From positions 1 through 64,000 of the forward strand of contig NZ_RHOR01000004.1 in the NCBI RefSeq assembly GCF_003946625.1: DNA of 64,000 nucleotides, written 5' to 3'. Shown here in pieces: positions 1-64,000 of this stretch. Position 1 is the stretch's first letter; every line of letters begins with the position of its first letter. This DNA comes from Companilactobacillus kedongensis. Lineage in GTDB: Bacteria > Bacillota > Bacilli > Lactobacillales > Lactobacillaceae. A program made the position numbers and the translations under genes. The notes under the pieces are model-generated. The model did no database searches. It saw only the letters and a list, made by a program, of their open reading frames with translations, and was not told the origin of the DNA.

Positions 1-149
1 ATCTCATTCAGTCAATGACTGAATGGATCGACTTCTATAACAATAGACGTATTAAAACAAAATTAAACGGAAAGTCTCCGGTAAAATACCGAGAACTTTC
101 CGTTCAAAAAGCAGCATAACTATTTGTCCAAACTTAAGGGTTCAGATCA
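1..149 (+). mobile_element. IS3-family insertion sequence, right end only
   Basis: This is the 3' end of an insertion sequence whose left part lies outside the window. It holds the last codons of an OrfB-type transposase and then, at 125-149, a stretch whose reverse complement begins TGATCTGAACCC. That form is typical of terminal inverted repeats of the IS3/IS150 group, with a terminal TG/CA dinucleotide. The left inverted repeat and the target-site duplication cannot be checked from here, so the outer boundary at 149 is an estimate. Confidence 0.75.
3..119 (+). CDS. IS3-family transposase (OrfB), C-terminal fragment
   Basis: An open frame enters from the left edge and ends at TAA 117-119, giving 38 codons. 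The translation contains FYNNRRIKTKLNGKSPVKYR, the signature C-terminal tail of the rve (DDE) integrase domain of IS3/IS150-group transposases; the catalytic residues would lie upstream of the window. It is partial because of the window edge, and nothing here shows whether the full gene is intact. The fused OrfAB protein catalyses cut-and-paste through a circular intermediate in this family. Confidence 0.8.
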   Translation, partial: LIQSMTEWIDFYNNRRIKTKLNGKSPVKYRELSVQKAA

Positions 150-164
150 CAATCATGTGTGTGA

Positions 165-350
165 TTGAGGGCTTTTTGTTGTGTGGAGTTTGGATATAAG
201 TGGGAAGGAACTAAATCAACGTTTAAAGATTTGAGCCAATGGAAGTCACCAGATAAATCAATGAAGATGATTAACGTAAGGTTACATTTTCAAGTTTCTA
301 TTGATCAGTACATTGATGCTTACTATACGATTGGTGGCGGAAATAAATAA
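165..350 (+). CDS. Possible small or truncated ORF beside the IS end
   Basis: A 61-codon frame with a TTG start runs to TAA 348-350 and is followed within 6 nt by a good intrinsic terminator. No convincing ribosome binding site precedes it, and an internal GTG could also serve. The product (ending in YYTIGGGNK) matches no family I recognise. It starts 15 nt after the IS right end, so it may be the 3' remnant of a gene interrupted by the insertion. The adjacent terminator supports a real gene 3' end; the start is unsupported. Confidence 0.25.
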   Translation: MRAFCCVEFGYKWEGTKSTFKDLSQWKSPDKSMKMINVRLHFQVSIDQYIDAYYTIGGGNK

Positions 351-355
351 AATTA

Positions 356-396
356 AAGCCTCTAACTCTTAATTGAGTTGGAGGCTTATTTTTTTC
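356..396 (+). terminator. Intrinsic terminator after the IS-flanking ORF
   Basis: The arms AAGCCTCTAACTC (356-368) and GAGTTGGAGGCTT (375-387) pair over 13 bp with one G-U, around a TTAATT loop. A run of T follows at 389-395. It is a strong hairpin on the plus strand. Confidence 0.75.
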
Positions 397-400
397 TGTA

Positions 401-430
401 TAAAAAGCGTGGGCTCTTTAAACCCACGCA
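401..430 (-). terminator. Intrinsic terminator of tRNA-Gln
   Basis: On the minus strand GCGTGGG (429-423) and CCCACGC (413-407) form a perfect 7-bp stem, followed by TTTTTA (406-401). It lies about 145 nt downstream of the tRNA-Gln 3' end and is the first terminator in that direction. Confidence 0.65.
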
Positions 431-572
431 TTGCAACGTTTCCCACAGACAGTTTATTTTTATTTTGACTATCTTTGTTTGAACTTCATTGAATTTAGTT
501 GAATCTATAAAAATCAAGAATGCTTTTAAATCAGCTATTTGAGCCTCATTGAGTTGTATTGAAGTGTATCGA

Positions 573-644
573 TTGGGCAAGTAGGGTTCGAACCTACAAA
601 TTACGGATTCAGAGTCCGTGGCCTTACCGTTTGGCGATTGCCCA
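573..644 (-). tRNA. tRNA-Gln, anticodon CUG
   Basis: The minus strand folds as a cloverleaf. The acceptor arm is TGGGCAA (644-638) paired with TTGCCCA. The anticodon stem ACGGA/TCCGT encloses the loop CTCTGAA, which places CUG at positions 34-36 and reads CAG. The T-loop is GTTCGAACC. The U1-A72 pair is characteristic of bacterial glutamine tRNAs. CCA is not encoded. A C34 glutamine tRNA is an extra isoacceptor beside the usual UUG species; any UUG copy lies outside this window. Confidence 0.93.
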
Positions 645-655
645 TTAACAGTAAA

Positions 656-684
656 ATTTTATAAAAGAATTATCTTTATGTCAA
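656..684 (-). promoter_or_regulatory. Sigma-A promoter of tRNA-Gln
   Basis: On the minus strand a perfect -35 TTGACA (684-679) and a -10 TAAAAT (661-656) are separated by exactly 17 nt. The -10 ends 11 nt before the tRNA 5' end, which suits a very short leader. Confidence 0.8.
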
Positions 685-769
685 GTTCAAAATATCCGCA
701 ACTTATTTATTACTAGTGTGTTATCTTATATATCAGGAGTGATCAATAAATAATTTGCGAGGTGAACAA

Positions 770-1096
770 ATGGATAAAAGTGAGATTTTAGTAAGCACGA
801 CGGAGCATATCCCTGGTGTTGAATACGAAATTATCGGTGAAGTTTTTGGTATCACGACTCAGTCTAAAAATGTTGTAAAAAATATTGGTGCTGGTCTAAA
901 AAACTTGGTCGGTGGTGAGATTAAAGCTTATACAGAACTTTTATCTGAAGCCCGTGACATTGCAATTGAACGTATGCGTGATAATGCTGTCAAAATGGGT
1001 GCAGATGCTGTTGTAGTGATGAGATTTGATTCTGATTCAATTAGTCAAGATATGGAAACGGTAGCCGCTTATGGTACCGCCGTAAAATTTAAGTAA
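770..1096 (+). CDS. UPF0145/YbjQ family protein
   Basis: The 108-residue product matches the YbjQ/UPF0145 (DUF74) family in length and pattern: [19 protein letters not shown] near the N-terminus, then [10 protein letters not shown] and [15 protein letters not shown]. The family is described as a putative heavy-metal-binding pentameric fold, but its cellular role is not established. ATG 770 is preferred over the upstream in-frame TTG 755 because GAGGTGA lies just ahead of it. The stop is followed 9 nt later by the dipeptidase start, so the two probably share a transcript. The protein has no signal peptide and should be cytoplasmic. Confidence 0.85.
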
Positions 1097-1105
1097 GGTG
1101 AAATT

Positions 1106-2536
1106 ATGTCTTTAGAATATAACAAAAATACTTTGTCAGCATGTACAAGTATCTTAATAGGAAAGAAAGCAACAATTGACGGTTCAACGATCGTGGGTCG
1201 TAATGAAGACTCACAAGCATCATGGCCTAAGCATTTTGTTGTTCATGAACACACTGAGTTTCCCGAGACTCAAAAGTTCATTTCTAAAGCTAATGGCTTC
1301 CAAATGGATCTGCCAAAAACTCGCTACAAGTATACTTCTACTCCCGAATGGACTTTTAAAGAAGGTTTATTTGAAGAAGATGGCTTCAATGAGTATGGTG
1401 TAGCAATGAGTGCGACAGAAAGTGCTTATTCGAATCAACAAGTATTAGGTGCCGATCCGTTACTAGAAGATGGAATTGGCGAAGAAGCAATGATCACGGT
1501 TGTCTTACCATATATCAAGACTGCCAGAGAAGGTGTTTTACGTCTTGGCGAAATAATTGAAAAATATGGTACCTGTGAAACGAATGGAATTATTTTTTCT
1601 GATAAAGATGAAGTTTGGTATTTTGAAAATGGTTCTGGTCATTATTGGGTCGCACAACGTATTCCTGATGACAGCTATGCGGTCGTAGCCAATCAGTTGG
1701 CTATTCAAGAGGTTGATTTTAATAACCTAAATGACTTTCTTTATCGAGAAGATATAATTGAATTTGTTAATGACAATAATTTAAATCCAGCTGTTAAAGG
1801 ATTTAATTTTAGAGAAATTTTTGGTACACATGACGAATCAGATGAAGTTTACAACACACCACGTGTTTGGTGGGGACAACAATTTCTTTCTGGAAGGTCT
1901 GAGGAGAGCCCAGAGAGTGAAGACTTGTCTTTCGTAAAGCAGGCCGATAGATTGCTTAGTGTTGATGATGCACAAGATTATTTATCTTCACATTATCAAA
2001 AAACTGAGTTTGATCCTTTGAAGAAGGGGATTAATGGTAAGAAATATCGCCCTGTCAGTCTTGCTAAGACACAAGAATCACATGTCTTACAGATTAGACC
2101 TGATATGGACCTCGACGTTGCCTGCGTGCACTGGTTAGCTATGGGAGTATCTTCACAGAGTGTCTATGTACCATTCTACTTAGGGATGACTGACACACCA
2201 GCAGAATACAAAATTGGCGAATTGCCATATGATAGTAAGTCAGCTTACTGGACCTATAAATTAGCCGGTGTTTTGTTAGATGCTCACTATTCTGAGTTCG
2301 GCAAAATGTATCAAGAGAAACAAAAAGATATCAATATCACATTGCGTAAAATGTTGCGCGATTTTGATATGCAAGCTTTGAGCAAGGATGCTGAAGAATT
2401 ACCACAATTTTTGACCGACGCATCATTCCAATTGTCTAAAACAGCTTTAGATGGTTACAAGGAATTGATCGCCCAATTAATTACGGACTCGACTGATTTT
2501 TCGCCCCTCAACTTCAAGCACGATAGCAACTTATAA
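1106..2536 (+). CDS. pepD: C69-family dipeptidase
   Basis: The 476-residue protein belongs to the Ntn-hydrolase dipeptidase family C69 known from lactobacilli as PepD/PepDA. It hydrolyses a wide range of dipeptides in the cytoplasm, the last step of casein or peptide utilisation. Met1-Ala12 form a short propeptide and Cys13 (CTSILIGKKATIDGSTIVGR) is the expected autoprocessed N-terminal nucleophile, followed by the conserved GRNED. WGQQF and the CVHWLAMG block further on fit the family. It starts 9 nt after the UPF0145 gene and is followed 37 nt later by an amino-acid permease, a plausible peptide/amino-acid operon. The symbol is a family assignment; lactobacilli carry several paralogues. Confidence 0.92.
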   Translation: MSLEYNKNTLSACTSILIGKKATIDGSTIVGRNEDSQASWPKHFVVHEHTEFPETQKFISKANGFQMDLPKTRYKYTSTPEWTFKEGLFEEDGFNEYGVAMSATESAYSNQQVLGADPLLEDGIGEEAMITVVLPYIKTAREGVLRLGEIIEKYGTCETNGIIFSDKDEVWYFENGSGHYWVAQRIPDDSYAVVANQLAIQEVDFNNLNDFLYREDIIEFVNDNNLNPAVKGFNFREIFGTHDESDEVYNTPRVWWGQQFLSGRSEESPESEDLSFVKQADRLLSVDDAQDYLSSHYQKTEFDPLKKGINGKKYRPVSLAKTQESHVLQIRPDMDLDVACVHWLAMGVSSQSVYVPFYLGMTDTPAEYKIGELPYDSKSAYWTYKLAGVLLDAHYSEFGKMYQEKQKDINITLRKMLRDFDMQALSKDAEELPQFLTDASFQLSKTALDGYKELIAQLITDSTDFSPLNFKHDSNL

Positions 2537-2573
2537 TTGCACATTGAAAACTTAATAAGGGGATTGTTTTACT

Positions 2574-4079
2574 ATGAATGATAGTAGTTCGACAAAGAAG
2601 ACTATTACATTATTTGCGTTAATAATGATGATCTTCACGTCGGTATATGGATTTGCTAATACCACAGTGGCCTATGAACAAATGGGCTTGGCAAGTATTA
2701 TTTGGTACGTTTTTGCGGCTGTATTCTTCTTCCTACCTGTAGGATTTATGATGGCCGAATATGGTTCTGCCTTTAATGAAGCACAAGGTGGAATTTATTC
2801 TTGGATCGAAGGAGCAGTCGGACCTCGCTTTGCCTTTACTGGAACGTTCATTTGGCTTGCTTCTTGGGAAGTTTGGCTCGTTTCTACATCATCAAAGGTC
2901 TGGATTCCATTATCCACATTCTTTGCGGGACATGATGTTACTCAAACTTGGCATGTATTAGGTTTAAATTCAAACCAAGTTATTGGTATTTTGGCAGTAT
3001 TTTGGATCCTTTTGATTACTTTTACTGCAACACAGGGTGTTGATAAGATCTCAAAAATTTCATCTTTTGGTGGAACAATGATGATCGTCTTAAATGTCTT
3101 GTTCTTAGTTTTAAGTATTAGTATGATCTTTCTTTCTGGATTCCACACAGCTGAACCAATACATGGGTTTGAAACCTTTATTCACTCAGCAAATCCAGCG
3201 TTTGCTTCACCAGTTGGTATGGTTTCATTCGTTGTCTATGCTATCTTTGCTTATGGTGGTATGGAATCAATGGGTGGTGTTACCGACAGTATGAAAAATC
3301 CTAAACGTGATTTTCCACGTGGTGTTTTGATTTCTGCTGTAGTAATTGCCGTACTTTATTCATTGACGATCCTTTTATGGGGTGTCAGCACGAACTGGCA
3401 TGCAATCCTTGGTAAGGACGGTGTTAACCTTGGTAATATTACCTATGTTATGATGAGTAACTTAGGATATACTTTCGGACAACATATCGGACTTAGCAGT
3501 ACTGCTGCCATTACTGTTGGTGAATGGATGGCTCGTTTTACAGGATTAGATATGTTTATCTTGTACTTGGGCTCATTCTTCGTTTTGATTTATTCACCAA
3601 TTAAATCATTTATTTTAGGAACACCAAAGGATTTATGGCCAGAACGTATGACTAAAGTTAACAAAAATGGTATGCCTGCAAATGCTATGTGGATTCAAGC
3701 AATCTTTGTAGCAGTTGTGATCATCCTAGTTGACTTTGGTGGTAAAAATGCCAAAGCACTATATAATGTTTTGACATTGATGGCCAATGTTTCAGCCACA
3801 GTACCATATTTATTTTTAGTTGGAGCATATCCATTCTTTAATCTGAATGATAAGATCGAAAAGCCTTATTCTTTCTATAAAAATAAGACTTGGATGTGGA
3901 TCACGACAGTTGGAGTACTATTTGTACTCACATTTGCCATTATCTTTACATTGATCGAACCAATTCTGGAACATGCTTATATGGATGCATTCTGGACTAT
4001 TATTGGACCAGTATTATTTGGTATTATTGCATTGATTCTTTATGGTAGATATTCTTATAAAAAGAAACACGCTGCCTAA
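2574..4079 (+). CDS. yjeM: YjeM-like APC amino acid permease
   Basis: The 501-residue membrane protein has about 12 hydrophobic segments and belongs to the APC superfamily, glutamate:GABA antiporter branch. The N-terminus (LFALIMMIFTSVYGFANTT) and the GGIYSWIEGAVG and YAIFAYGGMESMGG blocks closely resemble YjeM-type transporters. Substrate is not determinable from sequence; YjeM itself is poorly characterised. The gene begins 37 nt after pepD with AAGGGGATTG upstream and ends at a strong bidirectional terminator. Co-transcription with a dipeptidase suggests exchange of amino acids released from peptides, which is inference. Confidence 0.85.
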   Translation: MNDSSSTKKTITLFALIMMIFTSVYGFANTTVAYEQMGLASIIWYVFAAVFFFLPVGFMMAEYGSAFNEAQGGIYSWIEGAVGPRFAFTGTFIWLASWEVWLVSTSSKVWIPLSTFFAGHDVTQTWHVLGLNSNQVIGILAVFWILLITFTATQGVDKISKISSFGGTMMIVLNVLFLVLSISMIFLSGFHTAEPIHGFETFIHSANPAFASPVGMVSFVVYAIFAYGGMESMGGVTDSMKNPKRDFPRGVLISAVVIAVLYSLTILLWGVSTNWHAILGKDGVNLGNITYVMMSNLGYTFGQHIGLSSTAAITVGEWMARFTGLDMFILYLGSFFVLIYSPIKSFILGTPKDLWPERMTKVNKNGMPANAMWIQAIFVAVVIILVDFGGKNAKALYNVLTLMANVSATVPYLFLVGAYPFFNLNDKIEKPYSFYKNKTWMWITTVGVLFVLTFAIIFTLIEPILEHAYMDAFWTIIGPVLFGIIALILYGRYSYKKKHAA

Positions 4080-4080
4080 A

Positions 4081-4120
4081 AAAAACGATATTCGCTTATA
4101 TGCGAGTATCGTTTTTTTTG
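4081..4120. terminator. Bidirectional intrinsic terminator
   Basis: ACGATATTCGC and GCGAGTATCGT form a stem around TTATAT, flanked by A-rich sequence on the left and eight T on the right. It can serve both the permease (+) and the LysR gene (-), which converge on it. Confidence 0.8.
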
Positions 4121-4125
4121 TTGCC

Positions 4126-5001
4126 CTAAATTTGCCAATCTTCACGGAATTGTTGCAAAAATGCTTCTGCAGCTTTAGAGAAGTGAGAATTTTTATTCCA
4201 GACCAAATCTAAATTAGCTAATAGATCAGGTTTTAAGGGGACAAAATCTAAATTGTTTTCTGGAGATGGTGTTATCAGGTTCTCAAGTGAGAAGGCATAA
4301 CCGAATCCTTGGGCAACCATTTTTGAAGGATTGGTTATTAAATTATATGTACAGAAAATATTTAAATTTTCGATAGGCTGACCGAACCAAGTATTGAAAA
4401 TGTTTTTGACTGAGGTTTGATTGGAGATCATCAAAGGTTTGTCTGTCAAATCTTCTGGAGTTAGAAATTTCCTGTTAGCTAATGGTGAATCTCGGCTCAT
4501 TAAAACGCCCCACTGATCAATGAAGGGAAGCTTCAAATAGTCGTATTCTTTCGTTTCAAATGGTTCGATCAAAATTGAAAAATCTAATAATCCATTCGAC
4601 ATCTTTGAATAGATATCATCGGCGTTGGCGCTGAATAAGTGAAATTTTATTTTAGGATGCTTCTTAAGTAAGTTTCCCATAGTTTGTGCAATCATTTTGA
4701 AAGCCTGTGTTTCACCGCTACCGATATAGATATCACCTTGAATGTCGCCGGGTTTCATATTTTTGACCGTTTTATCTACTAAGGAGATTATTTCACGTGA
4801 ATGTTCTAAGAAATATTTTCCAGAATCAGTTAGTTGAATTTTACGATTTGTTCTGATGAATAGTTGCGTATCGAGTTCTTTTTCTAAGTCTGACATTTGT
4901 TTGGATAGAGCAGGCTGCGAAATATGCAAAACTTTGGCAGCATTGGAAATATTGCCTTCATTAGCGACGGCAATAAAATAATTGATCAATCGTAACTCCA
5001 T
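4126..5001 (-). CDS. LysR family transcriptional regulator
   Basis: The 291-residue product starts MELRLINYFIAVANEGNISN and carries the LysR winged helix-turn-helix (AAKVLHISQPALSKQMSDLE, residues about 18-40), followed by a periplasmic-binding-protein-like effector domain (GDIQGDIYIGSGET onward). ATG 5001 is preferred over ATG 5013 because the GGAGGAT between them is an ideal ribosome binding site for the inner start. The gene diverges from the SDR gene at 5111 with a 109-nt gap, the classic arrangement in which a LysR protein controls itself and its neighbour. The effector is unknown. Confidence 0.9.
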   Translation of the reverse strand: MELRLINYFIAVANEGNISNAAKVLHISQPALSKQMSDLEKELDTQLFIRTNRKIQLTDSGKYFLEHSREIISLVDKTVKNMKPGDIQGDIYIGSGETQAFKMIAQTMGNLLKKHPKIKFHLFSANADDIYSKMSNGLLDFSILIEPFETKEYDYLKLPFIDQWGVLMSRDSPLANRKFLTPEDLTDKPLMISNQTSVKNIFNTWFGQPIENLNIFCTYNLITNPSKMVAQGFGYAFSLENLITPSPENNLDFVPLKPDLLANLDLVWNKNSHFSKAAEAFLQQFREDWQI

Positions 5002-5049
5002 GATATCCTCCATAACCTTTTATTATATATAAGTATAGTTTATTGGTAT

Positions 5050-5078
5050 TTGTTATGTACATTTTAACGTTTTATACT
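5050..5078 (+). promoter_or_regulatory. Probable sigma-A promoter of the SDR operon
   Basis: TTGTTA (5050-5055) and TATACT (5073-5078) are spaced by 17 nt, 32 nt before the SDR start. The surrounding AT-rich gap with the divergent LysR gene is where LysR binding sites would be expected; I could not fix a single T-N11-A box with confidence. Confidence 0.55.
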
Positions 5079-5110
5079 AGTTTTTGAAAAGAAAACGGAG
5101 GAATAAATTT

Positions 5111-5851
5111 ATGTCATTAAAAGATAAAGTAGTAATTATTACCGGTGCATCAAGCGGTATCGGAGCCGCAACAACTAAAAAGTTAGTTGAAAATGGAGCC
5201 AAAGTTGTTATTGGCGCACGTCGTGAAGAAAGATTAAAATCATTAGCTGATCAATTTGAAGAAGGTAGTGTAATTTATCAAAAGACTGACGTGTCAAATT
5301 TAGAAGATATGAAATCATTAGCTCAATTGGCTTTGGATAAATTTGGCAAGATCGACGCTATTTATAACAATGCTGGTGTTATGCCTACAGCCTCGTTGAA
5401 TGAATATCACCATGACGAATGGCAGAGAATGGTCAACATTAATATTATGGGCGTTCTCAATGGTATTGAAGCTGTTTTACCAACTATGGAAAAGCAGGGT
5501 AGTGGACACATTTTAGCAACATCATCAGTTGCAGGACACGTTGTTTACCCTGGATCAGCTGTATATTGCGGAACAAAATTTGCTGTTCGTGCCATCATGG
5601 AAGGATTGCGTCAAGAGGAAGGTTCTAAGGGTATCAAGTCGACGATTATTTCACCAGGAGCTGTTGATACGGAATTATATAAGAGTATTAGTGATGAGAA
5701 AGCTCAAGAAGATTTGATCGAATCTTGGAAACAACCTAACATGGCCTTGCGAGCAGAAGATATCGCTGACGGTGTTATTTATGCGCTAGACAGTGCCGAT
5801 CATACTTCTGTCAGTGAAGTGCTTATTCGTCCTACTGCTCAGGAAATATAG
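5111..5851 (+). CDS. SDR family NAD(P)-dependent oxidoreductase
   Basis: The 246-residue protein is a classical short-chain dehydrogenase. The cofactor motif TGASSGIG sits at residues about 11-18, NNAG at about 86-89, the catalytic Ser in ATSSVAGH, and Tyr/Lys in YCGTK. GARREER after the second strand suggests NADPH preference (inference). The start at ATG 5111, with GGAGG seven nt upstream, is preferred to the TTG at 5084. An acetyltransferase follows after 6 nt, so the two are probably co-transcribed and governed by the divergent LysR protein. It resembles YdfG-type serine/3-hydroxy acid dehydrogenases, but the substrate is unknown. Confidence 0.9.
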   Translation: MSLKDKVVIITGASSGIGAATTKKLVENGAKVVIGARREERLKSLADQFEEGSVIYQKTDVSNLEDMKSLAQLALDKFGKIDAIYNNAGVMPTASLNEYHHDEWQRMVNINIMGVLNGIEAVLPTMEKQGSGHILATSSVAGHVVYPGSAVYCGTKFAVRAIMEGLRQEEGSKGIKSTIISPGAVDTELYKSISDEKAQEDLIESWKQPNMALRAEDIADGVIYALDSADHTSVSEVLIRPTAQEI

Positions 5852-5857
5852 AATTTT

Positions 5858-6388
5858 ATGACTGTTGAATATAAGCAATCGACAACTGATTTTGAGAATA
5901 TAGATAAAGTTGTTGAACATACCAATAAATTGATTTCCAAATTAAACTTTGGATACCACGACAATGAAGCAGTTTTGAAAATTTTGTCAGAGGTCGTTGG
6001 ATATGAGATCGATTCTAGCAATGAAATAAATTTACCATTCAGTTCTGATTACGGACCACATATTAAATTAGGAAAAAATATTTATGTTAATCGTAATTGT
6101 ATGTTTGTCGATCTAGGCGGAATTACTCTGGAGGATGGTGTTTTGATTGGTCCTGATGTGAAATTATTATCAGTAAATCATCCTTTAGATCCACATAGAC
6201 GGCATAATGTTATTGGAGATCCAGTGTTAATAAAAGAAAATGCTTGGATTGGAGCTGGAGCAATTGTCTTGCCGGGTATTACAGTTGGTAAAAATTCGGT
6301 AGTAGGCGCCGGTTCAGTCGTTACCGAAGATGTTCCTGATAATTCAGTTGCTGTGGGTAATCCCGCTCGAGTTATTAAAAAGATATAA
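5858..6388 (+). CDS. Sugar O-acetyltransferase, left-handed beta-helix
   Basis: The 176-residue protein belongs to the maltose/galactoside O-acetyltransferase group. The N-terminal half is short; from about residue 66 hexapeptide repeats appear (LGKNIYVNRNCMFVDLGGITLEDGVLIGPDV), then the catalytic His region NHPLDPHRR and the closing coils WIGAGAIVLPGITVGKNSVVGAGSVV. Such enzymes transfer acetyl from acetyl-CoA to sugar hydroxyls. It starts 6 nt after the SDR stop with little room for its own promoter. The acceptor is not determinable; detoxification of non-metabolised sugars is a common proposal for the family. Confidence 0.88.
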   Translation: MTVEYKQSTTDFENIDKVVEHTNKLISKLNFGYHDNEAVLKILSEVVGYEIDSSNEINLPFSSDYGPHIKLGKNIYVNRNCMFVDLGGITLEDGVLIGPDVKLLSVNHPLDPHRRHNVIGDPVLIKENAWIGAGAIVLPGITVGKNSVVGAGSVVTEDVPDNSVAVGNPARVIKKI

Positions 6389-6458
6389 GAGAATTTGTTT
6401 TCAAAAATATATTTGTTAGCTTATAATTTTTAATTGTATCTAACGGGAGGTTTTTGGA

Positions 6459-7253
6459 ATGCAAGAGCAAATTGAATTTATCGTCAGCAATGCGAAGGGT
6501 AAGCCTGAGAATATAGTTCATGAGGATAATTACTGTCCATTTTGTGATGTGAAATCATTGACGAATATTTTTAAACATGAGGACGATCGTATTTGGCTGA
6601 TGAATAAATTTCGTGTTTTGGCCGATAGTATGCAGACAGTTTTGATCGAATCATCTGATCACAATGGTGATTGGTCAAATTACAGTTCCAAAAATGGTGA
6701 GGAGATCATGGAATTTGCTTTGAGATGTTTTGATGAAATGATCAAAGACCCCAAATACAAATCAGTAGTTATGTATAAGAACTATGGTCCACATTCTGGT
6801 GGAAGTCTGTTACATCCACACATGCAGATCATCGGATTAGATAATGTAGACGCTTATGCACATATTCATGGTAATAATTTTGTTGGACATGATTATTTAA
6901 AAATTGGTAATGCTGAATTGAATATTTCCACTGAACCTATCTTGAGTTTCTTGGAATTCAATGTACGTATCAAAGATATATCTGATGCTAAAAGCATGTC
7001 TGATTCAGTCAGAATGCTAACAAATTATATTTTGCATAAATTCTTTAATGGTAAGTTTGATAGTTATAATCTGTTCTTCTATCACGTTAATAACGAGATC
7101 ATTTGTAAAATGATTCCTAGGACAAGTACTTCACCAATTGTTATGGGGTATAAGATGCCGCAGGTTGATAATCTTGAACAGATCCAAAAAATTGAGAAAG
7201 AAATTATTGATTTTAATGCTGGTTTTAACTTGGGGGTTAACTCCGGAAACTAA
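6459..7253 (+). CDS. DUF4931 protein, GalT/HIT-like nucleotidyltransferase fold
   Basis: The 264-residue protein resembles the DUF4931 family related to galactose-1-phosphate uridylyltransferase. A zinc-type CPFC pair is at about residues 27-30, and GGSLLHPHMQIIG near residue 120 contains the HPHxQ catalytic motif of GalT-type HIT enzymes. GalT uses this His for nucleotidylation, so a nucleotidyl transferase or hydrolase activity on a nucleotide sugar is plausible but unproven. The start is supported by GGGAGG upstream. It has its own leader (6389-6458). Its last codons and stop overlap the closing stem of the structured element at 7243-7409. Confidence 0.8.
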   Translation: MQEQIEFIVSNAKGKPENIVHEDNYCPFCDVKSLTNIFKHEDDRIWLMNKFRVLADSMQTVLIESSDHNGDWSNYSSKNGEEIMEFALRCFDEMIKDPKYKSVVMYKNYGPHSGGSLLHPHMQIIGLDNVDAYAHIHGNNFVGHDYLKIGNAELNISTEPILSFLEFNVRIKDISDAKSMSDSVRMLTNYILHKFFNGKFDSYNLFFYHVNNEIICKMIPRTSTSPIVMGYKMPQVDNLEQIQKIEKEIIDFNAGFNLGVNSGN

Positions 7254-7409
7254 TGAATTTTGCTTGCAGTGGAACCGTTCCAAGCCTCGGTCTTGGAACT
7301 CGATATAGAGCTTTGCTACGCAAATCTCTATATCGTTCATGCCGTAAGAACGGAAAACCACCGTTCAACGCCATTGTCACTGCTAGCAAAACTCATTAGT
7401 TTCCTCCGG
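7243..7409 (+). ncRNA. Structured 3'UTR element, copy 1 (unrecognised family)
   Basis: Read on the plus strand, the element has a long closing stem: 7243-7271 pairs with 7378-7409, about 25 bp with one 3-nt bulge and two mismatches. Inside are three hairpins. The first is GTTCCAAG/CTTGGAAC (7277-7299) with loop CCTCGGT. The second is CGATATAGAG/CTCTATATCG (7301-7335) with an inner TTTGC/GCAAA. The third is GAACGG/CCGTTC (7348-7366). The 5' arm overlaps the stop codon of the DUF4931 gene and a terminator follows 17 nt later. Copy 2 at 7556-7707 on the minus strand has the same topology, the same loop and compensated stems. I do not recognise a named RNA family; a dispersed repeat is the main alternative. 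Confidence 0.7.
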
Positions 7410-7425
7410 TTTTTGAAATTGATCT

Positions 7426-7470
7426 AAAAAGGCTATATCCTAGTAAATATTTGGATATAGTCTTTTTTAA
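7426..7470 (+). terminator. Intrinsic terminator after DUF4931 and element copy 1
   Basis: AAAAGGCTATATCC (7427-7440) pairs with GGATATAGTCTTTT (7453-7466), with one G-U, around a 12-nt loop. The stem leads directly into a T-run ending near 7468. Confidence 0.8.
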
Positions 7471-7475
7471 ATAAA

Positions 7476-7547
7476 AAATCCCCTTTAGTCGAGGTCAGAT
7501 TATGTTGTTCATCTAACATTGATTAGGGGGGATTTTTATATATTATT
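7476..7547 (-). terminator. Intrinsic terminator after glyA and element copy 2
   Basis: On the minus strand AAAAATCCCCCC...AATC pairs with GACTAAAGGGGATTTTTT across a loop of about 30 nt, and TTTTTTATTT follows. It is the first terminator downstream of glyA and lies just after the second structured element. Confidence 0.6.
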
Positions 7548-7555
7548 TAGACGGA

Positions 7556-7707
7556 GGTTATGAGTGATGGAACCAGTTATCACAGTGGAGTTAGGACGGC
7601 GACTTTACTCCACGGACGATTCTGAGATTTGCGATAACAAAGCTCAAAATCGAGGCCCCAGACCGAGGCTGGGACCGATCCGACAACAGGTGGAATCACT
7701 CATAACC
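7556..7707 (-). ncRNA. Structured 3'UTR element, copy 2 (unrecognised family)
   Basis: Read on the minus strand, the closing stem is GGTTATGAGTGAT (7707-7695) paired perfectly with ATCACTCATAACC (7568-7556). Three hairpins lie inside. The first is GGTCCCAG/CTGGGGCC with loop CCTCGGT, identical to copy 1. The second is CGATTTTGAG/CTCAGAATCG with inner TTTG/CAAA. The third is GTGGAGT/ACTCCAC. Relative to copy 1, two pairs in the first stem and two in the second change on both sides, so pairing is kept. The element starts 21 nt after the glyA stop and precedes glyA's terminator, so it is in the same gene-relative position as copy 1. Confidence 0.7.
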
Positions 7708-7727
7708 GAAGTCGGCTAAGTAAACCA

Positions 7728-8957
7728 CTATTTAACAGGATGTTTAGTTGTTAAAACTTTTGTACGATCATCCAGCTCTTTAAGTTTATCAGCATTATCG
7801 TGATTTTCGATTGCTTCAATAATAATATGAGCAACTTCACGACAATCGTCTTCATCAAAACCACGTGATGTGATTGCTGGTGTACCTAATCTTAAACCTG
7901 ATGTTAATTTTGGAGGTAATGGATCGTTTGGAATTGCTTCTTTATTAGCTGTGATGTGGATCGAATCAAGTAGGTCTTGAACTTCCATACCATTCAAATC
8001 TGTGTCAGTTAAAACGACATTTAGAAGATGGTTATCAGTACCGCCTGTCAAAACTGACAAGTGTTCTGAATCGTTAATAACTTCGGCCATGGCTGCAGCA
8101 TTCTTGATAACTTGAGCAATGTAATCTTTAAATTCAGGTTGTAAGTCTTCACCAAAGGCAACAGCTTTAGCAGCAATGACATGTTCCAAAGGTCCGCCTT
8201 GTGTACCAGGGAAGATGGCAGAATTAATCTTCTTACCAAGTTCTGGTTTAGCAAAAATCATACCACCACGAGGTCCACGGAGTGTCTTGTGAGTAGTCGT
8301 AGTAACGATATCAGCTACACCAATTGGAGTGGGGTGTAGTCCAACGGCAACTAAACCAGCAATGTGGGCCATATCAACCATAAGTAAGGCATTAACTGAG
8401 TCGGCAATTTTGCGGAATTTCTTGAAATCGATCACACGACTGTATGCAGAAGCACCGGCTACGATCAATTTTGGTTGAACTTCTGTGGCGATTTTTTGTA
8501 CGTCGTCATAATCAATGAATCCTTCGTCATTAACGCCATATGAATGGAAATTGTACATCTTACCAGAGAAATTAACACGAGATCCGTGTGTTAAGTGACC
8601 ACCAGCGTTTAGATCCATTCCTAAAACAGTATCACCAGGTTTTAATACAGCTTGGTAAGCAGCAGCGTTAGCCTGTGATCCAGAATGTGGTTGAACATTA
8701 ACATATTCGGCATTAAAAAGTTTTTTGGCACGGTCAATAGCGAGTGACTCAATTTGGTCGATATATTCACAACCACCATAATAACGGTGGCCGGGATAAC
8801 CTTCAGCATATTTATTAGTTAAAACTGAACCTTGGGCCTTACGAACATTGTCAGAAACAATGTTTTCTGAGGCAATCAATTCGATATTCCTATCTTGTCG
8901 AGCCTCTTCCTTATTGATTAAATCAAAAATTTCTTTATCACCTGTACTGTAATTCAT
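7728..8957 (-). CDS. glyA: Serine hydroxymethyltransferase
   Basis: The 409-residue PLP enzyme converts serine and tetrahydrofolate to glycine and methylene-tetrahydrofolate in the cytoplasm. The N-terminus [20 protein letters not shown], the tyrosine region [15 protein letters not shown] and the PLP lysine in [14 protein letters not shown] are standard and complete. AAGGAGATGG precedes ATG 8957. The nuclease gene upstream is 12 nt away, so the two probably share a transcript. In many Firmicutes glyA lies directly before upp and the atp operon; here it is more than 20 kb away and upp directly follows the sua5 gene. The 3'UTR holds structured element copy 2. Confidence 0.97.
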
Positions 8958-8969
8958 TTAACCATCTCC

Positions 8970-9779
8970 TTAATTATTATTAACGGTACTAGTACCAGTA
9001 GAATAATCGATAGTAACACCATTTTCAACATTAAAAATATAGACATTGAACGAAACTTGACCATCACTATTACCCTGACTATCAAGCGATTCAGCCATCA
9101 TTTGAACTCCACGAGCAACTAATTCATCACCACGATAAATTGGTTGTACTCGATATCTGACAAAGTTATTCGGATTTTGCTTGATATAGTAAGCAATATC
9201 GTCTTCATGCTTTAACATTTCAGGAGCGTTCAAAGATCTAGTTCCTGTCATCAGATTTTTGGGATTGTTATTTTGACCAGATAATTGATAGCCAATCAAA
9301 TGGGAACGATTATAAAGCCAACCACTAGCAATTTTTTTGTTATGCCATCCAGTTGGATTTACATATAATGGTTCACGTTTGGAAGTCGGCATTAAACTCT
9401 TATTCAAAAGAGCATCAGCTTGAACAGCACGATTTAGTTTGTCCAAGTCGGCAAAACTTTGCCAAGCACCATTTTGAATACTCAAATCTGATTTTGAAAA
9501 GGTCGGTTTATTGTTATTGACTGTTATTTCTTGATCACTTTGATAATTCAAATTAGCCAGATCTGTTGATGATGAATCAGTTGTTTTTTCTTCTTGTCGC
9601 GGATTATCTCCAGCTTTGGGAGCATTATTCTGATAAGTCTCATAAACTCCTGAACCACCAGCTAAAATCAAAACTAAACTGGCTGAAACTAAACTTCTAT
9701 GGATCTTTTTTTTAGGCTTTGTCATAAAAGTCGTGAATAAAACAATTACCCCTAATAAAATCAATAATACTGAATACAT
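8970..9779 (-). CDS. DNA/RNA non-specific endonuclease, membrane-anchored
   Basis: The 269-residue protein has two hydrophobic N-terminal segments (MYSVLLILLGVIVLF and SLVSASLVLILAGG), a polar linker, and a C-terminal beta-beta-alpha-metal nuclease domain. The catalytic block is GWLYNRSHLIGYQLSGQ followed by NPKNLMTGTRSLN, typical of EndA-like nucleases of lactobacilli, in which the DRGH of EndA/NucA reads NRSH and the His is retained. The likely role is extracellular DNA degradation or DNA uptake. ATG 9779 is chosen over the TTG at 9818 because GGGGA lies upstream. The gene leads into glyA, a functionally unrelated neighbour. Confidence 0.87.
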   Translation of the reverse strand: MYSVLLILLGVIVLFTTFMTKPKKKIHRSLVSASLVLILAGGSGVYETYQNNAPKAGDNPRQEEKTTDSSSTDLANLNYQSDQEITVNNNKPTFSKSDLSIQNGAWQSFADLDKLNRAVQADALLNKSLMPTSKREPLYVNPTGWHNKKIASGWLYNRSHLIGYQLSGQNNNPKNLMTGTRSLNAPEMLKHEDDIAYYIKQNPNNFVRYRVQPIYRGDELVARGVQMMAESLDSQGNSDGQVSFNVYIFNVENGVTIDYSTGTSTVNNN

Positions 9780-9851
9780 ATAATTCAATCCCCTCAACTC
9801 AAAGACTAAAATCTTCAATAGTCATTTTATCATATATGGCGGGTTACATTG

Positions 9852-9887
9852 GAAAATAAAAGAGGATCTGGCCACGCAGATCCTCTT
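9852..9887 (-). terminator. Intrinsic terminator of lemA-htpX
   Basis: AAGAGGATCTG (9887-9877 on the minus strand) pairs perfectly with CAGATCCTCTT (9870-9860) around CGTGGC, followed by TTATTTT. The stem begins within the htpX stop codon. Confidence 0.8.
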
Positions 9888-10800
9888 ACATAAATGTTTT
9901 TTTGAGTTCGGCAATTCTATCATCCAGTGGAGGGTGAGTATCGAATAATCCTGAGAAGTGTTTCTTTTTCTTCATAGGGTCATCAATATATAAAGCAGCG
10001 CTTGCATCATCGACTTTTTTCATCGGTTCAGTACTGGCTTTCAATTTTTCTAGTGCGTTGATCAATCCTTGTGGATTACGAGTCAATTCTGCACCAGAAA
10101 CGTCGGCCAAGTATTCACGATTTCGCGAAATTGCCATTTGAACTAAGCTGGCGATAAAAGGTCCAAGAATCATGAAGATCAATCCCACGACCCAGAGTGC
10201 TAATCTGATAGCCACCCAATTGGAATTATCTCGATCATCGTCGCCGCCAAACGGTAATACCCAACGATAAGCATTACCCACTAGGTAACAGATAAAGATA
10301 ATTGCGGATGAGAGGGCTAGTGAGATTGTCGACACTCGAATGTCGTAATTTTTTACGTGAGATATTTCATGGGCTAAAACACCTTCTAGTTCCTCACGAT
10401 CCATCATTTCATAAAGTCCAGATGTTACTGCAACGGCAGCATGTTTAGGATCACGACCAGTTGCAAAAGCATTGGGACTTTTATCATTGATGATATAAAT
10501 ATCAGGTAGAGGAATATCAGCTACCATTGAAAGATCCTCAACAATATGCCACAGGTCAGGTGCATCTGCCTCAGACTTGAGCTTTTTAGCACCATTCATT
10601 TGCATCACAATACTTGTTGATTGAAAATAAGTGATCAGTGTATAGATCAATGCAATAACAAGAGCGGTTATTACACCGCTCCAGAGATTATCTAAAAAGT
10701 ATTCACCAATAAAACTACCTAAACCAGCTAATATTATGAAGAAAATGGTAAAAATCAAATATGTTTTACGCTTATTACGATCAATTTGCTGGTATATCAT
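9886..10800 (-). CDS. htpX: Zinc metalloprotease HtpX homologue
   Basis: The 304-residue membrane protease of family M48B carries the zinc motif HEISH in EGVLAHEISHVKNYD and a downstream Glu in NREYLADVSGAEL. Two N-terminal membrane segments (residues about 15-60) and two central ones flank the active site, as in E. coli HtpX, which degrades misfolded membrane proteins. It follows lemA by 12 nt, the usual lemA-htpX pair in lactobacilli, and ends at a perfect hairpin terminator. Confidence 0.95.
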   Translation of the reverse strand: MIYQQIDRNKRKTYLIFTIFFIILAGLGSFIGEYFLDNLWSGVITALVIALIYTLITYFQSTSIVMQMNGAKKLKSEADAPDLWHIVEDLSMVADIPLPDIYIINDKSPNAFATGRDPKHAAVAVTSGLYEMMDREELEGVLAHEISHVKNYDIRVSTISLALSSAIIFICYLVGNAYRWVLPFGGDDDRDNSNWVAIRLALWVVGLIFMILGPFIASLVQMAISRNREYLADVSGAELTRNPQGLINALEKLKASTEPMKKVDDASAALYIDDPMKKKKHFSGLFDTHPPLDDRIAELKKTFM

Positions 10801-10812
10801 AATGTGCTCCTA

Positions 10813-11361
10813 TTAAAACTTAACTTTTGGAGCTTCTTTTTCCACTTCAGGAATTTGTAAGAAGTCCATTTCCTTAAATCCATGAATCTTAGCTATGATA
10901 TTTCTTGGGAATGTTTGGATAGCAGTGTCATATGACTGAACTTGACTGTTGTATGCTTGACGGGCATAAGCAACTTTATTTTCAGTATTAGAAAGTTCTT
11001 CCATTAATTTAGAAAATTCTTGGTTAGCTTTTAGATCAGGATAGTTTTCAGCTAGGGCAAAGACTTGTCTTAAAGCACCGGTCAGAGCAGTATCAGCATC
11101 AACTTTATCTTGAAGTGAGTCAGCATTTGTAACGTTGTTTCTTAACTCAACTACTTTTGAAAGAGTTTCCTTTTCATGGGTAGCATATCCCTTAACAGTT
11201 TCAACCAAGTTAGGGATCAAATCGGTACGACGTTTCAATTGAACATCGATCTGTGAACTGAACTCACGAGCACGATTACGGAACTTAACTAAACCATTGT
11301 ATAGTCCAGCATAGGCAATCACGAGTACAGCCACGATAACAACAATTATTATTGTAGTCAT
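10813..11361 (-). CDS. lemA: LemA family protein
   Basis: The 182-residue protein has one N-terminal membrane segment (TTIIIVVIVAVLVIAYAGLY) and a LemA domain: VQLKRRTDLIPNLVETVKGYATHEKETL, then ENYPDLKANQEF and YNSQVQSYDTAIQTFP. These match the family closely and the length is normal. LemA proteins are membrane-tethered helical bundles of uncertain function. It is the first gene of a pair with htpX, and AAGGAGAAACC precedes ATG 11361. Confidence 0.95.
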   Translation of the reverse strand: MTTIIIVVIVAVLVIAYAGLYNGLVKFRNRAREFSSQIDVQLKRRTDLIPNLVETVKGYATHEKETLSKVVELRNNVTNADSLQDKVDADTALTGALRQVFALAENYPDLKANQEFSKLMEELSNTENKVAYARQAYNSQVQSYDTAIQTFPRNIIAKIHGFKEMDFLQIPEVEKEAPKVKF

Positions 11362-11528
11362 AGGTTTCTCCTTCTTATATAGATTATCTTACATTTTAAC
11401 ATATTCGTTATAGAACGGTTACTAGTAGGAATCTTTACTGAAAAGAGCGTATAACTATTACTTTGAAAAAATAGTAATTATAATAGACTTTATAAATATA
11501 TTGATTGCTTTTTAAAGAGGGAAAGGTT

Positions 11529-12608
11529 ATGAAAAAAACAATTTTAGCTCTTTTAACGATATTATTTGGAAGTTTTTTTAGCACAACTAATGTTAAAGCA
11601 GACACAGTTAAGGCAGATGTCGTCAATACTGATTCGTTTGAAAAGCAGGTAGATCACCTTTTAGACCAGAAGAATTTTTCAGGGACAGTTTTGGTAGTCC
11701 GAGACGGTCATGTTCTTTATTCAACAAGTCAGGGTTATTCTGATCGTCAAGAAAAACATAAGAATCATTTTAATACGAGTTATGAAGTTGATTCGATTCA
11801 AAAATCAATGACTGCTGCATTACTGATGAAACAAATTGAACTTGGCAAATTGTCATTGGATGATAAACTTAGCAAGTTTTATCCGTCGGTGCCTGGAAGC
11901 AGTAAGATAACTATTCGACAGATGCTTGATATGAAGTCTGGTTTGATCTTGCCGGGAGATGTTGGTCCTCAAAAAGTTCTATCTGATCAAGCCATTATTA
12001 GTAGCGATATTAAACGGATCAAGTTTAGTCACGCACTGTATAACAATTGGTACTATTCACCGATCAACTTTAATTTGCTAAGTGGGATTTTGGAAAAAGT
12101 GACCGGTCAGAGTTATCGTCATTTGTTTTATGAATCCTATATTAAAAAATTAGACTTGAAGCATACCGAATTTGCCTATTCACATCGTCTAAAATCAGCA
12201 AATAAGGCCACGGGATATACGAATCTTGATCCAATTTCTGGAGCATCATCGTATAGTCATCCGTTTAATATCACGAGATTTGAAACATTCGATGAACTGG
12301 GAACTGGTCAGATGTTTATGAGTGCACACGACCTATATAAGGTAGAAAATTATATTTTAGCAGGTGATATGCTAACCAAAGCCTCACGTGCCGAGTTGTT
12401 TGTTCCAGCCAGCGTTAGTGATTATGGAGGTGGCTTTTACAATAAATACAATGATCATTACTCTGATGGCTGGGGTTATGGATTTCAAGGCGTAGTTCAT
12501 TTATCCAGTGATGGACAGAATGCCGTTATCGTATTGAGTAATTATTCTCGTATCAGTGATGATTTAAAACCAGTTGCTAAAGAAATCTTTAATATGGTCA
12601 ATGATTAA
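11529..12608 (+). CDS. Secreted serine hydrolase, beta-lactamase/PBP-like
   Basis: The 359-residue product starts with a clear signal peptide (KKTILALLTILFGSFF...VKA, cleavage near residue 24). It then has a class C beta-lactamase-type hydrolase domain. Ser89-Ile-Gln-Lys92 is the SxxK nucleophile; the second motif appears as YYSPINF, and DGWGYGFQG near the C-terminus takes the place of the usual HxG/KTG, so the third motif is degenerate. Such lactobacillar proteins act as D,D-peptidases or esterases; true beta-lactam hydrolysis is unlikely. ATG 11529, preceded by GAGGGAAAGG, is preferred over TTG 11505. It is divergent from lemA. Confidence 0.85.
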   Translation: MKKTILALLTILFGSFFSTTNVKADTVKADVVNTDSFEKQVDHLLDQKNFSGTVLVVRDGHVLYSTSQGYSDRQEKHKNHFNTSYEVDSIQKSMTAALLMKQIELGKLSLDDKLSKFYPSVPGSSKITIRQMLDMKSGLILPGDVGPQKVLSDQAIISSDIKRIKFSHALYNNWYYSPINFNLLSGILEKVTGQSYRHLFYESYIKKLDLKHTEFAYSHRLKSANKATGYTNLDPISGASSYSHPFNITRFETFDELGTGQMFMSAHDLYKVENYILAGDMLTKASRAELFVPASVSDYGGGFYNKYNDHYSDGWGYGFQGVVHLSSDGQNAVIVLSNYSRISDDLKPVAKEIFNMVND

Positions 12609-12670
12609 TATCAGCAATTTCTTTTTTAATAAAACTATTTGGTGTAGTTTATAAGTAAGGAGGAGTTGCT

Positions 12671-13495
12671 ATGTATAAATTAAATGATGGAAGAGAAATT
12701 CCTGAAATTGGTTTTGGTACTTATAAACTAAAAGGTCATTCAGGAGTACAAAGTATCGTTTCTGCCATTAATAACGGTTATAGAATGCTTGATACAGCTT
12801 ATAATTATGAAAATGAAGGTACAGTTGGACAAGCAATTGCTGAAAGTTCAGTTAAGAGATCTGACTTATTTGTAACCTCAAAATTGCCCGGACGTTATTA
12901 TCAATATGATGATGCAATTACTGCACTTCAAGAGTCACTTTATCGAGCACATTTAGATTACTTTGACTTGTATTTATTACATTGGCCAAATCCTAAAAAG
13001 GGGATGTATCCAGAAGCATGGAGAGCTTTGATCGATGCACGAAAATTTGGTTTAGTTAAGTCGATCGGTGTTTGCAATTTCTTACCAGAATACTTAGAGA
13101 AACTTCAAAATGATACTGGAATTTTGCCAGCTATCAATCAAATTGAGTTACATCCATTCTTTAATGAAGCTAAAATGCGCAAATATGATGCTGACAATGG
13201 CATTATCACTATGGACTGGAGTCCGTTAGGACGTGGAAGTTCAGTCATGTCTGATCCAACCTTAAATGAATTGGCCGCTAAATATAATAAGTCAGTCGGA
13301 CAAATTATTTTAAGATGGGAATATCAATTAAAGACAATTCCAATTCCTAAATCATCTAAGACTTCACGTCAAAAAGAGAATCTTGACATTTTTGATTTCA
13401 AAATTTCTGATGCTGATATGAGTCAAATCAACTTATTAACTAAAGCAGACGGTCGAGTTCATGACCAAGATCCTGCAGAATATGAAGAATTTTAG
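12671..13495 (+). CDS. Aldo/keto reductase
   Basis: The 274-residue (alpha/beta)8 NADPH-dependent reductase has the catalytic tetrad: Asp and Tyr in MLDTAYNYENE, Lys in TSKLPGRYY, His in LYLLHWPNP. The NADPH-binding IPIPKSSKTSRQKEN is close to the C-terminus. It resembles the YtbE/2,5-diketogluconate reductase group common in lactobacilli; the physiological carbonyl substrate is unknown. AAGGAGGAG precedes ATG 12671. The gene appears monocistronic and ends at a hairpin directly after its stop codon. Confidence 0.93.
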   Translation: MYKLNDGREIPEIGFGTYKLKGHSGVQSIVSAINNGYRMLDTAYNYENEGTVGQAIAESSVKRSDLFVTSKLPGRYYQYDDAITALQESLYRAHLDYFDLYLLHWPNPKKGMYPEAWRALIDARKFGLVKSIGVCNFLPEYLEKLQNDTGILPAINQIELHPFFNEAKMRKYDADNGIITMDWSPLGRGSSVMSDPTLNELAAKYNKSVGQIILRWEYQLKTIPIPKSSKTSRQKENLDIFDFKISDADMSQINLLTKADGRVHDQDPAEYEEF

Positions 13496-13522
13496 AAGAT
13501 GCCTACTGTGGCGTCTTTTTTT
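13496..13522 (+). terminator. Intrinsic terminator of the aldo/keto reductase
   Basis: AAGATGCC (13496-13503) pairs with GGCGTCTT (13510-13517) with one G-U, followed by a T-run. Confidence 0.75.
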
Positions 13523-13580
13523 ATTGACATTTGAGAGCTATGCCTATAAACTTTGGTACTAAATTAAAGGAGGTAGACAT

Positions 13581-13709
13581 ATGAGATATTGTGTAACTAT
13601 GGATAAAAAGCATCATTTGTTTACCGTTGTTGATAAAAAGAACAAAAACATTTCTGCACACGGTAAATCAATTGAAGAAGCTGTTAGAAAAATTTTAAAT
13701 AAGAAATAA
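13581..13709 (+). CDS. Small basic protein of 42 residues, unknown
   Basis: ATG 13581 is preceded by a very strong ribosome binding site (AAAGGAGG at 13566-13573) and the frame ends at TAA 13707-13709, followed at once by a perfect terminator. The product begins MRYCVTMDKKHHLFTVVDKK and ends with GKSIEEAVRKILNKK; it is lysine-rich with no membrane segment. The layout (own RBS, own terminator, gap on both sides) argues for a real monocistronic gene. The end, a short strand followed by SIEEAVRKIL, faintly recalls HicB-like small domains, but that is too weak for a call. I do not recognise the family. Confidence 0.7.
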   Translation: MRYCVTMDKKHHLFTVVDKKNKNISAHGKSIEEAVRKILNKK

Positions 13710-13711
13710 AT

Positions 13712-13740
13712 AAAAGCTCACGAATTTTCGTGAGCTTTTT
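13712..13740. terminator. Bidirectional terminator
   Basis: AAAGCTCACGAA and TTCGTGAGCTTT form a perfect 12-bp stem with a two-base centre, flanked by A on the left and T on the right. It serves the small gene (+) and the Ltp-repeat gene (-). Confidence 0.85.
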
Positions 13741-14354
13741 TAGTCGTTTAAATGTTGAATTGCATAGTCAGCCTCTTCAGGTGTGAATTTTTCACCGTCG
13801 GTCGATGATAGCTGATCACGGATCTCTTCTGGAGACATGGACATTGTTTCTTGATATTGTTTTGCCATTTGAAGGGCATTGTTATTCCAGTCTGCTTGAA
13901 TATTATCCATGGCGTATTGTGCGGCAGGAGCAGAGAATTGTTCTCCATCCACAGAGGTTAGTTGATCGTAGATGCCATTTTTAGACATATGCATCATTTC
14001 TGAATATTCGTTAGCTTTATTGAGTGCTGATTGGTAATCAGCAGGGACTTCGGGTTCAGCTGCTTTCTCAGGTTCTTGCGGTGGATCAGTTTCAGTTGAC
14101 GAAGCGTTCTCGTCATCTTTGGTATTATCGTAAGATGAAACGTCCTCTGAATCATCTTCGTCTTCAGTTTTTACTTTTGGCTTAGATTTTTTTGTTACTT
14201 TTGAAGTAGTATCTTTAGCAACTTTATTTGTAGATGTCTGACCATTAGCACTAACAGAAAATCCGATTATTAAAAATAAAACTATGATTAACCAAAAGAT
14301 CCAATCTTTATAAATTGCTTGCGATTTATGTTTGTGTTTTTTGCTCCTATTCAT
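13740..14354 (-). CDS. Ltp-family repeat protein, membrane-anchored
   Basis: The 204-residue protein has one N-terminal membrane segment (DWIFWLIIVLFLIIGFSVSA, about residues 17-37), a charged S/T/K/E/D-rich linker, and two tandem repeats of about 48 residues. Each repeat has the shape ALxxAxxYxxxMxMSxxxIxDQLxSxDGExFxxxxAxYAxxxxxxDW. This is the Ltp (host cell surface-exposed lipoprotein) repeat first known from a phage superinfection-exclusion protein. No lipobox Cys is present, so anchoring is probably by the membrane helix. ATG 14354 is chosen because the upstream ATG 14372 has no RBS. It follows the DUF5067 gene closely, so the two are probably co-transcribed. Confidence 0.82.
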   Translation of the reverse strand: MNRSKKHKHKSQAIYKDWIFWLIIVLFLIIGFSVSANGQTSTNKVAKDTTSKVTKKSKPKVKTEDEDDSEDVSSYDNTKDDENASSTETDPPQEPEKAAEPEVPADYQSALNKANEYSEMMHMSKNGIYDQLTSVDGEQFSAPAAQYAMDNIQADWNNNALQMAKQYQETMSMSPEEIRDQLSSTDGEKFTPEEADYAIQHLND

Positions 14355-14374
14355 AACATTCCCTGATTTCATGT

Positions 14375-15184
14375 TTATTTAATTGGATATTCTTGTGATC
14401 CAATGGTATCACCATTAACACCCTTAGTAGCTATTAAAGTTACTGGCTTTGATGTGTCATCCAATGCGTAAGCAACAGCACTTTCAACAGTATCTCCCTG
14501 ATTGATAGTGTTTAATTGCGTATCGACAAATTTACTGTCCGGTTGTGCGGCTACTTCGAGATCCTTTTCTTCACCGTTGTCGCTCTTTTGTGTAGCTTTG
14601 AAAACAGCCACCCAAGCAGTAGTAGGGTTGATATCCTTGTCAGTTTTATTAGTCGTTTTATACCAAATTGCAAAAATAGGCTTGTCACCATGCTCATTAC
14701 CAGTGTCTCCAGGTTGGATGACCTTAGTTTGAGTTATCTCAATATCAAGATCATGGATCACAGCTTTGTTATCTTTAAAGTAATATTGTGAATCAGTATT
14801 TTGATCAGAATTATTATTTGCATCTGAATTTGTGGCTTGATCGTTATTTTGATTATTCTGAGTTTCATCTTTAGCAGTTTCAGGTTTAGCAGACTTTTTC
14901 TTAGGAGTTACTTTCTTTTTAGGCTTAGCGGTCTTCTTTTCAGGTTTCTTTTTGGAGACCTTGTGAGTTTTTTCTGTGGTATCAGCTTGATTCCTAGCTT
15001 TTGCGGCAGCATTTATCCCTGTACCAGATAGACCAATTACTATTAAGCCAATTAGGGTCCAGAACCACCATTTTCTGAGAAACGATTTAGATCCCTTAGG
15101 TGGCAGGATAGGACCACGTTTTCGCTTTTTCTTATTGTGCCTACTGTGAAATTCTCCCCGAGTCATATTCTGGTTATCGTTCAA
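14375..15184 (-). CDS. DUF5067 domain protein, membrane-anchored
   Basis: The 269-residue protein has a basic cytoplasmic N-terminus, one membrane helix (WWFWTLIGLIVIGLSGTGI, about residues 39-57), a Lys/Pro-rich then Asn/Asp/Gln-rich linker, and a C-terminal beta-domain (YYFKDNKAVIHDLDIEITQTKVIQPGD through GDTVESAVAYALDD). That domain matches the DUF5067/DUF4352 immunoglobulin-like extracellular type. The GGGGGTGA motif is placed correctly for TTG 15184; an in-frame GTG at 15193 is possible. It leads into the Ltp-repeat gene with 20 nt between them. The function is unknown; both proteins share the helix-plus-linker build. Confidence 0.8.
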   Translation of the reverse strand: MNDNQNMTRGEFHSRHNKKKRKRGPILPPKGSKSFLRKWWFWTLIGLIVIGLSGTGINAAAKARNQADTTEKTHKVSKKKPEKKTAKPKKKVTPKKKSAKPETAKDETQNNQNNDQATNSDANNNSDQNTDSQYYFKDNKAVIHDLDIEITQTKVIQPGDTGNEHGDKPIFAIWYKTTNKTDKDINPTTAWVAVFKATQKSDNGEEKDLEVAAQPDSKFVDTQLNTINQGDTVESAVAYALDDTSKPVTLIATKGVNGDTIGSQEYPIK

Positions 15185-15310
15185 TAATTTCACCCCCGTG
15201 AATTAATCCCAAATTGAAACTGTATCTTTCCTATATAGTATAAGACTTATTGTTTAGTTGAAAGCGTTTAGTAAAAATCTTCGAATAAAAAAATAATTGT
15301 TCAAACAATA

Positions 15311-15340
15311 TTGACATAGATACTTATTTCAAGTTAAAAT
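15311..15340 (+). promoter_or_regulatory. Sigma-A promoter of tRNA-Glu
   Basis: TTGACA (15311-15316) and TAAAAT (15335-15340) are 18 nt apart, 17 nt before the tRNA. It is nearly the same core promoter as that of tRNA-Gln at 656-684. Confidence 0.75.
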
Positions 15341-15357
15341 GTTATTTGTTGTTTGAT

Positions 15358-15430
15358 TGCCCGTTGGTCAAATGGTTTAAGACGCCACCCTCTCAAGGTG
15401 GAGTTATGGGTTCGATTCCCATACGGGTGA
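15358..15430 (+). tRNA. tRNA-Glu, anticodon CUC
   Basis: The cloverleaf has acceptor strands TGCCCGT and ACGGGTG, a D-arm with GGTCAAATGGTTTAAGAC, an anticodon stem CCACC/GGTGG around CTCTCAA (anticodon CUC, reading GAG), and a T-loop GGTTCGATTCC. The body matches bacterial tRNA-Glu. The first pair is U1-G72 rather than the usual G-C, which is odd but still pairs. CCA is not encoded. With C34 it would be a second glutamate isoacceptor beside the common UUC type. Confidence 0.88.
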
Positions 15431-15469
15431 TTTTGTACCAAGTTCTGATAAATCTTAATTTGACAAAAG

Positions 15470-15500
15470 TGCTGTAAACCTTGTGTTTACGGCATTTTTG
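15470..15500 (+). terminator. Intrinsic terminator of tRNA-Glu
   Basis: TGCTGTAAAC (15470-15479) pairs with GTTTACGGCA (15485-15494), with one G-U, and five T follow. Confidence 0.8.
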
Positions 15501-15601
15501 TTTTCCAAAAATTAACTCAAAATAAACTTTTGTCCCACAAATTCTATTCAATTTCGAAAAAATAAATAAGCCTAAGTATAGACTCATTTAAGTTGCTTAG
15601 A

Positions 15602-16210
15602 TTATTTCCAATTAAACTCTCGATTATTTGAAAATTTTGCACTACCTAGTTTTGTATCACCTTGATAAACGTTTGAATGGATTTTATCGGTCCCATCTTT
15701 ATTTTTACCTATGATTATTAATTGTGCCTCAGCAGCACCTACTGCGTTTCCTGCAATTGTATTTTTTTCATTTTCGTTTAAATTAACAAAATCAGGTGTA
15801 ATACTGATCCTTAAACCTCGATTACTGTCATAGCTAAGAGTATCGATGTAATTAGCATAATCATATCGATCATCACCAGAACTTGCGTATGATTTATCTT
15901 CATTCAATCCATCAATTAAGCTTTGATTATATTTTTTTACATCCGATCTTGTTAAATTTAATTGATCTTTATCTGGTGACTTTTTCTTTTTTTTATTTTC
16001 AACTTTGACATTATCTTTACTTGAAGTGTTTTCACCTGGACTAAATGTAGAAGTCATTAGCAATATAAATGAAATGATACAAATTAATAAAGAAATTCCA
16101 GCTACTTTATTTCCTATGAAACTATTCCTCTCTTGTTTTCTTGCATTAAACCACATCATAACGATAACTCCAGAAATAATAGTTATGGCTAAAGAGAATA
16201 AAAATAACAT
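15602..16210 (-). CDS. Membrane protein of unknown function
   Basis: The 202-residue protein has two N-terminal membrane segments (LFLFSLAITIISGVIVMMWF and VAGISLLICIISFILLMTS). A Lys-rich linker (ENKKKKKSPDK) and a polar C-terminal region of about 130 residues follow, probably outside the cell; that region includes YDYANYIDTLSYDSNRGLRI and EKNTIAGNAVGAAEAQLI. The C-terminal part recalls DUF4767/DUF4352-style extracellular domains of lactobacilli, but I cannot assign it firmly. ATG 16210, with GGGGA seven nt upstream, is preferred to 16249. It stands alone beside tRNA-Glu, in the same stretch as two other membrane-anchored accessory proteins. Confidence 0.65.
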   Translation of the reverse strand: MLFLFSLAITIISGVIVMMWFNARKQERNSFIGNKVAGISLLICIISFILLMTSTFSPGENTSSKDNVKVENKKKKKSPDKDQLNLTRSDVKKYNQSLIDGLNEDKSYASSGDDRYDYANYIDTLSYDSNRGLRISITPDFVNLNENEKNTIAGNAVGAAEAQLIIIGKNKDGTDKIHSNVYQGDTKLGSAKFSNNREFNWK

Positions 16211-16557
16211 ATATGATCCCCCAAATATATAGTCAGCTTTTCTAGTCATCAGTGTTTGGACAAATGTTAGTTTTTCTATAATAATATTTATTTAATTGAT
16301 AAATCTTGTTATCTTCTCAAATTACTCGTAATTAAGTATATCAGAATTGCAATTTTAGAAGGATGGGAAAATTATGGTTAATAATTGATAATATTCGTCC
16401 GAAAAAATTTTAGAAATTTGATGTTTAAATAAGCAAACATTGAACTTAATTATTGAGAACCATTTTTAAACATTTTAAATCTCCCAGTGTTATCACTACC
16501 AATCTCCACCAAAATCTATTATCTTTAAGTCACCACTAAATTTGGAGGAGCTATCTA
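16211..16557. other. Intergenic region without a recognisable gene
   Basis: This AT-rich stretch of 347 nt separates the divergent membrane-protein and VOC genes. I see no ORF with a ribosome binding site, no RNA fold and no strong repeat. It should contain the promoters of both flanking genes; the last bases carry GGAGGA ahead of ATG 16558. Confidence 0.6.
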
Positions 16558-16938
16558 ATGAAAAAGGGAATTGAATTAGACATTGTGGTTTCAAATGCGA
16601 GAGAAACGGTAGAACAGTTTCAAAAGGTTTTCGACATTCAAATAATTGAGGTTCAAAGCACAGCAGCAAAAGATGATACCATTTTGGTAAATATGGAAGG
16701 GATGAACATTCATTTCTTGAGCAAGAATGATGCAGTTGGGTTCAAAACTCCTATAACCACTCCGGAATCTCTCTGGGTCAATATCATTGTTGATGACATT
16801 GAGAAGACTAAAGATGCTGCCGTTCAAGCTGGATTTGAGTTAACTATTCCAATTACTAAAGAACCTTATGAGGGTATGCTCTACATGCTATTAAAAGACA
16901 GTGATAATTACCAATGGATGGTGTACGAGGCAAAATAA
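16558..16938 (+). CDS. VOC (glyoxalase/bleomycin-resistance fold) protein
   Basis: The 126-residue protein has the paired beta-alpha-beta-beta-beta modules of the vicinal oxygen chelate superfamily: IELDIVVSNARETVEQFQKVFDI at the start and LWVNIIVDDIEKTKDAAVQAGFEL in the second half, ending LLKDSDNYQWMVYE. It is closest to PhnB/YjdN-like single-domain members. Metal ligands are not clearly conserved, so the activity cannot be named. GGAGGA lies at the correct distance before ATG 16558. A weak hairpin follows (16939-16965). Confidence 0.82.
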   Translation: MKKGIELDIVVSNARETVEQFQKVFDIQIIEVQSTAAKDDTILVNMEGMNIHFLSKNDAVGFKTPITTPESLWVNIIVDDIEKTKDAAVQAGFELTIPITKEPYEGMLYMLLKDSDNYQWMVYEAK

Positions 16939-16965
16939 AAAGCCTTCATTAAGAAGACTTTAATG
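16939..16965. terminator. Weak bidirectional terminator
   Basis: AAAGCCTTC and GAAGACTTT pair around ATTAA with one mismatch. On the minus strand the stem runs into TTTATTTT. It lies between the convergent VOC gene and the small membrane protein gene. Confidence 0.5.
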
Positions 16966-17166
16966 TTTGATGATTGCGATGTAGATCAGTATGAAAAACA
17001 GAACAGCGGAGTATGCTACTCCGGCAAATCCAGCAAACTCCATGATTATCCAATTGGTAATTTTAGAAGTTGCTAATAAAAGGATCGACATTACACTGAA
17101 CATAGCGAACTGTCTTAGAATGCTTTGAAAGGCTTGGTTCAACTCTTTTTTTTCTTTATTCTTCAT
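16960..17166 (-). CDS. Small membrane protein, unknown
   Basis: The 68-residue product has two hydrophobic segments (FAMFSVMSILLLATSKI and VAYSAVLFFILIYIAII) after a charged N-terminus. Its ATG overlaps the stop codon of the CPBP gene (TAATG), so translation is probably coupled. I do not recognise the family. The tight coupling to a membrane protease suggests a linked role, which is inference. Confidence 0.6.
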   Translation of the reverse strand: MKNKEKKELNQAFQSILRQFAMFSVMSILLLATSKITNWIIMEFAGFAGVAYSAVLFFILIYIAIIKH

Positions 17167-17849
17167 TACATTACGCCTACTATAATAGCTAGAAAATTAT
17201 TGAGGAAATGAACTGTGATATCAGCTTTAATATTCTTAGTTCTGGCGTAAACAGCGGCTAAAACAACACCTAAGAGTACTTTTGATAAGAAGTAGATCCA
17301 ATCAACATTGGTGCTGAATGGTGCATGTGCATAACCAAAGAACAATCCACTGAGTAAGACAGAAACTATCGGAGTATTTGGGAAGAACCAATTCATGAAG
17401 ATACCTCTAAAGAGGATTTCTTCTAAAACTGGTGCTACTACAATAGTAAAAAGAACAAGAATAACAATATTATTCTGTGCGACTAATTGTAATGCATCAA
17501 CGTTGGAATTGGTTTTATTCATCAAAGGAACAGTTACAGCATTGATGGCAAAGGTTAGTAATGTCGCAAATCCAACTATGATCCAGGTTGATTTCTTGAA
17601 AGGCACAGCTTTGAATGGTTGTGCCTTTTTAAATACGCTCCAAATAATGAAAGCGACAACAACTAGCAGTATAATAGTTATAATTGGCACTATTTTTAAA
17701 TATGAAGCATAATTATGACCGAGATCTTTTTTTGTCAGCGTTAGTAGTCCTAATGGTATTTGTTCAAGTAAGAATAATCCCAGAAAAGCCATGACGTGGA
17801 AGAAACCTATCAAGGGGTTGAAGTTGTTTTTATTGCTATTCGTTTTCAA
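17166..17849 (-). CDS. CPBP family intramembrane glutamic endopeptidase
   Basis: The protein of about 227 residues has roughly seven membrane segments and the CPBP (Abi) motifs EEILFRGIF and FGYAHAP that carry the catalytic Glu and His pair. Related proteins process prenylated substrates or act in bacteriocin self-immunity (PlnI/SkkI type). AAGGTGG lies 8 nt ahead of TTG 17849; a GTG at 17861 is in frame but has no RBS. A small membrane protein gene overlaps its stop. No bacteriocin structural gene is visible nearby, so an immunity role is not supported here. Confidence 0.85.
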   Translation of the reverse strand: MKTNSNKNNFNPLIGFFHVMAFLGLFLLEQIPLGLLTLTKKDLGHNYASYLKIVPIITIILLVVVAFIIWSVFKKAQPFKAVPFKKSTWIIVGFATLLTFAINAVTVPLMNKTNSNVDALQLVAQNNIVILVLFTIVVAPVLEEILFRGIFMNWFFPNTPIVSVLLSGLFFGYAHAPFSTNVDWIYFLSKVLLGVVLAAVYARTKNIKADITVHFLNNFLAIIVGVM

Positions 17850-17886
17850 TAGAAGTTCCACCTTTTTTAATAAAAATTAGAATTTT

Positions 17887-17914
17887 TTGCGAATAAGTGC
17901 TTTAATACTATAAT
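17887..17914 (+). promoter_or_regulatory. Probable promoter of the ABC exporter operon
   Basis: TTGCGA (17887-17892) and TATAAT (17909-17914) are spaced by 16 nt, 24 nt before the first ABC gene. Confidence 0.55.
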
Positions 17915-17938
17915 GAGTTTTTTAAAGGGAGTGAATAT

Positions 17939-19660
17939 ATGCTTAAAATTGCTCGAGGGAGAATTAATCTCTGGCAAGTTCTTGGTGCGCTGTTATTTAT
18001 GACAATCCAAGTTATTGCGACATTGTACCTGCCAAATATTACATCTGATATTGTTAATAACGGTATTTCTACTGGTGATACTAACTATATCATGCATGCA
18101 GGTTTGAGGATGGTGGTTGTTTCTTTCATTGCAATCATTGCTGCTTTGGGAAATGTTCTTATGGCTTCTCAGGCATCGCAAGGATTGGGTAGAAAGTTAA
18201 GATCAGACCTGTTTAGAAAGATATTATACTTTACTAATGATGAATTCGACAAATTCGACACTTCATCATTAACAACTAGAACAACAAATGATGTTATTCA
18301 GATTCAAAACGTTATGATCATGATGTTGAGAATGATGATCATGGCACCAATCATGTTAATTGGTGCTAGTTTCATGGCTTATCAAAAAAATGCGGCTATG
18401 ACAAAAATATTCTTGATCTCAATACCTGTTCTAATCGTTTTGGTTGGATTAGTCATGTATTTTGCTGTGCCATTATTTAAAGCTATGCAGAAAAAGACTG
18501 ATCGTTTGAATCTTATTTTCCGTGAGGGATTGACTGGTGTTCGTGTTATTAGAGCTTTCAGACAGGATAAGTTTGAACAAGATCGTTTTGAGGATGCTAA
18601 TGCTGACTACACTAACAATGCTGTTAAAGTATTTACTATTGTAGCTTTGATGTTTCCAATCGTAACTTTGGTTATGAGTGGAACAAATATTGGTATTACT
18701 TGGTTGGGTGCACAATATATTGCTGACCAATCTATGCAAGTTGGTAATTTAATTGCCTTCATGACATATGCAATGCAGATTCTAATGAGCTTTATGATCC
18801 TTTCATTGGTCTTTGTGTTCGTACCTCGTGCTTCAGCTTCAGCTGCTCGTATTCAAGAAGTATTTGCTGCTGAAAGTCAAATCGATACGATCGACAAGCC
18901 TATTAAGATAAAAGATGATCCTGCATTAAGTTTCAGCGATGTTAATTTCAGATATCATGGAGCTGAAAACTTAGCTCTGTCTAATTTGAACTTCTCGATC
19001 GAATCTGGTCAAACTTTGGCTATTATCGGTGGTACTGGTTCCGGTAAGAGTACCTTGATCAATATGATCCCAAGATTTTTTGATGCTGAAACGGGTGTCG
19101 TAAGTCTTAATGGAACTGATGTCAAAGCCTTGAGCAATGAGGACATTAATCAACACGTTTCGATGGTTCCTCAAAAGGCAATTCTTTTCAAAGGTAATAT
19201 TCGCGATAATATGACCTATGGTAAAGAAGACGCGACGGATGATGAAATTTGGAACGCTTTGGAGATTGCACAGGCGGCTGATTTTGTTAAGGAATTAGAT
19301 GGACAGCTTGATGCTAAAGTTGAACAAGGTGGAGAGAACTTCTCTGGTGGTCAACGTCAGCGTTTGGCTATTGCTCGTGCTTTGGTTAAAGATGCTTCTG
19401 TTTATATCTTTGATGATTCGTTCTCAGCTCTTGATTTCAAGACTGATTTGAATCTAAGAACGGCCCTGAAGAATGATAAACGTATCAATCAAAGTGTTGT
19501 CGTTATTGTTGGTCAAAGAATTTCAACTGTTGCTGATGCTGATCAAATTGTTGTCCTTGACGACGGTAAGATGGTCGGTTTAGGAACACATGAAGAACTA
19601 AAAGAAAACAATGAAACATATCAAGAAATTATTGATTCTCAATTAAGGGAGGGTAAGTAA
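17939..19660 (+). CDS. Heterodimeric ABC exporter subunit, degenerate site half
   Basis: The 573-residue half-transporter has six membrane segments followed by a nucleotide-binding domain: Walker A GGTGSGKST, signature FSGGQRQR, Walker B VYIFDDSFSALD. Two catalytic positions are altered: Asp follows Walker B where Glu is expected, and the switch region reads VGQRIST with Gln in place of His. These are the hallmarks of the degenerate partner in TM287/288, BmrCD and LmrCD-type exporters. The next gene overlaps it by one base (TAATG) and supplies the consensus site. The likely role is multidrug or lipid-linked export; the substrate is unknown. Confidence 0.93.
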   Translation: MLKIARGRINLWQVLGALLFMTIQVIATLYLPNITSDIVNNGISTGDTNYIMHAGLRMVVVSFIAIIAALGNVLMASQASQGLGRKLRSDLFRKILYFTNDEFDKFDTSSLTTRTTNDVIQIQNVMIMMLRMMIMAPIMLIGASFMAYQKNAAMTKIFLISIPVLIVLVGLVMYFAVPLFKAMQKKTDRLNLIFREGLTGVRVIRAFRQDKFEQDRFEDANADYTNNAVKVFTIVALMFPIVTLVMSGTNIGITWLGAQYIADQSMQVGNLIAFMTYAMQILMSFMILSLVFVFVPRASASAARIQEVFAAESQIDTIDKPIKIKDDPALSFSDVNFRYHGAENLALSNLNFSIESGQTLAIIGGTGSGKSTLINMIPRFFDAETGVVSLNGTDVKALSNEDINQHVSMVPQKAILFKGNIRDNMTYGKEDATDDEIWNALEIAQAADFVKELDGQLDAKVEQGGENFSGGQRQRLAIARALVKDASVYIFDDSFSALDFKTDLNLRTALKNDKRINQSVVVIVGQRISTVADADQIVVLDDGKMVGLGTHEELKENNETYQEIIDSQLREGK

Positions 19661-21534
19661 TGGCTAAAGAACAATCCAAAACAACCCCATCCGGTGGACA
19701 TGGTCCAGGTAATCATGGTCCAGCAATCAAAGTAAAACCAAAGAATTTTTGGAAGACAACTGGAAGACTGGCTAAATATATGTCTTCTTATACAATTGGA
19801 CTTATTACTGTTATGGTTCTTGCAATCGTTTCAGCAATTTTTCAAATTAGAACGCCAAAGATTTTGGGTGAAGCTACAACTGAGATCTACAAAGGTTTCA
19901 TGACTGGTGTGGCTCAACAAAAGGCTGGTATTCAAGTTAGCAAGTTCCCAATCAACTTTACAAAGATCGAGCATATTATTTTGATCGTATTGTTGATGTA
20001 CTTAGCTTCAGCGTTATTTAGTTTCTTGCAACAATTCGTTATGACACGTATTTCTCAACGAACTGTTTTCAAATTAAGACGTGATCTTAAATCTAAGATG
20101 GAACGTTTGCCAATCAACTATTATGATTCACATTCAAACGGTGATATTATGTCGCGTGCTATCAATGATATGGATAATATCGCTGGTACATTGCAACAAA
20201 GTGTTACTCAACTGGTAACAAGTACCGTGACCTTTATTGGTGTCTTGTGGATGATGTTTACGATCAGTTGGAAGCTTACATTGATTGCTTTAGCGACTAT
20301 TCCAGTCAGCTTGATCGTGGTTGGATTAATTGCACCACAGTCACAGAAATTCTTTAAGCGTCAACAAAAGTCATTGGGACTCTTGAATAATCAAGTTGAA
20401 GAGAATTATTCCGGACATGTTGTTGTTAAGAGTTTTACTCATGAACAAGAATCAATTGATGTATTTGAGAAAGAGAACGAAAAACTATATAAGGCATCTT
20501 GGAAAGCACAATTTATTTCTGGTTTAGTTATGCCAATGATGACATTTTTAAATAACTTAGGTTATGTTTTCGTTGCCATGTATGGTGGTATCCAAGTTGC
20601 CAATGGTAAATTGCCAATTGGTGATATTCAAGCTTTCTTACAATATATGAACCAATTTTCACAACCAATCGCTCAACTGGCCAATTTAACTAATACAATT
20701 CAAGCAACTGTTGCCTCAGCAGAACGTATCTTTGAAATTATTGATGAACCAGATATGGAAAACAAAAAAGTTGATGTACCTGACGTTCAAACTGATGACA
20801 AAGTAACTTTGGATCATGTTAAATTCGGCTATGATGATAAGCCAATTTTACTTGAGGATTATAACTTACAAGTTAAACCTGGTGAAATGGTTGCTATCGT
20901 TGGACCAACTGGTGCCGGTAAGACAACTATTATCAACTTGTTGGAACGTTTCTATGAAGTTAAAGGCGGATCAATCAAGCTTGATGGTAAAGATATTCGT
21001 AATATGACTCGTGAAGAAGTCAGAAGCCACTATGCGATGGTACTTCAAGATACTTGGCTCTTTACAGGAACCATTTATGATAATTTGAAATATAGTCGTG
21101 AAGACGCAACTAAGGAAGATATCATTGCCGCTGCTAAAGCAGCCCATGTTGATAACTTTGTACGTCAGTTGCCAAACGGTTACGATACAGTCCTAAACGA
21201 AGAGGCTTCAAACATTTCTCAAGGACAGCGCCAATTGATCACGATTGCCCGTGCGTTTGTCGCTGATCCAGAGATCTTGATCCTTGATGAAGCTACATCT
21301 TCAGTTGATACAAGAACTGAGATCCATATTCAGCATGCTATGGAACGACTATTGAAGAACCGTACAAGTTTCGTAGTAGCTCACAGATTGTCAACAATTC
21401 AAAATGCCGATAAGATCATTGTTATGAATGATGGTTCAATTATTGAAACTGGTAATCATGATGAATTAATGGCTAAGAATGGTTTCTATGCTGACTTATA
21501 TAATTCACAATTTGCTGGTAATGTTGCTATGTAA
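19660..21534 (+). CDS. Heterodimeric ABC exporter subunit, catalytic half
   Basis: The 624-residue half-transporter has a Gly/His-rich N-terminal extension (PSGGHGPGNHGP), six membrane segments, and a nucleotide-binding domain with GPTGAGKTT, ISQGQRQL, ILILDEATSSVD and an intact AHRLST switch. The catalytic Glu and His are therefore here, while the signature is the variant SQGQ type usual in the partner of a degenerate subunit. It corresponds to TM288/BmrD/LmrD. Translation is coupled to the upstream gene, and a terminator follows its stop. Confidence 0.93.
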   Translation: MAKEQSKTTPSGGHGPGNHGPAIKVKPKNFWKTTGRLAKYMSSYTIGLITVMVLAIVSAIFQIRTPKILGEATTEIYKGFMTGVAQQKAGIQVSKFPINFTKIEHIILIVLLMYLASALFSFLQQFVMTRISQRTVFKLRRDLKSKMERLPINYYDSHSNGDIMSRAINDMDNIAGTLQQSVTQLVTSTVTFIGVLWMMFTISWKLTLIALATIPVSLIVVGLIAPQSQKFFKRQQKSLGLLNNQVEENYSGHVVVKSFTHEQESIDVFEKENEKLYKASWKAQFISGLVMPMMTFLNNLGYVFVAMYGGIQVANGKLPIGDIQAFLQYMNQFSQPIAQLANLTNTIQATVASAERIFEIIDEPDMENKKVDVPDVQTDDKVTLDHVKFGYDDKPILLEDYNLQVKPGEMVAIVGPTGAGKTTIINLLERFYEVKGGSIKLDGKDIRNMTREEVRSHYAMVLQDTWLFTGTIYDNLKYSREDATKEDIIAAAKAAHVDNFVRQLPNGYDTVLNEEASNISQGQRQLITIARAFVADPEILILDEATSSVDTRTEIHIQHAMERLLKNRTSFVVAHRLSTIQNADKIIVMNDGSIIETGNHDELMAKNGFYADLYNSQFAGNVAM

Positions 21535-21540
21535 ATAAAA

Positions 21541-21572
21541 AATCTATCTGCTATTAGCAGGTAGATTTTTTG
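21541..21572 (+). terminator. Intrinsic terminator of the ABC exporter operon
   Basis: AATCTATCTGC (21541-21551) pairs with GCAGGTAGATT (21557-21567), with one G-U, followed by TTTTT. Confidence 0.85.
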
Positions 21573-21677
21573 TATTCCGAATTTTATAAAATTTACATAC
21601 GAATTATGAAAATTTTAACAACGTTGTTAGATTTACAATATGCATATATTGATATTATAAATCGAGGGTGTTTAAAA

Positions 21678-24113
21678 ATGAGGTTCAACCAGTTAAAAAG
21701 TAATCCGAACAGCATTGTTAAAAAAAGATTGAAAAAATCTGGAACACAATGGGTCGTCGTTAGCAGTTTATTTTTTGCTGGAGCGATTTTCATTGGTGGA
21801 GCAACGACAGTTCACGCTGCTGATGCTCCAGTAGTTTCAACAACTTTGACTGGTACAAGTGATCAGTCAGGAACAGATACTGGTACAAAAGCGAATGGTA
21901 CTACTGGAGCAGAGGGCACGGTAGACGATTCAACAAAAGAACAAGTATCTGACTCAAATGACGATGGTTCAAAGAGCACAGGTGAGGGAACTACGAATGA
22001 AGGTTCTGAAAATAATGGTTCTGGAAATACTGAGTCTGGAATAGGTGTTTCATCTAATTTAGCTTCTGGTGGCACTGAAAATACTCCAGCTTCTAGTACA
22101 GGTGATACAAGTACTGGTACTGAAGGTAATAATAATGGAACAGAAGGAGCAACACCTGGAAATACAGATTCTGAAGATCCAACAACTGGTACAGGCAGTG
22201 ATACAACTAATGAAGGACCTGCGGCAGCCCCAGTGGCAGCAAGTGCAGAAGTAGCTGCTCCTAATATTGCGGAAGGTAGCTTTGGTACTTCTAATTGGTA
22301 TATCAATTCAGATAATGTTTTGCATATCGGTGCAGGTGATTTTGCAACATCAGTTTATGCCAGTCCATGGGCAGCATATTCAAATCAAATAACTTCAATA
22401 GTATTTGATGATGAAGTAAATGGTAATGCTGATTCAAGTTATTTATTTGCAGGATTAACAAAAGTTACTTCAATCGTTAATGCTGATAATTTCAATACAT
22501 CTAATGTTCGTTATATGGACTATATGTTTTCAACTTTATCTTCTTTATCTTCGCTTAAAGACGTTGATTTTTCAAAATGGGACACAAAGAATGTTGTAAG
22601 TATGAACCACATGTTCTTTGGGGACCAGTTTGCCGGTGGAGGTCACTTTAAGTCACTAGATCTGTCTGATTTAGATGTTTCGAATGTTAAAGATATGTCT
22701 GGTATGTTCAGTGGACAATCAGATCTTACATCACTAGATTTATCAAACTGGAATGTATCAAATGTATCTTATATGAACGGTATGTTTCAATCAGATTCAA
22801 GTTTAAAATCACTAAACGTAAGTGGTTGGGATGTATCAAAAGTTACTACTTTTGGCCGCATGTTCCTTGGTGATAGAAATATTGATTCATTAGACTTATC
22901 GACTTGGAAAATGAATCCAACTGCTAATTCAGATATTTTGTTTGCTAACGCTAATATTAAACAATTGACATTAAGCGGAAGTGATGTCTTTAGTGGTGAT
23001 CCGGCTTTATCCGATTTGTCTACTTCAGACACTTTAACAGGTAAATGGATCAATGTTGGTACAGGAACAGTCGATAACCCTCAAGGTGGCTCTAAGCTCT
23101 CATCAGAGGAATTGATGGCTTTGTATGCCAATAATGGTGGTCCAGATGACACTTGGGTTCGTGAAAGCGTTAAGGTTGATACAAGTGTAACTGCATCTGT
23201 TACTATCAAATCTAATTTAGGACCTCAAATAGTTGATAATCAAAAGGGAAATATTGGAGATACTATAACGGTTAAGGTTCCACAAATCAAAGGTTATACA
23301 TCTGACAAAGATACAGTTAGCGCAATCGTCAATGCAAATAAAACTATTACTACAGATGAAGAAGTTAAATATACTGCAGATGCATCAACTGGTGGCTCAG
23401 GTTCAACTGACACTGGAAATACAAATAATAACAATAATAATACTGGTGATACCGACAATAATGGTTCAACCGGAACAAATCCTGGTGGTTCGGAAACTAA
23501 TGATTCGCAAATAATTGATCAGGATCAGACCATTGCTACATATGCAGATGAGCCAGCCGCCCAGCTTTATGATGTTAGTGGAAATATTATAAAAGGTCGT
23601 TTTCTAGATACAAATACTGATTGGCAAAGTGATAAAGTTTTGATCAGTAATGGTACGATGTATTATCGTGTTTCTACTAATGAATGGGTCAGAGCTGATG
23701 ATGTTTATGTATATGTTGCCGATAATGGTACTGTTAAGACCTATTTAGATAGCGATAAGACTTTAGTTGATGGTCATGCTAATAAATCAAGTCGTTTCTT
23801 AGCCGCTGGTACTGATTGGTTATTTGATCGTTATACTGAGATCAATGGTAATAAGTATTATCGTGTATCAACCAATGGATTCGTTAAAGAAGACAGCGTT
23901 GTTCCTTATACAGCAGTAAATAATGTAGTTAATACTAATTCAAATAACGTTGCAGTTTATAATGAAACAGGTGTCACATCAAAGCATATCTTATCGGCCA
24001 ATACAGCTTGGAAGACGGATAAAGTAGCTATGATCAATGATGTCAAAATGTATCGTGTATCGACTAATGAGTGGGTCAAAGCATCAGATGTCAGTTTGAA
24101 TGACAATATCTAA
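21678..24113 (+). CDS. Surface protein: BspA-like (DUF285), MucBP-like and SLAP domains
   Basis: The 811-residue secreted protein is a mosaic. A KxYKxGKxW-like signal (KKRLKKSGTQWVVVSS, cleavage after VHA) comes first, then about 150 residues rich in Ser/Thr/Gly/Asn/Glu. Next are DUF285 leucine-rich-type repeats (LDLSNWNVSNVSYMNGMF and variants) from about residue 210 to 430, and one MucBP-like module (ASVTIKSNLGPQIVDNQKG). A second low-complexity linker leads to three SLAP repeats ending in MYYRVSTNEWVRADDV-type blocks. There is no LPxTG, so SLAP repeats probably bind wall polymers non-covalently. ATG 21678, with GAGGGTG upstream, is preferred to 21570. A role in adhesion is likely. Confidence 0.88.
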   Translation: MRFNQLKSNPNSIVKKRLKKSGTQWVVVSSLFFAGAIFIGGATTVHAADAPVVSTTLTGTSDQSGTDTGTKANGTTGAEGTVDDSTKEQVSDSNDDGSKSTGEGTTNEGSENNGSGNTESGIGVSSNLASGGTENTPASSTGDTSTGTEGNNNGTEGATPGNTDSEDPTTGTGSDTTNEGPAAAPVAASAEVAAPNIAEGSFGTSNWYINSDNVLHIGAGDFATSVYASPWAAYSNQITSIVFDDEVNGNADSSYLFAGLTKVTSIVNADNFNTSNVRYMDYMFSTLSSLSSLKDVDFSKWDTKNVVSMNHMFFGDQFAGGGHFKSLDLSDLDVSNVKDMSGMFSGQSDLTSLDLSNWNVSNVSYMNGMFQSDSSLKSLNVSGWDVSKVTTFGRMFLGDRNIDSLDLSTWKMNPTANSDILFANANIKQLTLSGSDVFSGDPALSDLSTSDTLTGKWINVGTGTVDNPQGGSKLSSEELMALYANNGGPDDTWVRESVKVDTSVTASVTIKSNLGPQIVDNQKGNIGDTITVKVPQIKGYTSDKDTVSAIVNANKTITTDEEVKYTADASTGGSGSTDTGNTNNNNNNTGDTDNNGSTGTNPGGSETNDSQIIDQDQTIATYADEPAAQLYDVSGNIIKGRFLDTNTDWQSDKVLISNGTMYYRVSTNEWVRADDVYVYVADNGTVKTYLDSDKTLVDGHANKSSRFLAAGTDWLFDRYTEINGNKYYRVSTNGFVKEDSVVPYTAVNNVVNTNSNNVAVYNETGVTSKHILSANTAWKTDKVAMINDVKMYRVSTNEWVKASDVSLNDNI

Positions 24114-24119
24114 AAATTA

Positions 24120-24172
24120 AAATAGCGTTCTAAAGACCCTTATATCAGAGGATTTTTGGAACGCTATTTGAT
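24120..24172 (+). terminator. Probable terminator of the surface-protein gene
   Basis: AAATAGCGTTC (24120-24130) pairs perfectly with GAACGCTATTT (24159-24169) around a 28-nt loop. The T-run is short, so efficiency is uncertain. Confidence 0.55.
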
Positions 24173-24254
24173 TTGTTATATTCATGATTATTAAATTATC
24201 CTAGATGTTATTTTTACGATACAATTAGGACATTAATAACCGTGGAGATAAGGC

Positions 24255-25235
24255 ATGAAAAAATTTCAAGAGACAGAAGCACAAATTCTAAATTTAGTGA
24301 ATCAACAAATTGTTCCAGGAGTCAGTTATGGATTTATTAGTAATCATGGCAAGCAGATCAAGACTAGCTATGATGAAGCTAATTTTGCAGGTAATAAGTC
24401 ATGGCAACCCAAGATCACACCACTTGAAGGAAATGAATTATATGATTTAGCATCTTTGACTAAAGTCATGGGTACGGTCCCAATTATTTTAAAATTGATC
24501 GATGAGAAAAAACTTGATCTACATGATCCCATTCAAAAATATTTACCACAATTTAAAGATGGACGAATTGAAATATTTCATTTGTTGACGCACACTTCAG
24601 GCATTGCGGGTTATATCCCTGATCGTGATAAGTTGAATACTCAGGAATTGATCGATGCATTGTTAAATTTACCTGTAACAGACAATTTCAATAAGAAGGT
24701 TGTTTACACGGATACTGGAATGATTTTCTTAGGTTTAATAATTGAAAAAATCTGTCAAGAACCAGTTCAAAGAGTAATTAAAGAGTTTGTTCATAATACT
24801 TGGAACCTAGAAGATGCCACATTTGATCCTGAAATTAGTCGTTGTACACCGACGTATCCAGTGAATGGACACATGCTAGTTGGTATTCCTAATGATCCTA
24901 AAGCAAGACAGTTGGGAGAACATTGCGGTTCAGCTGGTATGTTTGATAATTTGGTTGATGTTATGCAATTTGCTAAAGGGATGCTTCAGACAGATTATAA
25001 GTTCCTTTATAAAAATTTCACTGATTTAGATCCTGGTCGTTCATTGGGCTGGGATATTAAACCTGGCAATGTGCTATTTCACACAGGTTATACAGGTCAT
25101 TTTATTGCCTTGGATTATCAACATCAAAATGCGATGGTTGTTTTGACTAATCGAGTACATCCAATCGAACACAATCAAATTTTCTTGGAACGTCGTTATA
25201 CTATTTTGGACAGTTTTTTAAATGAGAGTAAATAA
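24255..25235 (+). CDS. Serine hydrolase, class C beta-lactamase-like
   Basis: The 326-residue protein has no signal peptide and so should be cytoplasmic. It carries Ser67-Leu-Thr-Lys70 (SxxK), YTDTG as the Tyr motif, and HTGYTGH as the third motif, all in the correct order for the beta-lactamase/EstB-like family. These proteins act as esterases or peptidases; the substrate is unknown. GGAGATAAGG precedes ATG 24255. Unlike the hydrolase at 11529 it has all three motifs and is not exported. It faces murT tail to tail across a long hairpin. Confidence 0.88.
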   Translation: MKKFQETEAQILNLVNQQIVPGVSYGFISNHGKQIKTSYDEANFAGNKSWQPKITPLEGNELYDLASLTKVMGTVPIILKLIDEKKLDLHDPIQKYLPQFKDGRIEIFHLLTHTSGIAGYIPDRDKLNTQELIDALLNLPVTDNFNKKVVYTDTGMIFLGLIIEKICQEPVQRVIKEFVHNTWNLEDATFDPEISRCTPTYPVNGHMLVGIPNDPKARQLGEHCGSAGMFDNLVDVMQFAKGMLQTDYKFLYKNFTDLDPGRSLGWDIKPGNVLFHTGYTGHFIALDYQHQNAMVVLTNRVHPIEHNQIFLERRYTILDSFLNESK

Positions 25236-25282
25236 AATGGTCTGTGACATAACTATTTTCACCTCAAACATGCAGCATAAAC

Positions 25283-25394
25283 GTGCGACAGAACATAGCT
25301 TTTTCCGCTTAAAACAAACAAGACTAGTAATCCAAAATCGGATTACTAGTCTTGTTTGCCTTAATGCTCGAAAGCTGACCATGTTTTGTCACAC
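25283..25394. repeat. Long imperfect hairpin between convergent genes
   Basis: Outer arms GTGCGACAGAACAT-AGCTTT (25283-25302) and AAAGCTgaccATGTTTTGTCACAC (25371-25394) pair with one 4-nt bulge. The centre is a perfect 19-bp stem, CAAACAAGACTAGTAATCC (25315-25333) with its complement (25340-25358). A partial direct copy of the left arm (GTGACATAACTATTTTC) lies at 25244-25260. The element fills the gap between the serine hydrolase and murT. It could be a bidirectional terminator or a dispersed palindromic repeat; it has no strong T-run. Confidence 0.6.
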
Positions 25395-25403
25395 TCTTTT
25401 GAA

Positions 25404-26741
25404 CTATTTTATATAACCTTTATCATTCAATACTTTTCTAAGTGAAAGCATGGCGGTATAGGTTGCTAGTACGTATATTTTCTTAGTTGGAATATTAGGG
25501 ATCTCTTTAACGAAATCTTCAATTTCCACTGTTTCAATGTTTTTATCCATATCTAAACCGGCAATTTTGAAACGATAGGTAACATCTTTGACACGTTTAC
25601 CGCCAGTGATCACGAGTGGTAGTTTTTGATAGTCGAAATCTTCAAAGTTACCGTCCCAGATCCAACTAGTGTCGATACCGTCAGCGTAGTTAGCATTTAA
25701 CAAGAATGCCAGTGAGTAGTCATCTGTGTCACTAAGAATGGTTTCGATAACTTGATTCAGACCGACGGGATTTTTAACCAAAATAATATTAACGTTCTTT
25801 TCGCCAACGGTGATAGTTTCTTGACGACCAAAGACTTTTTCATCATATGAAAAGGCTTTTTTGATTTGATCGATAGTAATACCCATTTCTTTGGCAATTG
25901 CATAAGCTGCTAAAGCATTGTAGACATTATATTTACCACCGATATTCATTTCAAAATCATTACCGTCGATTGAGAACTTACTTATATTAGGAAGTAATTC
26001 GTCGACCGAAGTTACTTGATACTTCAAATCATTTCGCTTGAAACCGCAGTTAGGACAGAAGTAGTCGCCTAGATTAGCGTAAGTGATCATATGATAGTGC
26101 ATGATGTGATTACACTTAGGACAGAGGACGCCGTCAGTGTTTGTAGGAGCCTTGAAATCTTCATTTTCGTGGCCATCGGCGTTGAAGCCATAGTAGATGA
26201 CCTTATTTGGAAGCTCTTTTGATGAGAAGATAGATGCGTCACCGTTAGCAATGATAGTAGCCTCTGGTGCTAACTTAATACCATTTAAGATTTTTTGATA
26301 GGTTGTGTAGATCTCACCATAACGATCCATTTGATCGCGGAAAATGTTAGTCAAAATAAAGTACTTTGGTTTGATATATCTACAGATGATCTCGACGTTT
26401 GCTTCATCGACTTCTAGAACGGCTAGAGGGCGTTTAGACTTCTTATGATGTGTCACAAAGCTTGTGACGATTCCTTGGATCATATTTGATCCCGTAGGAT
26501 TAGTCAAAACGTCATCGTACTTTTGTGTTAACATTTTATTGATCAAAGATGTAGTTAAAGTTTTACCATTTGTACCGGTGACAATGATCAGATCATAGTT
26601 TTTACCGAGGCTCTTTAAAATATCTGGATCAATTTTATAAGCAATTTTTCCAGGGTAAGATGAACCGCCGTTAAAAAATTTACTTAAAATGAAATATGAT
26701 GTCTTTCCTGTTAGTGTTGCAATACTTGATTTGAATGTCAT
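25404..26741 (-). CDS. murT: MurT-type Mur ligase (lipid II isoglutaminyl synthase subunit)
   Basis: The 445-residue protein has the Mur-ligase ATP loop VTGTNGKT (residues 54-61), the central domain with an inserted four-cysteine zinc ribbon (CPKC...CPNC, about residues 200-225), and the C-terminal DUF1727 domain. This layout is specific to MurT, which with the amidotransferase GatD converts D-Glu to D-isoglutamine in lipid II. GatD is normally encoded next to murT but is absent here: the gene ends against the convergent serine hydrolase, and tdk diverges upstream. Confidence 0.92.
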   Translation of the reverse strand: MTFKSSIATLTGKTSYFILSKFFNGGSSYPGKIAYKIDPDILKSLGKNYDLIIVTGTNGKTLTTSLINKMLTQKYDDVLTNPTGSNMIQGIVTSFVTHHKKSKRPLAVLEVDEANVEIICRYIKPKYFILTNIFRDQMDRYGEIYTTYQKILNGIKLAPEATIIANGDASIFSSKELPNKVIYYGFNADGHENEDFKAPTNTDGVLCPKCNHIMHYHMITYANLGDYFCPNCGFKRNDLKYQVTSVDELLPNISKFSIDGNDFEMNIGGKYNVYNALAAYAIAKEMGITIDQIKKAFSYDEKVFGRQETITVGEKNVNIILVKNPVGLNQVIETILSDTDDYSLAFLLNANYADGIDTSWIWDGNFEDFDYQKLPLVITGGKRVKDVTYRFKIAGLDMDKNIETVEIEDFVKEIPNIPTKKIYVLATYTAMLSLRKVLNDKGYIK

Positions 26742-26890
26742 TATAAAACCCCAATTAACTTGAATAAAATAATATTATCATAACTAAACGTTATTTTATC
26801 GCAAATTGATTCAATTTAGATAATGTTTAATATGTTCAATAACGATTTTTTTAGTTATAATCTTCAAGGAATCTATTTGGAGGCGGAAGA

Positions 26891-27463
26891 GTGGCTCAAT
26901 TATTTTTTAAGTATGGTGCGATGAATAGTGGTAAGTCGATTGAGATATTAAAGGTGGCTCACAACTATAAAGAACAAGGCAAGTCAGTTATTTTAATGAC
27001 CAGTGCCTTTGATACACGTTCGGGTGTTGGTACAATTAAGAGTAGGATCGGTTTGTCAGCTGATGCGATTGCTCTTACACCTGATTCAAATCTTTATGAC
27101 ATCGTTGTTGGATTGAACCCTAAAGCAGCTTGTATTTTAATTGATGAATGTGAATTCATGACTAAAGATCAAGTTTTGCAGGCCACTAAATTAGTGGATG
27201 AACTGAATATCCCGGTTATGGCCTTTGGTTTGAAGAATGATTTTAGAAATGAATTGTTCGATGGCTCAAAGTATCTTCTATTATATGCAGACAAGCTAGA
27301 AGAAATGAAGACTATCTGTTGGTTCTGCAAGAAGAAAGCAACAATGAACATGAGAATGGATGATGGTAAACCAGTTTATGAGGGTGATCAAATCGTCATT
27401 GGTGGCAATGAAATGTATTATCCTGTTTGCCGTCGTCATTATAATAATCCTCCAATAAAATAG
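26891..27463 (+). CDS. tdk: Thymidine kinase
   Basis: The 190-residue type II thymidine kinase has the P-loop GAMNSGKS at residues 9-16, the Walker B/DEC segment ILIDECEFM, the flexible lasso, and a zinc ribbon (CWFCKKKA with CRRHYNN at the end). It phosphorylates thymidine in the salvage pathway. The GTG start at 26891 is preceded by GGAGGCGG. It heads the conserved tdk-prfA-prmC-sua5 order of Firmicutes, with 20 nt to prfA. Confidence 0.96.
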
Positions 27464-27483
27464 TTTAAGAAAGGATCGTTAAG

Positions 27484-28581
27484 TTGGATAAAATATTAGA
27501 ACAACTAGAGACCCTAGTTGATAGATACAGTGAATTACAAGAATTAATGAGTGACCCTGAAGTTATTAACGATACGAAACGTTACATGCAGTATTCTAAA
27601 GAAGAAGCTGATATGCGCGATGTTGTTAATGCCTTTAAACACTATAAAGAATTAAAGCAAAGTATTAGTGATAGTGACGAGATCTTGCGTGAAACAGATG
27701 ACGCTGAGATGCAAGCTATGGCTAAAGATGAACTAAATGAATCAAAAGAAGAAATCGGAAAAGTTGAACATGAGATCACACTTTTGATGCTTCCTAAAGA
27801 TCCTAACGATGATAAGAATATCATCATGGAGATCCGTGGTGCCGCTGGTGGTGATGAAGCCAGTTTGTTCGCTGCCGACCTTTTGTCTATGTACAGTAAG
27901 TACGCTGAAAAGCAAGGCTGGACTTTTGAAATTATTGATGAAACTGATACTGAAGTCGGTGGTTACAAAGATGTTGCCGTTATGATCACAGGTAACCGTG
28001 TCTATTCTAAATTGAAATATGAAAATGGAGCACATCGTGTTCAAAGAATCCCATCAACTGAATCACAAGGCCGTGTTCATACTTCAACTGCAACAGTTGC
28101 TATTATGCCTGAATACGATGAAGTTGAATTAGAGATCGATCCTAAAGATATCCGTACTGATGTTTATCGTTCATCTGGTGCTGGTGGTCAGCATATCAAT
28201 AAGACTTCATCAGCCGTTCGTATGACCCATTTACCTACTGGTATCGTGGTTGCCATGCAAGATCAACGTTCACAACAACAAAACCGTGAAAAAGCTATGC
28301 AAATTTTGAAATCACGTGTCTATGATTACTATGAATCAGAAAATCAAAGTGAATATGATGAAAAGCGCAAGTCAGCTGTTGGTACAGGTGATCGTTCAGA
28401 AAGAATTAGAACATATAATTATCCACAAAATCGTGTTACAGACCACAGAATTGGTTTGTCACTGAATAAGTTGGATCGTATTATGAATGGGGAATTGGGA
28501 GAAATCATCGATGCCTTGATCGTTTACGACCAAACTCAAAAACTGGAGCAAATTCAAAGTGGAGAGACTAAACTATTCTAA
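27484..28581 (+). CDS. prfA: Peptide chain release factor 1
   Basis: The 365-residue class I release factor terminates translation at UAA and [18 protein letters not shown] contains the PxT-type codon-recognition tripeptide, and [23 protein letters not shown] contains the universal GGQ, the target of PrmC methylation. It is slightly longer than the usual 355-360 residues. The start is TTG 27484, with AAGGATCG upstream; no better start is available. Its 3' end overlaps the prmC start by 23 nt. Confidence 0.97.
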
Positions 28582-29410
28582 TGCCCTGAAAAGGGCTTTT
28601 TTGATGCTAGAACAACAAAATAAATATCCTGAAGATGCTCAATATTTAATGGAAGAATTATCCGGATTTAACTATACGCAATTACAATTACATCGTAATG
28701 AGGTAGTGCCAAGTGATATCATGCGCAAGTTTCGTGATGGGGTTGTTCGTCTAGGTATGGATGAGCCAGTGCAATATATACTCGGCTATGCTTACTTTAT
28801 GGATAAAACTTTTGCGGTTAATGATAATACTTTGATTCCCAGACAAGAGACCGAAGAAATGGTTCGGAAAATAATCTCTGACCATTCCAACAAAAATCAA
28901 TCAATTTTAGATATTGGTACAGGTTCGGGTATTATTGCTATTAATTTGGCTTTGAAGTTTCCTGGTGATGATATCTTGGCAACTGATATTTCAGAAGATG
29001 CTCTAAAGGTTGCCCAGTTAAATGCTGATAATTATCAGACGAATAATGTTTTCTTTAAACAGAGTGATTTATTTAAAAAAATTGATAATGAGAAATTTGA
29101 TGTAATTGTTTCTAATCCACCTTACATTGCTTTGGATGAAAAAAAAGTCATGGATCCGAGTGTTATTAAATATGAGCCTGATTTAGCTTTATATGGAGAT
29201 AATAATGGTTTAGAATTCTATCAGGATATAACAAAAGTTGCCGATCAACATTTAAATATCGATGGTTCACTTTATATGGAATTTGGATATCATCAAAAAT
29301 CTGAAATAAAACAAATTTTTGCTAATAATATGTCTGAATATCAGGTAAAATTCTATAAGGATATTAATGGTAATGATCGGTATCTTAAAGCAAAAAAGGA
29401 GAGGGTGTAG
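28559..29410 (+). CDS. prmC: Release factor glutamine methyltransferase
   Basis: The 283-residue SAM-dependent methyltransferase modifies the GGQ glutamine of release factors. The N-terminal helical domain covers about residues 1-85, followed by the SAM motif [15 protein letters not shown] and the catalytic NPPY in [11 protein letters not shown]. The GTG start at 28559 lies inside prfA and implies translational coupling. GTG 28559 gives the full-length N-terminal domain; no other start with a good RBS keeps it. Confidence 0.94.
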
Positions 29411-29412
29411 AT

Positions 29413-30423
29413 TTGGAAACAGAGATACTAAAAGATTCACAGATCCAAGAAGCGGTTAACTTCTTAGCTAATGGCCAACTTGTGGCATTTCCGACTGAGA
29501 CAGTTTACGGCTTGGGTGCAGATGCAACTAGACCGGATATTGTTAAAAATGTCTACGCGGCTAAGGGACGTCCCAGTGACAATCCTTTGATCGTACATGT
29601 TTCCAGTCCTGAAATGGTCTGGCAATATGCTGACAATAGTTACAAGCCATTAGCTGAAAAGTTAATGAAAAGTTTCTGGCCAGGTCCATTGACGATTATC
29701 ATGCCTATTCAGAAAAATGCTTTGTCAAAAGAGGTTACAGGTGGGCTTTCAACCGCTGCCTTTAGAATGCCAAATAATAAAGTCACGTTAGATTTGATCA
29801 AAAAATTTGGTAAACCTATCGTAGGACCTTCCGCCAATACAAGTGGAAAACCAAGTCCAACTTTGGCAAAACATGTTTATCATGATTTAAAAGGAAAGAT
29901 AGCTGCAATCGTCGATGATGGTCCAACGATCTTGGGAGTTGAATCGACTGTAATCGACTTATCAGTTGATGTACCAACGATCCTAAGACCTGGAATGATC
30001 ACATATGATGATTTGACAAAAGTTATCGGTAATATAAAGAGTGATCATCATAAGGTAAAAGACGAGGAAATCCCCAAGGCACCAGGAATGAAATACAAAC
30101 ATTATGCTCCTAGTGCACAGGTGATTATCGTCGATGATACGAATGACTTTCCTAAGGCAATTTCTGAGTATCAGGACATGAAGGTTCCCGTTGGAATACT
30201 AGCAACTGACGAAATTCTTCAAGAAGCACCTGATAGTTTCAGAAAATTCTCATTAGGTGAAGACGTGATCTCTGCTTCAAAACATCTCTTTGCAGGATTA
30301 AGAGGTCTGGATGCTGAAAAGGTTGATTACATATTGGCACAAGGATTTCCTAATGCTGACCACGGGGATGCATATCGAAACCGTTTAAATAAATCTGCTG
30401 GTCAAAAACATTACGAAAAATAA
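29413..30423 (+). CDS. L-threonylcarbamoyladenylate synthase (Sua5 type)
   Basis: The 336-residue protein has the YrdC domain ([52 protein letters not shown]) and the extra C-terminal Sua5 domain, so it is the long form. It makes threonylcarbamoyl-AMP for the t6A37 modification of ANN-decoding tRNAs. The TTG start at 29413 follows GAGGGTG, two bases after the prmC stop. The next gene is upp after 11 nt; in many relatives glyA sits at this junction. Confidence 0.94.
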
Positions 30424-30434
30424 GGAGAAATATA

Positions 30435-31064
30435 ATGTCTAAATTTCAAGTACTGAACCACCCATTGATTCAACACAAACTAACAATCATCAGAAGTAAA
30501 CACACAGGAACAAAGGTTTTCCGTGAAGTAGCCAATGAAATTGGTGAATTAATGGTTTATGAAATTACTAGAGATTTGCCACTAAAGGATGTTGAAGTTG
30601 AGACACCTATGGGCAAATCAACACAAAAGGTCCTAGCCGGAAAGAAATTAGCTGTTATTCCTATTCTTCGTGCTGGATTAGGAATGGTCGACGGTGTCTT
30701 GGAATTGATCCCAGCTGCTAAAGTTGGTCACATCGGTATGTATCGTGATGAAAAAACACTTCAACCACATGAATATTTTGTAAAGCTTCCTAGTGATATT
30801 GATCAACGTGACCTATTCATCGTTGATCCAATGCTGGCTACTGGTGGTTCAGCTAATATGGCCATCGATGCTTTGAAGAAGCGTGGAGCAAAGCACATGA
30901 GACTTGTTGTTTTAGTTGCTGCCCCAGAAGGTGTAAAAGCGGTACAAGATGCACATCCTGATGTTGACATTTATGCCGCCTCACTTGACGAAAGAATTAC
31001 TGATAGTGGTTACATTTTCCCTGGATTAGGTGATGCTGGAGACAGATTATTTGGTACTAAATAA
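30435..31064 (+). CDS. upp: Uracil phosphoribosyltransferase
   Basis: The 209-residue enzyme converts uracil and PRPP to UMP. Diagnostic blocks are [25 protein letters not shown]-like [17 protein letters not shown], the PRPP-binding [10 protein letters not shown], and [24 protein letters not shown] near the end. The length is exactly typical. AAGGAG precedes ATG 30435. It is the last gene before the atp operon, as in most Firmicutes. Confidence 0.97.
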
Positions 31065-31152
31065 AAAAAACACTGTTTGAATATTTTTTTTATAGTGTTA
31101 TTATTTTGAGGTATCAATATGTTTTCAATAAGTAAAGAAAGGGGGGTTATTA

Positions 31153-31863
31153 TTGGATGATAAGTACAAGTTTATTGATTTCTTAGGTTTGAGATTCAAT
31201 GTTGCAAACGACTTATCAGCACTCGTTGCAGCTATTCTTGTTTTTATTTTAGTTTTTTCGTTATCACGTAAAATTACAATGAAACCAGGAAAAGCTCAGA
31301 ACGTTTTAGAGTGGATGATTGATTTTACAGATAGTATCGTTAAGTCGGCTTTTCCGGACGGTTCTGGTAGTCGATTTAGTCTTTACGCATTTGTATTATT
31401 CTTGTTTATCTTTGTATCTAACCAACTAGGATTAATATTCCAAATCAAGGTTGATGGTTTCACGTATATTAAGTCGCCAACAACTAATCCGTTAATTACT
31501 ATGTCGCTAGCTTTAATTTCGTTAATGCTGGCACATTACTATTCTGTAAAGAAATTCGGATTCGGCACATACTTGTCCAATTATGCGAGACCGGTGAGCT
31601 TTTTGCTACCAATTAACCTTCTGGAGGAGTTCACGAACTTCTTAACGTTGTCATTGCGTCTTTACGGTAATATATTTGCCGGTGAAGTACTTCTTGCACT
31701 TATTGGAACTGTTGCTAAGAGTTTTGGCTTAGTATCATTTGTTGTTGCCATTCCGGTAGAAATGATCTGGCAAGGCTTTTCAGTCTTTATTGGAGCCATC
31801 CAAGCGTATGTATTTACCACATTATCTATGGTCTATATTTCACGTAAAATGGAAAGAGAATAA
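31153..31863 (+). CDS. atpB: F1Fo ATP synthase subunit a
   Basis: The 236-residue membrane protein has five to six helices. The essential Arg is in LSLRLYGNIFAGEV, and the C-terminal IQAYVFTTLSMVYIS block completes the proton half-channels. It starts at TTG 31153 after AAAGGGGGG. It is the first gene of atpBEFHAGDC; no atpI-like gene precedes it. In lactobacilli the complex mainly hydrolyses ATP to expel protons. Confidence 0.96.
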   Translation: MDDKYKFIDFLGLRFNVANDLSALVAAILVFILVFSLSRKITMKPGKAQNVLEWMIDFTDSIVKSAFPDGSGSRFSLYAFVLFLFIFVSNQLGLIFQIKVDGFTYIKSPTTNPLITMSLALISLMLAHYYSVKKFGFGTYLSNYARPVSFLLPINLLEEFTNFLTLSLRLYGNIFAGEVLLALIGTVAKSFGLVSFVVAIPVEMIWQGFSVFIGAIQAYVFTTLSMVYISRKMERE

Positions 31864-31886
31864 CTTTTATATTGGAGGATTTTTAA

Positions 31887-32102
<216 letters not shown>

Positions 32103-32176
32103 TACATACATTAGTTGGCGATAAAAAATATAATCGCCTTTTTTATGTTTTATAGGAAAGGGAGGAGTTGAGAATA

Positions 32177-32698
32177 TTGGCAAGTTTATTAGTACTCGGA
32201 GCAAGCAAAATAGCTTTAGGTGATATGCTTTTTATTCTTATTTCTTTTATCCTGTTATCGCTAGCTGTTAAACACTATGCATGGGGTCCTGTCACAAAGA
32301 TGATGGATGCCAGATCAGAAAAAATCTCTGGAGACTTAGATTACGCTGATCAAGAACGTGCACGTGCAGACAAGCTGGGTAAGGAACGTGAAGAAGCACT
32401 TAAAAATTCACGTGCTGAAGCAATTGAGATCGTCAACAAAGCTAAAGACAATGGTGATTCACAAAAGAAGGCCATCGTAGCAGACGCTCATAGCGAAGCT
32501 GAAACTGTAAGAACAAAAGCTAAGCAAGATGCTGAAAAAGCAAAACAAGATGCTATGCAAGATGCCCAAAATGACATCGCAAACTTGTCTTTAGAGATAG
32601 CTTCAAGAGTTATTTCTAAAGAGCTTAATGCAGACGATCAAAAGTCTCTAGTTGACTCTTATATTAAGGAGCTGACAGTAAATAATGAAACTAAGTAA
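32177..32698 (+). CDS. atpF: F1Fo ATP synthase subunit b
   Basis: The 173-residue product has one N-terminal membrane helix (MLFILISFILLSLAVK) and a long charged coiled coil (ARADKLGKEREEALKNSRAEA) that forms the peripheral stalk. TTG 32177 is preferred over TTG 32168 because GGGAGGAG sits 9 nt ahead of it, whereas it abuts the earlier codon. It overlaps atpH by 14 nt. Confidence 0.94.
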   Translation: MASLLVLGASKIALGDMLFILISFILLSLAVKHYAWGPVTKMMDARSEKISGDLDYADQERARADKLGKEREEALKNSRAEAIEIVNKAKDNGDSQKKAIVADAHSEAETVRTKAKQDAEKAKQDAMQDAQNDIANLSLEIASRVISKELNADDQKSLVDSYIKELTVNNETK

Positions 32699-33233
32699 AT
32701 TTCAAGTGGGCAAGCGTTACAGCAGAGCACTCTATGAAGTTGCTGAAGAACGAGGATCAGTTGAAGAAAACTTGAAAGATTTACAAAGTCTTAAGCAAGT
32801 TTATCTTGAAAATCCAAGTTTGAATATATTATTTGCTGGACGTTCAGTTTCTCGAGATGAGAGAAAAAAAGTCGTAGAAACTTTAAAATCTGGTTTAAGC
32901 GAACTAATGCAGGATTTTTTGAGTATGCTTTTTGATCGTGATCGTATGAATTGTTTAGTTGAAATTGCTGACGCCTATATCGAAAGATATGACGAAGACA
33001 ATGGGGTCGTTGAAGTTACTGCAACAACAACAGTTCCTCTCAACTCAGAACAAGAAGAAAATCTAAGATCTGTTGTTAAACAACGTTTTTCTGTAAAACA
33101 AGCAAACTTAACAAAAGTAATCGATCCTTCAATCATCGGCGGAGTTGTTATCCGTGTTGGTGATCAAGTAATTGATGGCAGCGTTGTTAAGCGATTTAAT
33201 GACATCAAAAACATGCTATTAGTTAATAAATAA
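32685..33233 (+). CDS. atpH: F1Fo ATP synthase subunit delta
   Basis: The 182-residue stalk protein shows the OSCP/delta pattern: GKRYSRALYEVAEERG at the start and the C-terminal IDPSIIGGVVIRVGDQVIDGSVVKR. It links subunit b to the top of F1. Its ATG lies inside the end of atpF, so translation is probably coupled. Confidence 0.96.
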   Translation: MKLSKFQVGKRYSRALYEVAEERGSVEENLKDLQSLKQVYLENPSLNILFAGRSVSRDERKKVVETLKSGLSELMQDFLSMLFDRDRMNCLVEIADAYIERYDEDNGVVEVTATTTVPLNSEQEENLRSVVKQRFSVKQANLTKVIDPSIIGGVVIRVGDQVIDGSVVKRFNDIKNMLLVNK

Positions 33234-34775
<1,542 letters not shown>

Positions 34776-34792
34776 TACAGGAGGTTTAAATT

Positions 34793-35710
34793 ATGGCTGA
34801 GTCACTTATGGACATTAAAAGAAGAATCTCTTCTACTAAGAAAACCGGTCAAATAACAAGAGCCATGCAAATGGTTTCTGGTGCTAAACTCTCTCGTATT
34901 GAAAAGAAATCTATTGCTTATCAATTATATGCAAACAAAGTTGAAGAAATTATTAGACACTTAACAGTTGGTGATGTCTTTGGTGAGATTGCTGCTGGTG
35001 GAAACTCAAAGGATCCAATGAGTCTAAATAATCTTCTTCAAGTGCGTGAGGTCAAAAAGACTGCTTATGTTGTTATAACTAGTGATCGTGGTCTTGTAGG
35101 TGGATATAATAGTAATATTTTGAAAGCTATGATGGATCTTTTTAAGACCAAATATCATAACGATACAAGTAAATTTACTATTATTTCACTGGGCAATACC
35201 GGAACAGAGTTTTTCAAGACACGTGGTTATGATATTGCTTATGAATATCGTGGTTTAGAGGATATTCCAACAGTTGAAGATGTAAAACCTATTGTGAAAA
35301 CTATTTTGCAATTATATCAAGCTGGTAGTTTTGATGAAATTTATGTCTGTCATAATCATCATGTCAACTCACTTGTATCTAGATTTACTAATGACAAGTT
35401 ATTGCCATTAACTAAACCTAAAGACACTACACCTGAGGAAGAACATATCGCTAGTGAATATTTAACAGAGCCAAGTCCTGAAGTAGTTTTGGCTTCAATC
35501 GTACCTCAATATATTGAATGCTTAACTTTCGGAGCAATTATGGATGCAAAGACAGCAGAACATGCTGCTTCTGTTACAGCCATGAAGAGTGCTACGGATA
35601 ATGCCGATGATTTGATCTCAGATCTTTCATTACATTACAACCGTGCACGTCAAGCTCAAATTACTACAGAGATTACTGAAATTGTCGGCGGTGCTGCTGC
35701 ACTAGAATAG
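34793..35710 (+). CDS. atpG: F1Fo ATP synthase subunit gamma
   Basis: The 305-residue central-shaft subunit has the two diagnostic ends: MDIKRRISSTKKTGQITRAMQMV at the N-terminus and NRARQAQITTEITEIVGGAAAL at the C-terminus, which form the coiled-coil axle. VVITSDRGLVGGYNSNI marks the Rossmann-like domain. AGGAGG precedes ATG 34793. Confidence 0.97.
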   Translation: MAESLMDIKRRISSTKKTGQITRAMQMVSGAKLSRIEKKSIAYQLYANKVEEIIRHLTVGDVFGEIAAGGNSKDPMSLNNLLQVREVKKTAYVVITSDRGLVGGYNSNILKAMMDLFKTKYHNDTSKFTIISLGNTGTEFFKTRGYDIAYEYRGLEDIPTVEDVKPIVKTILQLYQAGSFDEIYVCHNHHVNSLVSRFTNDKLLPLTKPKDTTPEEEHIASEYLTEPSPEVVLASIVPQYIECLTFGAIMDAKTAEHAASVTAMKSATDNADDLISDLSLHYNRARQAQITTEITEIVGGAAALE

Positions 35711-35715
35711 TTTAG

Positions 35716-37182
<1,467 letters not shown>

Positions 37183-37199
37183 AAAGGGAGGGGAATAAT

Positions 37200-37643
37200 A
37201 TGGCTGATCAAAGTGAACCAATGACGGTCAATATTGTCACTCCTGATGGTGTTGTTTATGACCATCATGCAAATCTTATCGTAGCAAGCACCATCAGTGG
37301 GAATATCGGGATCATGGCTAACCATGAACCTATCATCGCACCTTTAAAGATCGATGAAGTCCGTGTAAAGCGTGACGATACTCCTAATCATGAAGATGCA
37401 ATTGCGGTTAACGGTGGATTCCTGGAGTTCAGCAATAATCTTGTTTCTATTGTTGCTAATAGTGCTGAAAGAGCCATTAACATTGACTTGAGACGTGCTA
37501 AGTATGCAAAGGAAACAGCAGAGAAGAAAATTCAAACTGCTAAAGAAAAACATAATGTGGACGATCTTGATCGTGCCGAAGTATCATTGCGTAAAGCTAT
37601 CAACAGAATCAACGTTAGCTCACATGAAGATACAAAATTATAA
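37200..37643 (+). CDS. atpC: F1Fo ATP synthase subunit epsilon
   Basis: The 147-residue subunit has the N-terminal beta-sandwich (VNIVTPDGVVYDHHANLIVASTISG, GIMANHEPIIAPLK) and a C-terminal helical hairpin (RRAKYAKETAEKKIQTAKE) that can inhibit rotation. AGGGAGGGG lies before ATG 37200. It is the last gene of the operon and is followed by a clear terminator. Confidence 0.96.
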   Translation: MADQSEPMTVNIVTPDGVVYDHHANLIVASTISGNIGIMANHEPIIAPLKIDEVRVKRDDTPNHEDAIAVNGGFLEFSNNLVSIVANSAERAINIDLRRAKYAKETAEKKIQTAKEKHNVDDLDRAEVSLRKAINRINVSSHEDTKL

Positions 37644-37648
37644 TAAAT

Positions 37649-37694
37649 AAGGACAAAGATAAAACTTTCGGGTTTAGTCTTTGTCCTTTTTTTG
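37649..37694 (+). terminator. Intrinsic terminator of the atp operon
   Basis: AAGGACAAAGA (37649-37659) pairs perfectly with TCTTTGTCCTT (37678-37688), with a further short stem inside, and a T-run follows. Confidence 0.88.
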
Positions 37695-37778
37695 GTACTA
37701 TGAAAAGAGTTAAGTATTTTTAATAAAGTAAAACATATCATTATGACAGTGTTATGCTATACAAAGTGAGGTTATAGA

Positions 37779-38012
37779 ATGCAAAATCTAGGCGTTAATG
37801 CAATTTTTACGCTAGTAAGTCATCTGGTTTTTATTTGGCTAAGTTTTAATTGTTTACAAGTAATTGACTGGAAAAAGTTTTATAATAAATCAGTCAACCC
37901 TAGAATGTTACAACTACTTATAGCATTCTTAGCAGTTGCTTTAGGCTACACTGTCAGTTCATTTTTCTTGAACATAATCAGTGTTTCACAGAACTTGACC
38001 TTACTTTTCTAA
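37779..38012 (+). CDS. DUF1146 family membrane protein
   Basis: The 77-residue protein has two membrane segments. [27 protein letters not shown] and [20 protein letters not shown] match the DUF1146 (YwzB) family in length and spacing. In lactobacilli it typically lies between the atp operon and murA, as here. Its function is unknown. GTGAGGTTATAG precedes ATG 37779, and murA starts 34 nt downstream. Confidence 0.88.
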
Positions 38013-38046
38013 TTCTAATGATTCCAGCATTTTGGAGGAAAATATT

Positions 38047-39369
38047 GTGCAACAAATTATCGTAAATGGACCATCTAAGTTAAAGGGAACTGTTAAAGTT
38101 GAAGGAGCTAAAAACGCCGCGTTACCAATTTTAGCAGCGACTCTATTGGCTTCGTCAGGGGAAGTAGCCCTAACAAATATCCCTCCATTGTCAGACGTCA
38201 TAACGATGACAAAGATGTTGCGTGCACTTGGTGCCGACGTAACTTTTGATGAAGATAACGAAGTATTGACTGTTGATGCTTCAAAGGGAATCACAACGAC
38301 CGCACCAGAAGAACTAGTTGATAAAATGCGTGCCTCAATCGTTGTTTTAGGACCACTTTTGGCCCGTAACAAGGAAGCACATGTAGCGATGCCGGGAGGC
38401 TGTGCTATTGGCTCTCGTCCGATAGATTTACATATTAAGGGACTAGAAGCTATGGGCGCAGAATTCCAACAGAACGGTGGATTTATCGACGCTAAAACTG
38501 ATGGTTTGAAGGGAACTAACATTTACTTAGATTTCCCAAGTGTCGGTGCTACACAAAATATTATGATGGCAGCCGTTTTGGCTGAAGGCGAAACAGTAAT
38601 CGATAATGCTGCTCGCGAACCAGAGATCGTCGACTTAGCTAACGTGTTGAGTAAAATGGGTGGAGATCTCAGTGGTGCCGGTACTAATACAATTCGTATC
38701 AGAGGCGTCAAGGCACTTCACGGTTGTGAACATTCAATTATGCAAGATAGAATTGAAGCGGGTACATTTATGGTTGCTGCCGCCGTTACAGACGGTGACA
38801 TTATGATCAAAGATGCTATTGCAGCTCATAATCGTCCCCTTATTTCCAAATTAAAGGAAATGGGCGTTAATATTTTAGAATTAGATGAAGGAATTAGAGT
38901 TATTGGAACAGATCATCTTCGTCCAGTAGATGTTAAAACATTGCCTCACCCTGGTTTTCCAACAGATATGCAGGCACAAATGACTTTAGTACAATTATTA
39001 AGTTTAGGTACTACCGTTATGACGGAGACTGTTTTTGAAAATCGCTTTATGCATTTTCCAGAATTTGGGAAAATGAAAGCCGATTATAAGATAGAAGGTA
39101 ATTCTGTTATTATGTTTGGACCAGCACAATTAACAGGTGCTAAAGTTTCAGCAACTGATTTAAGAGCTGCTGCCGCACTTGTTTTAGCTGGTATAGTTGC
39201 TGAAGGCGAAACAAGAGTTTCTAACCTACAGTATTTAGATCGTGGTTATTATCATTTCACTGAAAAGTTAAGAAGTTTAGGCGCCAATATAAGACGTGTA
39301 TCAATTGATAAAGACGGAAGAGAAAATCTAGTATTACATACCGTTTCAAGTATCAATAAATTGGCTTAG
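38047..39369 (+). CDS. murA: UDP-GlcNAc 1-carboxyvinyltransferase
   Basis: The 440-residue enzyme adds enolpyruvate to UDP-GlcNAc, the first committed step of peptidoglycan synthesis. Two inside-out alpha/beta domains are regular; the fosfomycin-reactive Cys lies in [16 protein letters not shown] (about residue 118), and [19 protein letters not shown] opens the fold. GTG 38047 is selected over TTG 38032 because GGAGG sits 9 nt upstream. A terminator follows before mbl. Confidence 0.96.
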
Positions 39370-39397
39370 AAAGTGGTTGATCCACTTTCTTTTTTTA
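39369..39397 (+). terminator. Intrinsic terminator after murA
   Basis: AAAGTGG (39370-39376) pairs with CCACTTT (39382-39388) around TTGAT, then CTTTTTTT. The stem begins just after the murA stop. Confidence 0.8.
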
Positions 39398-39465
39398 TTT
39401 ATGGCAATTTAATGATGGCGCTTGTTATGATATACTTTTTTTGTTTAGATTTTGGAGGATATAGT

Positions 39466-40455
39466 ATGTCGAAATATCTAGGAATTGATTTGGGTACAGC
39501 AAATGTACTTATTGATGTAAAAGGAGAAGGTATCGTTCTAAATGAACCTTCAGTAGTAGCAATTAATACAAAGAACGATGATGTCGTTGCTGTTGGTGAG
39601 GATGCTTACCAAATGGTTGGTAGAACTCCAGCAAATATTAAAGCAATTCGTCCCTTAAAAGATGGTGTAATTGCTGACTTTAATATAACTGAAAAAATGC
39701 TTCAATATTTTATCGATAAATTAAATGTTAGAAGTCGTTTTTCAAAACCAACGATTATGATCTGTGCTCCAACCAATGTGACGCCAGTTGAGCAAAAATC
39801 AATCATTGAAGCAGCTGAACAAGCTGGTGGCGGGAAAGTTTATTTACAATTTGAACCTAAAGTTGCCGCTGTTGGTGCTGGTCTTGATATTTTTAAACCA
39901 CAAGGAAACATGGTTATTGATATTGGTGGTGGTACTAGTGATATTGCTGTTCTTTCAATGGGAGATGTTGTAACTAGTCGCTCACTGCGTTTTGCTGGTG
40001 ACAAGATGACCACAGCAATTCAATCGTATATTAAATCAAATCATGGTTTGATTATTGGTGAAAGAACTTCAGAAAGAATCAAAATTGAAATTGGTTCTGC
40101 TATGGAAGCTGACGAAAAAGTCACATTTTCTGCTAGTGGTATCGATATCGTTACTGGTTTGCCAAAAGAAATAACAGTAAATGAAAAAGAAATTCAGGAT
40201 GCATTGCATGACGGTGTTCTTCAAATTGTTGAAGCTGCCAAAGGTGTTCTGGAGCAAACACCTCCTGAATTATCTGCAGATATCATTGATCGTGGTATTA
40301 TGTTGACCGGTGGTGGTTCATTACTTAAAAACTTGGATAAGTTATTGGCTGAAGAATTACAAGTTCCTGTTTTAATGACTGAAAGCCCACTTGATTCAGT
40401 TGCTTTAGGAACAGGGATTTTACTAGAAAATATTGAAAAACATAAAAAATACTAG
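39466..40455 (+). CDS. mbl: MreB-family actin, Mbl-like
   Basis: The 329-residue actin homologue has the phosphate loops [14 protein letters not shown] and VIDIGGGTSDIAVLS, and GIMLTGGGSLLKNLD. It is a second MreB paralogue; the other (56677) lies in mreBCD. Position after murA and ahead of rodA, and greater divergence than the 56677 copy, point to Mbl. ATG 39466 with TTTGGAGGATA upstream is preferred to the ORF start at 39373, which would cross the murA terminator. It polymerises beneath the membrane and guides cylindrical wall synthesis. Confidence 0.9.
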   Translation: MSKYLGIDLGTANVLIDVKGEGIVLNEPSVVAINTKNDDVVAVGEDAYQMVGRTPANIKAIRPLKDGVIADFNITEKMLQYFIDKLNVRSRFSKPTIMICAPTNVTPVEQKSIIEAAEQAGGGKVYLQFEPKVAAVGAGLDIFKPQGNMVIDIGGGTSDIAVLSMGDVVTSRSLRFAGDKMTTAIQSYIKSNHGLIIGERTSERIKIEIGSAMEADEKVTFSASGIDIVTGLPKEITVNEKEIQDALHDGVLQIVEAAKGVLEQTPPELSADIIDRGIMLTGGGSLLKNLDKLLAEELQVPVLMTESPLDSVALGTGILLENIEKHKKY

Positions 40456-40463
40456 GGTGAATA

Positions 40464-40646
40464 ATGAAAAAAGATTTTGGTAGAGAATATCGTAAGGATA
40501 TTTTTCGAAAAATAGGTTGGGTGCTTCTACTAATTCTGGTTTTCTTTATTCTTGGTATGTTAATTGGTTCTGCACTGGGCGGATCAAACCCATTAGCCGT
40601 ATTGTGGCCTGGAACTTGGGTGCATATGCTCGACTTTTTAAGGTAG
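40464..40646 (+). CDS. EpuA-like small membrane protein
   Basis: The 60-residue protein has a basic cytoplasmic N-terminus and one membrane helix ([19 protein letters not shown]) followed by [21 protein letters not shown]. This fits the EpuA family (annotated in databases as an RNA polymerase beta-subunit-like small protein because of a related tail). Pneumococcal epuA lies near murA and endA. The actual function is unknown. It begins 8 nt after mbl and ends 4 nt before yidD, so it belongs to this operon. Confidence 0.75.
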
Positions 40647-40650
40647 CACA

Positions 40651-40941
40651 GTGAAGAAACTATTGATTGGCCTTGTCAGAATATATCAGAAATTTATATC
40701 ACCAGTATTACCACCTAGTTGCCGATATTATCCAACGTGTTCCACTTACTTTATTGACGCCGTAAAAATGCATGGTGCCATTTTAGGAACTATTATGGGA
40801 GTTGCACGTATTCTGCGTTGTAACCCGTTTGTTCGTGGTGGAGTGGATCCTGTTCCGGATAATTTCACCATTTTTCGCAATCCTCATCCTGAAGACTACG
40901 AAGATGAGATTATTGCTAAGAAATTTCATAGTAAAGAATAG
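40651..40941 (+). CDS. yidD: Membrane protein insertion efficiency factor YidD
   Basis: The 96-residue protein carries the full YidD signature [25 protein letters not shown] with conserved cysteines, then [18 protein letters not shown]. The amphipathic N-terminal region binds the inner face of the membrane, and the family assists YidC-dependent insertion. The start is GTG 40651, only 4 nt after the previous stop. In most genomes yidD is near rnpA-yidC; in Lactobacillales it is often in this mbl-rodA cluster. Confidence 0.93.
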
Positions 40942-40950
40942 GAAGATTTA

Positions 40951-41172
40951 ATGGCTAGAAAAAAGAAAGCAGTTGAAATTAGTTTAAAAGATATTAGTGA
41001 TGATCCTGAAGTTTATGAACTTTGGGATGGTAAGAAGTACATTGGTACTATTAAAAAAGAGGGCGAACGTTACCTATCATATGTTGAAAGTAACGATACC
41101 CCATTTAAGTCAGTTAAACTTGACGATGCAATAAACGAATTGTTGATGCAGTATAATCTACATAATCATTAA
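40951..41172 (+). CDS. DUF2969 family protein
   Basis: The 73-residue protein starts with a basic MARKKKAV tract and contains YELWDGKKYIGTIKKEGERYL and DDAINELLMQYNLH, as in the DUF2969 family found next to rodA in lactobacilli. It has no membrane segment. The function is unknown; conserved clustering with mbl, yidD and rodA suggests an envelope link, which is inference. Confidence 0.85.
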   Translation: MARKKKAVEISLKDISDDPEVYELWDGKKYIGTIKKEGERYLSYVESNDTPFKSVKLDDAINELLMQYNLHNH

Positions 41173-41183
41173 TAGGTGTTAAA

Positions 41184-42386
41184 ATGCAAATAAAAAATAA
41201 TAAAAGAGAAAATGATTTAGAATCAAGAATTGATTACGGAGTCATCTTTTCGGTTATGATGTTGGCCATAATTGGCTTGATGTCTATTTATGTTGCGACG
41301 ATCCAGGATTCACAGAATCCATTAAAGAACGTTGCTTCACAGGTGGTCTGGTATGCAATTGGAGCTGTTATTGTGGTAGTCATAATGCAGCTTGATGCTG
41401 AACAGCTATGGCAAGTCGCTAATATTGCCTATTTTGGTGGATTAGCGTTACTGGTTTTGGTATTGCTGCTATACAGTAGAACTTACTTTGCTCAAACGGG
41501 TGCTAAGAGTTGGTTTGCTTTGGGACCATTTACTTTCCAGCCGTCTGAGGTAATGAAGCCCGCGTATATACTGATGTTGAGTAAAGTCGTAACGAATCAT
41601 AATACCGAGTTTCAAAAGCATACATTGAAAAGTGATTTTTCACTATTAGGAAAGTTGATCCTCTGGACATTGCCAGTTTTAGTATTGCTAAAGCTACAAA
41701 ATGATTTGGGTACATTATTAGTATTTATTGCCATTTTGGGTGGCATCATCCTTGTTTCAGGTATCGATTGGCGAATCATTGGAACGGCCTTCTTAGTTGT
41801 TGCTGTTGTTGGTGGTGTCGCTTTGGTGTTTGCTACTACCGACTGGGGAAGATCACAACTGTCTCATTTAGGCTTTAGGGCCTATCAATTTGCTAGAATC
41901 GACAGTTGGTTGAACCCTTCACAGGATACTTCTGAAAACGGGTATCAGATCTGGCAGAATATGAAGGCTATTGGGTCCGGACAATTATTTGGTAAGGGTT
42001 TCAATGTTTCGAATGTTTACGTTCCAGTTCGTGAATCAGATATGATTTTCTCCGTCGTCGGAGAGAACTTTGGATTTATTGGTTCATGTGTCTTGATATT
42101 CTTGTATTTCTTATTGATTTACCAAATGATCCAAGTGACATTTGATACTAAAAATGAATTCTACGCCTATGTTTCAACAGGTGTTATTATGATGATCTTG
42201 TTCCATGTTTTCGAAAACATTGGTATGAGTATCGGTTTATTACCACTGACAGGTATTCCATTACCATTTATTTCTCAAGGTGGATCCGCACTTTTAGGTA
42301 ATATGATTGGTATAGGATTAATTATGTCGATGAGATTCCATCATAAGAGTTATATGTTTGAAAATGGTACATTTAATCAAAGGTAG
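41184..42386 (+). CDS. rodA: SEDS family glycosyltransferase RodA
   Basis: The 400-residue polytopic protein has about ten membrane helices and SEDS motifs: FQPSEVMKPAYILMLSK, GGIILVSGIDWR, SVVGENFGFIGS and the C-terminal LLPLTGIPLPFISQGGSALL. RodA polymerises lipid II glycan strands for side-wall growth together with a class B PBP and MreB/Mbl. The upstream mbl supports RodA rather than FtsW. It starts 11 nt after the DUF2969 gene. Confidence 0.93.
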   Translation: MQIKNNKRENDLESRIDYGVIFSVMMLAIIGLMSIYVATIQDSQNPLKNVASQVVWYAIGAVIVVVIMQLDAEQLWQVANIAYFGGLALLVLVLLLYSRTYFAQTGAKSWFALGPFTFQPSEVMKPAYILMLSKVVTNHNTEFQKHTLKSDFSLLGKLILWTLPVLVLLKLQNDLGTLLVFIAILGGIILVSGIDWRIIGTAFLVVAVVGGVALVFATTDWGRSQLSHLGFRAYQFARIDSWLNPSQDTSENGYQIWQNMKAIGSGQLFGKGFNVSNVYVPVRESDMIFSVVGENFGFIGSCVLIFLYFLLIYQMIQVTFDTKNEFYAYVSTGVIMMILFHVFENIGMSIGLLPLTGIPLPFISQGGSALLGNMIGIGLIMSMRFHHKSYMFENGTFNQR

Positions 42387-42396
42387 GTAGAAAAGT

Positions 42397-42690
42397 ATGT
42401 CTGAAAAAAAATATTTATGGACAAAAGCTGGAAAAGAGACAACCAGAGTCGGTTTGACTAAGGTCGGACAAGAAGCTTTGGGTAAAGTAAAGTTTGTCGA
42501 TTTGCCAATTTTAGGACATGATATTAAGGTCGGGGACTCTACTGGTGAGGTCGAAGCACAAAAAGCTGTCGTCGAATTACAGTCACCAATTGCCGGTAAA
42601 ATCGTTAAGGTTAACGATAAGTTGACTGATAATCCCGAATTATTAAATGGTTCTGAAGAAGATGCTTGGCTTTTTGAAGTGAATAATTAA
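42397..42690 (+). CDS. Short GcvH-like lipoyl-carrier protein
   Basis: The 97-residue protein matches the lipoyl fold of glycine cleavage H protein: VGLTKVGQEALGKVKFVDLPILG and VEAQKAVVELQSPIAGKIVKVN, with Lys56 the likely lipoylation site. It is about 30 residues shorter than true GcvH, and no gcvT or gcvP gene is nearby. Lactobacilli generally lack the glycine cleavage complex, so it may act as a lipoate relay or a dedicated carrier; no macrodomain or sirtuin partner is visible here. It lies 10 nt after rodA. Confidence 0.82.
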   Translation: MSEKKYLWTKAGKETTRVGLTKVGQEALGKVKFVDLPILGHDIKVGDSTGEVEAQKAVVELQSPIAGKIVKVNDKLTDNPELLNGSEEDAWLFEVNN

Positions 42691-42712
42691 ATAATTATAA
42701 CCAATACATTTA

Positions 42713-42740
42713 TTGTTGCTTATTCCTTGCAACTTTTTTT
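42713..42740 (+). terminator. Probable terminator of the mbl-rodA-gcvH-like operon
   Basis: GTTGC (42715-42719) pairs with GCAAC (42729-42733) around a 9-nt loop and seven T follow. The stem is short. Confidence 0.55.
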
Positions 42741-42791
42741 AAGAACTGTTTAAATTATCCTGAAATTAATAAATGAATGGGGTAGTTTAAA

Positions 42792-43655
42792 ATGAAAATA
42801 TTAGGTGAAAAAATTCGCCACTACAGAAAGCTCAGAGGTATTTCTCAATCTGAGCTGGCCGATGGCATATGCACACAGGCAACAGTAAGTTTGATCGAGA
42901 AAAAAGATAAGATTCCAAGTATGGAGATCTTGGTTCGCATTTGTGAAAGACTGGGTATCACAATGAACCTTGTAATCGTCAATGACGATAGTCAGATCTA
43001 TTCGATCATCAGTGATATTAAAAAATCATTTTACTTTGACGATTATCAAGCAATTGATGATAAGCTCAGCAAATTGAGTAATATTAATATCAATAACAAG
43101 CAGGAAATCAAATTGATTCACTTTTTCAACGGCTTAGTGGAATACGAGTTGAGTGGAAATTATGATAAGGCCATATTTGATTTCAATCGTGCGATGAATG
43201 TCAATATTGCAAACGTTGACATGTATGATATCTTAATCGATATCTACACCGCAAAGGCTTACGTTAATAAGAAATCAACTGATGAAGCCAAGGTATACTT
43301 TGAACAGGCTAAGGAATTGATCAAAGCTAGTGTAGAAAAGATCAGCGATGAAAACTATCACGATAGTATTTCTATTTACGCTAATATGTCTGAACTTTCT
43401 CTAAATCTGGGTGATAGTGAGAAAGCAGCAGAGTATGCTAGTGAAGGTATCTATATTGCTAGAAAAGAACAATCTTTGTTTAAACTAGATGCAATGTACT
43501 GTTCTTTAGCTGAAGCAGGTACACGTGAAGGCAAAAAAGCTGATGAAGATTACATTAAGGCCTATGTGATCTCCAGTATTATTGATAACAAGAATATTTT
43601 TGATAAGTTAAAAGCAAAAATCAAAGATATGAATCTAAACATCTTTAACAATTAA
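42792..43655 (+). CDS. HTH-TPR regulator (Rgg/PlcR-like architecture)
   Basis: The 287-residue protein has an XRE-type helix-turn-helix (IRHYRKLRGISQSELADGI CTQATVSLIEKKDK, residues about 8-45) and then about 220 residues of TPR-like helical repeats. This is the layout of peptide-responsive regulators of the RRNPP group (Rgg, PlcR, ComR). I see no short hydrophobic signal-peptide gene within the flanking gaps, so the ligand is unknown. The gene is monocistronic and ends at a very strong terminator. Confidence 0.85.
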   Translation: MKILGEKIRHYRKLRGISQSELADGICTQATVSLIEKKDKIPSMEILVRICERLGITMNLVIVNDDSQIYSIISDIKKSFYFDDYQAIDDKLSKLSNININNKQEIKLIHFFNGLVEYELSGNYDKAIFDFNRAMNVNIANVDMYDILIDIYTAKAYVNKKSTDEAKVYFEQAKELIKASVEKISDENYHDSISIYANMSELSLNLGDSEKAAEYASEGIYIARKEQSLFKLDAMYCSLAEAGTREGKKADEDYIKAYVISSIIDNKNIFDKLKAKIKDMNLNIFNN

Positions 43656-43670
43656 TTATTAATTTCAAAT

Positions 43671-43709
43671 AAAAAAGTGAGCTGGATTAAAAATCCGGCT
43701 CACTTTTTT
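43671..43709. terminator. Strong bidirectional terminator
   Basis: AAAAAAGTGAGCTGGATT pairs with AATCCGGCTCACTTTTTT over about 18 bp with one G-U. It serves the HTH-TPR gene and the convergent usp gene. Confidence 0.88.
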
Positions 43710-43720
43710 GATGTGATAAA

Positions 43721-44197
43721 TTATTTTTTCTTAGGGTTCTTTAGTGGATTGTTGTCCAAATCAGTTCTAACAACTAGCACATCACATGCGGCTGTTCTTG
43801 TTACATATTCAGTAACTGAACCGATCAGTAATCTTTCCATTGCGTTTAAACCGGTTGCTCCGATCATAACTAAATCGATTCCTAATTTCTTAGGGAAGTC
43901 GTTGGCAATGATTGCTTTAGGGGCGCCATACTCGATGCTGTAGTCAATTTCTGTTAAACCAGCATCTTTGGCTGTCTCAACATAACCCTTAACAGTTTCT
44001 TTAGCCTTTTCTGTAATTTGTTCAACCATTGTTGAATCAAAGCTGGAAACATTTTGGAAGGCACGTGTATCAATTACGTGTAGCAAATGTACGGCAGCAT
44101 TGTTTCTTTTGGCAACTTCGACAGCCTTCTTGAAAGCTAATTCAGCTTCAAATGATCCATCGATTGGTACGAGAATGTTTTTGTATTGTTGTAACAT
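43721..44197 (-). CDS. Universal stress protein, UspA family
   Basis: The 158-residue protein is a single Usp domain: KNILVPIDGSFEAELAFKKAVEVAK at the start and the ATP-binding G-x2-G-x9-G-S motif in GATGLNAMERLLIGSVTEYV. Such ATP-binding members form dimers and accompany stress or stationary phase. GGGGTGAT precedes ATG 44197. It is monocistronic, between two terminators or gaps. Confidence 0.94.
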   Translation of the reverse strand: MLQQYKNILVPIDGSFEAELAFKKAVEVAKRNNAAVHLLHVIDTRAFQNVSSFDSTMVEQITEKAKETVKGYVETAKDAGLTEIDYSIEYGAPKAIIANDFPKKLGIDLVMIGATGLNAMERLLIGSVTEYVTRTAACDVLVVRTDLDNNPLKNPKKK

Positions 44198-44275
44198 AAT
44201 ATCACCCCGTTATTGTATTGGTATAAATATTATACCTATATCTATATTTTAGTTTATTATGAAAAATAAATACAG

Positions 44276-44557
44276 CTATCTGTTGATATTTGCTAAATAA
44301 ATTGAAAAGACGGCTGCAGTCAAACTACCTAAGAGTAGGGTGATGAAGTTTGCTTTCTCACCACCTACTAGTAATATGATAACGCCTACAACAGATATGA
44401 CAACTAAAATAACTGATGTAATTCTCATTGCTGATTTCAAAGTTGTGTTTTCATCAGGTGAGTATATCAAGAATTTTTTGTCACTGTGATACCATAAGTT
44501 ATAGGAAAGAGCTAGCAAGAATAAAATAAATAGTGCCATTAGAATCTTAATTACCAT
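44276..44557 (-). CDS. Small membrane protein downstream of rarA
   Basis: The 93-residue product has three hydrophobic segments (ILMALFILFLLALSYNLW, ITSVILVVISVVGVIILLV, FITLLLGSLTAAVFSIYLA). Its start lies inside the end of rarA (11-nt overlap), so translation is probably coupled. I recall similar uncharacterised proteins next to rarA in lactobacilli but cannot name a family. No function is proposed. Confidence 0.7.
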   Translation of the reverse strand: MVIKILMALFILFLLALSYNLWYHSDKKFLIYSPDENTTLKSAMRITSVILVVISVVGVIILLVGGEKANFITLLLGSLTAAVFSIYLANINR

Positions 44558-45851
44558 GTTCTGTATTACTCCAATTTGTTTTTTTCTTCCAAACGTTTAA
44601 TTGATCCAAACGCATATTTAATGCTTGTTCATACTTACCAGTGTTTTTAGGTTCATAGTATGTTGAGTTGACTAGGTTGTTAGGAAGATATTGTTGTTTT
44701 ACCCAGTCATTTGGATAATTATGAGGATATTTATATCCTACACCATGACCGAGCTTTTTAGCACCACTATAATGTGCATCTTTCAAATCGTCAGGGATAG
44801 AATTGGCTTTTCCAGATCTGACATCTTCCATGGCGGCATCGATCGCAGTCATGGCTGAATTAGATTTAGGACACAAGCAGAGGTCGATCACGGCATTTGC
44901 TAGCGGTATCCTAGCTTCAGGTAAGCCAACCATTTGTGCCACCTGTGCAGCCTGTACGGCTCGTGAGCATGCTTGAGGATTAGCGAGACCAATGTCTTCG
45001 TATGCACAGACTAGTAGTCGTCTGATAGCAGTCGTCAATTCGCCAGCTTCAAGTAATCTTGCTAAATAATGTAGGGCAGCATTAGGATCACTACCACGAA
45101 TTGACTTTTGAAAGGCTGAGATCACATCGTAATGACTGTCACCATCTTTATCTGCCGAGATAGCCTTTTTTTGAATTGATTCTTCAATATCATGCAGTTC
45201 AATGTGAATTTCGCCTTGATCATCTTTTTTAGTTGAAAGTACTGATAATTCTAAGCCATTTAAAATACTTCGTAGATCTCCAGTAGTTGATTCTACTAAA
45301 GTATTTAATGCTAGTTCATCGATTTTAACGTTGTACTTGCCTAAACCGTTCTCTTTGTCATGTAGTGCACGCTCTACGGCCTTTTTAAGGTCATCGACTG
45401 ACAATGGATGGAGTTCAAATATTTGGACTCTGGAGCGAATGGCAGGGCTTATATTGATGTATGGATTTTCAGTCGTGGCACCAATTAAAATTATTGATCC
45501 ACTTTCTAATAATGGCAGTAGAAAATCTTGTTTAGTTTTATCAAGTCGGTGAATCTCATCTAAAAGTAAAACAACTGTACCGCTCATCTTTGCTTCTTCA
45601 GCTACGATCTGTAAATCCTTTTTACTATCAGTAGCAGCGTTTAGTTTTCTAAAAGCGTATTTGGTACTTCCAGCGATAGCACTGGCAATACTGGTTTTAC
45701 CAATACCAGGTGGTCCATAGAGAATCATTGAAGATAACATTTTAGCTTCAACCATTCTACGAATGATCTTGTTTGGACCAACTAGGTGTTGTTGACCGAC
45801 AATTTCATCAATATTAGTCGGTCGCATTCGATATGCTAGTGGTTTTTGCAT
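44547..45851 (-). CDS. rarA: Replication-associated recombination protein A
   Basis: The 434-residue AAA+ ATPase (MgsA/RarA) has Walker A GPPGIGKTS, Walker B LLLDEIHR, sensor GATTENP and the C-terminal tetramerisation region (DVISAFQKSIRGSDPNAALHYLARLLE). It acts at stalled replication forks. GGAGGTATT precedes ATG 45851. It diverges from the UPF0637 gene across a gap of 51 nt. Confidence 0.95.
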   Translation of the reverse strand: MQKPLAYRMRPTNIDEIVGQQHLVGPNKIIRRMVEAKMLSSMILYGPPGIGKTSIASAIAGSTKYAFRKLNAATDSKKDLQIVAEEAKMSGTVVLLLDEIHRLDKTKQDFLLPLLESGSIILIGATTENPYINISPAIRSRVQIFELHPLSVDDLKKAVERALHDKENGLGKYNVKIDELALNTLVESTTGDLRSILNGLELSVLSTKKDDQGEIHIELHDIEESIQKKAISADKDGDSHYDVISAFQKSIRGSDPNAALHYLARLLEAGELTTAIRRLLVCAYEDIGLANPQACSRAVQAAQVAQMVGLPEARIPLANAVIDLCLCPKSNSAMTAIDAAMEDVRSGKANSIPDDLKDAHYSGAKKLGHGVGYKYPHNYPNDWVKQQYLPNNLVNSTYYEPKNTGKYEQALNMRLDQLNVWKKKTNWSNTEHGN

Positions 45852-45902
45852 AATACCTCCTATATAATCAATATGTATATTCTACAACAAAGGAAGAATA
45901 TG

Positions 45903-46505
45903 ATGTTTAAGAAAAGTGATTTTGAAGTTTTCAATGATAATACCTTATCAGGTCGTCTGAATTTGATCCGACAACAACTTGATCCTAAGTTTCAAGAAAT
46001 TGGAGATCAATTGATGATTGCCCTGGAAGATAAATATCAAGCTAAATTTTATATGAAAATAGCTAAGCATCAAAGACGAACTAAAAATCCGCCTCCAGAT
46101 ACTTGGTTGGCCATTAATCAAAATAAACGTGGATACAAGAAAACGCCACATGTTGAATTGGGCTTGTGGCCAGATCGGTATTTTATAACATTTAGTTTGT
46201 TGGCCGATATAAATAAAAGGCCTGAATATTATCCGCTTATACAAAAATTAAGTTCGAGAGTCGTTCAAGAAGGTTGGGGAGTATCGAATGATCATACTCA
46301 GCCTGAATTATTTCCTGCTGAAGAGGTATATACTAAATCAGTCAAGAAATACATGTCCGTTAAATCGAGTGATTTTGTCATCGGTTTTGTTTTAAAAAGA
46401 GATTCAGAAATAGTGGAATCAGGTGACTTTGATAAATTATTATTTGATAAATTTATGAAGTTGTGTCAGTTAATGGTTGAAATAAATGAAAAAGTCGCCA
46501 ATTAG
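45903..46505 (+). CDS. UPF0637 (DUF1054) family protein
   Basis: The 200-residue protein matches UPF0637 in length and pattern: F..SDFEVFN..TLSGRL..IR..LDPKF, AKHQRRTKNPPPDTWLAINQNKRGYKKTPH and VELGLWPDRYF. Structures are known but not the function. ATG 45903 is six nt from AGGAAG and fits best; ATG 45900 is a close alternative, and 45846 would lie inside rarA. The stop overlaps the left arm region of a terminator. Confidence 0.88.
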   Translation: MFKKSDFEVFNDNTLSGRLNLIRQQLDPKFQEIGDQLMIALEDKYQAKFYMKIAKHQRRTKNPPPDTWLAINQNKRGYKKTPHVELGLWPDRYFITFSLLADINKRPEYYPLIQKLSSRVVQEGWGVSNDHTQPELFPAEEVYTKSVKKYMSVKSSDFVIGFVLKRDSEIVESGDFDKLLFDKFMKLCQLMVEINEKVAN

Positions 46506-46516
46506 GCGGCTTTTTT
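46491..46516 (+). terminator. Intrinsic terminator of the UPF0637 gene
   Basis: AAAGTCGCC (46491-46499) pairs with GGCGGCTTT (46505-46513), with one G-U, around AATTA, followed by T. The stem includes the end of the coding region. Confidence 0.75.
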
Positions 46517-46523
46517 ACTATAA

Positions 46524-46552
46524 AAAAAACACCCACCAGGTGGATGTTTGAT
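46524..46552 (-). terminator. Intrinsic terminator of rpsD
   Basis: On the minus strand ACATCCA and TGGGTGT pair with one mismatch around CCTGG, followed by TTTTTT. It is eight nt after the rpsD stop. Confidence 0.65.
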
Positions 46553-46560
46553 TACAAATA

Positions 46561-47169
46561 TTAAAGAATTTGGTTGTAGTATTCAACGATTAGAGATTCA
46601 TCAACATTTGGTTCTAGTTCGTCACGTTCTGGGTTACGTACTAGAGAACCTGTCAATGTGTTGTCATCGAAGCTAACAAAGCCAGGGCGTCCAACAACAT
46701 TTTCAAGGTTTTCTTTAACGATAGCCAAGTCCTTTGACTTTTCACGAAGGCTGATCTTTTGACCAATCTTAACTTCGTATGATGGAATATCAACACGTTT
46801 GCCATCAACAGTGATGTGACCGTGGTTTACAAGTTGACGAGCTTGTGGACGTGAACTTGCTAAACCTAATCTGTAAACAACGTTGTCAAGTCTTGTTTCA
46901 AGAAGGATCATCAAGTTAACACCGTGGATACCTTCAAGCTTACCAGCGCGTAAGAAAAGATTACGGAATTGACGTTCGTTAACGTCATACATGAAACGTA
47001 ATTTTTGCTTTTCTGTTAATTGTTGGCCGTATTCTGAGATCTTACGACGACTATTTGGTCCATGTTGACCTGGAGCATAGTTACGACGTGCGATTTCTTT
47101 TCCTGATCCTGATAGGGAAATTCCCAATCTACGAGATAATTTCCAACGAGGTCCTGTATATCTAGACAT
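46561..47169 (-). CDS. rpsD: 30S ribosomal protein S4
   Basis: The 202-residue protein opens [25 protein letters not shown] and contains the S4 RNA-binding domain ([42 protein letters not shown]). S4 nucleates assembly of the 16S 5' domain and in Firmicutes represses its own mRNA through the leader. This is the zinc-free form without the N-terminal Cys cluster. GGAGG precedes ATG 47169. The gene is alone, as is usual in Bacilli. Confidence 0.98.
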
Positions 47170-47335
47170 AAATAAATTCCTCCAAAATTGTAATGGAGTA
47201 AAATAATTAACAAGAGTTTAGCATTCGTGCAGTTATTGCTATAACTTTCACCCTGTGCAGCCCGCAGGTTACTGATCAAACTAAAAGCCTTTAACTGTTG
47301 ACGTTCTTGCCACTCTTTGCTGCATATTTTACACG
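47170..47335 (-). promoter_or_regulatory. rpsD leader, probable S4 autoregulatory RNA
   Basis: About 165 nt separate the rpsD promoter from its start codon, far more than needed for translation. The minus-strand leader contains a compact GC-rich segment (AACCTGCGGGCTGCACAGGGT, with AGGTT-type complement potential) followed by GTGAAAGTTATAGC and an AT-rich tail with the RBS. Firmicutes rpsD mRNAs carry an S4-binding leader; the position and length fit, but I cannot verify the pseudoknot by eye. Confidence 0.5.
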
Positions 47336-47341
47336 AAGACT

Positions 47342-47370
47342 AGTGTAACGTGAAAAATAACCAATGTCAA
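47342..47370 (-). promoter_or_regulatory. Sigma-A promoter of rpsD
   Basis: On the minus strand TTGACA (47370-47365) and TACACT (47347-47342) are spaced by exactly 17 nt, about 173 nt ahead of the rpsD start. Confidence 0.75.
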
Positions 47371-47479
47371 AGTAAATCTTTAAAACTTTATTATGAATCC
47401 TTGTCATGGGTAATAGTATCATAAATGTTTGTTATAATTTTGAGTATGAATGTTAAGTAACATCATTAGGGGTGTAAAT

Positions 47480-49168
47480 GTGTCTATAATTATTATTATA
47501 ATTATCTTATTGGTGCTGGTTTTCCTATGGTACATGTGGTTCTTACAAAAGAAGAATGCTGGTGTATTAAACGGTTTTAAGGATAATATAACCGCTTTAA
47601 TGGAAGATCGTTTCAAGGATAAAATCAAAAAAATTGAAGATATGAATTTAACTGGTTCCAGTAGCGAACGGTTTGTCAGCGTAAAAGAGGAATATCAAAA
47701 GCAATTAAATGAGGTCGTTCCTAATATTTCAGCTGACATGCGTAAAGCAGAATACCGGAATACACAGTTTAAGATTTTCGGAGCTAATAAGCTGTTAAAG
47801 ACTATTGGAACTGAGATTTCTGATGTTGAAGCAGAATTTTCAAATCTAGAAACTTCATTAGATAACTTGTCGAATAGTGATGAACAAAATGCTTTGAGAC
47901 GTGATGAGTTACATAAGGGTTATCAGTTATTACGTAAAAAGGTTCTTACACAGTCATTTGATTATGGATCAGCGGCTGATAATCTTGAGGATGAGCTTTC
48001 TGAAGTTGCTACTTTATTAGATGATGAAGAATCTTCTACTAAAAGTGGTGATCATTTGGAAGCCAGTCAGTATTTGGATGATGCCAGAGTCAAGATTGCC
48101 TTGATCACTGATCAACTTAAGGTGATCGAGCCATTACATCATGAGTTAAATGAGGTTTTTCCTGGACAAGTTGAAGAAATCAATGATGTATATCAAAAAT
48201 TATTGAATCAACAGTTTCAATTTGGTGACAATATTGCTGAATTGATCAATGGTGTTCAAGAGAATATGATCAAGTCTGACAATGCTTTAGGTGAATTGAA
48301 CTTTGATGAGACAAGTAGTTTAAATGATACTATCAAGTCTGATATTGAAAATCTTTATGATATTCTTACAGTCGAAGTGGAGTCTAAGCAAAGTGTCCTT
48401 AAACAGCAAAAACCAGTTTTGGACTATATTAACCACTCAAATTATCAACATAATAAGTTGGAACATCGTATGCAAGAACTTGAAGAACACTATGTTCTTA
48501 AAAAGAGTGATAGAACTTCTGTGGAAGATAATAGAAAGTCTTTGACCAGTTTACGCGAAGGTTACGATCAAGATGTGCAAGATATTGCGGATAAAAAGAT
48601 CATCTACTCTAAGGCCGAAGCTACCTTTAAAGAGATAATCGAAAAACTTGATCGTATTGAAGAAGAAGAAAAATCGATCAATGACAGCTTGAACCAGATG
48701 GTTTCGAGTGAAAAAATTGCTGTTAATAGTGTCGATCAATATGCTAAACGATTAGAAATTCAAAAGAAAATTGTTGAACAATTAAGATTAAATGGATTAC
48801 CTGATTATTATTTGGACTACTTCTACATGGTCTACGACGAAATCAATAAATTATATGATGAGTTGAATTCAGAACAGATTAATATGGAAGATATTAGTAA
48901 GCAAGTGATCGTTGCTCAAGAAGATTTAGAGAATTTGGTTCAAAAAACTACTGAATTAAAGCAACAAGTTAGCTTAGCTGAAAAGTTGATCCAATATGCT
49001 AATAGATATGCAGGTAGTGACGGCGAATTAAAGGATCAACTAGAACGTTCGAGAGCTGCTTTTGATAATGATTACGATTACAATAAGTCAGTCGAGATCA
49101 TTAGCGGGGAACTTGAACGAGTTGAACCTGGTTCAGTCGAAAGAATTAGAGAGACAATTAATGCATAA
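47480..49168 (+). CDS. ezrA: Septation ring formation regulator EzrA
   Basis: The 562-residue protein has one N-terminal membrane helix (IIIIIIILLVLVFLWYMWF) and then almost entirely charged coiled-coil helices, with FKDKIKKIEDMNLTGSS and RFVSVKEEYQ as in EzrA. It interacts with FtsZ at the membrane, limits ectopic Z-rings and takes part in division. GTG 47480, five nt after AGGGGTG, is preferred to ATG 47450. A short hairpin separates it from the cysteine desulfurase gene. Confidence 0.93.
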   Translation: MSIIIIIIILLVLVFLWYMWFLQKKNAGVLNGFKDNITALMEDRFKDKIKKIEDMNLTGSSSERFVSVKEEYQKQLNEVVPNISADMRKAEYRNTQFKIFGANKLLKTIGTEISDVEAEFSNLETSLDNLSNSDEQNALRRDELHKGYQLLRKKVLTQSFDYGSAADNLEDELSEVATLLDDEESSTKSGDHLEASQYLDDARVKIALITDQLKVIEPLHHELNEVFPGQVEEINDVYQKLLNQQFQFGDNIAELINGVQENMIKSDNALGELNFDETSSLNDTIKSDIENLYDILTVEVESKQSVLKQQKPVLDYINHSNYQHNKLEHRMQELEEHYVLKKSDRTSVEDNRKSLTSLREGYDQDVQDIADKKIIYSKAEATFKEIIEKLDRIEEEEKSINDSLNQMVSSEKIAVNSVDQYAKRLEIQKKIVEQLRLNGLPDYYLDYFYMVYDEINKLYDELNSEQINMEDISKQVIVAQEDLENLVQKTTELKQQVSLAEKLIQYANRYAGSDGELKDQLERSRAAFDNDYDYNKSVEIISGELERVEPGSVERIRETINA

Positions 49169-49205
49169 TTAATTGTTTTGATGTATCGTATAAGAGATAA
49201 AAATA

Positions 49206-49226
49206 TAGGCCTACGGGCCTTTTTGT
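49206..49226 (+). terminator. Short intrinsic terminator after ezrA
   Basis: AGGCC (49208-49212) pairs with GGCCT (49217-49221), followed by TTTTG. It is short, so some read-through into the desulfurase gene is likely. Confidence 0.6.
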
Positions 49227-49242
49227 TTTGGTGGGAAAAAAT

Positions 49243-50388
49243 ATGATTTATTTTGATAACAGTGCAACAACAAAAATTGAGGAATCAGTGCTTCAAACAT
49301 ATAATGCAGCTAGCTTGAATTACTTTGGTAATCCATCTAGTTTGCATAAATTAGGTTTGAAAGCTTATGAGTTACTAGAAACTTCTCGTAAACAAATAGC
49401 TCAACTAATGGGTTTTAAACCTTATGAGGTGGTTTTCACAAGTGGTGGTACAGAAGGTAACAATTGGATCATCAAGGGAACTGCTTTTAAAAAACGTGAA
49501 TTTGGTAAACATATTATTACAACGTCGATCGAGCATCCTTCAGTAATGAATTCGATGCATCAACTGGAAGAACTTGGATATGATGTTACATATTTACCAG
49601 TTGATAAGACTGGTCATGTTAGTGCCCAAGATTTAAAAGACGCTATTAGAGATGATACGATCCTTGTTTCAACAATGGCTGTAAATAATGAAATTGGTTC
49701 GATTCAACCGATCCATGAAATTGCTCGTGTTTTGGACGATTATCCTAATATCAGTTATCACGTTGACGGTACACAAGCTATTGGTAAAAATATTGATGAT
49801 AAATTTATGGATCCACGTGTAGATTTCTATACTTTCTCAGGACATAAATTCCATGCTCCTCGTGGTATCGGCTTTATCTACATGAAGTCTGGTAAACAAT
49901 TGGAACCACTTATGGCTGGTGGCGGTCAAGAAAAGAATCTTAGAAGTGGTACTGAAAATACACCTGCAATAGCTGCTATGGCTAAGGCCTTACGTCTACT
50001 AAAAGATAATGAAGCCCAAAAAGCAAAAAAGATGTTAAAATTGAAGACTGAATTGATCGAACATATCCAAAGTCTTCCTAACACGCATGTTTTCTCAAAA
50101 CTAACTGATGATTTTGCTCCACACATCATTTGCTTTACGATTGATGGAGTGCGTGGTGAAACGGTCGTTCATACTTTTGAGGATCGCGACATCTATATTT
50201 CTACTACAAGTGCTTGTTCTTCGAAGAAGGGCTTGGAGTCTAGTACCTTAAAAGCTATGAGTACACCTGAAAAGGTTGCTACTAGCGCTGTTCGTGTCAG
50301 CTTGGATGAGAATAATACAGAAGCTGAGATGAAAGAATTTATTACTAATTTGGATCAAATTCATGAGCATTTCCAAATTTTAAACTAA
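49243..50388 (+). CDS. Cysteine desulfurase (partner of ThiI)
   Basis: The 381-residue PLP enzyme of the NifS/IscS class takes sulfur from cysteine. MIYFDNSATTK opens the fold, the PLP lysine is in TFSGHKFHAPRGIGF, and the persulfide Cys in STTSACSSKKG. A gene directly before thiI is the NifZ-type desulfurase that feeds ThiI in Bacilli, so it most likely supplies sulfur for 4-thiouridine rather than Fe-S clusters. ATG 49243 follows GGTGGG. Confidence 0.93.
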   Translation: MIYFDNSATTKIEESVLQTYNAASLNYFGNPSSLHKLGLKAYELLETSRKQIAQLMGFKPYEVVFTSGGTEGNNWIIKGTAFKKREFGKHIITTSIEHPSVMNSMHQLEELGYDVTYLPVDKTGHVSAQDLKDAIRDDTILVSTMAVNNEIGSIQPIHEIARVLDDYPNISYHVDGTQAIGKNIDDKFMDPRVDFYTFSGHKFHAPRGIGFIYMKSGKQLEPLMAGGGQEKNLRSGTENTPAIAAMAKALRLLKDNEAQKAKKMLKLKTELIEHIQSLPNTHVFSKLTDDFAPHIICFTIDGVRGETVVHTFEDRDIYISTTSACSSKKGLESSTLKAMSTPEKVATSAVRVSLDENNTEAEMKEFITNLDQIHEHFQILN

Positions 50389-50411
50389 GTATCAAAAACT
50401 AGGAGAATTTA

Positions 50412-51629
50412 ATGGAATATACTGAAATTATGGTTCGTTACGGCGAACTTTCGACAAAGGGTAAGAACCGCAAAAGTTTTATTGACCGTTTACACGGTAA
50501 TGTTGCCCGAGTTTTAAAAGATTACCCTGATTTAAGAATGAGACCACATCGCGACCGTTTGCATATTGAATTGAACGGTGTTGATGCTAAACCAGTTATG
50601 GAAAAGTTAAAGAATGTTTTTGGTATTCAAACTTTTTCATTGAGTGTTGAAGTTTCAAAAGATTTTGAAGATGTTAAGAAAAAAGCTATCGAAATGATGC
50701 ATGAAGCATACAAACCAGGCATGAGTTTTAAGGTTGGTACTAAGCGTTCAGATCATACTTACTACTTGGATACTAACCAAATTAACCTTCAACTTGGGGA
50801 TGCTATTTGTGATGAATTTCCTGGTATTGATGTTGAAATGAAACGTCCGGATATTAAGATCTCGGTTGAAGTTCGACAAGATGGTATTTACTTGTCATAC
50901 TTAACTATCAAAGGTGCTGGTGGTTTGCCAGTTGGAACTGCTGGAAAAGCTATGTTGATGCTTTCGGGTGGGATTGATTCACCTGTTGCTGGATATTTTG
51001 CTCTAAAACGTGGTGTTGATATTGAAATGGTTCACTTTTTCAGTCCACCATATACATCAGAACAAGCTTTGAATAAAGCTAAGGAATTGACTAGCAAGTT
51101 GACAGCCTTTGGTGGCAATATCAAATTCATCGAAGTACCATTTGCTGAAATTCAAGAGACGATCAAGGCTTCTGTACCTGAAGGATATTTAATGACGATT
51201 CAACGTCGTTTCATGCTTAGATTAACTGATTTATTGCGTGAAAAAGAAAATGCTCTAGCTATTTTTAATGGTGAAGCAGTTGGACAAGTTGCCTCACAAA
51301 CTTTGGAAAGTATGTTGGCAATTAATGATGTGACGACGACACCAATTTTACGTCCAGTGGCTACAATGGATAAGACCGAGATTATTCGTATCGCTGAAAA
51401 AATCGATACGTTCAATCTTTCAATTCAACCATTCGAAGACTGCTGTACAGTTTTTGCTCCACCAAGTCCTAAAACAAGACCTAATGTTGAAAAAACACGT
51501 AAGTTTGAAAGTGGCTTAGATATTGATGGTCTAATTGAGAGATCACTTGCCGGAGTTAAAATTACGACTATCGAGCATGGTGATCATTTTATGGAAAGTA
51601 ATCAAGAAAATATCAACAGCTTGCTTTAA
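50412..51629 (+). CDS. thiI: tRNA 4-thiouridine synthase ThiI
   Basis: The 405-residue protein has an N-terminal ferredoxin-like/THUMP region (to about residue 165) and the PP-loop ATPase [20 protein letters not shown]. Conserved [15 protein letters not shown] near the C-terminus closes the synthase domain. The rhodanese domain of E. coli ThiI is absent, as in other Bacilli, so sulfur comes directly from the upstream desulfurase. It makes s4U8 in tRNA. It starts 23 nt after the desulfurase stop. Confidence 0.96.
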
Positions 51630-51671
51630 AGCAATTGACGTTTTTTAAATAATGTTTTATCATCATAATCA

Positions 51672-51876
51672 ACAGCTTTGATCAGGAGTATTAGTAAATA
51701 AGATTTTAGAGAGAGTACGTTAGCTGAAAAGTACTTATTCAAGTTTATTAGTTGTTACCTGTGAGCTATCAAAAAAATGATCGGGCCACCGTTATCTGTT
51801 GAGAGAAGAGTCTATGACTCTTAATTTAGGTGGTACCGCGAGCATTCGTCCTATTCAGGACGGGTGCTTTTTTTAT
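51672..51876 (+). promoter_or_regulatory. T-box riboswitch of valS
   Basis: The leader has the T-box core AGGTGGTACCGCG (51829-51841) in the antiterminator bulge, then the terminator AGCATTCGTCC/GGACGGGTGCT with seven T. The upstream portion forms the long stem I (GATCAGGAGTATTAGTAAATAAG onward). Uncharged tRNA would pair with the core and stop termination. Control by tRNA-Val follows from the gene served; I could not place the specifier codon with certainty, though a GTT in GTTGTTACC is a candidate. Confidence 0.93.
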
Positions 51877-51893
51877 TTTATGGAGGAATTTTT

Positions 51894-54542
51894 ATGAGAG
51901 AAATCGACATGGATACTAAATATAACCCCAAAGAAGTCGAAGAGGGCCGTTATCAAACATGGCTTGATGAAGGTGACTTCAAACCTTCTGGCGATAAGAA
52001 GGCTAAGCCTTATTCAATCGTTATCCCACCACCAAATGTTACTGGTAAATTACATTTAGGACATGCTTGGGATACAACAATTCAAGATACTTTGATTCGT
52101 TACAAACGTATGCAAGGCTATGATACTTTGTATCTTCCAGGTATGGATCATGCCGGAATTGCCACTCAGGCTAAGGTTGAAGCTAAATTACGTGAACAAG
52201 GTATTTCTAGATATGACCTTGGACGTGAGAAGTTTGTTGATGAAGTTTGGAAATGGAAAGATGAGTTTGCTTCAATCATTAAGTCACAATGGGGTAAGTT
52301 AGGTCTATCACTCGATTATGACCGTGAACGATTCACTCTTGATGAAGGTTTATCAAAGGCTGTACGTAAGGTTTTCGTTAAGTTATATAACGAAGGTTTG
52401 ATCTATCGTGGTGAATATATCATTAACTGGGATCCACAACTACAAACAGCTTTGTCAGATATTGAAGTTATCCACAAAGATGATCAAGGCGCTTTCTATC
52501 ATGTTAAGTATCCATATGCTGATGGTTCCGGATATATTGAAATTGCTACAACGCGTCCAGAAACAATGTTTGGTGATGTTGCTATTGCCGTCAATCCAAG
52601 TGACGAACGTTACACTGATATCGTTGGTAAAGAAGTTATCGTGCCATTAGTTGACCGTAAAGCACCAATTATTACTGACCATTATGTTGATAAGGAATTT
52701 GGTACTGGTATGGTTAAGATCACACCAGCCCATGACCCTAATGACTTTGCTGTCGGTAATCGTCATGACCTTGAGAGAATCAATACTATGAATGCTGACG
52801 GAACAATGAACGAAAATGCTGGTAAATATAAAGGTATGGACCGTTTTGAGGCTCGTAAAGCTATCGTTAAGGATCTACAAGATCAAGGTTATATGTTAAA
52901 TGTTGAACCAATTGTGCACAGTGTTGGACATTCAGAACGTTCTGGTGTGCAAGTAGAACCACGTTTATCAACGCAATGGTTTGTTAAGATGAAGCCATTA
53001 GCAGAGATGGCCTTGAAGAATCAAAAGACTGATTCTAAGGTAAACTTTGTTCCTGATCGTTTTGAAGATACCTTTACACAATGGATGGATAACGTTCATG
53101 ATTGGGTAATTTCTAGACAATTATGGTGGGGACATCAAATTCCCGCTTGGTATAATAACGAAACGGGTAAAATGTACGTTGGTGAAGAAGCACCTAAAGA
53201 TATTGAAAACTGGACTCAAGAAAGTGATGTTCTTGATACATGGTTCTCAAGTGCTCTATGGCCATTTTCAACTATGGGTTGGCCAGATACAGATAGTGAT
53301 GACTACAAACGTTACTTCCCAACCGATACTTTGGTTACAGGCTACGATATCATCTTCTTCTGGGTCTCAAGAATGATCTTCACTAGTTTGAAATTTACTG
53401 AGAAACGTCCATTTGAACACGTTGTTATTCATGGTTTGATCCGTGATGAACAAGGACGCAAGATGAGTAAGTCACTTGGTAATGGTATCGATCCAATGGA
53501 TGTTATTGAAAAATATGGAGCTGATGCTTTGCGTTGGTTCTTGATGAATGGCTCAACACCTGGACAAGATACACGATTCAGTTATGATAAGATGGATTCA
53601 GCTTGGAACTTTATCAATAAGATTTGGAATGCCAGTCGTTTTGTTATTATGAATCTTGATGAAAACACACCAGCAATGGACGATCTATCTAAGGTAACTA
53701 ACTATGACCTTTCAGATAAGTGGATCTTGGCTAAGTTGAATCAAACAGTTAATGAAGTTAACCGTTTGATGGATAAATTTGAATTTGGTGAAGTTGGACG
53801 TAATCTATATAACTTTATTTGGAATGATTTCTGTGACTGGTATATTGAAATGAGTAAGGCAACATTAACTGGCGAAGATGGGGATGCCAAGGATCAAAAG
53901 AGAATGCTCTTAACTTATGTTTTGGACAAGATCTTGAAGTTAATGCACCCAATCATGCCATTTGTTACTGAAAAGATTTGGCTATCAATGCCACATAACG
54001 GTAAGTCAATCTCATTGTCATCTTATCCAGAAAATCATGATGAGTTTAAGAATGAGAAAGCAATGGACGACATGGATATCTTGATCGACTTGATCAAATC
54101 AGTTAGAAAGATCCGTCTTGAAGCTAATGCACCACTTTCAAAGGCAATTGATATTTTGATCAAACCTCAAGATGAAGCCGTTAAAGAAGTTATTCTAAAT
54201 AACAAAGACTATGTTGATCGTTTTGCACATCCTAAGGAACTACAAATCGACACAAATCTAAAAGCTCCAGCTTTGGCCATGACTGCTGTTACAAATGGAA
54301 CTGAAGTTTATATTCCGCTAGCAGAATTGATCGACCTTGATGAAGAGATCGCCCGTCAAGAAGAAGAAATGACTAAGATGGACAAAGAAATCACTCGTTT
54401 GAATAAGAAACTTTCAAATGATAATTTTGTTAAGAAAGCACCTGAAAAGGTTGTTGATGAACAAAAAGATAAACTAGCTGACTATCAATCACGTCAAGCT
54501 AAGATCAGTCAAAGAATTGATCAACTAAAAGCTAATAAATAG
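51894..54542 (+). CDS. valS: Valine--tRNA ligase
   Basis: The 882-residue class I synthetase has the HIGH-type motif in [14 protein letters not shown], the editing domain with [15 protein letters not shown], the KMSKS motif ([13 protein letters not shown]) and a C-terminal coiled coil ([21 protein letters not shown]). All are complete. ATG 51894 with TGGAGGAA upstream is chosen over the ORF start at 51864, which lies in the leader terminator. Expression is under T-box control and folC follows after a terminator. Confidence 0.97.
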
Positions 54543-54607
54543 TCTTATAATGGGGAATGTGACAAATTAACGAATCGTTAGTTTGCAGTCAATCTCTATT
54601 TGACTAC

Positions 54608-54650
54608 AAAAAAAGTCGTTGTTTGCCTTAAGCAAATGACGACTTTTTCA
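54608..54650 (+). terminator. Intrinsic terminator of valS
   Basis: AAGTCGTTGTTTGC (54613-54626) pairs with GCAAATGACGACTT (54632-54645), with one mismatch, followed by TTTC. It lies 66 nt after the stop. The gap before it contains TGTGACAAA, a short motif also seen in the hairpin at 25283-25394. Confidence 0.8.
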
Positions 54651-54672
54651 TTATATTAGGGGGATTTATCTC

Positions 54673-55935
54673 GTGTTAAATTATCAAGAAACGATTGATT
54701 ATATCCATACTTTTTCTAAATTTCATCGAACGGATAGCCTTAAAAATATCAAACAAGCGCTAAAACAGCTAGGTGATCCTCAAAATAGTTATTCAACTAT
54801 TCATGTGACAGGGACTAACGGCAAGGGAAGTACTTGTAATTATTTGGCAAATCTTTTAGAAGCAACTGGGAAACGTGTGGGGATGTTTACTTCTCCCTTT
54901 ATCACTAAATTTAATGAACGAATTCAGATCAATCATCAAATGATCAGTGATGATGAATTGGTTGAGTTGGTGGGTCGTGTTCGGAAAGTTACCGATGCGA
55001 TTGATTTAACCGAATTTGAATTTGTTACTATTTTGGGATTCGCCTACTTTCAAAAAAAGGTTGATGTTGCTATTATTGAGGTTGGCATTGGGGCTGAACA
55101 TGATAAAACTAATGTGATCATACCTGACCTTTCAATCATAACTTCGATCGATTTGGACCATGAACAGATTATTGGTCCAACAATTCAAGATATCGCCAAA
55201 GAAAAATCAGGGATTATAAAAAAGAACAAACCGATCGTAACTGGGTATTTGCAACCAGAGATTCGCAATATTATAGTAGAAAAGGCAAAATCACAGGATA
55301 GCTTTTTGTCTGAGTTTGACCATAATTTTAAAATCAATGGATTTTTGGTTGATGGTAGTGTCAGCCGCTTTGATTACTTGGATGACAGAACGACCATAAA
55401 GAAAATTGAATGTCATGGATTTGAGAAAACAACTGCAATGAATATTGCCATTGCTATTCGGGCCTTTATAATTTATCAGACGATCCATCACGAAAAAATT
55501 GATCTTCAATTGATCAAAAGTAGTCCTGAAACACATTTGATCCTAGGAAGAATGCAAATTGTTCAAAATGATCCGTTGATGATCCTTGATGGATCGCATA
55601 ATTTTTCAGCAATTCACAATTTAATCAATTCTTTAATATCAAATTGGCCAAATAAAGATATAATTATAGTGTATGCTGGAATGCGTGACAAAGATCGAAA
55701 AGATATTTTAGATTATTTATCAAAAAATGTACAACAAGTTTATGTAACTACTTTGGAAATGACTCGTTCAGCAGATGTAACTGATTATGATTTTTCAGCA
55801 TATGATAATGTAACTTTTGTTCGAGACTATCAAAGTAAGTTAAAAGAATTAAAAAATGGTTTGACTAATCGGCAAATCTTACTAGTCACCGGATCATTTT
55901 ACTTAGTTTCTGATTTAGAGAAATTATTCTCGTAA
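54673..55935 (+). CDS. folC: Folylpolyglutamate/dihydrofolate synthase
   Basis: The 420-residue Mur-ligase-type enzyme has the loop HVTGTNGKGST (about residues 44-54), MFTSPFITKFNERIQIN, and EVGIGAEHDKTNVI with the catalytic region SIDLDHEQIIGPTIQDIAKEKSGI. It adds glutamates to folates. The start is GTG 54673 after GGGGGAT. valS-folC is a conserved order in Lactobacillales. The C-terminal domain is complete. Confidence 0.94.
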   Translation: MLNYQETIDYIHTFSKFHRTDSLKNIKQALKQLGDPQNSYSTIHVTGTNGKGSTCNYLANLLEATGKRVGMFTSPFITKFNERIQINHQMISDDELVELVGRVRKVTDAIDLTEFEFVTILGFAYFQKKVDVAIIEVGIGAEHDKTNVIIPDLSIITSIDLDHEQIIGPTIQDIAKEKSGIIKKNKPIVTGYLQPEIRNIIVEKAKSQDSFLSEFDHNFKINGFLVDGSVSRFDYLDDRTTIKKIECHGFEKTTAMNIAIAIRAFIIYQTIHHEKIDLQLIKSSPETHLILGRMQIVQNDPLMILDGSHNFSAIHNLINSLISNWPNKDIIIVYAGMRDKDRKDILDYLSKNVQQVYVTTLEMTRSADVTDYDFSAYDNVTFVRDYQSKLKELKNGLTNRQILLVTGSFYLVSDLEKLFS

Positions 55936-55946
55936 TTTAGGTTACA

Positions 55947-56582
55947 ATGATAAAATTAAGAGAAAAAATTTCAAGTCACGGAATCAAATCTTTAAAAACC
56001 GAAGAACTAATTGCTGTGATCTTAGGCAATGGTATTAAAGGACAAAACGTTCTTGAATTAGCTAGAGGAATTTTGTCGCAGTCAGAAGACCTTCAATTAA
56101 ATTTAAACCAGTTGATGAAAAATAAAGGAGTTGGCATTGCCCAAGCCTGCAAGGTATTAGCTGCTTTAGAATTAGGCGATCGTAAATTGAAAGCTGATAA
56201 GTTACCCGATCGGATAATGGAATTATCGATATTAGGGAAACACTTAATAAAAAAAATAGGAAGCTCACCACAAGAAAAATTAATCGCAGTATATCTAGAT
56301 AATAGTAATCATATTATTATGGAAAGAATCGTGTTTATTGGTACGATTGATTCGGCAACTGTCCATCCGAGAGATATTATGCGAGATGCATTAAGTATCT
56401 CGGCTCGGCGGGTAGTGATCGCACATAATCACCCAAGTGGTAATTTAAAGCCATCGAAAAATGATCAGGATTTTTCCTTAAGATTGCAAGAATGTTGCCA
56501 ATTAATTGGTATTGGTCTAGTTGATCATTTGATTATAACTAGAAATTCATATCTCAGTATGAAGTCGTCTAATTTAATTTAG
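55947..56582 (+). CDS. radC: RadC family JAB-domain protein
   Basis: The 211-residue protein has an N-terminal helix-hairpin-helix region (GIKSLKTEELIAVILGNGIKGQNV) and a JAMM-type metalloprotease fold domain with the motif AHNHPSGNLKPSKNDQDF. Despite its name, a role in DNA repair is doubtful. It starts 11 nt after the folC stop and completes the valS-folC-radC order before mreB. Confidence 0.93.
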   Translation: MIKLREKISSHGIKSLKTEELIAVILGNGIKGQNVLELARGILSQSEDLQLNLNQLMKNKGVGIAQACKVLAALELGDRKLKADKLPDRIMELSILGKHLIKKIGSSPQEKLIAVYLDNSNHIIMERIVFIGTIDSATVHPRDIMRDALSISARRVVIAHNHPSGNLKPSKNDQDFSLRLQECCQLIGIGLVDHLIITRNSYLSMKSSNLI

Positions 56583-56676
56583 TTTAAGTTACTGTGCTAC
56601 TTTAAATTGGCCTTTTGTATGATATAATTTTGTTTAGCGTAAAATGTGGTGTGTACTTTAAAGGAGAGAATATAAA

Positions 56677-57678
56677 TTGTTTGGTATTGGATCAAAGAAA
56701 CTTGGTATAGACTTAGGTACTGCTAATACACTTGTCTATGTAGAAGGTAAGGGAATTGCCCTTAATGAACCATCAGTTGTAGCAAAGAATAACAACACTG
56801 GAGAAATCGTTGCCGTTGGTTCCGATGCCCGTGAAATGATTGGTCGTACACCCGGAAGTATTTCAGCTATTCGTCCTATGCGTGACGGAGTTATTGCTGA
56901 TTATGATACAACTGCAGCTATGATGAAATATTTCATTGAAAAAACAGCTGGCAACTCAAAACCATCAGTTATGGTTTGTGTTCCAAGTGGAGTTACTGAA
57001 GTGGAAAAACGTGCTGTTATTGAAGCAACACAACATGCTGGAGCTCGTGAAGCATACGTGATCGAAGAACCATTTGCAGCAGCTATCGGTGCTGGTCTTC
57101 CTGTTATGGATCCTACTGGTAACATGGTTGTTGATATTGGTGGTGGTACTACTGATGTTGCTACTATTTCCTTAGGCGGAATTGTTTCATCACGTTCAAT
57201 TAGAGTGGCCGGAGATAAATTTGATGAGTCTATTTCGTCATTTATCAAAACCAACTTTAACTTACAAATTGGTGAGAGAACTGCTGAAGACGTTAAGATT
57301 CAAATTGGTTCTGCTTCAATCGAGAAGGCCAAAGAAATTGAATCGATGCAAATTCGCGGTAGAGATTTAGTTACAGGTCTTCCAAAGACAATTCAATTAA
57401 CTGGTGAAGACATAGCTACAGCTATCCATGAAGATGTTCAAGAAATCATTGAAACTATCAAAGAAACACTTGAAGAAACTTCTCCTGAAATTGCTGCGGA
57501 TGTAATTGATCATGGTATCGTACTTACTGGTGGTGGTGCTTTATTACATCATTTACCAGAGGTTATTTCTGAAGCAACTGGAGTACCCGTATTCATTGCT
57601 CAAGACCCACTAGATTGTGTAGCCATCGGTACTGGAGAGTCTCTTAAAAATATCGATGTAATGCGTCGACAAAAATAA
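56677..57678 (+). CDS. mreB: Rod shape-determining protein MreB
   Basis: The 333-residue bacterial actin has [46 protein letters not shown] and [17 protein letters not shown]. It polymerises at the membrane and organises wall synthesis. The start is TTG 56677 with AAGGAGAG upstream. It is followed by mreC and mreD. Its 39466 paralogue is more divergent, supporting this copy as MreB and that as Mbl. Confidence 0.96.
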
Positions 57679-57702
57679 GCGGGTTAATCCCGTTTTTTTT
57701 AT
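57678..57702 (+). terminator. Weak hairpin between mreB and mreC
   Basis: CGGG and CCCG pair around TTAAT, followed by eight T. The stem is short, so it probably lowers rather than abolishes transcription into mreC. Confidence 0.45.
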
Positions 57703-57723
57703 TTGTTCAAGTAGGAGGAAGCA

Positions 57724-58584
57724 ATGCAAAAGTTTTTTTCAAATAAAAAGTTAATTATTCTAATGTTGATCATTATCGTGACCTTCGGACTATTGGCTGT
57801 GTCGGTCAATATTAAGGATAAAAAGAGTACTCCTCCTGTTATACAGCAGGTAGGTAATGACACTGTTAGCATCGTTGGAGGTATATTTGCCTATCCCACT
57901 AATGCTGTGAAGAATGCTTCATCAGAATTTTCAGATTTGTATAATACATATACTGAAAACCGTCGATTGAAGTCTAAAATCGGCGAGTTAGCTCAAAATC
58001 AAGCTAAGTTGAAAGTCGTTCAAGAAGAGAATAAGAAATTAAAAGATGAGTTAAAACTAAATGCTACGTTGACTGATTACACTTTTGTCAATGCATCCGT
58101 ATTGTCGCGCTCTCCTAGCAGCTGGCAAAGCTACTTAACAATTAATCGTGGACAAACAAGCGGGTTGAAGAAAAATATGCCCGTTATGTCTGGAAAAGGA
58201 TTGATCGGTCGTATTATTGAGGTCAATAAGATCAGTTCTAAAGTTGAACTTATTTCAACTGATAATGAATTGAATGACAAATTTGCTTCTGAAATTCAAA
58301 GCGATAATAAAAATGTTACTGGTATCGTAAGTAAATATGATAGTGACTCCGGAGACTTAGTAATGGAAAATGTTACTTCAACTAAGGATGTTAAAAAGGG
58401 TCAAAAGGTTATTACATCCGGTTTAGGTGGCCTTACACCTAGAGGACTATACATTGGTAAAGTTAGTGCAATCAAGAAAGATAATTATGGAATGACTAAT
58501 TCCGTCTACATCACCCCTGCAGCTGAGTTGAGGAACTTTACAGTTGTAACTGTTATTAAATCATCGGTGAGTGGTGAAGAGTAA
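57724..58584 (+). CDS. mreC: Rod shape-determining protein MreC
   Basis: The 286-residue protein has one N-terminal membrane helix (LIILMLIIIVTFGLLAVSV), a coiled coil (TENRRLKSKIGELAQNQAKLKVVQEENKKL) and the beta-rich extracellular domain with RSPSSWQSYLTINRGQTSGLKKNMPV. It bridges MreB to wall synthases. It follows mreB with AGGAGGAAGC before the start and overlaps mreD by one base. Confidence 0.95.
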   Translation: MQKFFSNKKLIILMLIIIVTFGLLAVSVNIKDKKSTPPVIQQVGNDTVSIVGGIFAYPTNAVKNASSEFSDLYNTYTENRRLKSKIGELAQNQAKLKVVQEENKKLKDELKLNATLTDYTFVNASVLSRSPSSWQSYLTINRGQTSGLKKNMPVMSGKGLIGRIIEVNKISSKVELISTDNELNDKFASEIQSDNKNVTGIVSKYDSDSGDLVMENVTSTKDVKKGQKVITSGLGGLTPRGLYIGKVSAIKKDNYGMTNSVYITPAAELRNFTVVTVIKSSVSGEE

Positions 58585-59123
58585 TGGATGTCAAGACACG
58601 TAAGATTACAGGTCAAGTCATTTTTGTATTATTAGCACTTTATTTGGATGGGTTAATGAAATGGGCTTTTCTAAATAATATGAATACTGGGGAAGTTATG
58701 CTTATTCCTCAGTTGATGCTAATGGTTTTAGTTATGCTCTCAATGAGAATTAGTGATCGTAGACAGCTAATTACATATGGGATAGTCTTTGGATTGATCT
58801 ATGATTCGTATTACTTTGGAATGATTGGGCTGTATACAGTCTTACTACCATTAGCAATGGTGGGTGTTGATCACTATAAATTCTTATTTGTTAAAGCCAA
58901 TATGGGATATGAGATCTCAATTTATTTCCTAGCTTTGACTTTCATGCAATCAGGAATTTATATCTTGGAAAGACTGTTACAGCAGACAAAAGTGGACACA
59001 ATGGATTTCATTACATTTACCTTGGGACCCACTTTGTTGTGGAATATGATCGTGTTTTTCATACTTTATATTCCATTAGCTAATTTGAGTGATTGGCTGG
59101 TCAAATACAGGAGGGATAAGTAA
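58584..59123 (+). CDS. mreD: Rod shape-determining protein MreD
   Basis: The 179-residue membrane protein has five to six helices (VIFVLLALYLDGLM, MLIPQLMLMVLVMLSM, LITYGIVFGLIYDSYYFGMIG). It completes the elongasome core with MreC. Start and stop overlap both neighbours by one base (TAATG), so mreC-mreD-minC are translationally coupled. Confidence 0.93.
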   Translation: MDVKTRKITGQVIFVLLALYLDGLMKWAFLNNMNTGEVMLIPQLMLMVLVMLSMRISDRRQLITYGIVFGLIYDSYYFGMIGLYTVLLPLAMVGVDHYKFLFVKANMGYEISIYFLALTFMQSGIYILERLLQQTKVDTMDFITFTLGPTLLWNMIVFFILYIPLANLSDWLVKYRRDK

Positions 59124-59785
59124 TGAATAACGTTACTCTTAAAGGAAGTAAAGACGGTTATGTCATGATCATTAGTGATCAGGGCGATTTTAGCAATTCT
59201 TTAAAAGAACTAAAAAAATTAATTGCTAATCAAAATGTTGGATCTTCTGAAGAAGAAGTTATTCAAGTTACTATCAAAACAGGCAATCGTCTCTTGACTG
59301 ATGAACAAGTCAAAGAACTGAAAACCTCGTTTGCAGAATATCCTGAAATTGAAATTAAAAGCATTGATTCTGAAGTTGAAGCTAAATCTTCAATTGAAAA
59401 GTTGATCAAAGATAGTCAGATGAATATTGAAGCAGGAATCGTTCGTAGTGGTCAAAAGCTTGAATACGATGGTGATCTGCTTTTCCTAGGTACTTTGCAT
59501 GAAGGTGCACACATCAGTGCCACTGGTTCGGTATTTATTATTGGAGATGTCCATGGTGTAGTTCAAGCGGGATTTCCAGATAATACCGGTGTTGCTATTT
59601 GTGGTAATTTAACTGGGGCAGCTCAATTGAGAATTGCTGATGTGATCGAGATTGCAACTGAAGACAATGCTGATAAATTTAAAAATAATAGTTTTGCTTA
59701 TTTGGATGATCTTCATACGATCAACGTTGAAGATATACAAAATTATCGCGAAATAATAAAAGACTCAAGAAAGAGGACGGTATAA
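59123..59785 (+). CDS. minC: Septum site-determining protein MinC
   Basis: The 220-residue inhibitor of FtsZ assembly has the N-terminal domain (VTLKGSKDGYVMIISDQGDF) and the C-terminal beta-helix (VRSGQKLEYDGDLLFLGTLHEGAHISATGSVFIIGDVHGVVQAG). It overlaps mreD by one base. MinD follows after 2 nt. MinE is absent, as expected in lactobacilli; topological control would fall to DivIVA, outside the window. Confidence 0.94.
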   Translation: MNNVTLKGSKDGYVMIISDQGDFSNSLKELKKLIANQNVGSSEEEVIQVTIKTGNRLLTDEQVKELKTSFAEYPEIEIKSIDSEVEAKSSIEKLIKDSQMNIEAGIVRSGQKLEYDGDLLFLGTLHEGAHISATGSVFIIGDVHGVVQAGFPDNTGVAICGNLTGAAQLRIADVIEIATEDNADKFKNNSFAYLDDLHTINVEDIQNYREIIKDSRKRTV

Positions 59786-59787
59786 TA

Positions 59788-60588
59788 ATGGGGATATCGA
59801 TTGTTATAACTTCCGGTAAAGGTGGAGTTGGGAAAACCACTACAACTGCTAATATCAGTACCGTCTTAGCAAGCCTTGGCAAAAAGGTTTGTATGGTCGA
59901 TCTAGATATTGGTTTACGTAATTTAGATTCAGTTTTGGGATTAACGAATCGTGTCGTATATGATATTGTCGATGTTGCACAAGGTCGAGTAGTGTTATCT
60001 CAAGCATTGGTCCGTGACCCTAAATTTGAAGATAATTTGTATTTATTGGCAGCTTCACAATTTACTGATAAATATGCCTTGGATCAAACATCTTTGGAAA
60101 ATATCATTGGTTATTTGAAACAACGATTTGATTTTGTAATGATAGATTGTCCGGCTGGTATCGAATATGGATTCCAAAATGCTGTGACGGTTGCCGATGG
60201 GGCGTTGGTGGTAACTAATCCTGAAATTGCTTCTGTCAGTGATGCCGATCGTGTCGTTGGAATATTGGAAAATATGAATATGCCGATAACACCTCATCTA
60301 ATCATAAATCGTGTTAGAAAAAATATGATCAACAATGGCACATCAATGAAAATTGATGATATTGTTAATCACCTAGGTATTCCTTTGTTAGGAATAGTTA
60401 TTGATGAAGATGAAGTTATTGCGGCTTCTAATTCTGGTCACATGGTTGTTTTAGATGGTAGTAGTGACGCTGGTCATAGTTATCGAAATATAGCTCATCG
60501 AATGTTAGGTGAGAATATTCCATTGGATATTTTAAATGCGACAAAAAAGACTGGATTTTTAGGTCGTATTTTTGGACGTAACAATTAA
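59788..60588 (+). CDS. minD: Septum site-determining protein MinD
   Basis: The 266-residue ATPase has the deviant Walker A GKGGVGKTTTTANIS, DLDIGLRNLDSVLGL and the C-terminal amphipathic membrane-targeting tail TKKTGFLGRIFGRN. It recruits MinC to the membrane. The gene ends the mreBCD-minCD set; the TPP riboswitch of thiT starts 30 nt downstream. Confidence 0.96.
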   Translation: MGISIVITSGKGGVGKTTTTANISTVLASLGKKVCMVDLDIGLRNLDSVLGLTNRVVYDIVDVAQGRVVLSQALVRDPKFEDNLYLLAASQFTDKYALDQTSLENIIGYLKQRFDFVMIDCPAGIEYGFQNAVTVADGALVVTNPEIASVSDADRVVGILENMNMPITPHLIINRVRKNMINNGTSMKIDDIVNHLGIPLLGIVIDEDEVIAASNSGHMVVLDGSSDAGHSYRNIAHRMLGENIPLDILNATKKTGFLGRIFGRNN

Positions 60589-60618
60589 ATGTGCTATAGT
60601 GTCTTTATATAAATAGTC

Positions 60619-60705
60619 AACACAAGGGGAGCCATTTGGCTGAGAGTGAATTGGAATTCAGACCCTTTAAACCTGTTATGTTAATACATGCGTAGGGATT
60701 GTGTT
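60619..60705 (+). promoter_or_regulatory. TPP (thi-box) riboswitch
   Basis: AACACAA (60619-60625) pairs with TTGTGTT (60699-60705) to form P1. Within lie GGGGAGCC...GGCTGAGAGTG and the conserved ACCCTTTAAACCTG (60662-60675), followed by the second-arm segment ATGCGTAGGGA. These are the diagnostic TPP-aptamer blocks. It controls thiT through the hairpin at 60726-60766. Confidence 0.95.
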
Positions 60706-60725
60706 AGGGACACTGGATGCAGTTG

Positions 60726-60766
60726 GACTCTCTTGTGATGGCAAATATTATAAGGGAGTCTTTTTA
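60726..60766 (+). terminator. Riboswitch expression platform: terminator that contains the thiT RBS
   Basis: GACTCTCTT (60726-60734) pairs with AAGGGAGTC (60752-60760), followed by five T. The right arm carries AAGGGAG, the ribosome binding site of thiT, so the same hairpin could stop transcription and mask translation initiation. Confidence 0.8.
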
Positions 60767-60767
60767 T

Positions 60768-61355
60768 ATGCAAAAAAATATTGCAACTAGAAATAATAGT
60801 TTAGTTGTTTTAACTGAAGGGGCCATTATCGTCGCTGCAGCTCAAGCACTATCATTTGTACCTCATGATTTAGGTGTTTCGTCGATTCAAGTTGAATATG
60901 GACTTATTCCCATGGCAATTTATGCATTAAGAAGAGGCGTTAAGCCTGGACTTACAGCCGGTTTGGTTTGGGGAATCCTAGATTTGATCCTAAAAGGATT
61001 CAGTAGTGGTGGCTTTTTAAATCCACTACAAGGGTTAGTTGAATATCCACTGGCATTTGCTGCAGTCGGTTTAGTTGGATTGGGTAGTGTCCAAGTTAAG
61101 AATCGCATTCAATCTGGCAAGAGTCCGTTAGGATTAATAATCCTTTATTCAGCCTTAGGGTTTTTAGTCAAATACTTCCTGCACTTCCTTGCTGGTGGTA
61201 TTTACTGGGGAGCATATGCGCCAAAGACTATGAACCCATGGATCTACTCACTAGTTATTAATGGTGGTAGTTTTATTGCCAATATGATCATGTTATTAGT
61301 TTTACTTGTGGTTTTGAATCGAGTTCTCAAACGTTTCATTATGGTTAAAGAATAA
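60768..61355 (+). CDS. thiT: ECF transporter S component, thiamine-specific
   Basis: The 195-residue membrane protein with six helices is the substrate-binding subunit for thiamine. VLTEGAIIVAAAQALSFVP, LRRGVKPGLTAGLVWGILDLIL, PLQGLVEYPLAFAAVGL and the GGIYWGAYAP motif are typical of ThiT. ATG 60768 lies 9 nt from AAGGGAG; the ORF's earlier start at 60717 is inside the riboswitch. The shared ECF energising module (EcfAA'T) is outside the window. Confidence 0.94.
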   Translation: MQKNIATRNNSLVVLTEGAIIVAAAQALSFVPHDLGVSSIQVEYGLIPMAIYALRRGVKPGLTAGLVWGILDLILKGFSSGGFLNPLQGLVEYPLAFAAVGLVGLGSVQVKNRIQSGKSPLGLIILYSALGFLVKYFLHFLAGGIYWGAYAPKTMNPWIYSLVINGGSFIANMIMLLVLLVVLNRVLKRFIMVKE

Positions 61356-61363
61356 TAAAAAAA

Positions 61364-61397
61364 TAAACCAGAGGCCAAATGGCTTCTGGTTTTTTAT
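61364..61397. terminator. Bidirectional terminator after thiT
   Basis: AACCAGAGGCC (61366-61376) pairs with GGCTTCTGGTT (61381-61391) around AAAT with one G-U; A-rich on the left, T-rich on the right. It also lies just after the stop of the minus-strand DUF4044 gene. Confidence 0.85.
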
Positions 61398-61402
61398 TTT
61401 GC

Positions 61403-61522
61403 TTAAATGAAACTCATGAGAGATCCGAGGACAACTCCGCCGATGGTAACTAAGATCATTAACCAAACAACAACTTGAATTATTTTAGTTAAAGTACTTT
61501 TAGGCTTTTTTTCGTCGTTCAA
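61403..61522 (-). CDS. DUF4044 family microprotein
   Basis: The minus strand encodes 39 residues from TTG 61522 to TAA 61403: a charged start (MNDEKKPKST) and one membrane helix (VVVWLMILVTIGGVVLGSLM). The form matches the small DUF4044 proteins found upstream of mraZ in lactobacilli. AGGTGGTGG lies 6-7 nt ahead of the start. A terminator follows directly. The function is unknown. Confidence 0.75.
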   Translation of the reverse strand: MNDEKKPKSTLTKIIQVVVWLMILVTIGGVVLGSLMSFI

Positions 61523-61611
61523 AACTTCCACCACCTAATCTGATTTCATATAACAAAATACTACTTCACTCAATCACTTATTGCAACTTTAATCATACAA
61601 CTGCAGAACTC

Positions 61612-61672
61612 CACAAAAAAACTCCCACCGCCGATAACTAAGTGTTATCAGCTAATCGAGAGTTTTTTTAAT
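61612..61672 (+). terminator. Hairpin with T-run ahead of mraZ
   Basis: AAAAAACTC (61615-61623) pairs with GAGTTTTTT (61660-61668), with GATAAC/GTTATC nested inside. It is a clear terminator-like structure in the gap between the divergent DUF4044 and mraZ genes; the transcript it ends is not obvious. Confidence 0.6.
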
Positions 61673-61698
61673 TTGTCAATACCAATGTTCAATAACAA

Positions 61699-61728
61699 GT
61701 GGTTAATTGTGGGGAATTGTGGTAAATT
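61699..61728 (+). promoter_or_regulatory. MraZ operator: three 10-bp direct repeats
   Basis: GTGGTTAATT, GTGGGGAATT and GTGGTAAATT follow one another without a gap at 61699-61728, 30 nt before the mraZ start. MraZ proteins bind sets of GTGG/TGGG-containing repeats one helical turn apart upstream of their own gene. The location, period and motif all fit autoregulation of the division/cell-wall cluster. Confidence 0.75.
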
Positions 61729-61758
61729 AAGAGGTGTTAAAGAATTGAGGTGACTGGG

Positions 61759-62190
61759 ATGTTCATGGGCGAATTTCACCACACAATTGACAGTAAAGGC
61801 CGAATTATTGTGCCTGCTAAATTTCGTAAAGAAATGGGTACAAGCTTTGTCATTACACGTGGTATGGATGGCTGCTTATTTGGATATCCTCTTGCTCAAT
61901 GGGATAAATTGGAAGCTCAATTAGACAAATTGCCTTTAACAAAAAAGGATGCACGTTCTTTTACTAGATTTTTCTACTCAGCCGCTACAGAAGTTGAGTT
62001 TGATAAACAAGGAAGAATTAATATTTCAGCACCTTTGATAAAATTTTCCAAGTTAGAAAAGAATTGTGTAGTAGTCGGTGTTTCTGATCGAATTGAAATT
62101 TGGGATGAAAGCCGATGGAATGATTTCAGCAAAGAGGCTGAGGATAATTTTGAAGAGATATCGGAGAAAATGACGGATTTTGACTTCTAA
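61759..62190 (+). CDS. mraZ: Transcriptional regulator MraZ
   Basis: The 143-residue protein has two SpoVT/AbrB-like domains, each with a DSKGRI/DKQGRI motif ([22 protein letters not shown] and [16 protein letters not shown]). It is the first gene of the dcw cluster and represses it in studied species. ATG 61759 five nt after AGGTGA is preferred over GTG 61750 and gives the standard MFMGEF start. Its end overlaps rsmH. Confidence 0.95.
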
Positions 62191-63127
62191 AGAATTTAAA
62201 CATAAGACAGTTTTACTAAAAGAAACAATTGAACAAGTTAATCCGCGCGACAATGGTATCTACGTTGATGCAACTTTTGGACGTGGCGGTCATACGACTG
62301 AATTATTGAGCCGTATAAATAATAGCCATGTATATGCATTTGATAGAGATGAAGCTGCTATTGAGGTTGGAGAGCAACTTAAAAATAGTAAAGTGATCGG
62401 CAGTAATCAATTAACTTTAATTCGTAGTAACTTTGAGGATATGAAGGAAAGTTTGAATAAATTGGGTGTTACCGCTGTCGATGGTGTTGTATATGACTTA
62501 GGTGTTTCTTCACCTCAGTTTGATGATGCTCAAAGAGGCTTCTCTTACAAAAAAGAAGCCCGTTTGGATATGAGAATGGATCAGCGCCAAGATCTTGATG
62601 CTGAAAAAATTGTCAATGACTGGGACTACAAAGATTTAGTCAGTATTTTTTATAAATATAGTGATGAGAAATTCTCGAAACAAATAGCTCGATCAATTGA
62701 AAGAATTCGAGAAGATCACCGGATCACTTCAACTTTGGAATTAGCGGACATCATAAAAAATGCTATTCCAGCCGCAAGAAGAAGAACTGGGGGACATCCT
62801 GCAAAAAGGGTTTTCCAGGCTATTCGTATCGCGGTAAACGATGAATTGGGTTCACTAGAAAGATCGCTTGAACAGGCAATTGATCTATTGGCACCTAAAG
62901 GTCGAATCAGTGTAATAACCTTCCAATCTAAGGAAGATCGAATTGTAAAACATATTTTTAAAGAAAAATCACAAATTGATGTACCACAAGGTTTGCCAGT
63001 TATTCCAGATTACTTAAAACCTGAATTAAAAATGATTACTAGAAAACCAATTTTACCAAATGAAAATGAATTAGATGAAAACAATAGGGCACATAGTGCC
63101 AAGCTGCGAGTCGTAGAAAAGATTTAA
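62180..63127 (+). CDS. rsmH: 16S rRNA m4C1402 methyltransferase
   Basis: The 315-residue SAM-dependent enzyme has [37 protein letters not shown] and DMRMDQ, then [16 protein letters not shown] and [16 protein letters not shown]. It modifies the decoding site of 16S rRNA. The start is TTG 62180, overlapping mraZ by 11 nt; GGAGA lies 13 nt upstream, farther than usual, which is typical of coupled starts. Confidence 0.96.
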
Positions 63128-63142
63128 ATTGGAGAATTGAAA

Positions 63143-63505
63143 ATGAGAGAGAGTACAGCTAGAAATCTACAAAACTATGAAGAGGTTCAACCGCAAGCAA
63201 AACCAGTTGAAGTCCCTAAAACATCAGGTCGTGTGGCCGTATCTAAACTCGAAATCAGTCTGCTGGTTGGTTTAGGTGCTTTAGTATTGTCATTAATGGT
63301 GGCGTTAGTCAGCATTAATGTTTCTATGACTGCAGCTCAAAACAATTTAGATAGTATTACATCTAAAATCAACAAAACAAGTACTGAAAATGTTAATTTA
63401 CGACAAGAAATTTCTGAGATGACAAGCTTTGATCGTCTGTCTTCATTTGCTAAGGATCATAATTTAAAAATGAGTAACAAGAACGTAAGGAATGTTTCGA
63501 AATGA
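63143..63505 (+). CDS. ftsL: Cell division protein FtsL
   Basis: The 120-residue bitopic protein has a cytoplasmic N-terminus of about 35 residues, a membrane helix (LEISLLVGLGALVLSLMVALVSI) and a short coiled coil (AQNNLDSITSKINKTSTENVNLRQEISEMT). It stabilises the divisome with FtsB/DivIC. ATG 63143, eight nt after GGAG, is better placed than TTG 63137. The stop overlaps the PBP start (ATGA). Confidence 0.9.
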   Translation: MRESTARNLQNYEEVQPQAKPVEVPKTSGRVAVSKLEISLLVGLGALVLSLMVALVSINVSMTAAQNNLDSITSKINKTSTENVNLRQEISEMTSFDRLSSFAKDHNLKMSNKNVRNVSK

Positions 63506-64000
63506 GACGGATTATTAAAAAAGCTTTATCAAATAAGGCAACGCGAAATCACTATATTATAGGAATAATAATAGTGTTCGTGACTGCCCTTTTTTTTATA
63601 GCCGCAACTACTAGATTTACATCAATCGCTATTAGTAAGCATTATAATGGCGTTAATTTGGTACAGCGCACCAAGATGAAATATGAACATTCATCGAAAG
63701 TTAATGCTCATCGTGGAGAAATTCTGGATAAAAATGGTGAAATGATTGCTGGAGATTCTAGTATTTATAATATTTATGCAGTTGTTTCACATTCGGCAAA
63801 AACTGAGGATGGTAAGCCTGACTATGTTCAGGATAAATCTAAAGTTGCTGGGGTATTGAGTAAGTATCTTTCAATATCAAAAAAGCAGGCTTTGAAATAT
63901 TTAACACCTAAAAATAAAAAACAATATCAGGTTGAGTTCGGTCAATCTGGCCGTGGTTTGTCCATCGAGATCAAGAATAAAATTGCTGCCAAGCATTTAA
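63502..64000 (+). CDS. Class B penicillin-binding protein (FtsI/PBP2X-like), partial
   Basis: The frame starts at ATG 63502, overlapping the ftsL stop, and runs off the window after 166 codons. The product has a basic N-terminus, one membrane helix (YIIGIIIVFVTALFFIAATT) and the start of the PBP dimerisation domain with HRGEILDKNGEMIAG. In this position it is the septal transpeptidase, FtsI/PBP2X type. The transpeptidase domain is outside the window. Confidence 0.9.
   Translation, partial: MRRIIKKALSNKATRNHYIIGIIIVFVTALFFIAATTRFTSIAISKHYNGVNLVQRTKMKYEHSSKVNAHRGEILDKNGEMIAGDSSIYNIYAVVSHSAKTEDGKPDYVQDKSKVAGVLSKYLSISKKQALKYLTPKNKKQYQVEFGQSGRGLSIEIKNKIAAKHL

Follow-up and report, generated by a model that had tools for sequence, protein, structure and literature searches.

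A family of folded repeats of about 175 nt is dispersed at the gene 3′ ends of Companilactobacillus kedongensis. In each unit, a closing stem and three hairpins meet at a junction whose joining bases are conserved. The most probable account (roughly 0.6) is that the family comprises small non-coding, non-autonomous mobile repeats of a BOX- or BIME-like kind, which spread as single units and whose arms are partly re-matched by DNA copying. Two copies lie in the window, which here means the whole stretch of 64,000 nucleotides analyzed.

Alignment and matches to R1, a covariance model built from 66 copies, place the limits of these two units at 7236–7410/7411 (+) and 7549–7716 (−), slightly longer than first noted. 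Copy 1 (7236–7410, +) falls into type B when its closing stem is classified by a hand rule, and it matches R1 with 161.2 bits at 7236–7411. The arms of its closing stem (5′ arm 7245–7271, 3′ arm 7378–7404) are 27 nt long and 93% complementary. Between them are hairpin 1 (7277–7299), seen in the fold and with the loop CCTCGGT; hairpin 2 (7301–7335), defined by the fold and by conserved columns, with the near-invariant GAGCTTTGC...GCAAATCTC; and hairpin 3 (7339–7374), defined by fold and alignment, with a GTAA...AAC motif. Copy 2 (7549–7716, −) is of type A by the same hand rule and matches R1 with 166 bits. Its hairpins 1, 2, and 3 fold at 7654–7676, 7617–7652, and 7585–7613, and its closing stem joins the 5′ arm 7695–7707 to the 3′ arm 7556–7568, as supported by arm complementarity and the fold. 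The preliminary description had reported a closing stem with three hairpins in both copies, and arms and loops are present as it gave them. It had also taken the third hairpins to be unrelated in sequence, which is not the case: both carry the GTAA...AAC motif, and this motif is seen across the family.

Copy 1, folded as 7243–7409 (+), reaches −76.9 kcal/mol against a mean of −33.6 for shuffled sequences (z −10.6), and copy 2, folded as 7553–7710 (−), reaches −72.8 against −38.8 (z −8.4). None of 200 shuffles was as good for either copy. Chance hairpins as the origin of both copies are ruled out by these shuffle tests together with the covariation of 66 copies.

Copy 1 is in the sense orientation with a DUF4931-family gene (6459–7253; PF16285/PF20956), and copy 2 with glyA (7728–8957, −; SHMT, PF00464). 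Both were originally described as lying between a stop codon and a terminator. Copy 2 starts 11 nt past the end of the glyA ORF, but the 5′ arm of copy 1 (7245–7271) contains the stop codon TAA (7251–7253) of the DUF4931-family gene. By eye, the C-terminus of the DUF4931-family protein is FNLGVNSGN here, FNSGF in C. keshanensis, and FNSNFK in C. tucceti. Judged from the sequence at 7225–7260, the stop codon of this gene may have been supplied by the element. Two terminator-like structures are found between the copies. An AT-rich hairpin with a T-run, recognized by eye, lies 3′ of copy 1 at 7431–7468. The second is an inverted repeat at 7474–7537 (arms 7474–7500 and 7511–7537, 78% complementary), or about 7474–7543 by eye, likewise with a T-run behind it. 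Both are missed by a simple terminator scanner, which allows loops of 3–8 only; what it lists between or at the copies is hairpin 1 of copy 2, twice, with the tail TCGATTTTGA.

The element had been called unrecognized, and the Rfam searches agree. At the gathering cut-off, the whole window gives a T-box, a TPP riboswitch, and two tRNAs, all elsewhere, and none at the repeat. The T-box leader (51669–51856) and the TPP riboswitch (60615–60716) are both above the Rfam cut-offs. Lowering the threshold to E 10 for 7000–7900 gives 11 matches, all far under their own cut-offs, and seven loci with strong copies give no matches up to E 0.5. The repeat is thus not assigned to a known RNA family. In the open-licence literature, nothing was recognized as a description of this repeat: the available portion of PMC2864571 names Lactobacillales motifs and does not describe it, nor do the available portions of PMC2267715 and PMC1852404.

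A blastn search with 7200–7450 finds 48 places in the C. kedongensis genome, counting the query itself and its own two arms. With R1, 149 of the 150 scored candidates match at E ≤ 0.001 (two of the 149 places overlap), and as these 150 were drawn from 767 first-look candidates, the true copy number may exceed 149. Within Companilactobacillus, R1 matches are present in 27 of 36 genomes, that of C. kedongensis included, with at most 76 candidates scored per genome; 13 of the 27 have weak matches only, with best E-values from 6.8e-11 to 1.1e-4. C. keshanensis and C. tucceti contain exact core matches of the repeat. In two further Companilactobacillus species, 39 copies were counted in 120 kb and 39 in 140 kb. 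This extrapolates to about 975 and 777 copies (about 280–325 per Mb), a rough figure because the stretches were picked for holding or adjoining a known copy. In a sample of Lactobacillaceae, 42 of 201 genomes and 10 of 40 genera match (at most 13 candidates scored per genome), and twelve chosen carriers from seven other genera have 1 to 142 matches among 150 scored each. Of the outcomes by which the preliminary description would have been refuted, three are not observed: a covariance-model search of related genomes finds further copies, the pairing is kept in them, and no Rfam family matches.

In an order-level sample, 8 of 118 genomes match, namely C. kedongensis, one member of Lactobacillaceae, and six genomes from two other families. 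The matches outside Lactobacillaceae are weak (34–45 bits): G036, G028, G266, G273, and G294 (family f5) and G324 (family f2). G036 has two of them arranged tail to tail, about 540 nt apart. These weak matches are possibly distant relatives or unrelated hairpins, and were left out of the membership. Phages and plasmids give no blastn match to copy 1 at E ≤ 0.001, and the exact core of the repeat is absent from viral contigs; the idea of phage or plasmid cargo was dropped on these grounds. In G009, one copy (L054:25–345; R1 match 126–303, −) is nested in a repeat of ~300 nt that has dozens of matches of 86–97% in the same genome, and a unit longer than the single repeat may be moving there.

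The position of the copies is constrained with respect to genes, which are represented by simple ORF calls throughout. Among the 142 of 149 own copies examined (7 places left out), a called gene lies 5′ of 138, on the same strand in 105 cases and on the opposite strand in 33. The placement on the coding strand at gene 3′ ends, noted at first for the two copies, holds for most of these copies. Of the 105 on the same strand, 74 begin no more than 20 nt from the ORF end, and five of these 74 overlap the ORF, at most by 21 nt. Outside Companilactobacillus, 37 of 47 copies are on the strand of the 5′ gene. When the copies are grouped into 97 units, 40 lie in convergent gaps, 50 in codirectional gaps, 1 in a divergent gap, and 6 at edges. 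For comparison, ordinary gaps longer than 60 nt number 62 convergent, 207 codirectional, and 84 divergent over 776 kb of the C. keshanensis genome; the window has 5, 17, and 6 of them. This distribution would correspond to about one insertion chance per gene 3′ end.

Neighboring copies are nearly always inverted relative to each other. Of the 49 neighbors less than 500 nt apart, 47 are tail to tail with gaps of 45–214 nt; the rest are one direct pair and one overlapping match. In one wide pair (L097), considered as a possible place for an autonomous copy, the 852-nt gap contains short ORFs by eye. Adding further copies from fetched loci gives 52 tail-to-tail pairs closer than 260 nt among 149 distinct copies, and such pairs recur in other genera. 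Types A and B, as assigned by the hand rule on the closing stem, are joined in 36 of the 52 pairs against 20 expected, which none of 20,000 shuffles reached. The partners in a pair differ from each other a little more than chance pairing would give (the observed mean is reached in 36 of 2000 random pairings). The A+B pairing may come from avoidance of near-identical inverted repeats, which are unstable. Codirectional genes flank 23 of the 48 multi-copy units that have a gene on either side, and this indicates that pairs form independently of two gene ends.

By an energy rule, a stable hairpin with a T-run is present within 170 nt on the 3′ side of 64 of 144 copies, against 2 of 144 for base-shuffled sequences and 7 of 144 on the 5′ side. 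The T-run of this hairpin is at a median of 67 nt from the unit. A stricter terminator rule gives 33 of 147 copies, 4 when shuffled, and 10 on the 5′ side. The unit itself ends in CCTCCGGCT without a T-run, and where it is present, the separate hairpin with its T-run comes next. A frequency of less than half counts against the mobile-repeat reading.

These features might suggest instead a host 3′UTR RNA element, the fold of which shields the 3′ end of the mRNA or insulates convergent genes from read-through, and which is kept at each gene by selection for RNA pairing. The sense orientation with a start close to the ORF end, the terminator-like hairpins 3′ of the 64 copies, and the very strong covariation with conserved joining bases and favored shared G-U states all point in this direction. 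We nevertheless consider it unlikely. In the 23 codirectional multi-copy units, there is no gene end for the second copy to follow. At the corresponding gene of the sister species, most copies are absent or damaged, and rare and recent changes show no preference for G-U, as described below.

Several observations suggest that the copies move. The two closest paralogs differ at 5.1% of positions (95% identical), and their 40-nt flanks are only 37.5% and 30% identical. The 15 closest paralog pairs are 5.1–12.8% different, with 40-nt flanks 22–43% identical. Close paralogs with unrelated flanks indicate that the spreading thing is a single unit of about 176 nt. The tail-to-tail pair as the mobile unit is not supported, since units 95% identical have unrelated 3′ flanks. 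A mobile palindromic repeat was one of three options raised at the outset, and it is the one favored by this dispersed family with close paralogs in unrelated surroundings.

Comparison with the sister species C. keshanensis covers 37 of the 97 units, those with both flanks in the fetched part (two of the 37 share one site). The 63 own copies in them correspond to 4 intact copies, 15 remnants, and 44 cases with no detected copy, and some of the C. keshanensis sites carry other copies instead. Remnants are internal deletions sparing the outer arms, for example after glyA. For the gap of the window itself, the script search covered only the glyA end. An R1 search of 30 glyA loci from the genus finds copies directly past the glyA stop in the C. 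kedongensis genome only, and three other glyA loci have an R1 copy elsewhere in the locus. C. tucceti has, by eye, a plain terminator-like hairpin after glyA. The mostly missing or reduced copies in the sister species and the differences among glyA loci indicate that the turnover is fast, through gain, loss, or both. At the G023 site orthologous to L039:2064–2508, a tail-to-tail pair is reduced by eye to a nearly perfect palindrome of outer arms, the ends of which were perhaps exchanged by inversion.

No target-site duplication stands out among 149 copies at 225 offsets. At best, 9 of 149 copies carry the same 4-mer in both of their flanks, against a mean of 2.7 and a maximum of 8 in 300 permutations, and shared 6- and 8-mers are observed in 2 and 1 copies. 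Old target-site duplications could have decayed. The genomes compared show no transposition event, mobilizing enzyme, autonomous copy, or clean empty site with exact ends.

The ends of the unit form an inverted repeat (helices 1–2). A REPIN- or MITE-type element moved by a known transposase (RAYT or Y1 of the IS200-IS605 kind, or an IS whose ends match), or else a retroelement that depends on a reverse transcriptase, is another candidate, but this appears rather improbable. With about 175 nt and three hairpins, the repeat differs from REPs, which are much shorter than 175 nt, and several carriers are without Y1 transposase. Pfam PF01797 (Y1) has no match in the carriers G002, G005, G008, G010, G015, G020, and G023, which have from 22 to at least 76 R1 matches, and the cognate RAYT expected of REPINs is thus not seen in these seven carriers; G002 is one contig and the others are drafts, which could miss a repeated gene. 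The genome of C. kedongensis has only a 36-position Y1 fragment at a contig end. Reverse transcriptase (PF00078) has no match in G000, G002, G009, G010, G015, G020, and G023, among others. Five carriers, all but G002 drafts, are without both domains: G002, G010, G015, G020, and G023. Y1 is present in G006 and G048, where there are no repeat matches. Neither RAYT nor reverse transcriptase is supported as the mobilizer, given their absence from several carriers, and there is no clear target-site duplication. Seven reverse-transcriptase matches, six of equal score, were seen in G043:C1; they probably represent a retroelement that has spread recently and show no link to the repeat family. What speaks for this type is its general appearance: REPs and BIMEs are likewise hairpin-rich, extragenic palindromes with more than 100 copies per genome and alternating orientation in inverted pairs (PMC2817692, in the part available), all of which is found here. 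The combination of distinct types in inverted pairs (A+B) is also like that of BIMEs.

The anatomy of the unit is well conserved. The consensus starts with GCCGCCT[AC]CGG, followed by the long closing stem, CCTG, GACC, and hairpin 1 (AGCC..GGTCT). Hairpin 2 reads CTCGATTTTGAGC TTTGC..GCAAA TCTCAGAATCG, and the 3′ part consists of hairpin 3 (GTAA..TAAC), CTGG, the closing stem, and CCTCCGGC. The sequence of the closing stem varies among copies. Clustering the copies into three groups by whole-sequence distance was uninformative. The covariation claimed from the two copies alone could be chance, as the sample is only two, and the 66 copies settle it in favor of the claim: 93.2% of cells are paired and 49 of 57 pairs are changed on both sides, neither of which is reached by any of 500 shuffles. 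The covariation score is 0.487, against 0.171 when shuffled and at most 0.120 with partners slid. For 48 copies of other genera in an alignment fitted to the R1 model, 91.6% are paired, 52 of 57 pairs are two-sided, and the score is 0.687 against 0.185 and 0.130. Anatomy and tail-to-tail pairs are the same in the copies of seven other genera, and the conservation of the joining bases across these genera counts against the mobile-repeat reading in that it suggests a function beyond mere mobility.

How the arms are kept matched was traced in alignments that were fitted to the model and so are biased towards pairing. In 136 nearest-neighbor comparisons of own copies, with reciprocal pairs counted twice, 732 pairs differ on both sides and are Watson-Crick in both copies. 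Single steps off Watson-Crick are 103 G-U, 120 A-C, and 88 other mismatches. A non-redundant set of 27 close paralog pairs, differing by 15% at most, shows 89 two-sided changes (59 transitions and 30 transversions) and 115 one-sided changes, with 31 G-U and 45 A-C single steps. In the control of 14 tRNAs from the fetched DNA, the pairs include 23 G-U and 0 A-C. Among pair states shared by more than 12 of 150 rows, 200 are G-U and 21 A-C; among rarer states, 126 and 177. A G-U preference in shared states is what selection on RNA or on single-stranded DNA would produce, and it indicates that a strand-specific folding constraint in the propagating lineage is likely; it would be older, with recent change indifferent to wobble pairing.

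Orthologous copies give a closer view. Between G009 and G043, both flanks are present in the other species for 33 copies, and for 19 of these a same-orientation copy is there too. Identity exceeds 0.7 in 13 of the 19, which together show 69 two-sided Watson-Crick changes and 54 one-sided changes. After removal of two for which another copy claimed the same partner, the 11 remaining ortholog pairs show 47 one-sided changes and 58 two-sided Watson-Crick changes (24 transversions), against about 3.6 expected by a rough estimate from independent change. Of the 48 two-sided runs, 39 are single pairs, and single steps are 9 G-U and 22 A-C. The second species pair agrees only in part: in four ortholog pairs of G000 and G023, one-sided changes outnumber two-sided changes, 28 vs. 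7. Five of these 7 are in hairpin 1 of L090, where five of six consecutive pairs are changed.

The early conclusion that selection acts on RNA structure and not on DNA sequence does not stand in this form. Rare and recent A-C steps are at least as frequent as G-U steps, in contrast to tRNAs, and isolated transversion flips occur. DNA arm copying would account for such isolated Watson-Crick flips, transversions included; RNA compensation by way of G-U does not. Arm-to-arm template switching is our preferred but tentative explanation of the covariation and fits the G009/G043 set best; strong selection for pairing is also possible. The excess of one-sided over two-sided changes in the 27 close paralog pairs and in the G000/G023 set counts against template switching. 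Hairpin 1 of L090, compared with its sister-species ortholog, looks block-swapped, so gene conversion among copies plays a part as well, and it fits part of the G000/G023 set. Whole-hairpin exchange by gene conversion as the main source of the covariation, which would be compatible with mobile repeats, has only a slim chance of being right, because the two-sided runs in the G009/G043 orthologs are mostly single pairs. In any case, such very strong covariation is not clean evidence of RNA selection.

The mobile-repeat reading can be put together as follows. The unit would fold as a single strand with its closing stem and three hairpins, and a trans-acting enzyme or a host process would copy the folded strand. 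Units are inserted, or persist, nearly exclusively at gene 3′ ends, presumably because they do the least harm just behind a stop codon. A second unit often lies tail to tail ~100 nt off, across a terminator-like hairpin. Arms of resident copies would then be re-matched by template switching between hairpin arms during replication, and the need to fold for propagation would act beneath this process. It can be speculated further that the family is a distinct mobile class, in which the four-helix one-strand fold is the ticket for copying by a postulated enzyme across Lactobacillaceae, both flanks of terminators are targeted, and covariation comes largely from template switching; this stronger version is possible and rather doubtful. 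It is highly improbable that the repeat gives rise to small regulatory RNAs, released from the 3′ ends of mRNAs. A folded 175-nt segment before a terminator could be a stable fragment, but the copies are many, their closing stems differ, and no conserved unpaired stretch was noticed beyond short junction and loop bases.

The nearest known kind would be the small interspersed repeats (BOX/RUP/SPRITE and REP/BIME). The present repeat appears to work like them, but nothing found here shows that it belongs to any of them. BOX, RUP, and SPRITE of Streptococcus pneumoniae are small, interspersed, strongly folded, extragenic, and enriched between convergent genes, and are considered parasitic and non-autonomous; BOX transcripts can arise as 3′ extensions of operons, and SPRITE is strongly enriched near the 3′ ends of convergent genes (available part of PMC3049150). 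The likeness lies in the small size, interspersed and extragenic location, strong folding, and enrichment between convergent genes. BOX is modular (boxA-boxB-boxC), with terminal repeats likened to those of IS (PMC3049150), whereas the repeat here has a closing stem and three hairpins. Compared by description, it also differs from BOX in its variable closing stem, its common tail-to-tail pairs, and its occurrence in 10 of 40 sampled Lactobacillaceae genera. MRSC-65-2 is likewise present in many copies and covaries strongly; it has been proposed to be selfish and may matter as DNA. According to the portion of PMC11109978 available, it is a single long stem with a UYCCGG repeat in diverse phyla. 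The present repeat, with its four-part fold, is so far found in Lactobacillaceae, plus the weak matches in two other families. Template switching has been described as keeping stems paired through double substitutions copied from the other arm, without G-U intermediates, and was inferred there from reconstructed histories of RNA genes (PMC8794818, in part); here it is proposed for a high-copy bacterial repeat.

In stretches of two species, the density reaches about 280–325 copies per Mb. Few bacteria would carry so many non-coding repeats, yet no Rfam family matched this one. If the fold is a host device, lactobacilli would have a genome-wide 3′-end system. If template switching is true, two-sided substitutions with kept pairing are not by themselves evidence of a functional RNA, which bears directly on the discovery of structured RNAs. 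If the pairing is mostly template-written, the family would be a large natural counter-example to covariation as proof of functional RNA.
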